From the IMG/VR virus record IMGVR_UViG_3300021961_007320, positions 1 to 23,513 of that record: a stretch of 23,513 nt of DNA. One strand, written 5' to 3'. The notes under the pieces are model-generated. The model saw only the letters and a program-made list of their open reading frames with translations. It was not told where the DNA came from and ran no database searches. This document shows positions 1 to 23,513 of the stretch, in pieces (the first letter of the stretch is position 1; each line of letters starts with the position of its first letter). Both the position numbers and the translations under genes were made by a program. Origin of the DNA: a virus.

Positions 1-1
1 T

Positions 2-352
2 CCCAGATTTGCCAAAGCCAAGGAAAGATGTGAACAAAAAGTAATTGACATGTATAAAGATGTCATTGCTGAAGAAAAATCCTGGGCGGATTATCTATTC
101 AAACTTGGTCCTGTTATTGGGCTCAACGCCAACATTCTTAAAGACTTTGTTGACTACACAGCAGTTGGAGCATTAAAAGACATTGGAATCAAGTATTGGG
201 ATGATGCCCCAAAAACCACTCCTATTCCGTGGTTTAATAAACATTCAGATACCAGCAAAAAACAAACGGCCTTGCAAGAAAACGAATCAGTGAACTACGT
301 GATTGGCGTCATGAGTGAAGGCGTTGATTATGATGATTTACCGATACTATAA
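2..352 (+). CDS. nrdB: Ribonucleotide reductase small (beta) subunit, C-terminal part (5' end outside window)
   Basis: The reading frame is open from position 2, so the true start lies upstream and only about 116 C-terminal residues are visible. They match the end of class Ia NrdB: a DYTAVGALKDIGIKYW segment, then NPIPW-like TPIPWFNKHSD, then an acidic tail ending VDYDDLPIL. In class Ia enzymes this tail docks the beta subunit onto the alpha subunit. The diiron/tyrosyl-radical residues are not in the window. Reduction of ribonucleotides to deoxyribonucleotides supplies phage DNA synthesis, and the glutaredoxin gene that follows 15 bases later is the expected electron donor. The family call is firm; the subclass is inferred from the tail only. 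Confidence 0.9.
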   Translation, partial: PRFAKAKERCEQKVIDMYKDVIAEEKSWADYLFKLGPVIGLNANILKDFVDYTAVGALKDIGIKYWDDAPKTTPIPWFNKHSDTSKKQTALQENESVNYVIGVMSEGVDYDDLPIL

Positions 353-367
353 TAAGGATAATTTAAC

Positions 368-616
368 ATGCTAACAGTGTACTCTAAGAATAACTGTCCA
401 TATTGTGATAAAGCGAAGCATTTACTGACTACAAAAGACATTGAATTTAAAGTAGTAAATATAGATATAGACCCTGAGGCAAGGGAATGGTTAATCAGTG
501 AAGGGCATCGATCAGCACCTCAAATATATAAAGATGGTAAATTATTTGTAGAAGGTGGTTATCAAGGCTTGGTTAGATTAACCGATGAAGAATTAACAGA
601 GAAATTAGGAGTTTAA
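368..616 (+). CDS. Glutaredoxin with CPYC active site
   Basis: An 82-residue protein of normal glutaredoxin size. It has the CPYC redox motif at residues 10-13 after the first beta strand, a cis-proline segment (SAPQIY) near residue 50 and a GGYQGL glutathione-binding-like turn near residue 63. It probably reduces the phage ribonucleotide reductase, whose nrdB gene ends just upstream. An AAGGA ribosome-binding site lies 9 bases before the ATG. The stop is followed after two bases by a second thioredoxin-fold gene, so the two are surely co-transcribed. Function is secure at family level; the exact substrate is inferred from context. Confidence 0.93.
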   Translation: MLTVYSKNNCPYCDKAKHLLTTKDIEFKVVNIDIDPEAREWLISEGHRSAPQIYKDGKLFVEGGYQGLVRLTDEELTEKLGV

Positions 617-618
617 GT

Positions 619-891
619 ATGGCAAAATTAACAGTATATTCAGACAAAGGAATTAGATCGTCATTGGCCAAAACAAGATTAACACAATTAGGTGTTGATT
701 TTGATGTGGTGGATTGTGAGGCTGATGTTAGTGGAGTTTCATTCATTGAATCCAAGGGAAGAGATAGAGACCATTATCCATTACCTCAATTTTATGTAGG
801 TGAATCTGTTGCTTGGGAAGGATTCAAGCAAATGAAGGATCTAAATGCTTCTGAAATTAATGAAAGGGTGGATGAACTTAATGCTGGTTAA
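619..891 (+). CDS. Glutaredoxin-like protein lacking active-site cysteines
   Basis: A 90-residue protein that begins like the glutaredoxin before it (KLTVYSDKG against MLTVYSKNN) and keeps the cis-proline strand (LPQFYVGE) and a WEGF turn near the end, so a thioredoxin/glutaredoxin fold is likely. Where its neighbour has CPYC, this protein reads IRSS, and its only cysteine (in VVDCEA) is elsewhere. It should therefore lack dithiol redox chemistry and may bind a partner or glutathione. It looks like a diverged tandem duplicate. The start is the ATG two bases after the previous stop, with GGAG of the previous gene's end as a probable ribosome-binding site. Confidence 0.75.
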   Translation: MAKLTVYSDKGIRSSLAKTRLTQLGVDFDVVDCEADVSGVSFIESKGRDRDHYPLPQFYVGESVAWEGFKQMKDLNASEINERVDELNAG

Positions 892-1195
892 CAATCAAAA
901 ATACGCAAGAGATGACGTAGTGACTTTCAAACTTGTCAATGGAGACGAGATAGTGGCAAAGATAGTAGAAGATACAGAAGATTATTATACTATCTATAAA
1001 CCAACAACAGTGATGCCTAGCCAACAGGGCATTGGATTAATACAAAGTGTGTTTACTGCGGAATTGGAAAAGACCATGTTGCTACACAAACAACACGTGA
1101 TGTTAACAGCACCAGCAGTGGATGATATTGTTAAACACTACATTAAAACAACAACAGGTATAGAAACTGTTTCAGCAGGAAAGATTATAACATAA
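881..1195 (+). CDS. Small beta-rich protein, possible Sm-like fold
   Basis: A protein of about 104 residues. The ATG at 881 is preferred because upstream in-frame ATGs (845, 872) lie deeper inside the preceding gene; the chosen start still overlaps it by 11 bases. The N-terminal half reads as alternating strands with a DVVTFKLVNGDEIVAKI stretch, resembling the strand-turn-strand with NG seen in Sm/LSm-like proteins. A middle segment (PTTVMPSQQG) and a C-terminal helix/strand follow. Similar small proteins are, as I recall, common in T4-like marine phages. An Sm-like fold, and hence RNA binding, is only a suggestion; no catalytic motif is visible. Confidence 0.65.
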   Translation: MLVNNQKYARDDVVTFKLVNGDEIVAKIVEDTEDYYTIYKPTTVMPSQQGIGLIQSVFTAELEKTMLLHKQHVMLTAPAVDDIVKHYIKTTTGIETVSAGKIIT

Positions 1196-1205
1196 GGTAA
1201 CTAAA

Positions 1206-2360
1206 ATGGCAGATGATCTAATAGCCAGCGCCAGGTCGATGACGGTAGTATCCGATGGCCAATACAATGCTATCGGATTACCCAAAGGCGGACTAACTCC
1301 CGCTACTATCACTGCCATGACTGGATTTAGCCTAGGGGAGGGACTTGCTAAAAACTGGAAAGTTGAAGCCGCAATCAGTATACTAAACAGTTCGGGCGTT
1401 AGTGGCGCCAACGTCGCCGCATCAAGACTCGAAGCTCTCGGTGATAAGATAATGGATGGTGGACCAACTGTGTTCATGCAACGTTTTAATGCGGCCAGGG
1501 GACACATTGGTGACAGCATAGAGCTCACCAAGGTCACTGAATTCTGTAAAAATCAAGATCTATCAAAGTTTGGCACTGGTATGAATAATATGAGTGACCT
1601 TACCACCAATGGCATAGCTGGAAAACTTGGCGATTTAAACTCGGTTGGTGCCGCGTTCACTTCCTCAGGTAAACTGTTTAATACCACGGACATGGCCAAC
1701 TTTGGCACACCACAGGGCTTATACAATCAGATTTCTGACAATAAGATGGCCAATGCCACTGGTCTAAATGACATCCTATCCAAGAATGGAATACCGAGCA
1801 CGGGATTAAATGATCCTGCGGTACAGGAACAGGTTAGAAATAGTTTTGCTGGTATTAAAGACGATAAACAAATAGCGGCCTTGGGTGAGCAATTAGAAGT
1901 GGCGAATCCTTTCGCAGGATTGCCCAGTGTGACTGGATCAACATCTATAACAGAAAACAATGCGGGTAGACTGTTAGGTGGAGGTCCTCCACCCACACCA
2001 ACATCACCACAGCCAGAGATGAATGTATCACCTAATATTTGGGGTGGAGTAAACAGTCAACAAAACTTTGGTGTTGGACCTAAAAAGATCAGCGGATATA
2101 GTGCTGAGAATCCAACATCATTCGGTTCAGCATCAACCAAAGGACAAAAAGGCACCGGAGTGGAAGGTCTCAAGGGAACACCATTTGAATCCTTCCTTGG
2201 TGGAGGAAGTGGACAAGTCAGTTCCGGCGATCTTAATTCATATGTCACGGGCGGCCTGGGTTCTCAAGGTGCACAGGATGACATGGACAAGGCCAATGAG
2301 TTCTTGCAAGGCGGTGGATTAGATGCCGCATTTGGAAAATTAAATAGCGGGGGAAGATAA
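1206..2360 (+). CDS. Probable virion structural protein, Gly/Asn-rich
   Basis: A 384-residue protein rich in Gly, Asn, Ser, Ala and Leu, with no signal peptide or membrane segment. The first 230 residues look helical with repeated short LG/GL motifs. A Pro-rich linker (GGGPPPTPTSPQP) follows near residue 262, then a glycine-rich low-complexity part. A block NPFAGLPS followed by NNAGRLLGGG (about residues 235-262) recurs at the C-terminus of the next protein, and the last 30 residues resemble that protein's N-terminus. Composition and position with other phage genes suggest a tail or baseplate component. An AAGG ribosome-binding site precedes the ATG, and the stop overlaps the next start as TAATG. 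Confidence 0.72.
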   Translation: MADDLIASARSMTVVSDGQYNAIGLPKGGLTPATITAMTGFSLGEGLAKNWKVEAAISILNSSGVSGANVAASRLEALGDKIMDGGPTVFMQRFNAARGHIGDSIELTKVTEFCKNQDLSKFGTGMNNMSDLTTNGIAGKLGDLNSVGAAFTSSGKLFNTTDMANFGTPQGLYNQISDNKMANATGLNDILSKNGIPSTGLNDPAVQEQVRNSFAGIKDDKQIAALGEQLEVANPFAGLPSVTGSTSITENNAGRLLGGGPPPTPTSPQPEMNVSPNIWGGVNSQQNFGVGPKKISGYSAENPTSFGSASTKGQKGTGVEGLKGTPFESFLGGGSGQVSSGDLNSYVTGGLGSQGAQDDMDKANEFLQGGGLDAAFGKLNSGGR

Positions 2361-3274
2361 TGGCTACATTTGGCGCAGGGGCAACCCCAACCACTTTTGT
2401 TCCAGGAACGACCCTGGAGCAAGATCAAGCGGCCTTGAATGCTTATCTAGGAGGTGGTGGCTTAAATGCTGAGTTAAGTAAAAATCCTGGAATTTCTAAT
2501 CTCAATGATTTCCTAGACACAAACAAAATCATGTCTCCTGATCAGGTCGCAGGACTAAGTCCCGGAACAGACTTTGCCTCCATAGGTAGCAAGTTTAAAG
2601 ATCTTGGAGCAAACTTTAAGAATCCAGCGGCGGCTTCCAGTATGTTGAGCGGTATGGAGGTGCCAGATATACCCAATTTTGACGCACAATTTCCTAGCCT
2701 CAACAGTATGATGTCACAACATCAACCAACTCTGGATGGATTGATGACGGGTGGAGAAACCTGTTCTGGTGCACTAGGATTACCTGCCATGGTTGACTTT
2801 GTTGGTCCTGTATCAGGTTGCCCAGAGATTGATGCTATCGTAGAGCAAGGTGCCACGGCAGAAAATATTGCTGATCTAAATGCCATGTTAGATAGATCAG
2901 AGGCATTGTTTGCCACGGCAGATATTGATCTCGACGCTACTCCTGCAACTCTAACATTAGGCGCTCACATGAGAGCGGCTACAAGTTTACACAGCATCGG
3001 AACAGAAACAAATGGTGCCGGTTCTGAAATCCTAAGAAATATGTTACCAACTGGGCCAGTAACCATACCAGGCGTTGGCACGTTTGGTGGCAACTCCACT
3101 GCATTCAGTGAGAGCATAAAAGCATCAATGGTTGAAGCGAAAAATAATGCACTGATGTCAGCCAATGGCATAAGTCCACCACAATATAATCCTTTTGAGG
3201 GACTTCCGAGTGATCCTGGACAAGACAACAGTCTTAATTCTAATAACGCACAAAAACTCCTAGGCGGAAGTTAA
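2360..3274 (+). CDS. Probable virion structural protein, related to preceding gene product
   Basis: A 304-residue soluble protein with the same composition as its neighbour. Its N-terminal segment LNAYLGGGGLNAELSK parallels the neighbour's C-terminal NEFLQGGGLDAAFGK. Its C-terminus (NPFEGLPS, then NNAQKLLGGS) parallels the neighbour's block near residues 235-262. It has two cysteines, in ETCSGALG and SGCPEID. The start ATG overlaps the previous stop by one base, so translation is coupled. The shared modules suggest the pair arose by duplication or by splitting of a longer repetitive protein. The structural role is inferred from composition and setting; the family is not recognised. Confidence 0.72.
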   Translation: MATFGAGATPTTFVPGTTLEQDQAALNAYLGGGGLNAELSKNPGISNLNDFLDTNKIMSPDQVAGLSPGTDFASIGSKFKDLGANFKNPAAASSMLSGMEVPDIPNFDAQFPSLNSMMSQHQPTLDGLMTGGETCSGALGLPAMVDFVGPVSGCPEIDAIVEQGATAENIADLNAMLDRSEALFATADIDLDATPATLTLGAHMRAATSLHSIGTETNGAGSEILRNMLPTGPVTIPGVGTFGGNSTAFSESIKASMVEAKNNALMSANGISPPQYNPFEGLPSDPGQDNSLNSNNAQKLLGGS

Positions 3275-3275
3275 C

Positions 3276-4031
3276 ATGTATCTTGATCCAGTTGAAGAAT
3301 ACAGAGATTTGCTATACTGGATTGACCCACTGGTAGGAACATCCATCACCCCTAAAAAATTCACCAACAAGTTAAAATCTTGGCTGACGAGAAGTCATCC
3401 TATACGTTTAAGACTCAACGATGGTGAAACTTCTGACCTAGCATTTGGGAATTTCACCATCGCGGCTGAGTACGATCCAGATCTTGATCAGGCAAATAAA
3501 AAACAAATAGTGATGGAATTAATTTTAAAAAGATCAAAAAACGCACCATTCGAGGTAGAAACGGAATTCGCCGAGGAATTCGTGCTTGAGCTGGTCGAGG
3601 CGTTGGTTCATGAATATCAACATCAACATCAATATCGTGCCAGAAGATATAAATTACATTCAAATAAGTATATAAGTGTACACAAGAATGTTGAAAAGAA
3701 ATACACACAGGAATATCTGGGCGATCCAGATGAGATAGATGCGTATGCAACAAACATAGCGGCTCGGATATTTCTGCAGAATTCATTTTTAAAAGACAAA
3801 GAATTAGATGAGGATATTTGGATCACAAAATCAGATAGTTTAGATTTAAGATCTTATTACACAGCGTTTGGAAAGGAACATCAAATAGTCATTGAATTAA
3901 TCAAAAAAATAAAAGAGAACCTAAGGTATCTCGAAGGAGTTAAAAATGGCCAAATACGAAAAAGAAGAACTTATGGAAAACCAACCCTCAGAAGAAGAAC
4001 TCTCGAACGAGGATGGTCTGGATCCAGATGA
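3276..4031 (+). CDS. HExxH zincin-like metalloprotease domain protein
   Basis: A 251-residue protein with HEYQH at residues 112-116, the zinc-binding and catalytic motif of zincin peptidases, preceded by a hydrophobic helix (FVLELVEALV). An acidic PDEIDAYA segment near residues 151-158 supplies a plausible third metal ligand (E153 or D155), giving an HExxH...E arrangement. No signal peptide is seen, so it would act in the cytoplasm or in the virion, perhaps in structural-protein processing, which is inference. The last 28 residues are strongly basic (RKRRTYGKPTLRRR) and are encoded in the region where the next gene, in another frame, already begins. The start follows the previous stop by one base. 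Confidence 0.75.
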   Translation: MYLDPVEEYRDLLYWIDPLVGTSITPKKFTNKLKSWLTRSHPIRLRLNDGETSDLAFGNFTIAAEYDPDLDQANKKQIVMELILKRSKNAPFEVETEFAEEFVLELVEALVHEYQHQHQYRARRYKLHSNKYISVHKNVEKKYTQEYLGDPDEIDAYATNIAARIFLQNSFLKDKELDEDIWITKSDSLDLRSYYTAFGKEHQIVIELIKKIKENLRYLEGVKNGQIRKRRTYGKPTLRRRTLERGWSGSR

Positions 4032-4188
4032 TTATGTGTTTGTTGTTAACTCTGAAGGTAAGATGAAATCAGTGGTTTTCCCTGCCCTGGAAGATCAAGG
4101 ATTATATCATCAAGATCTGTTAAAAGTATTTAGATTTTTTGGAGTCAATGATCCTGATCAGCTGATAACTGATCGAACCTTACACTAA
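3946..4188 (+). CDS. Small acidic conserved phage protein, unknown function
   Basis: An 80-residue protein starting at an ATG with a strong AAGGAG ribosome-binding site 6 bases upstream (3934-3939), which argues strongly for this start although it lies 86 bases inside the metalloprotease-like gene. The first 30 residues are acidic and probably disordered (EEELMENQPSEEELSNED). A folded part follows: DDYVFVVNSEGKMKSVVFP strands and a helix KVFRFFGV. Its stop overlaps the next start as TAATG. I do not recognise a named family. The compact size and coupling to neighbours suggest a partner role. Confidence 0.75.
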   Translation: MAKYEKEELMENQPSEEELSNEDGLDPDDYVFVVNSEGKMKSVVFPALEDQGLYHQDLLKVFRFFGVNDPDQLITDRTLH

Positions 4189-5189
4189 TGAATTTAGTAT
4201 ACTGGAATAACTATTATTTTACCAGAGACTTTCAAAGATATTTTGAAACCAAATATTGGCCAGACACACAAGACTTAACTGAATATGTTAATTCTAGCAG
4301 TGATTATAAGATAGCCATTTTAGGTTATCCTATAAGTTCAGAAAGTCTTGACCAACTGCTTACCTGCTCAGAACGGGTGTTCATAATCCTAATAGAGTTA
4401 CATGATAATCATGCGGCATTTATCAAACAACATAATCATGAAAAAATCACTTGGGTGTTACCTGGAGTAATATATGGCATCGACAATTATGTGTTCAACA
4501 GTGAATGGTTGTTTGAGCATGTCAGATTATACAGCAAACCCATAATTAAACGAGATCTTCGAGAACTTACTCCATACGAAACAAAACCCTATTACTTTGA
4601 TTCATTGTTTAAGACCTACAATCCACATAAGATATTTGTACACCAACAGATAACCAGTAAACATCTCACTGATAAAATTCTAATGCGTTCCTGGCAGGAA
4701 GATTTTATATTTCCCAATGAATTAACAGAAGGACATGAAGCCAGCCTAACTACTTATAAAGGAAGACATTGTTTAGTTGCCAGTATAGTTCCGATCAACA
4801 TCTATAACCAAACAGCCTATAGCATAATAACCGAAACACAATGGAATAATTCACATTTCTTTTTAACGGAAAAGATCACAAAATGCTTACTGGCCAAACG
4901 ATTATTTGTGGTGTTCAGCGGAGTCCATTGGCTTAGATCCTTTCGATCATTGGGATTTAAAACATTTGATAATATCATTGATGAGAGTTATGACTCAATT
5001 GAAGATCCCCATCTTAGATGGCAACGAGCATTTGAGCAAGTTGAATATCTGCTCGGACAAGATCAAGAAAAAATATTAGCAAGTGCTAGGGAAGTATTAG
5101 AACACAATCTAGAACATCTATGGACAACTAACTGGCAGTTCATTAGGGATCAGGCAATGCTTGATCAGATCGATTTCAATCTCTCATAG
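4188..5189 (+). CDS. Putative glycosyltransferase-like protein
   Basis: A 333-residue cytoplasmic protein. About residues 215-275 contain SIITETQW, FFLTEKITKCLLAKRLFVVFSG and a LRSLGFKTFDNIIDESYD segment. An ETxx..FxTEKxxK..xA..PFxVx block with a following LGxxTF is typical of GT10/exostosin-like C-terminal domains seen in marine phages and bacteria, where the Glu-Lys pair contacts the sugar-nucleotide donor. The N-terminal half (ILGYPISSE, EHVRLYSKP) could form the acceptor domain. It may modify phage DNA, virion or host surface sugars; the substrate is unknown. It starts within the previous stop, and its last 25 bases overlap tail-to-tail with the minus-strand lipoprotein gene. Confidence 0.5.
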   Translation: MNLVYWNNYYFTRDFQRYFETKYWPDTQDLTEYVNSSSDYKIAILGYPISSESLDQLLTCSERVFIILIELHDNHAAFIKQHNHEKITWVLPGVIYGIDNYVFNSEWLFEHVRLYSKPIIKRDLRELTPYETKPYYFDSLFKTYNPHKIFVHQQITSKHLTDKILMRSWQEDFIFPNELTEGHEASLTTYKGRHCLVASIVPINIYNQTAYSIITETQWNNSHFFLTEKITKCLLAKRLFVVFSGVHWLRSFRSLGFKTFDNIIDESYDSIEDPHLRWQRAFEQVEYLLGQDQEKILASAREVLEHNLEHLWTTNWQFIRDQAMLDQIDFNLS

Positions 5190-5734
5190 TAATCAATCAA
5201 CGCCTGGGTGGTTTTAGGTCCAATCGTGCCCGTTTGTTCAATGCCGTGTTCTTTCTGAAAAGCAAACACTTCTGTGTCATTCTTTGGAAATTTGTTATAT
5301 AAGTCATCGTTCCAGATCTTTAACCCGTGTTGGTAATTCCAATATGCCTGCCTGGTCAACGGACCCATGTTACCATTCACAGGACGTATATCTTCGATAA
5401 TTTGAAATACTTTGACTTTGTTTTTTGTGTTAAGCACGGGCAACACTATCTCAACGGGCTCACAGTAATCGCCCTCGCCCTTGATCTTGCGGAACAACCT
5501 ACAGTCCTTGCCTGTTAGATAACTGACCACATGATCAGTCAAGGTCTTGCCAGTCTGTTGCACGCTGGCGACATCACCCGCTGTCTTGGCCACGTCCAAT
5601 GCCTGTGCCACTTCCAATGTTGATGTTGTCGCGGCCGCACCGGCACCCGTGGTTCCGGCACCCGTCATGGTCACCAACAGCGTGCAACCTTGTAATGTTA
5701 AGATACCAATTATCAAGAAAGATTTCATATTCAT
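5165..5734 (-). CDS. Lipoprotein with C-terminal peptidoglycan-binding domain
   Basis: A 189-residue protein with a lipoprotein signal: Lys4, a hydrophobic core and lipobox LQGC with Cys17 as lipidated residue. An Ala/Thr/Gly-rich spacer follows, then DCRLFRKIKGEGDYCE near residues 77-92, a pattern I recall from proteobacterial lipoproteins. The C-terminus carries two peptidoglycan-binding-like repeats, NGNMGPLTRQAYWNYQ (about 120-135) and the clearer VFAFQKEHGIEQTGTIGPKT (about 156-175). It should sit in the envelope bound to the wall. Possible roles are superinfection exclusion, lysis or stabilising the curli-like pore; none is shown. It is the last gene of the minus-strand operon. Confidence 0.82.
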   Translation of the reverse strand: MNMKSFLIIGILTLQGCTLLVTMTGAGTTGAGAAATTSTLEVAQALDVAKTAGDVASVQQTGKTLTDHVVSYLTGKDCRLFRKIKGEGDYCEPVEIVLPVLNTKNKVKVFQIIEDIRPVNGNMGPLTRQAYWNYQHGLKIWNDDLYNKFPKNDTEVFAFQKEHGIEQTGTIGPKTTQALIDYYERLKSI

Positions 5735-5736
5735 GT

Positions 5737-5988
5737 TTAACCCCAGGACAGCAAGAATGCTGTGACCAATTCTTTTGTGGGTATGCTTAGTACCATGCCC
5801 TCGTGGTGCATGCGGCCCTTAGGCAAGTTTTGCTCCATCCACTTGTATATATCTCGTTCATTCTGTATCCACCAGGCAAAGTCTGATATTATCAAATAAT
5901 GACTTGTGGGGTTACCCGGAAATTCAAATTCTCCACCAAGTATAAACCTTTTTCCTTGATTTTCTTTTTGATCAAATACGTTTGTCAT
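5737..5988 (-). CDS. Small conserved phage protein, C-terminal aromatic motif
   Basis: An 83-residue protein with a central helix (WWIQNERDIYKWMEQN), a PKGRMHHEGMVLSI strand and a C-terminal TKELVTAFLLSWG. The ending, an acidic turn, then aromatic-xx-Leu-x-aromatic, recurs in four other small proteins of this operon, so the set may share a small alpha/beta fold. It overlaps the upstream gene by 4 bases (ATGA) and is followed closely by the lipoprotein gene. The function is unknown. Confidence 0.68.
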   Translation of the reverse strand: MTNVFDQKENQGKRFILGGEFEFPGNPTSHYLIISDFAWWIQNERDIYKWMEQNLPKGRMHHEGMVLSIPTKELVTAFLLSWG

Positions 5989-6215
5989 TCTGGTAATACC
6001 AATCTAAACCAGAGAGCATCTTTTGGATCCTCGAATCTAAAGGCAAAATCAAAATGCGTTCCCTTGCCGTGTAGATGGTAATTTCCGCCAGGCTGACTGT
6101 TAAGATTTTCTATTATCTTGTTGATATCTCGAGATTCTTTTTCAAAAATCCAAGTCCATCTGACAACAACTTCTTTCCACCTTTTTGGTGGCGGCCACAT
6201 CTCAATTTTGGTCAT
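5985..6215 (-). CDS. Small conserved phage protein, C-terminal aromatic motif
   Basis: A 76-residue protein with Trp-rich N-terminal strands (MWPPPKRW, VVRWTWIF), a helix (RDINKIIENL) and a C-terminal FDFAFRFEDPKDALWFRLVL. The last segment matches the family pattern hydrophobic-x-F-x-(D/N)-(P/E)-K-D-x4-F-x-L of this operon. It overlaps the phosphoesterase gene upstream and the next small gene downstream by 4 bases each, so translation is probably coupled throughout. The function is unknown. Confidence 0.68.
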   Translation of the reverse strand: MTKIEMWPPPKRWKEVVVRWTWIFEKESRDINKIIENLNSQPGGNYHLHGKGTHFDFAFRFEDPKDALWFRLVLPE

Positions 6216-7018
6216 AGGTCTATATACTGTAGTTTAAAATTATCAGCACCTGCTTCGTGACCACTATAGCCACGTGGATTACACACGATCCTAGTAGTAC
6301 CGATATCATAGTCAAAGGGTTCATGCGTGTGACCGTGAGTCCATAGACGAATCTGTGGACGATAAGCGATAAAGTCATCTAGATCACTGGCAAAAGCACC
6401 ATTCATGATCTTATCGTTGGCATACTTAGGATGTATGCTCTTCATGCTAGGGCAATGATGTCCAACGACTACGAACTTATAGTTTGGACGATCGTAGGTG
6501 ATATGATTGATATAGTCCAAGCTACGCTTATGGAACGCAACTGTGTCCTCAGGAGTTAAGCGTGCTGGCTTACCCCATTCATTTAAGGTCCTGGCACTGT
6601 TCTTGATGACATGGAAATCGTTCATCATTGATGTCACATGATACAGGGTCAGGCCGTCTTCTGAATTCATGTCAGTCCATAAAGTAGCGCCAATGAAAAC
6701 AACACCGTTGATGTCAACAGTTTCATTTTCCAGGATATGTAGATTATCATGTGCAAGTTCACGTTTTAATCGTTCAGCGGTATGTTGTATGTCGTGGTCA
6801 TAATGTTCATGATTACCTAACACATAAATGACGTGGGGGAAACGTTCACAACACTGTTGGAAAAAGGTCCTATAACGTTGATTGTGGCGATGTTCATTAT
6901 TGAGGTTTTTGGCCACGCAGATGTCACCAGACAATAGCAAAACGTCTGCATTTTCTGTGTTGTCTAATTCAATCGCACCAAATTCTAGATGTAAGTCACT
7001 ACCCAATGCTATTTTCAT
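6212..7018 (-). CDS. Calcineurin-like metallophosphoesterase
   Basis: A 268-residue protein with all signature blocks of the calcineurin-like phosphoesterase family: SDLHLEF (Asp8, His10), LLSGDI (Asp32), LGNHEHYD (Asn69, His70), VVGHHCPS (His187) and THGHTHEP (His228, His230). These residues bind two metal ions. The length is normal for a single-domain enzyme, and no signal or membrane segment is present, so it acts in the cytoplasm. The substrate could be a nucleotide, nucleic acid or phosphoprotein. It lies in the middle of a minus-strand operon of tiny proteins with 4-base overlaps on both sides. The family is certain, the substrate unknown. Confidence 0.93.
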   Translation of the reverse strand: MKIALGSDLHLEFGAIELDNTENADVLLLSGDICVAKNLNNEHRHNQRYRTFFQQCCERFPHVIYVLGNHEHYDHDIQHTAERLKRELAHDNLHILENETVDINGVVFIGATLWTDMNSEDGLTLYHVTSMMNDFHVIKNSARTLNEWGKPARLTPEDTVAFHKRSLDYINHITYDRPNYKFVVVGHHCPSMKSIHPKYANDKIMNGAFASDLDDFIAYRPQIRLWTHGHTHEPFDYDIGTTRIVCNPRGYSGHEAGADNFKLQYIDL

Positions 7019-7245
7019 TTAAATCTCATTAGAAAAAACATATAATCTTTTTCATTCCTAAAAATAAAACAAGGTCCGCCAAATTGTGTTTCTCTTTCCC
7101 AATATTCACAATGAAACACATCTCTTAACCAATTTATAAATTCATTATACCAATATGTGACATCACAGTTATTTTGAATTTCAAATTCTTTAACACTGTT
7201 GTGCCAGAAGTCTGCGTTGGTTATTAAAGGTATTTCATATATCAT
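7015..7245 (-). CDS. Small conserved phage protein, C-terminal aromatic motif
   Basis: A 76-residue aromatic-rich protein with a helix (WYNEFINWLRDVF), a strand segment and a C-terminal CFIFRNEKDYMFFLMRFK, the best example of the shared ending (strand, N/D-E-K, then F-x-L-R-aromatic). It has ATGA-type overlaps with both neighbours. No catalytic motif is visible. The function is unknown. Confidence 0.68.
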   Translation of the reverse strand: MIYEIPLITNADFWHNSVKEFEIQNNCDVTYWYNEFINWLRDVFHCEYWERETQFGGPCFIFRNEKDYMFFLMRFK

Positions 7246-7538
7246 CGATTAGATGCCGAATATTTAAGTTGGAACAGCAGATATTTCTTTTCATCAACAA
7301 CTTCAAATTGACCAGTGATACCTTCTTCCGTGGCGATCATCTTAATTCCATAAGTGTTTAGTACCCATTCATAAAAAGGTCCTGAATTGGTAAAGGCAAC
7401 ATAGTGAGGTTTAGGATCTCGAACTTTTAACATTTCTATATACTCTTCTCTACATCGATATATCTTAAAAAGATAATCGTCATCACCTATAATAGTGTCT
7501 AGTCTACGCAGTTGTGAATTGTATAGTTTTTTAGTCAC
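7242..7538 (-). CDS. Small conserved phage protein, C-terminal aromatic motif
   Basis: A 98-residue protein. After a basic N-terminus comes a strand/helix part (DDYLFKIYRCREEYIEML), a GPFYEWVLNTYGIKMI helix and a C-terminal FEVVDEKKYLLFQLKY that fits the operon's shared ending. It overlaps the downstream gene by 4 bases and the upstream gene by 8. The function is unknown. Confidence 0.68.
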   Translation of the reverse strand: MTKKLYNSQLRRLDTIIGDDDYLFKIYRCREEYIEMLKVRDPKPHYVAFTNSGPFYEWVLNTYGIKMIATEEGITGQFEVVDEKKYLLFQLKYSASNR

Positions 7539-7809
7539 TTGGAAAATCTTTACCGTATTTTAAGTAATAAAAAGTAATAAATCTATTCAGCTCATGTAGG
7601 TTAGTCCAATGCCAAGTGTCATAACTTGTACGTCTTACCCCTGGACGATCTTTAACTTCTTCAACAATTTGATTGATTATATTATCAAAAATACCAACCA
7701 TCAGAGGATTTTCCCAAATCTGTGCTTTGGCTCCGGTTGCTGACGTGGGGATCTGCATCACCCAAGCGTTACGTTTTTTGGTCACCTTAAACATACTATA
7801 TTTTAGCAT
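7531..7809 (-). CDS. First gene of minus-strand operon, small phage protein
   Basis: Up to 92 residues, with a strand (WVMQIP), a long helix (NIINQIVEEVKDR) and a C-terminal LHELNRFITFYYLKYG that fits the shared ending of the four small proteins downstream. The start is uncertain. The ATG at 7809 overlaps a predicted -10 box (7800-7805), so transcripts from that promoter would begin near the second ATG (7794), giving MFKVTKK and a nearly leaderless message. No ribosome-binding site precedes either ATG. It overlaps the next gene by 8 bases. The function is unknown. Confidence 0.66.
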   Translation of the reverse strand: MLKYSMFKVTKKRNAWVMQIPTSATGAKAQIWENPLMVGIFDNIINQIVEEVKDRPGVRRTSYDTWHWTNLHELNRFITFYYLKYGKDFPSD

Positions 7810-7829
7810 ATATTTTTGGTGTTTGTCAA
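7800..7829 (-). promoter_or_regulatory. sigma70-type promoter for minus-strand operon
   Basis: On the minus strand a perfect TTGACA (plus 7824-7829) is followed after 18 bases by TAAAAT (plus 7800-7805), preceded by TG at the extended -10 position. It drives the operon from 7809 to 5165. Transcription would start around 7792-7794, which coincides with the second ATG of the first gene. Confidence 0.65.
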
Positions 7830-7835
7830 TAAATA
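7828..7835 (+). promoter_or_regulatory. T4-type late promoter box AATAAATA
   Basis: AATAAATA fits the NATAAATA late box of T4-like marine phages. It lies 5 bases before the ATG at 7841, so transcription would begin at about that ATG. It overlaps the -35 of the opposite-strand promoter by two bases. Confidence 0.45.
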
Positions 7836-7840
7836 TTTAC

Positions 7841-8119
7841 ATGACCATTTACATTTATACTGCTGACAAAACAGTTCAGCAAACACCAGTACTAAAAAAA
7901 GGCAAAGTTCAATTGACCAGCGAAGTTGCTGTCTTTTGGAGTCCGGGAGAGAATCCTACGATCACAGAAGGACGATGTGCCCTACTCAAAGCAGGTGAGA
8001 CCAAAACAATCAATCTACCAGTTAAGTGTACCAAAATAGCATTCAAGGCAGTGAAGGCCCTGGGTAAAATAACCATATCAGAACACCCTGGAGGAGCCAG
8101 AGCTAGCTGTTCTGTTTGA
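7841..8119 (+). CDS. Small beta-rich probable virion protein
   Basis: A 92-residue protein starting at ATG 7841; an upstream in-frame ATG at 7673 is rejected because that stretch is antisense to a real gene. The sequence is a run of short strands (TIYIYTADKTV, GKVQLTSEVAVFW, KTINLPVKCTKIAFKAVKAL, KITISEHPG), suggesting a small beta sandwich or barrel. It sits directly before two probable virion proteins and behind a late-type box, so a small virion decoration or adhesin component is possible. No family is recognised. Confidence 0.65.
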   Translation: MTIYIYTADKTVQQTPVLKKGKVQLTSEVAVFWSPGENPTITEGRCALLKAGETKTINLPVKCTKIAFKAVKALGKITISEHPGGARASCSV

Positions 8120-8125
8120 TCTTTT

Positions 8126-8133
8126 GATAAATA
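8126..8133 (+). promoter_or_regulatory. T4-type late promoter box GATAAATA
   Basis: GATAAATA fits NATAAATA and ends 22 bases before the ATG of the next virion-type gene. The predicted 5' leader of about 16 bases would include AGGA (8147-8150), a usable ribosome-binding site. Confidence 0.55.
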
Positions 8134-8155
8134 CTAGATATTATCAGGATTTACG

Positions 8156-8797
8156 ATGTCCGCAAATGGAATATCAACATTACTCACTAAAGAACTTCGC
8201 CAAAAGGCCAAGTTAGATCTTGCGGCCACTGATCGTGCCACAGATGGCAATCCTAGAGCAACCTACGACATCACACAATTACCAACACAGTACAATGGTA
8301 ATGTTATTATTGACAACCCAAACACGGGTGGGCTAGTGGTAGGCAGGCCTTGGATAGCCACGGTATCATTTACAGTATATGAAGCATTTGGAACGACCAG
8401 TGCCATATCAACCACACAGTATGCCAGCGGTAACAAGATCTATGTCTACGCATCAACATTTGATGTGCCAGGTTATCAGAACGCTGTGATTAATGTCAAT
8501 GACATAGAAATATACAACGATGGTCAACGTGGGCATACCCTAGCACTGCTAGATACCTATGGTGATACCATCAGCATTAACACCTATGATACTTATGGTG
8601 ATGCCGGAACAATGACCACATTGGCCAATGCACTTAATTCAGCCGCCAGTGGTTCTATAGCAGTGTTGACAGTATGGGATGCCAGTGCCCTTAACTCCAC
8701 GGTTAGATCAGCACTGACCACAAATTATAATGCAACAGCAACGGACACATGGACTGCACAGAGACGCAGTCAGATCTTCATAGGAATCAAGGTGTAG
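8156..8797 (+). CDS. Probable virion surface protein with ILEI/FAM3-like domain
   Basis: A 213-residue protein. The first 110 residues form a beta-rich domain (GNVIIDNPNTGG, WIATVSFTVYEAF). Residues about 113-213 resemble the ILEI/PANDER (FAM3) fold: VNDIEIYNDGQRGHTLALLD, then TYDTYGD, a helix with LANALNSAASGSIAVLTVWD, a second helix ending in SALTTNY, and a final RRSQIFIGIKV strand. In other proteins this fold is found in secreted or carbohydrate-associated modules. Here it probably tops a tail or capsid appendage. It has a late-type box and AGGA site upstream and is 3 bases from the next virion gene. Confidence 0.72.
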   Translation: MSANGISTLLTKELRQKAKLDLAATDRATDGNPRATYDITQLPTQYNGNVIIDNPNTGGLVVGRPWIATVSFTVYEAFGTTSAISTTQYASGNKIYVYASTFDVPGYQNAVINVNDIEIYNDGQRGHTLALLDTYGDTISINTYDTYGDAGTMTTLANALNSAASGSIAVLTVWDASALNSTVRSALTTNYNATATDTWTAQRRSQIFIGIKV

Positions 8798-8800
8798 TAG

Positions 8801-10297
8801 ATGGCACAAGATTCAAATAAATTACCTGAAACCAATTACCTCTTAAAGAACATTAACAATGCTCTGTTTATAGACACTGATGGTAATGTGGTCATGCGTA
8901 CATCCACTGACGTGGGCAACGTGACCATATCCAGTGTTAATGTCACAAACGTTGGTATTAATTCATTGGGCAACGTTGACATATCAGGAACAGAACTACC
9001 AGTAACAGTGGTAGGCAATGTGAATGTCACACAGGGCACAGATCCTTGGGTAGTATCAGGAAATGTAACAGCAACCATTCCAAGTGGCAGTGAAGTACAG
9101 GCCAACTTTGCCGCAACTAACCTAGATGCATTTGGTCGTTTGCGTATCAGTAATCCTTATACCTTGTTTGACACCAAATCAATGTATTATGATCATCATC
9201 AATTTGCTACCAACAAGGTGTCAGCGGGTAATGTGGCCTACAGTGCCAATTCTAGCACATATTCAATGACAGTAACAGGTTCTGGTGATGCTATCTATCG
9301 CGAGACCTATAGGACATTCTCTTATCAACCAGGCAAAAGCCTTTTGGTGTTAAACACATTCAGTGGTAACACTGCCACTGCAGGACTAACACAACGGGTA
9401 GGGTATTTCAATGACGAGAATGGCATATTCTTTGAAGTAGATGGCACTGACATAAACATGGTCATACGGTCATCTAGTGCAGGTAGCCTAACACATGAGA
9501 GAATAGAACAGGCCTCTTGGAATGGTGATAGATTGGATGGACTGGGTGGTGCTAACAACCCATCAGGGCATACACTACATGTGGACAGGGCTCAGATATT
9601 TTGGTCAGACATTGAATGGTTGGGAGTAGGATCTGTTCGCGTTGGGTTTGTGATCAACGGTGCATTTATAGTCTGCCACACGTTCCATCATGCCAACCAA
9701 TCAGGCAACACAACCACATACATGGGCACGGCCAATCTGCCCTGCCGTTATGAGTTGATCAGCACTGGTCCAGCGGCCACTATGACACAGATCTGTAGTA
9801 CGGTGATCAGTGAGGGTGGATATATCATGGATGGACGTGTTTCAAGCATAGGGCACAATTTTGCAACACCAATTGATTTGTCAAATGATGGTAGTTACGT
9901 TCCACTTCTCAGCATCAGACTTAAAAGCACCATGCCTGACGCTATAATTATACCTAAAACTTACAGCATTTCTGTTGGTAGCAATGATATCTATGCTTGG
10001 AAACTCTATCGTCGTGCCATAACATCAGGCGGAACCTGGACTGATGGTGGCAGTAACACAGCAGTTGAATATAATTTGGCTCCCACGGCATTGGTCAGTG
10101 GTGATCTCGTTGACGAAGGATATATCCGTTCTAGTAACCAAAGTGTAAGCAGTCCACAAAATGAGTCATTGATCTTTGAAAATCAACTCTTCCGTGATCC
10201 ATTTACAAACACAAGATATGAGTTTGTTCTAATGGCCGCCACTGATGGAACCAATGTGGATGCCCTAGCCTCTATCCAATGGATAGATGTATCCTAA
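8801..10297 (+). CDS. Probable tail fibre or other virion appendage protein
   Basis: A 498-residue protein. Residues 30-100 carry repeated short GNVxIS/VNVTNVG units typical of beta-structured fibre stalks. Next comes DAFGRLRISNPYTLFDTK, a motif I recall from virion proteins of many marine phages, leading into a long beta-rich domain (FFEVDGTDINMVIRSS, VGFVINGAFIVCHTFHHANQ) and a C-terminal part with FRDPFTNTRYEFVLMAA. It has no signal peptide or membrane segment. It lies in one transcription unit with the ILEI-domain gene 3 bases upstream. Receptor binding is plausible but inferred. Confidence 0.75.
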   Translation: MAQDSNKLPETNYLLKNINNALFIDTDGNVVMRTSTDVGNVTISSVNVTNVGINSLGNVDISGTELPVTVVGNVNVTQGTDPWVVSGNVTATIPSGSEVQANFAATNLDAFGRLRISNPYTLFDTKSMYYDHHQFATNKVSAGNVAYSANSSTYSMTVTGSGDAIYRETYRTFSYQPGKSLLVLNTFSGNTATAGLTQRVGYFNDENGIFFEVDGTDINMVIRSSSAGSLTHERIEQASWNGDRLDGLGGANNPSGHTLHVDRAQIFWSDIEWLGVGSVRVGFVINGAFIVCHTFHHANQSGNTTTYMGTANLPCRYELISTGPAATMTQICSTVISEGGYIMDGRVSSIGHNFATPIDLSNDGSYVPLLSIRLKSTMPDAIIIPKTYSISVGSNDIYAWKLYRRAITSGGTWTDGGSNTAVEYNLAPTALVSGDLVDEGYIRSSNQSVSSPQNESLIFENQLFRDPFTNTRYEFVLMAATDGTNVDALASIQWIDVS

Positions 10298-10303
10298 ATT
10301 AGG

Positions 10304-10332
10304 TTGACTTCATTATAACTTCTTGTTATACT
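10304..10332 (+). promoter_or_regulatory. sigma70-type promoter before membrane coiled-coil gene
   Basis: TTGACT (10304-10309), 17 bases, TATACT (10327-10332), with TG at the extended -10 position. An 11-base palindrome CCTAAATTAGG (10293-10303) abuts the -35, and TATAAC/GTTATA (10314-10330) forms an inverted repeat across the spacer and -10. These repeats could be operators or chance. Confidence 0.65.
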
Positions 10333-10359
10333 ACTAAAAGCACCTTTAAATAATTAACT

Positions 10360-11466
10360 ATGCAACGAACATTCGCAGACAAACACATCATACCCTGGTT
10401 AACCTTATTATCAGGACTCAGCATTTCAGCAGTGGCTGTTTGGTATTCAGTGGCAGGTCTCGTGGCCATATTCGCCGCATCAGCAACAGCAATCATTATC
10501 ATGGGTGTGGTATTAGAAGTTGGTAAATTGGTAACAGCAGTTTGGCTACATCGCTATTGGTACGATTCCGCACGCTGGTTAAAATACTATCTATCCACGG
10601 CAGTCATATTCCTAATGTTCATCACATCAATGGGCATCTTTGGTTTCCTGTCAAAGGCACACATCGAGCAGACAGCACTCAGCGATGAATCCACAGCACA
10701 GATAGATACCATCAACGAAAAGATCACACGTTCAGATGCCAAGATCAAACGCTGGCAAGAAGAAATGGATAGGCTACTTCAACCTGCTACTGCTAACACA
10801 GTAGATTTGATCAAAGGCGATCAAGATCAACTTAGACAGGTGCGTGAGCAACAGGTCAAAGAAAAAGAACAGATACACAAAGACTATGACGTAAGACTAC
10901 AATCCTTAGAAAGTCGCGGTAACACCACAGATGCTAACTCAGTGAGAGCAGAACGTGATAACAAGTTAGCCGCAGTTGATCGTAAATATTCTAAGGAGAT
11001 CAGTAGCATACAATCACGTATCAACTCAACCAGTAATTCTGGCAAGGTTAAGAACGCTGACAAACGAATAAAAGAACTTGAAAAGATGATTGACCAGGAA
11101 CAGAAGTCAATTGAATCAGTACGTGAAGACAAGATGGTATTTGAAAAAGAATATCGCAAGTTAGAAGCAGAAGTAGGTCCTATCAAATACATCGCGGCAT
11201 TTATCTATGGTGACAATCCAGATAAAAATGTTCTAGAACAAGCGGTAACCTGGGTCATTATAATAATTATTATTGTATTTGATCCATTAGCAGTTGGTCT
11301 GTTAATAGCCAGCCAGTACGCATTCCGTTATGCTGGTACTGCGGTTAAAGATGGCAAGACAAAAGTAATTGAACGAGTGATTGAAGTTGACGCAGAGGTA
11401 GATGACACACCCCCTGAAGACATTCAACGGCTTGAACAAACTGTAGAAACTAAATTGGAGAAATAA
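10360..11466 (+). CDS. Membrane-anchored coiled-coil protein, unknown function
   Basis: A 368-residue inner-membrane protein. About three membrane helices occupy residues 12-60 and 76-98, and a fourth very hydrophobic one (VTWVIIIIIIVFDPLAVGLL) sits near residue 300. Between them, residues 105-275 are a charged, heptad-like coiled coil. The C-terminus is soluble and acidic. Proteins of this layout are common in T4-like marine phages, with no agreed role that I know of. A good sigma70 promoter immediately upstream suggests early expression. Possible roles in host membrane remodelling or superinfection exclusion are inference. Confidence 0.75.
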   Translation: MQRTFADKHIIPWLTLLSGLSISAVAVWYSVAGLVAIFAASATAIIIMGVVLEVGKLVTAVWLHRYWYDSARWLKYYLSTAVIFLMFITSMGIFGFLSKAHIEQTALSDESTAQIDTINEKITRSDAKIKRWQEEMDRLLQPATANTVDLIKGDQDQLRQVREQQVKEKEQIHKDYDVRLQSLESRGNTTDANSVRAERDNKLAAVDRKYSKEISSIQSRINSTSNSGKVKNADKRIKELEKMIDQEQKSIESVREDKMVFEKEYRKLEAEVGPIKYIAAFIYGDNPDKNVLEQAVTWVIIIIIIVFDPLAVGLLIASQYAFRYAGTAVKDGKTKVIERVIEVDAEVDDTPPEDIQRLEQTVETKLEK

Positions 11467-11467
11467 G

Positions 11468-11659
11468 ATGGCAAAACCACAAGATGCAATAGACGGTATA
11501 TGGGCAAAGTATAGAACTACCCTAAATCAATTAATTACCACTCTCGATGAAAATGAAGCACTGCGTAGCGAACTTGATGTTGATTTTTCTACCCCAAGTG
11601 ACATTGTCGATTTAGAAAAGAGAGTCGAAGAAAAATTAGCAAATAATGGCGGAATATAA
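11468..11659 (+). CDS. Small helical protein, paralogue of next gene's N-terminus
   Basis: A 63-residue helical protein. Residues 7-30 (AIDGIWAKYRTTLNQLITTL) match residues 9-30 of the next gene product (TVESLWSKYRTALQKLEWAL), so the two are tandem paralogues or one is a truncated copy. The start lies one base after the previous stop, and the end overlaps the next gene by 14 bases. The function is unknown. Confidence 0.68.
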   Translation: MAKPQDAIDGIWAKYRTTLNQLITTLDENEALRSELDVDFSTPSDIVDLEKRVEEKLANNGGI

Positions 11660-12305
11660 GGCTAAAAAAACTGTTGAGTCTCTTTGGTCCAAGTATAGAA
11701 CTGCTCTACAAAAGTTAGAGTGGGCACTTGATCAGCTAGAGAAAAAACCAAAAGTTCAAGTTGATTGGTATGAGAATACTGACAAAATAAACTTTTTGCA
11801 AGATCAGTACGACAAACTCAAAGACAAATATAATCAGGCAGTTGAGCGTATTGAAAAACAAAATGATATAATCAATAATTTCAGAGAAGTTAATAAGATA
11901 GAAGTCAAGGACCATACAGGTAACCTTATTGAAGTGTTCAAACCAGGTGAGGAACCTCAACCTGTTCCAAAACGTGTTGCTGGGCAAGAGCAGATAGTAA
12001 TTCCAGATCTAAGCATACACGCTGAAGAAGAAACACCACCAAATGCCGGGTTTGGCACTAAATTTCCAGATATGCCGGGCAAAGGCGACATGTTCCTAAG
12101 AGTTGATATGCTACCTAGTAAACTATTCAAGTGGAATGAAAAGAAATGGATAGAGGTTGACAAAATCTCTGCAGACAGTTATGCTTATGATATAGAATAC
12201 ATTAAACACCTGGCCGAAAGAGTAGCCAAGGGTGAGTATGACACAGAATTGCTTACACCAACCGAATCGGAACAGATTGAAAGATTAAGAAATGGAACAA
12301 TTTAA
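11646..12305 (+). CDS. Coiled-coil phage protein, unknown function
   Basis: A 219-residue protein: a WSKYRTAL N-terminal helix shared with the small protein before it, a coiled coil to about residue 90, an extended Pro/Glu-rich linker, and a C-terminal domain with GDMFLRVDMLPSKLFKWNEKKWIEVDK. That last block resembles a short beta module (FLR.D..P..LF...GK.W) I recall from T4-like marine phages. It overlaps both neighbours by 14 bases. It may be virion-associated; the function is unknown. Confidence 0.72.
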   Translation: MAEYKAKKTVESLWSKYRTALQKLEWALDQLEKKPKVQVDWYENTDKINFLQDQYDKLKDKYNQAVERIEKQNDIINNFREVNKIEVKDHTGNLIEVFKPGEEPQPVPKRVAGQEQIVIPDLSIHAEEETPPNAGFGTKFPDMPGKGDMFLRVDMLPSKLFKWNEKKWIEVDKISADSYAYDIEYIKHLAERVAKGEYDTELLTPTESEQIERLRNGTI

Positions 12306-12603
12306 CAGCAGATTTATCACATATCCTAGCTCTGTGGAGAAATCCACAAACCACACTGTGATGCTAATAGACTTTGACGTTGAAGATATCGAACGAGTGG
12401 CCCTATTTTGTAAGACCAGCCAAAAAGATTTTGATGTTTATCTTTATCGAAACGACATAGGGGATTTAGAGTGGTTAAATTCGGTAAACCATCTGATGGA
12501 TAAGGTCTTGATTAATCAGGAAAGTTATGTTAACATTACAAGTTGTGATAGAATAGTTAGCAAGGATGTAATCAAATATTTTGAAGACATTGATACTAAA
12601 TAA
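12292..12603 (+). CDS. Hypothetical phage protein
   Basis: A 103-residue protein with an alternating pattern of strands and helices: HTVMLIDFDVEDIERVALFC, FDVYLYRND, WLNSVNHLMDKVLIN and a C-terminal acidic helix. The order resembles a small Rossmann-like alpha/beta domain, but no motif identifies a family. It overlaps the upstream gene by 14 bases. The promoter for the downstream S21 gene begins within its 3' end. Confidence 0.65.
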   Translation: MEQFNSRFITYPSSVEKSTNHTVMLIDFDVEDIERVALFCKTSQKDFDVYLYRNDIGDLEWLNSVNHLMDKVLINQESYVNITSCDRIVSKDVIKYFEDIDTK

Positions 12604-12609
12604 TATACT
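12581..12609 (+). promoter_or_regulatory. sigma70-type promoter for phage S21 gene
   Basis: TTGAAG (12581-12586), 17 bases, TATACT (12604-12609). The -10 starts one base after the preceding stop codon, and the predicted start site is about 15 bases before the S21 ATG, leaving room for GGAG (12622-12625). Confidence 0.5.
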
Positions 12610-12630
12610 CAGATAATTTTTGGAGAATAA

Positions 12631-12867
12631 ATGGCATACGAACCACCGATAATAAAAGGATCAATTGTTTATGTTAAAAATGACAATGTAGAACAAGCTC
12701 TACGTAAGTTTAAGAAAAACATACAAAACATTGGACTTTTAAATGACCTACGTGCCAAGGAATTCTACGAAAAACCGACCAGTGTAAGAAAGCGTAAAAA
12801 ATCAGCCGCCAAAGCACGTTGGCGCAAGAAACTACAAAGCCAACAACTTCCTCCAAAAAAATATTAA
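12631..12867 (+). CDS. rpsU: Phage-encoded ribosomal protein bS21
   Basis: A 78-residue basic protein that aligns with bacterial bS21 along its length: VYVKNDNVEQALRKFKKN matches the N-terminal helix, REFYEKPT-like AKEFYEKPTSVRKRKKSAAK the central signature, and a Lys/Arg-rich C-terminal helix follows. It has about 8 residues more than E. coli S21 because of an N-terminal extension. In the ribosome, S21 lies near the anti-Shine-Dalgarno end of 16S rRNA and affects initiation, so a phage copy could exchange into host ribosomes and favour phage messages. S21 genes are known in pelagiphages and other marine phages. It has its own promoter and a GGAG site 5 bases from the ATG. Its stop overlaps the convergent radical SAM gene by 4 bases. 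Confidence 0.92.
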   Translation: MAYEPPIIKGSIVYVKNDNVEQALRKFKKNIQNIGLLNDLRAKEFYEKPTSVRKRKKSAAKARWRKKLQSQQLPPKKY

Positions 12868-14414
12868 TCTAAGATTCTAGATAACCTTTGATTAATATAT
12901 CCATTGATTGGGTATTGCCCTTCTGCAATAGATTTAATAATTTGATGATTTTGTGATTTATCAGCTAACATGTCATGATCAAATCCCATGGTTCTTAGTT
13001 CGGGATATTCTATCAGATCTGGCGGATACCAATTGGCGAATGATTCCTTGTCATCTTTTTCCACCAATTCAGCAACTTGCTTAAATGTAACTCCGACATT
13101 ATTAACCCATCCATCTGGACTCCAGGATAATTGATATTTTTCGTAGTCATTACTCATAGCGTTAATTTTCATCACAAATGGTTTATGTTCAGGGGGTGTC
13201 ACCCACAACGCACTATACTTGTAACTATGAACAAGATCTGTAGATTTTAACCAATCCATTGTTTCAACGATACTATCATATGGTTCCCATGGTAGTCCAG
13301 CAATCATCAGAGCATTTATCAGAACATCGTCTTTCCAAACTGCTTTTAAATGTTCCAAGGTTTCAACGATTCTTTCTCTCCCAAGACCTTTGCCTACAAA
13401 TCTTCCGGCCTTGTCGTGCATGGTTTCAATACCAAAGCATCCAAGTTTACAACCTGATGCTTTTAACCATTCAGCACTTTCTGGATTTGACCATATGAGA
13501 TCTAATCGTAGATAACTTATCCATTCTGGTGTAAATGGTAATTTTGACCAAACTTCATCATATAATATTTTAATTTTATCGTCACTGTCGTTGTATAGAT
13601 CATCTAATAGATGATACTTAGTGACTCCAAATAACTCATAGTTTCTGATCAATTCTTCTCTGAGAGTTTTGGTGTATTTGGTCGTGTCTGTCTTACCCTT
13701 GTGATCATATGTACAATAAGCACATTTAAACGCACAGCCTCGGCTGATCTCCAATGCTAACCATTCGTCTGATGTGATATGATCGGATTCATTGTATAAG
13801 ATTGTGCTTGATTTAAAATCCTTTTCACCTTCATAGGGTCTGGGAATGTTAGTTTTACTTTTTAAAGATTGTGTAAATTCAACGATATAATCCTCAGCAT
13901 GACCGGTAATCAGATGTATGTTTGGGTTATTGTCTCCAAGTCCACCATTCTTGACATGACTTACCCAGGTACCACCAACTAATAGATGTGCATCAAATCG
14001 GCCGCCAATGTAATCACTTAATCGATTTAATTCTGCTGTTCCCCAGGCCAATTGGGTAGCAATATTTTTAATATAAGTACTAGCATTAAGAATGCTAAGA
14101 TCGATAAACTTGTCAGATGATTCGTGCCATAGTTGCCTATAATGATCAAGTGCTGTGGATTTGATTGATAAAAAAGTTGTACTGATGCCTACCCAAAGTA
14201 ATCCGTCAGAATTCTTGTCAATGAAATCTTTGACTGTGTTGTAGGTTAATCTGAGACAATTTGGTACAACCAAGACACTATAGCCTTGTTTTCTAAGGGT
14301 GCTGGCAATTTTGTATGCTCCAGCTGGCCTAGAGTACCTTTCTAAGTGTTGGTTAACACCATCAAATTCTCTTGTTAACGGCGTACGATCTGTAAATAAA
14401 ATTATATTGGCCAT
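12864..14414 (-). CDS. Radical SAM protein with B12-binding-like N-terminal domain
   Basis: A 516-residue protein. The CxxxCxxC iron-sulfur motif (Cys227, 231, 234, in SRGCAFKCAYC) identifies a radical SAM enzyme; the following segments (LDDLYND, GCFGIETMHD, INALMIAGLPWE) fit the barrel. The first 185 residues resemble a cobalamin-binding Rossmann domain of B12-dependent radical SAM proteins (HLLVGGTW, HLITGHAEDYIVEF), but the DxHxxG cobalamin ligand motif is not seen. The product is unknown; methylation or ring rearrangement of a small molecule, lipid or protein are possibilities. It stands alone on the minus strand behind a perfect TATAAATA box, so late expression is expected. Confidence 0.88.
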   Translation of the reverse strand: MANIILFTDRTPLTREFDGVNQHLERYSRPAGAYKIASTLRKQGYSVLVVPNCLRLTYNTVKDFIDKNSDGLLWVGISTTFLSIKSTALDHYRQLWHESSDKFIDLSILNASTYIKNIATQLAWGTAELNRLSDYIGGRFDAHLLVGGTWVSHVKNGGLGDNNPNIHLITGHAEDYIVEFTQSLKSKTNIPRPYEGEKDFKSSTILYNESDHITSDEWLALEISRGCAFKCAYCTYDHKGKTDTTKYTKTLREELIRNYELFGVTKYHLLDDLYNDSDDKIKILYDEVWSKLPFTPEWISYLRLDLIWSNPESAEWLKASGCKLGCFGIETMHDKAGRFVGKGLGRERIVETLEHLKAVWKDDVLINALMIAGLPWEPYDSIVETMDWLKSTDLVHSYKYSALWVTPPEHKPFVMKINAMSNDYEKYQLSWSPDGWVNNVGVTFKQVAELVEKDDKESFANWYPPDLIEYPELRTMGFDHDMLADKSQNHQIIKSIAEGQYPINGYINQRLSRILD

Positions 14415-14417
14415 GGC

Positions 14418-14446
14418 TTGACTTCTACTTCTATTTATAGTATATT
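14418..14446 (+). promoter_or_regulatory. sigma70-type promoter for the 14464 gene
   Basis: TTGACT (14418-14423), 17 bases, TATATT (14441-14446). The predicted start site is about 10 bases before the ATG at 14464. The spacer contains the opposite-strand late box of the radical SAM gene. Confidence 0.6.
14432..14439 (-). promoter_or_regulatory. T4-type late promoter box TATAAATA
   Basis: A perfect TATAAATA reads on the minus strand, ending 17 bases before the radical SAM ATG. This is the same box and nearly the same spacing as before csgF. It lies wholly inside the spacer of the plus-strand sigma70 promoter. Confidence 0.65.
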
Positions 14447-14463
14447 ATATTGATAGGTAATTT

Positions 14464-14853
14464 ATGTCAACGATTAAATTAATATTAGAATCTTCTCAGG
14501 GATCAAAATCAGACATTGTGATAAATGGTCACAAGATTCCTTATCACACAAGCCAAAATTCTGAAGGCAATCTGATAATCACGGTTGACTCAGAATTGAA
14601 AGAGATTAATGAAATATTAATCGATGTTAAAGAGTTATCTTCCTCTGTGAAGTTAGAAGACATTGTCATTGATGGCATCAGATTTGGACTGGTCACATTC
14701 TTGTGTACGACCATCAATGATCTACAACACACAGAATTAAAATCTCCAGGGCAGATAAAAATTATAGTCAACAGCCCCGCATGGGAGTTTTGGTGTAAAA
14801 AGATGAACGAATTTAGTTATGAGAGGTATCCACTTGGATCCATTATTGAATAG
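14464..14853 (+). CDS. Hypothetical beta-rich phage protein
   Basis: A 129-residue protein. The first half alternates short strands (IKLILESS, SDIVINGHKI, LIITVDSEL, ILIDVKEL), suggesting a beta-sandwich resembling a carbohydrate-binding module. The second half reads LEDIVIDGIRFGLVTFLC and ends SPAWEFWCKKMNEFSYERYPLG. No catalytic motif and no signal peptide are seen. It is first in a unit with the oxygenase-like gene, overlapping it by 35 bases, behind a good sigma70 promoter. The function is unknown. Confidence 0.65.
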   Translation: MSTIKLILESSQGSKSDIVINGHKIPYHTSQNSEGNLIITVDSELKEINEILIDVKELSSSVKLEDIVIDGIRFGLVTFLCTTINDLQHTELKSPGQIKIIVNSPAWEFWCKKMNEFSYERYPLGSIIE

Positions 14854-15529
14854 TTTCTTTGCCAATGTCTTTCCTGGATTTAAAACCAAATTTAGTATTC
14901 CGGACAACTTACTAACAACGCCCGTTCCGTTTGTTGAACTACCCTTAGGTATAGACACAGAAAAACTTTTAGAACTAGCCAAATCCATAGAATTAGACAA
15001 CATGGTAAGAAAGAGCTATCCCCATGAAGACTATCCTAGGTATGATAATTGGAAAATTAAATTATTATGGGCAGAAGATTTTGAAAGCACATTATTAGAA
15101 GATATATACTATCAAAAGAAAGCCAAACCTGTTAGTGGTGTTACAGCGGTGGGATCATCGGAGCAAATCAAATTCCATCTAAAATCCATCGGAATAGATG
15201 TAAATTATTGCGTATTGAGCATGTTTGGTGAAAACGGATATCTACGACCACATAGAGATATTGGATTAAATCCCACCCCGTTAAATTATTTTTGGTTACC
15301 GTTGACTGATAATCCGGGTAGCGAATTAAAAATATACCCGTATGGTACGGTTGATGTTACCTTGGGTAATTTGTATCTGCTTAACCAAGAAAACTTCGTT
15401 CACGCCGTGATCAATCGGGACAATATGAACAGGTATGTACTGGTAGGACACTTCACGACCATGTCAGAAAATTTTGAACAAATTTTAGCGGAATCAATTT
15501 TAAAAAGGTACGCTGTTAACTTGACATAA
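14819..15529 (+). CDS. 2-oxoglutarate/Fe(II) oxygenase-like protein
   Basis: A 236-residue protein. Residues 130-215 carry the double-stranded beta-helix pattern of Fe(II)/2-oxoglutarate hydroxylases: HRD at 145-147 (the HxD motif), HAV with His195 as distal ligand, and Arg205 in NRYVLVGHF as likely 2-oxoglutarate binder, close to the aspartyl/asparaginyl beta-hydroxylase type. It should hydroxylate a protein or small molecule; such oxygenases are frequent in marine T4-like phages. The start at 14819 overlaps the preceding gene by 35 bases and lacks a clear ribosome-binding site, so translational coupling is likely. The strong dnaK promoter begins inside its last codons. Confidence 0.8.
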   Translation: MRGIHLDPLLNSFFANVFPGFKTKFSIPDNLLTTPVPFVELPLGIDTEKLLELAKSIELDNMVRKSYPHEDYPRYDNWKIKLLWAEDFESTLLEDIYYQKKAKPVSGVTAVGSSEQIKFHLKSIGIDVNYCVLSMFGENGYLRPHRDIGLNPTPLNYFWLPLTDNPGSELKIYPYGTVDVTLGNLYLLNQENFVHAVINRDNMNRYVLVGHFTTMSENFEQILAESILKRYAVNLT

Positions 15530-15549
15530 TTATATTAGTATATTATAAT
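15521..15549 (+). promoter_or_regulatory. Perfect-consensus sigma70 promoter for dnaK
   Basis: TTGACA (15521-15526), exactly 17 bases, TATAAT (15544-15549): consensus at every position of both boxes. The region around it is very AT-rich. The predicted start is near 15556, giving a leader of about 75 bases. Confidence 0.85.
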
Positions 15550-15559
15550 TTATGTAATT

Positions 15560-15567
15560 GATAAATA
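15560..15567 (+). promoter_or_regulatory. T4-type late promoter box GATAAATA before dnaK
   Basis: GATAAATA fits NATAAATA and lies just downstream of the consensus sigma70 promoter, so dnaK could be transcribed both early and late. Confidence 0.45.
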
Positions 15568-15569
15568 AT

Positions 15570-15598
15570 TTTATAGAATGCCTTAAGGGTTCTATAAA
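15570..15598 (+). other. Hairpin in dnaK 5' leader
   Basis: TTTATAGAA (15570-15578) pairs perfectly with TTCTATAAA (15590-15598) around an 11-base loop that contains the palindrome CCTTAAGG. It lies between the promoter and the ribosome-binding site and does not cover the latter. No U-run follows, so it is not a terminator; transcript stability or protein binding is possible. Confidence 0.5.
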
Positions 15599-15630
15599 TT
15601 TAGATCTTGCTTAATAAAGGAGAAACTAAC

Positions 15631-17568
15631 ATGTCTAAGATCATCGGTATCGACCTTGGCACCACAAATAGTTGTGTGGCCATTCTTGAAAATAACAAAC
15701 CAAAAGTAATTGAAAACTCTGAAGGTGCTCGTACTACACCTAGTATTGTTTCCTATGGTGATGAAATCCTAGTTGGTGCAAGTGCTAAACGACAAGCAGT
15801 CACTAACCCAAAGAAAACAATCTATGCGGCCAAACGTTTAATTGGACGTAAGTTTAAAGAAAAAGAAGTACAAAAGGATATTGACCTAATGCCCTACACC
15901 ATCGTGGAGAACACCAATGGTGACGCATGGGTTAAAATTGATGACAAAGATCTAGCACCCCCACAAATTTCAGCAGAAGTCCTAAAGAAAATGAAAAAAA
16001 CTGCTGAAGACTATCTTGGTGCAGAAGTAACACAAGCAGTTATCACTGTACCTGCTTACTTCAATGATGCACAACGCCAGGCAACCAAGGATGCAGGTAA
16101 GATTGCCGGCTTAGAAGTTCTACGTATCATCAATGAACCAACTGCGGCCGCCTTGGCTTATGGTGTTGACAAAGGTGATAAGAAAGATAAGAAAGTTGCT
16201 GTGTATGACCTAGGTGGTGGTACATTTGATGTGTCAATTATTGAGATAGCCAACATTGATGGCGAACAACAATTTGAGGTATTGGCCACGAACGGTGACA
16301 CATTCTTGGGCGGTGAGGACTTCGACCAACGCATCATGGATTACATCATTGATGAGTTTACTAAAGAAAGCGGCGTTGATCTAAGTAAAGATGTGTTAGC
16401 TCTACAGCGTTTGAAAGAAGCCGCAGAAAAAGCAAAGATTGAATTGTCAAGCAACAGCCAAACAGATGTTAACTTGCCATACATCACTGCTGATGCTAGT
16501 GGACCTAAGCACTTGAATGTAAAAATCACTCGTGCCAAATTTGAAAGCCTAGTAGAAGATCTAATTGCTCGTTCAATTGAACCTTGCAAGGTAGCACTTA
16601 AAGATGCTGGTGTGAATACCAACGACATCAACGAGGTCATCCTAGTTGGTGGACAGACACGCATGCCCAAGGTACAAGCAGAAGTTGAAAAACTATTTGG
16701 CAAAGCACCACGCAAAGATGTCAACCCAGACGAAGCAGTGGCAGTTGGTGCGGCCATCCAAGGTGCTGTGTTAGCCGGTGACAAGACTGACGTTCTATTA
16801 TTGGACGTTAGTCCATTGAGCTTAGGTATTGAAACAGTTGGTGGAGTGTTTACAAAACTGATTAAGAAAAACACAACAATTCCAACCAAGGCAAGTCAGG
16901 TATTTTCAACTGCGGACGACAATCAACCAGCAGTGACCATCGCTGTGTTCCAAGGCGAGCGTGAGTTCGTCAAGGACAACAAGAAACTGGGTGAATTCAA
17001 TCTAGAAGGTATTGATCCACAACCACGTGGCATGCCAGCGATTGAAGTGACACTTGATGTTGATGCCAATGGTATTTTAAAAGTAAGTGCCAAAGACAAA
17101 AACACAGGTAAAGAAAACAAGATCACCATTAAAGCCAACTCAGGTCTGAGTGAAGAAGAAATTGAAAAAATGGTCAGAGATGCAGAAGCCAATGCAGAGG
17201 CAGATAAGAAAATGAAAGCATTAGTTGAAAATAAAAATTCAGCTGATATGCAACTTCATGGCATTAAGAAAGCCTTAGAGGAACACGGCAGTAAGATCAC
17301 TGACACAGAAAAAACCAAGATCGAAGAAGCAATTAAAAATCTTGAAGAAGCAGTCAAAACCAATGATCCAGAGGATGCAGGCAAAGTTTTAGATGCCATC
17401 ACGGCACTAAATGAACCTTGCATGCCATTATGGAATGCCAAACAAGCGTCAGAATCAGCTTCAACAGTTGAACCTGGTGCTTCAACCAATTCAGAAAAGG
17501 CAGATGATGTAGTAGATGCTGACTTTACTGAAGTTAAAGATGATGCCGATAAAGGGTCATCAAAATAA
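15631..17568 (+). CDS. dnaK: Hsp70 chaperone DnaK, full length
   Basis: A 645-residue protein, within a few residues of E. coli DnaK length. The nucleotide-binding domain has [35 protein letters not shown] and VGGQTRMP. The substrate-binding domain and the helical lid follow, and the C-terminal [11 protein letters not shown] tail is kept. All key motifs are intact, so it should be an active ATP-driven chaperone; DnaJ and GrpE partners are not in the window and may come from the host. The ATG at 15631 is chosen because it follows AAGGAG by 8 bases and gives the conserved [10 protein letters not shown] start; an upstream in-frame TTG is not needed. The sequence looks gamma/betaproteobacterial. 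A complete DnaK is unusual cargo for a phage. Confidence 0.97.
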
Positions 17569-17594
17569 TCTTGCTTAAATTAAGGAGAAAACAA

Positions 17595-18038
17595 ATGAAA
17601 CAAGTATATTTAAATTCGTTGGATATTCCAACTATCAGTAGATTTGCCGTGGGGTTTGATCGTATGTTTGACGAACTAACTCGCACAGCTAGTACTCTAA
17701 ACGGTACTAATTACCCACCATATAATATTATCAAAAGTGGTGAAAACACCTACGTCATTGAAGTAGCGGTTTCTGGCTTTGAAGAGTCGGAACTAGACGT
17801 AGAAGTCAAGGACGGCGAATTGATTGTTAAAGGTGAAAAGCAATTTAAAGAAGAAGAAGCACCAGAATACCTACATCAAGGTATTGCTAATCGCAACTTC
17901 TTAAGAACTTTTGCTCTGGCAGAAAATGTAGAAGTTAAAGGCGCCAGTGTAAAAAATGGCATCCTAGCAGTGACTCTTGAACACATTGTTCCTGAATCAG
18001 CTAAGCCGAAAAAGATTGCTATTACTTTTGAAAAATAG
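17595..18038 (+). CDS. Small heat-shock protein, IbpA family (Hsp20)
   Basis: A 147-residue protein matching IbpA along its length: FAVGFDRMFDEL near the N-terminus, YPPYNIIKSGENTYVIEVAVSGF at the start of the alpha-crystallin domain, YLHQGIANRNFLRTF in the middle and a C-terminal VPESAKPKKIAI with the I/V-x-I-type motif. It holds unfolding proteins for DnaK. Hsp20 genes are common in cyanophages. The ATG at 17595 has AAGGAG 7 bases upstream; an upstream TTG is rejected. The leader resembles the dnaK leader base for base, and dnaK ends 26 bases upstream, so the two form one unit. Confidence 0.94.
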   Translation: MKQVYLNSLDIPTISRFAVGFDRMFDELTRTASTLNGTNYPPYNIIKSGENTYVIEVAVSGFEESELDVEVKDGELIVKGEKQFKEEEAPEYLHQGIANRNFLRTFALAENVEVKGASVKNGILAVTLEHIVPESAKPKKIAITFEK

Positions 18039-18044
18039 TATAAT
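18016..18044 (+). promoter_or_regulatory. sigma70-type promoter before clpS
   Basis: TTGCTA (18016-18021), 17 bases, perfect TATAAT (18039-18044), overlapping the end of the Hsp20 gene. Transcripts would begin near 18051, just before a 10-bp hairpin. Confidence 0.5.
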
Positions 18045-18054
18045 TAATAGTATA

Positions 18055-18077
18055 GGGGTGACAGAATCTGTTACCCC
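18055..18077 (+). other. Hairpin between hsp20 and clpS
   Basis: GGGGTGACAG pairs with CTGTTACCCC (one G-U pair) around loop AAT. There is no U-run after it, so it is a weak terminator candidate. It would lie at the very 5' end of transcripts from the promoter just upstream and could stabilise the clpS message. Confidence 0.55.
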
Positions 18078-18103
18078 GTTACTAAGATAAAAACTGAATT
18101 TCA

Positions 18104-18439
18104 ATGTCATTAATAACAGAAAAGGAATTAATAGTGGGAAAAGAAGTCACTAAAATAAAATCAAGCCCCAATCTTGGACTTAAAGAACCCCCATTGTTCC
18201 ATGTCATCTATTTCAATGATGATGTTACCACAGTTGACTTTGTTATCCTGACACTTGTTGATTTCTTTTTTCACACAGATGAAACAGCCAAAGAGCTGAC
18301 ATTGAAAATTCATGAAGAAGGTCAGGCTATTGTGGCAACATTACCATATGAAATTGCCGAACAGCGTGGCGTTGAAGTCACACACTTGGCCAGAACTGAA
18401 GGATTTCCATTGTCGATCAAATTAGAACCAGCGGAATGA
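18104..18439 (+). CDS. clpS: ClpS-like N-degron adaptor
   Basis: A 111-residue protein with the ClpS core: FNDD (Asn38, Asp39, Asp40, the alpha-amino-group-binding residues), VDFVILTLVDFFF helix, KIHEEG (His70, equivalent to the conserved ligand-binding His) and EVTHLARTEGFPL at the ClpA-facing side. ClpS delivers proteins with N-terminal destabilising residues to ClpAP, so the phage copy could redirect host proteolysis. ATG 18104 has no clear ribosome-binding site; GTG 18134, in frame, has AAGGA at good spacing and would give 101 residues. The last bases overlap the next gene as ATGA. Confidence 0.88.
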   Translation: MSLITEKELIVGKEVTKIKSSPNLGLKEPPLFHVIYFNDDVTTVDFVILTLVDFFFHTDETAKELTLKIHEEGQAIVATLPYEIAEQRGVEVTHLARTEGFPLSIKLEPAE

Positions 18440-18891
18440 TATTCAATAAGATAAAAGAACTTAAGAAACAAGGTTTAAAAATTGGCATAACATTTTCAAC
18501 ATTTGATCTGTTACACGCAGGTCATATTGCCATGTTATCAGAAGCCAAAAATCATTGTGATTATCTAATTGCTGGTCTACAAACAGATCCTACCCTAGAC
18601 CGTACTAATAAAAATGCACCAGTTCAATCAATAGTTGAACGCCAAATACAACTACAAGCCACACGTTATGTAGACGAAATCGTAGTTTACCAAACGGAAA
18701 AAGATTTGGAAGATATCTTGCTTTCTATGCCAATTGATGTTAGAATATTAGGTATAGAGTATGAAAATAGAGACTTTACTGGTAAAGATATTTGTAACAA
18801 ACGAGGCATTGAATTAATTTATAATGGTAGAGACCATTCATTTAGTTCAAGCAGTTTACGTAAACGAGTAGCAGAAGCGGAAAGCAAATAA
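18436..18891 (+). CDS. Nucleotidyltransferase, glycerol-3-phosphate cytidylyltransferase/RfaE-like
   Basis: A 151-residue single-domain enzyme with TFDLLHAGHIAML (HxGH, His27 and His30) near the N-terminus and SSSSLRKRV (Ser137-140, Arg142), the ISSTxxR-like signature, near the end. These mark the TagD/RfaE-C cytidylyltransferase superfamily, which joins a nucleotide to a phosphorylated alcohol or sugar. Such genes recur in T4-like marine phages; the substrate is unknown, with surface glycan or lipid precursors likely. Its start overlaps the clpS stop (ATGA), and the next gene starts 3 bases after its stop. Confidence 0.87.
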   Translation: MIFNKIKELKKQGLKIGITFSTFDLLHAGHIAMLSEAKNHCDYLIAGLQTDPTLDRTNKNAPVQSIVERQIQLQATRYVDEIVVYQTEKDLEDILLSMPIDVRILGIEYENRDFTGKDICNKRGIELIYNGRDHSFSSSSLRKRVAEAESK

Positions 18892-18894
18892 TTT

Positions 18895-19428
18895 ATGGAT
18901 ATAATGTTAGATTTGGAAACACTGAGCACTCGCCCAGATGCCACTATTCTAACCTTTGGTGCCTGTAAGTTTAATCCTTACGGTCAAGAAGATATAGAAA
19001 AAGGCATATATTTTCGTATTAATGTAGATGAACAAATTCAACTAGGGCGTCATGTAGATGATAACACTGTAGAATGGTGGAGTCGTCAGGCAGAAGATGT
19101 CCGTGAAGAAGCCCTAGGTGATGGTGATCGCATTAGCCTAGAACAATTTACACAAGAATTAAATAGATTTATAGTAGGTGCAAACAATATTTGGGCTCAA
19201 GGTCCTGTGTTTGACATTGTTATATTAGAAAACCTATATAGACAATTAGAAAAACCCTGCCCGTGGCAGTTTTGGCAGATCCGTGATAGTCGTACCTTAT
19301 TAAGCACACACGGTGACCCAAGAGAAAAAAACAAAGCTGGCTTGCATAATGCCTTAGAAGACTGTGTGAGTCAAGCACAGGCAGTGCAGTATGTTCTAAA
19401 ACAAGCAGGAATTACGGAAAAAAGATAA
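18895..19428 (+). CDS. DEDDh 3'-5' exonuclease, DexA/Rv2179c-like
   Basis: A 177-residue protein with the DEDDh motifs in order: LDLET (Asp6, Glu8), FDIVILE (Asp107) and HNALED (His151, Asp156). TVEWWSRQ near residue 58 is typical of T4 DexA-type exonucleases. It should degrade single-stranded DNA or RNA from the 3' end with two metal ions. The short length fits the single-domain exoribonuclease-like subgroup. The stop overlaps the next start as TAATG. The nuclease call is firm; DNA or RNA preference is open. Confidence 0.88.
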   Translation: MDIMLDLETLSTRPDATILTFGACKFNPYGQEDIEKGIYFRINVDEQIQLGRHVDDNTVEWWSRQAEDVREEALGDGDRISLEQFTQELNRFIVGANNIWAQGPVFDIVILENLYRQLEKPCPWQFWQIRDSRTLLSTHGDPREKNKAGLHNALEDCVSQAQAVQYVLKQAGITEKR

Positions 19429-19745
19429 TGGAAATTATATTTGGTAGAGAAAACGCAGAAATGCTTCGTGAAAAGTATACAGTTTTAGATTTAGAAACTG
19501 TAGAAAAAGATGGTGTCAGTTTAGAAGTTTTTTGTTTAATTCCTGCTAATAAAATTGGGTTAGCTGACCTACCATCACTTGATGGTTGGGTTAAACTACA
19601 CAATGAATTCCTACATGGATATCACACCCAGCAGTATGACTACTGCCTACAGTGCATAGAACATCTCCGTGGCAAGTTTGGTGGAGAAGTTGACACCTTT
19701 TACGCTGAAATAGAAAGTCGCATCAACGCACAAAAACAACAATAA
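19428..19745 (+). CDS. Conserved phage protein of unknown function
   Basis: A 105-residue protein, coupled to the exonuclease gene by a one-base overlap. It opens with a helix (NAEMLREKY) and a strand LDLETV, then VFCLIPANKIGLADLPSLDGWVKLH and a helical C-terminal half with YDYCLQCIEHLRGKFGGEVDTFY. Similar proteins are, as I recall, widespread in T4-like marine phages. It has no recognisable catalytic motif. Position suggests a partner of the exonuclease, which is inference. Confidence 0.7.
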   Translation: MEIIFGRENAEMLREKYTVLDLETVEKDGVSLEVFCLIPANKIGLADLPSLDGWVKLHNEFLHGYHTQQYDYCLQCIEHLRGKFGGEVDTFYAEIESRINAQKQQ

Positions 19746-19758
19746 CAATAACAATAAT
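19736..19758. repeat. Short AATAAC simple repeat
   Basis: About three AATAAC units spanning the end of the preceding gene and the start of the intergenic region. Probably slippage-derived; no function is evident. Confidence 0.6.
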
Positions 19759-19796
19759 ACCATATAATTTCATAGTTAGTTACCATTAAATAACAG

Positions 19797-19804
19797 TATA
19801 AATA
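19797..19804 (+). promoter_or_regulatory. Perfect T4-type late promoter TATAAATA for curli-like operon
   Basis: TATAAATA ends 16 bases before the csgF-like ATG. The spacing matches the late box before the radical SAM gene, supporting a real element, and implies late expression of the whole operon with a leader of about 11 bases. Confidence 0.7.
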
Positions 19805-19820
19805 GTGGAGCAGACAGACT

Positions 19821-20264
19821 ATGAAATACCTAGCAGTATTTCTTGTATTCCTTGTAACAACAGTAACAGCCGAACCTCTAGATTTTACATTTAAGAGTCC
19901 GAGTTTCAACGGCAACGGTTACTCCGCACACGTCTTAACAATAGAAAACCAAGAGCATTCACGTAAGCAAGAGATCAAGGACAAGATAGAAGCAGAACTA
20001 GAGAAACAGAAGCGTGAAGCGGAAGACACTAACCTAAACAAGTTCCTAAACAACTTGGAATCACGTATCTACGCACAGATTTCACAGGACCTAGCAACTG
20101 CTATGTTTGCCTCAGATGGATCAGCACCTACATCAGGCACATTGAACTTTGAAGGTAACATAATATACTGGAACAGATCATCAACTGAAATTGAACTTCG
20201 AGTTACTGACTTAACGGGTACTACTACCTCAATCGGTATACCACTTGGAGATTTTAATTTTTAA
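19821..20264 (+). CDS. csgF: CsgF-like curli pore-extension protein
   Basis: A 147-residue exported protein. The signal peptide (MKYLAVFLVFLVTTVTA) is cleaved after Ala17. The mature N-terminus LDFTFKSPSFNGN matches the CsgF segment (TFQFRNPNFGGN in E. coli) that inserts into the CsgG channel and forms the second constriction. A charged helix (residues 48-72) and a C-terminal strand domain (NIIYWNRSSTEIELRVTD) complete the usual CsgF layout; length is near normal. It should sit on the CsgG pore at the cell surface. It is the first gene behind the TATAAATA box, and csgG follows after two bases. Confidence 0.92.
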   Translation: MKYLAVFLVFLVTTVTAEPLDFTFKSPSFNGNGYSAHVLTIENQEHSRKQEIKDKIEAELEKQKREAEDTNLNKFLNNLESRIYAQISQDLATAMFASDGSAPTSGTLNFEGNIIYWNRSSTEIELRVTDLTGTTTSIGIPLGDFNF

Positions 20265-20266
20265 AA

Positions 20267-21052
20267 ATGCGTAACCTAATAGTTATATTATTTTTGGTCG
20301 CAATGACAGGTTGTGCCACGCATCAAGGTATGAAGGGTGAGTACGAACCTGCTATGGTTGTGCGTGAGAACTTGGAAAAAGATTTTGATGTCATACCACC
20401 ACCTGCCAAGGGCAAGGTCAGCGTGGCCGTCTACAAGTTCAGTGACCTGACAGGACAGAGACGTCCTGCTCCTCCTGGCACTACTAGTTTTAGCACTGCT
20501 GTGACACAGGGAGCAGACGCATTACTAATCAAGTCACTACAGGATGTAGGCAGAGGTGAATGGTTTGAAGTAGTAGAGCGTGTGGGCTTAGACAACTTAT
20601 TAAAAGAAAGGCAGATCATCAAACAGATGCGTGAAGCCTATGAAAAAGATGCCAAACCTTTGATGCCAATGCAGTTCGCAGGAATGATTTTTGAGGGTGG
20701 CATCGTTGGCTATGACTCAGCAACCAAGGAAGGTGGTGCCGCATATAGAATGTTGGGTATTGGTCCACAGACACAATACAGTGAAGATATTATTACAGTT
20801 AACCTCAGAGCAATATCAGTTAACACTGGTAAAGTATTAGCCGCGGTTAACATTAAAAAGACAGTGTATTCAACAGCAGACAGCCTTGCCATACTAAAGT
20901 TTTATGACCAAGGCACACAGGTATTTGAATTTGAAGCAGGTTTAACACTCAACGAACCTGCTACAATGGCAGTAAAGGCCGCTATAGATTCAGCGGTGGT
21001 TGAGTTAATTAAGGAAGGTGAACGCAAAGGCGTTTGGAATTTTAAGGAGTAA
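20267..21052 (+). CDS. csgG: CsgG-like curli secretion channel lipoprotein
   Basis: A 261-residue protein with a lipoprotein signal (Cys16 after MTG; the -3 Met is slightly atypical). It follows CsgG from start to end: GKVSVAVYKFSDLTGQ, FSTAVTQGADALLIKSL, RVGLDNLLKERQIIKQ, AGMIFEGGIVGYDSATKEGG, YSEDIITVNLRAISVNTGKVLA and NEPATMAVKAAIDSAV. CsgG forms a nine-fold outer-membrane pore. The constriction loop between GQ and FSTAV has ten residues here against eight in E. coli; the Phe56 equivalent (Phe75) is kept, while Tyr51 and Asn55 are not. The long C-terminal tail of E. coli CsgG is shorter. Function as a pore is well supported; the cargo is inferred. Confidence 0.96.
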   Translation: MRNLIVILFLVAMTGCATHQGMKGEYEPAMVVRENLEKDFDVIPPPAKGKVSVAVYKFSDLTGQRRPAPPGTTSFSTAVTQGADALLIKSLQDVGRGEWFEVVERVGLDNLLKERQIIKQMREAYEKDAKPLMPMQFAGMIFEGGIVGYDSATKEGGAAYRMLGIGPQTQYSEDIITVNLRAISVNTGKVLAAVNIKKTVYSTADSLAILKFYDQGTQVFEFEAGLTLNEPATMAVKAAIDSAVVELIKEGERKGVWNFKE

Positions 21053-21059
21053 TTAATAT

Positions 21060-21836
21060 ATGAAAAAATTAACTAGATTGATAATGGCCATGTTAATGGC
21101 AACCAGTCTAGTGTATGCCGCTGATAACTCAATTTATATTGATCAAGCAGGTGATAACTCAACAATAAGCATAACACAAGACGGTAGTGGCAACGAAGTA
21201 TATGATGTGGGCTCAGGTGCTACGTCAACAACGGCCGCAACCTTGACAGGTGACAGCCAGACCTTAGACATACGTCAGATTGGCGCTGGTAATAAATTAA
21301 AACTAGGCATCAACTCAACGGTGCTATCAGGTGTTGGTGTGAACTTGACCTACTATATGACAGGTTCAAACTCAGTGGCCACGCTTGACTTCAATGATGA
21401 TGGTGCAGGCACACTGGCCAACTTGGTATTTGATGTACGCCAGACAGGTTCATACAATGACTTGTTCGCTGACATCCTAGGTTCAAACAACACAGTGACA
21501 GCCACAGCCACAGGCGGTAGTTATAATGACTTTAACTTTACAATTAATGCAGATGATGTCACAGTAAATGCCGCGATCAGTGGAGGTGGTGGTAATACAT
21601 TAACCACAAACCTAACCAGTGATTCAGGATCAGTTGATGTCACGGCAGTGGGTGCATCAAACACATTCAGCATCACACAGAGTGGTGTGGGTGGAACCAA
21701 TGGACATGGAATCACATTAGATGTCACAGGTTCAAGTAACTCATTTACAACTTCACAGAGTGGCGCAATTGACACGACTATCGACATTACATCAGTGGGT
21801 TCAAATAACACTTGGTCTATTACTACTTCAGACTAG
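21060..21836 (+). CDS. Curlin-repeat (CsgA/B-like) secreted amyloid-type protein
   Basis: A 258-residue protein with a signal peptide (MKKLTRLIMAMLMATSLVYA, cleaved before ADN). The mature part has about a dozen repeats with alternating hydrophobic residues ending in a Q-x-G-x-x-N-like turn, for example IYIDQAGDN, ISITQDGSGN, LDIRQIGAGN, FDVRQTGSYN and FSITQSGVGG. The first repeats closely resemble CsgA (ITQHGGGN). No cysteines are present. A stacked beta-solenoid able to form fibres is expected. It is the probable substrate of the CsgG/CsgF pore encoded just upstream. AAGGAG lies 10 bases before the ATG. It is longer than E. coli CsgA (about 150 residues), with later repeats more degenerate. 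Confidence 0.88.
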   Translation: MKKLTRLIMAMLMATSLVYAADNSIYIDQAGDNSTISITQDGSGNEVYDVGSGATSTTAATLTGDSQTLDIRQIGAGNKLKLGINSTVLSGVGVNLTYYMTGSNSVATLDFNDDGAGTLANLVFDVRQTGSYNDLFADILGSNNTVTATATGGSYNDFNFTINADDVTVNAAISGGGGNTLTTNLTSDSGSVDVTAVGASNTFSITQSGVGGTNGHGITLDVTGSSNSFTTSQSGAIDTTIDITSVGSNNTWSITTSD

Positions 21837-22917
21837 TCTATTGCTCCTACCCCTTCCTGCACAGGCGGCTGTTGGCACTATAACGAGCCAACAGCACGAT
21901 CCTGCCAGTATTGAAAGAAAAAAAGAAAAACTGGAAGGCAAGAAAGGCACTGGCATAGAGATGAACGATCTCTTGAAGACTGGTGAGGGCAAGTTGGGCA
22001 TCACTTTCGTTGATGATACCAAACTACAGATGACAGAGAACTCCAAAGTGCTGGTTGATGAGTTCGTCTATGATCCCAATCAGAAAGATGCCGGTAAGTT
22101 AGCCATTAAGGTAGCATCAGGCACTGCTCGTTATGCGTCAGGACAGATCGCTAAAAACGATCCCTCAAAGGTTAAGATCGCCACGCCAACAGCCACAGTT
22201 GCGGTACGTGGTACAGATTTCACAGCCACAGTAGATGAACTAGGTGGTAGCACCATCATACTGTTGCCCTCATGTCCTGTAGGTTATAAAAGGATAGAAG
22301 AATGCACGGTGGGAGTGATTGACGTCACCACTGGTGCTGGCACTGTGACATTGACTGAAGCGTTCTCAGCCACAGTGGCAAATTTTTATGAGAAACCACC
22401 AACACCACCAGTTAGGTTAGATCTGACAGAAAGCCAGATATCTAACTTATTAATCTTGTCAAGGCCCAAAGAACTTAGAGAGCAAGAAAAGGAAACAGAT
22501 CAGATTAAAAATGTCCTAGATGTCAATGCTCTCGATGTCAATAATTTGAACAATGACTTAGAAGAACAGCAGAAGAACATGTATAGTGATGCTCTGTCAG
22601 AGAATCTATTAGACAGAGATTTCCTTAAGAACGTCCTAGACCTAATCAATCTACAGTTAATCAAAGCCTCTGAGAGACAGTTAGCCGTCAAGGCGGGAGA
22701 TGAACTACTACCAGACTATGATCCAGCTGGACCAGTCCGTGCAACAGTGGACGGAGTGGCTGTGAGATTGTGTATGGAAACAGGACCCAGTGATGTGAGT
22801 TGCGTAAGGACACCTACAACGCAAAATAGCACCATCATACAGAGTCAAGGATCAGTTGAGATTACAAACCGTGTCAATGACTCAGGCACGACTACAATTA
22901 CGACGATACAGCGATGA
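21721..22917 (+). CDS. Secreted FecR-domain protein, start uncertain
   Basis: Up to 398 residues. The FecR domain occupies about residues 80-185: GTGIEMNDLLKTGEGKLGITFVDDTKLQM-type start (shown in pieces), KVASGTARYASGQIAK, then IATPTATVAVRGTDF. The C-terminal 200 residues are helical then Ser/Thr-rich. A signal peptide core (LGLLLLQTSLLLLPLPAQA) ends at residue 49. The hydrophobic core is encoded from about 21811, before the curlin stop at 21836, so the genes overlap in different frames. Candidate starts are ATG 21721, GTG 21760 and TTG 21769, none with a good ribosome-binding site. It should be periplasmic or secreted, perhaps an assembly or surface factor for the curli-like fibre. The stop overlaps the next ATG. 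Confidence 0.8.
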   Translation: MSQVQVTHLQLHRVAQLTRLSTLHQWVQITLGLLLLQTSLLLLPLPAQAAVGTITSQQHDPASIERKKEKLEGKKGTGIEMNDLLKTGEGKLGITFVDDTKLQMTENSKVLVDEFVYDPNQKDAGKLAIKVASGTARYASGQIAKNDPSKVKIATPTATVAVRGTDFTATVDELGGSTIILLPSCPVGYKRIEECTVGVIDVTTGAGTVTLTEAFSATVANFYEKPPTPPVRLDLTESQISNLLILSRPKELREQEKETDQIKNVLDVNALDVNNLNNDLEEQQKNMYSDALSENLLDRDFLKNVLDLINLQLIKASERQLAVKAGDELLPDYDPAGPVRATVDGVAVRLCMETGPSDVSCVRTPTTQNSTIIQSQGSVEITNRVNDSGTTTITTIQR

Positions 22918-23513
22918 GATACTTAATTACATTCTTGTTATTTGTCTGCTCTAATGTGTTTGCTGATCTGTATTATGAAACCTATTATGGCACTGGTGCA
23001 TATCCCAACATGCCATATTATGGAACAGGACAACTGACTTATCCTACTGTATTAAGTTCAGGAACTGTGACTGCCATTAATCATGATTGGGGTGGAGGTG
23101 CAGTATTGAACTCTGGTCAATCTGAACGAGTTTTAGTAAAATATTGGGGATATATCTATGTGCCTGGTTCTGGTAGTCAGACCCTGACATTCTACAACAG
23201 CAGTGACGATGGATTTTATTTAAGACTAAACAATCAGGTGGTCATTAATGACTGGCAAGAACAAGGACCAAGTTTCTATAATGGTGCAGGATCAATCACA
23301 TTAACCGGTGGACAGTATTACTATCTGGAAGCATGGTATTATGAAAACGGTGGCGGAGCGGTGTCAAGACTGTATTGGAATCAGACAGGTAGCATACAGA
23401 TAGTTCCTACCAGCAGTTATTATCTAACAGAACCCATACCTGAAACGACAACGACTACAGGCACAAGCCTAGGTCCAACATCAACACAAGCAACTATAAA
23501 GTCATCAGCACAG
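22914..23513 (+). CDS. Secreted PA14-domain protein, 3' end outside window
   Basis: The reading frame is open for 200 codons to the window edge. The start ATG overlaps the FecR-protein stop as ATGA. A signal peptide (MRYLITFLLFVCSNVFA) is followed by YYGTGAYPNMPYYGTG. Residues about 55-165 match the PA14 beta-barrel: KYWGYIYVPGSGSQTLTFYN, SDDGFYLRLNNQVVINDW, QYYYLEAWYYENGGGAVSRL and YW. After this comes a Thr/Ser/Pro-rich linker (ETTTTTGTSLGPTS) leading out of the window. PA14 domains bind glycans in adhesins and glycosidases, so this may be a surface adhesin of the curli-like system. The C-terminal domains cannot be seen. Confidence 0.85.
   Translation, partial: MRYLITFLLFVCSNVFADLYYETYYGTGAYPNMPYYGTGQLTYPTVLSSGTVTAINHDWGGGAVLNSGQSERVLVKYWGYIYVPGSGSQTLTFYNSSDDGFYLRLNNQVVINDWQEQGPSFYNGAGSITLTGGQYYYLEAWYYENGGGAVSRLYWNQTGSIQIVPTSSYYLTEPIPETTTTTGTSLGPTSTQATIKSSAQ

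Follow-up and report, generated by a model that had tools for sequence, protein, structure and literature searches.

A tightly packed operon of small genes

The window analysed here is a 23.5-kb viral contig (23,513 nt) from virus record IMGVR_UViG_3300021961_007320. On its minus strand lie five small ORFs, named P0001 to P0005, which are transcribed from 7809 toward 5737. P0005 (7531–7809, 92 aa; tail ...FYYLKYGKDFPSD) is the first gene of the operon. It is followed by P0004 (7242–7538, 98 aa), which starts with GTG, belongs to a DEKKYLLF subfamily and carries the tail FQLKYSASNR, and by P0003 (7015–7245, 76 aa; tail FLMRFK). A metallophosphoesterase gene (6212–7018, minus strand; phrog_1649 with an E-value of 9e-56 and Metallophos with 6e-8), which is not a member of the family described below, separates P0003 from P0002 (5985–6215, 76 aa; tail FRLVLPE). 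P0001 (5737–5988, 83 aa; tail FLLSWG) comes next, and the last gene of the operon encodes a lipoprotein with a C-terminal peptidoglycan-binding motif (5165–5734, minus strand; PG_binding_1, E-value 4e-6). ATGA overlaps are found at four junctions, i.e., P0004/P0003, P0003/phosphoesterase, phosphoesterase/P0002, and P0002/P0001, and we therefore regard these genes as one tightly packed operon. The first-pass annotation had described five tiny operon proteins of 76–98 residues that share a C-terminal ending. The five ORFs exist with the quoted endings, in one operon and with lengths in that range (83, 76, 76, 98, and 92 aa), but the interrupting metallophosphoesterase gene had gone unmentioned.

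A promoter-like site, TTGACA-18-TAAAAT with a TG before the −10, is located at 7800–7829 (minus strand) and agrees with the consensus at 11 of 12 positions, which is a consensus match only. Since there is overlap between its −10 and the first ATG of P0005, this gene may really start at the ATG at 7794. If used, this start would leave P0005 on a nearly leaderless mRNA (7794–7829, minus strand).

Four of the small proteins belong to a previously unlabelled family

An aromatic-x-L-x-aromatic/Leu motif lies at most 7 residues from the end in four of the five window proteins, and the same terminal motif occurs in 28 of 864 long ORFs (3.2%) of the same loci. In P0005, the motif (FYYLKYG) sits 6 residues further in from the end, and the terminal motif claimed for all five proteins thus holds for four. 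A profile HMM made from 43 seed proteins of other phages, with no window sequence but with seeds picked by their ending and hence not wholly blind, placed P0001–P0005 as hits 1–5 among the 129 window ORFs scored. E-values were 1.4e-9 for P0004, 3.1e-9 for P0003, 4.9e-9 for P0002, 0.0096 for P0001, and 0.15 for P0005. The profile match also spans about 45 residues upstream of the ending, namely a helix of the form ..eI..Wl..n.g, then W, and then F-x-F. Since a profile derived from other phages alone ranks the five ORFs at the top of the window, the sequences indicate that the resemblance of the endings is due to homology and not to chance.

By these profile scores, P0002, P0003, and P0004 are clear family members. 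P0001 is assigned to the family through its orthologs: its own E-value reached 2.2e-4 after iteration, the orthologs match at 1e-12, and their profile-profile comparison with the family gave 97.5% (E-value 7e-12). An ortholog in record L172 is 60% identical to P0001. Orthologs of P0002 are present in L003, L004, L038, and L128. P0005 has relatives in L034 and L082, the latter reading RDAEKFITLYNLKWAE at its end, but the profile-profile probability of a relationship with the family is only 3%; P0005 is possibly a distant member and may be unrelated. The proposed expanded paralogous family is therefore strongly supported for P0001–P0004 and reaches far beyond five proteins, while the place of P0005 in it stays doubtful.

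Single-protein searches with P0001–P0005 against 50,697 phage records returned no believable relative. Similarly, back-translated peptides of P0002, P0003, and P0005 found no relative in viral contigs, and only P0004, with 17 relatives in these contigs, opened the family. The P0004 relatives are surrounded by series of small ORFs that share this ending, with nine in succession in L006. Searches of Pfam, PHROG, NCBIfam, PADLOC, and PDB sequences gave no useful match naming any member. The PADLOC library, which holds defence and not counter-defence proteins, produced two stray weak matches among 127 members.

Predicted fold of the family domain

AlphaFold models based on family alignments were obtained for P0003 (pLDDT 79.6, pTM 0.63) and P0002 (pLDDT 77.2, pTM 0.61). 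The P0003 model consists of a strand (13–17), two helices (18–25 and 29–43), two strands (49–54 and 57–62), and a closing helix (65–75). The P0002 model has the same element order, so that strand-helix-helix-strand-strand-helix is the predicted order common to both; the models are of medium confidence, their alignments are shared to a large extent, and the fold was modelled for these two proteins only. Structural comparison of the window proteins, as suggested by the first-pass annotation, thus revealed no unrelated folds for this pair. The shared ending, which had been read as a strand, an acidic turn, and FxL(R/K)aromatic, corresponds in the models to the last strand, an acidic turn, and the closing helix, so that the first-pass description was right in part.

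The only nearly invariant columns of the family are W, F, F, L, and W. The models predict that each gene encodes one domain, roughly 80 residues long, with an aromatic core formed by the W of the main helix, the F of the last strand, and the F-x-L-x-W of the last helix, and with no invariant polar residue. These conserved positions make up a hydrophobic core and include no catalytic set. Among solved structures, neither P0003 nor P0002 has a significant structural neighbour. The best structural matches in a viral library are uncharacterised proteins of uncultured Caudovirales phages (E-value 0.023, probability 0.95).

Family genes form arrays in large phages

The array set was gathered in part with a DNA pattern modelled on canonical 3' ends; this pattern requires TGGNNATGA and is found in at least 120 stretches in viral contigs. 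Iterated HMM searches of the ORFs of 137 loci yielded 766 members at E ≤ 1e-4 with a median length of 82 aa. Array members all lie on one strand, head to tail, with up to 18 per fragment. Whole records of 158–525 kb contain 5 to 28 matches each, and contigs of 333–364 kb contain 28 (in a 364-kb contig), 17, and 15, showing that copy number differs widely from phage to phage. Sequence divergence between copies is deep and the reading frames are intact. All 360 usable ortholog pairs have a dN/dS below 1, with a median of 0.12, which indicates that the family genes are under strong purifying selection.

Some neighbours of the arrays recur. The lipoprotein gene of the window is also present in L004 and L172, whose arrays are syntenic, and a metallophosphoesterase of the same type adjoins family genes in L004, L017, L171, L172, L173, and Pseudomonas phage PA5oct (gp236). 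A functional link between the phosphoesterase and the family genes is possible; no family members were found in the phosphoesterase-bearing isolates B23, S-CREM2, CM1, and Pam2. The L172 phosphoesterase is 83% identical to that of the window, whereas the neighbouring family genes are largely different, the only recognisable ones being matches to P0001 (60%) and P0004 (30%). This comparison indicates that array members are replaced fast around stable neighbours. Genes often found near arrays include those for a 3'-5' exonuclease (37 loci) and for a fragment of a DNA polymerase (16 loci), as well as phrog_11058 (48 loci) and phrog_11758 (40 loci), for example in L138 (3595–4317, minus strand) and L067 (3972–4565, minus strand).

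Genes of the phrog_11058 type are present in jumbo phages of several hosts, and the occurrence of phrog_11058 and phrog_11758 near arrays pointed us to isolates for profile searches. Sinorhizobium phage Phosso (469 kb) has 47 places at E ≤ 0.05, ranging from weak to strong, and 17 members lie within the 13-kb stretch examined. Pseudomonas phages PA5oct and Paride have three places each, those of PA5oct being gp237, gp210, and gp209. Agrobacterium phage Atu_ph07 has eight weaker places, where a weak tblastn match was confirmed by the profile. The profile found nothing in eight other jumbo phages, which together serve as a negative control: 121Q, phage G, XacN1, BcepSauron, Munch, SCTP-2, Vibrio 2.275, and Erwinia SNUABM_47. 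BcepSauron had surfaced in the structural search and was discarded for lack of a profile match. Within the stretches covered, all family genes of the isolates are annotated as "hypothetical protein."

The 3' end of canonical members doubles as a putative ribosome-binding site

The terminal codons of canonical members read TTG-AGG-TGG-NNA-TGA, which places a GAGG Shine-Dalgarno sequence 5 nt before the overlapping ATG of the next gene. In raw counts, where relatives are not down-weighted for kinship, 72% of RW-ending members use AGG for the terminal Arg, versus 8% of internal Arg codons in family genes, and the Leu before it is TTG or CTG in 77% versus 30%. Counted in the same unweighted way, AGG is used by 242 of 311 RW-ending members when the next start overlaps (199/259 plus 43/52) and by 27 of 65 without an overlapping next start (11/30 plus 16/35). 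The DNA pattern used for collecting arrays enriched TGGNNATGA ends but not the AGG codon, because several codons fit its MRN position. A GAGG stands before 49% of the ATGA starts in the family and before 8% of those in the background, and the excess of ATGA persists in members outside the DNA pattern (365/679 versus 159/831 in the background). Moreover, dS is 0.22 in the last nine codons and 0.64 in the gene body, i.e., reduced to one third. At the level of sequence signals, codon choice and dS thus indicate a double reading of the 3' end in canonical relatives, once as the last helix of the protein and once as the ribosome-binding site of the next gene.

At the window junctions, the ATGA overlaps are kept but GAGG is absent, and the embedded site appears to be largely lost from these genes. 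In Phosso, an embedded Shine-Dalgarno sequence is not clearly seen. The dual-use end therefore describes the canonical lineage and does not define the family.

Seemingly longer overlaps of 10 nt (ATGGNNATGA) were also considered as true gene overlaps. We rejected these in favour of the second ATG, a better start that overlaps TGA by 4 nt and has GAGG 5 nt before it. Taking the first ATG instead creates long N-terminal leaders, for example MVYIEVVM, which are therefore artefacts.

Discussion

We consider it probable that the window holds a diverged, short stretch of a large jumbo-phage family, in which genes form arrays, the 3' end has a dual role, and the products are binder domains. As each gene would carry the start signal for whatever follows it, a tandem duplicate could be translated without further change, and such translation-ready duplicates would favour array growth. 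The conserved end would also give unequal exchange a short stretch of common sequence to act on. The domains themselves may act as non-enzymatic binders with a conserved core and variable surfaces that engage differing host targets; many diverged copies per phage would fit many targets, which most plausibly lie in the host. A function as host-takeover or counter-defence factors, which the first-pass annotation had offered as speculation, is plausible and the likeliest of the functions considered, though we stop just short of calling it probable. More tentatively, the arrays could be self-propagating cassettes of a modular binding domain, in which the tail codons serve at the same time as closing helix, next ribosome-binding site, and recombination sequence. 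Copies would then be added, lost, or swapped and translated at once, so that every phage would possess a distinct set of dozens of factors aimed at the host; we regard this extended version as possible but doubtful.

Most genes of jumbo phages are unnamed, and here one previously unlabelled domain covers dozens of such genes in a single phage, as the 47 places in Phosso show. The family recurs in jumbo phages from the environment as well as in PA5oct and Paride, two P. aeruginosa phages grown in the laboratory, which makes its function directly testable. The dual-use 3' end, in turn, offers a concrete and testable reason for array growth. In T4- and SPO1-type phages, the tiny host-takeover genes, whose targets are unknown, lie densely packed in clusters and are drawn from mixed families. 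The present arrays, which we liken to these clusters by description only, differ in that one family fills the array.

Tandem arrays as such are already known. Hua et al. (2017; PMC5646251) reported such arrays, with over 30 similar genes in tandem, for phages G and 121Q, and these arrays are also cited in a 2026 review (PMC13282480). They resemble ours in consisting of many paralogs placed head to tail, in occurring in very large phages, and in being read as the outcome of tandem duplication, and their genes are not further described in the passages of that paper covered here. In contrast to them, the copies studied here are deeply diverged and the 3' end of the canonical lineage forms the ribosome-binding site of the next gene; in addition, our family profile matches neither genome at E ≤ 0.05. 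We found no reference to paralog arrays in papers on AP-J-162 and Atu_ph07, two related phages, and the family appears to be undescribed in the open-access literature.

Among other explanations, the one that fares best is that the family consists of small nucleic-acid-binding proteins, KH-like or winged-helix-like, that regulate phage or host RNA or DNA, for instance at the level of translation or decay. The predicted element order is that of the minimal KH motif, and KH type I domains (FUBP1 KH2, vigilin KH8, and PCBP1 KH1) share it with both models. They are the nearest structures to P0002 (E-value 0.14, TM 0.41), and ArsR-type winged helices are nearest to P0003 (E-value 0.43, TM 0.47); exonuclease and polymerase-fragment genes near the arrays would also suit such a role. 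However, none of these matches is significant, with E-values of 0.14 or worse and a TM of about 0.41 for KH type I and the above values as the best for ArsR-type regulators, and the two models point to differing folds. P0002 and P0003, like the family consensus, lack the GXXG loop that KH domains have between the first two helices. Furthermore, no basic residue is conserved except for the terminal R/K, whose codon choice is linked to the ribosome-binding site. We therefore judge nucleic-acid binding to be rather unlikely.

It is still less likely that tandem duplication produced the arrays chiefly as a by-product, filling a head-full genome with little function per copy, in line with the size ratchet of Hua et al. 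(2017; PMC5646251). The wide variation in copy number among phages is what such filling would produce, but a dN/dS of 0.12, with 360 of 360 usable pairs below 1, the deep divergence between copies, and the intact frames all speak against it.

Minor virion or assembly proteins are very improbable: jumbo phages do carry many small virion proteins, but copy number and divergence are ill-suited to a structural part, and in the PA5oct record, in which some proteins carry an ESI-MS/MS note, gp237, gp210, and gp209 have none. Finally, chance, or convergence driven by nothing but the overlapping ribosome-binding site, can practically be dismissed as the source of the shared ending. The overlap is linked to the final R and to some of the codon choice at L and W, but conservation extends about 45 residues upstream to the helix W and the strand F-x-F, and window genes without the embedded site still match the profile.

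Other genes of the window

Ribosomal protein S21, which sits near the anti-Shine-Dalgarno sequence on the ribosome, is phage-encoded in the window (12631–12867, plus strand; E-value 5e-16). A similar S21 ORF is found in the array-carrying L017 record (493–738, plus strand). A link between S21 and embedded ribosome-binding sites would be worth a test.

Genes for DnaK-like, HSP20, and ClpS proteins lie in a row at 15607–18439 (plus strand); DnaK was recognised by reading the sequence, and HSP20 and ClpS by library match. The phage contig also carries a curli-like cluster (20267–21052, 21060–21836, and 21838–22917, all on the plus strand), which comprises CsgG (E-value 4e-48), a protein with curlin repeats, and another with a FecR domain.
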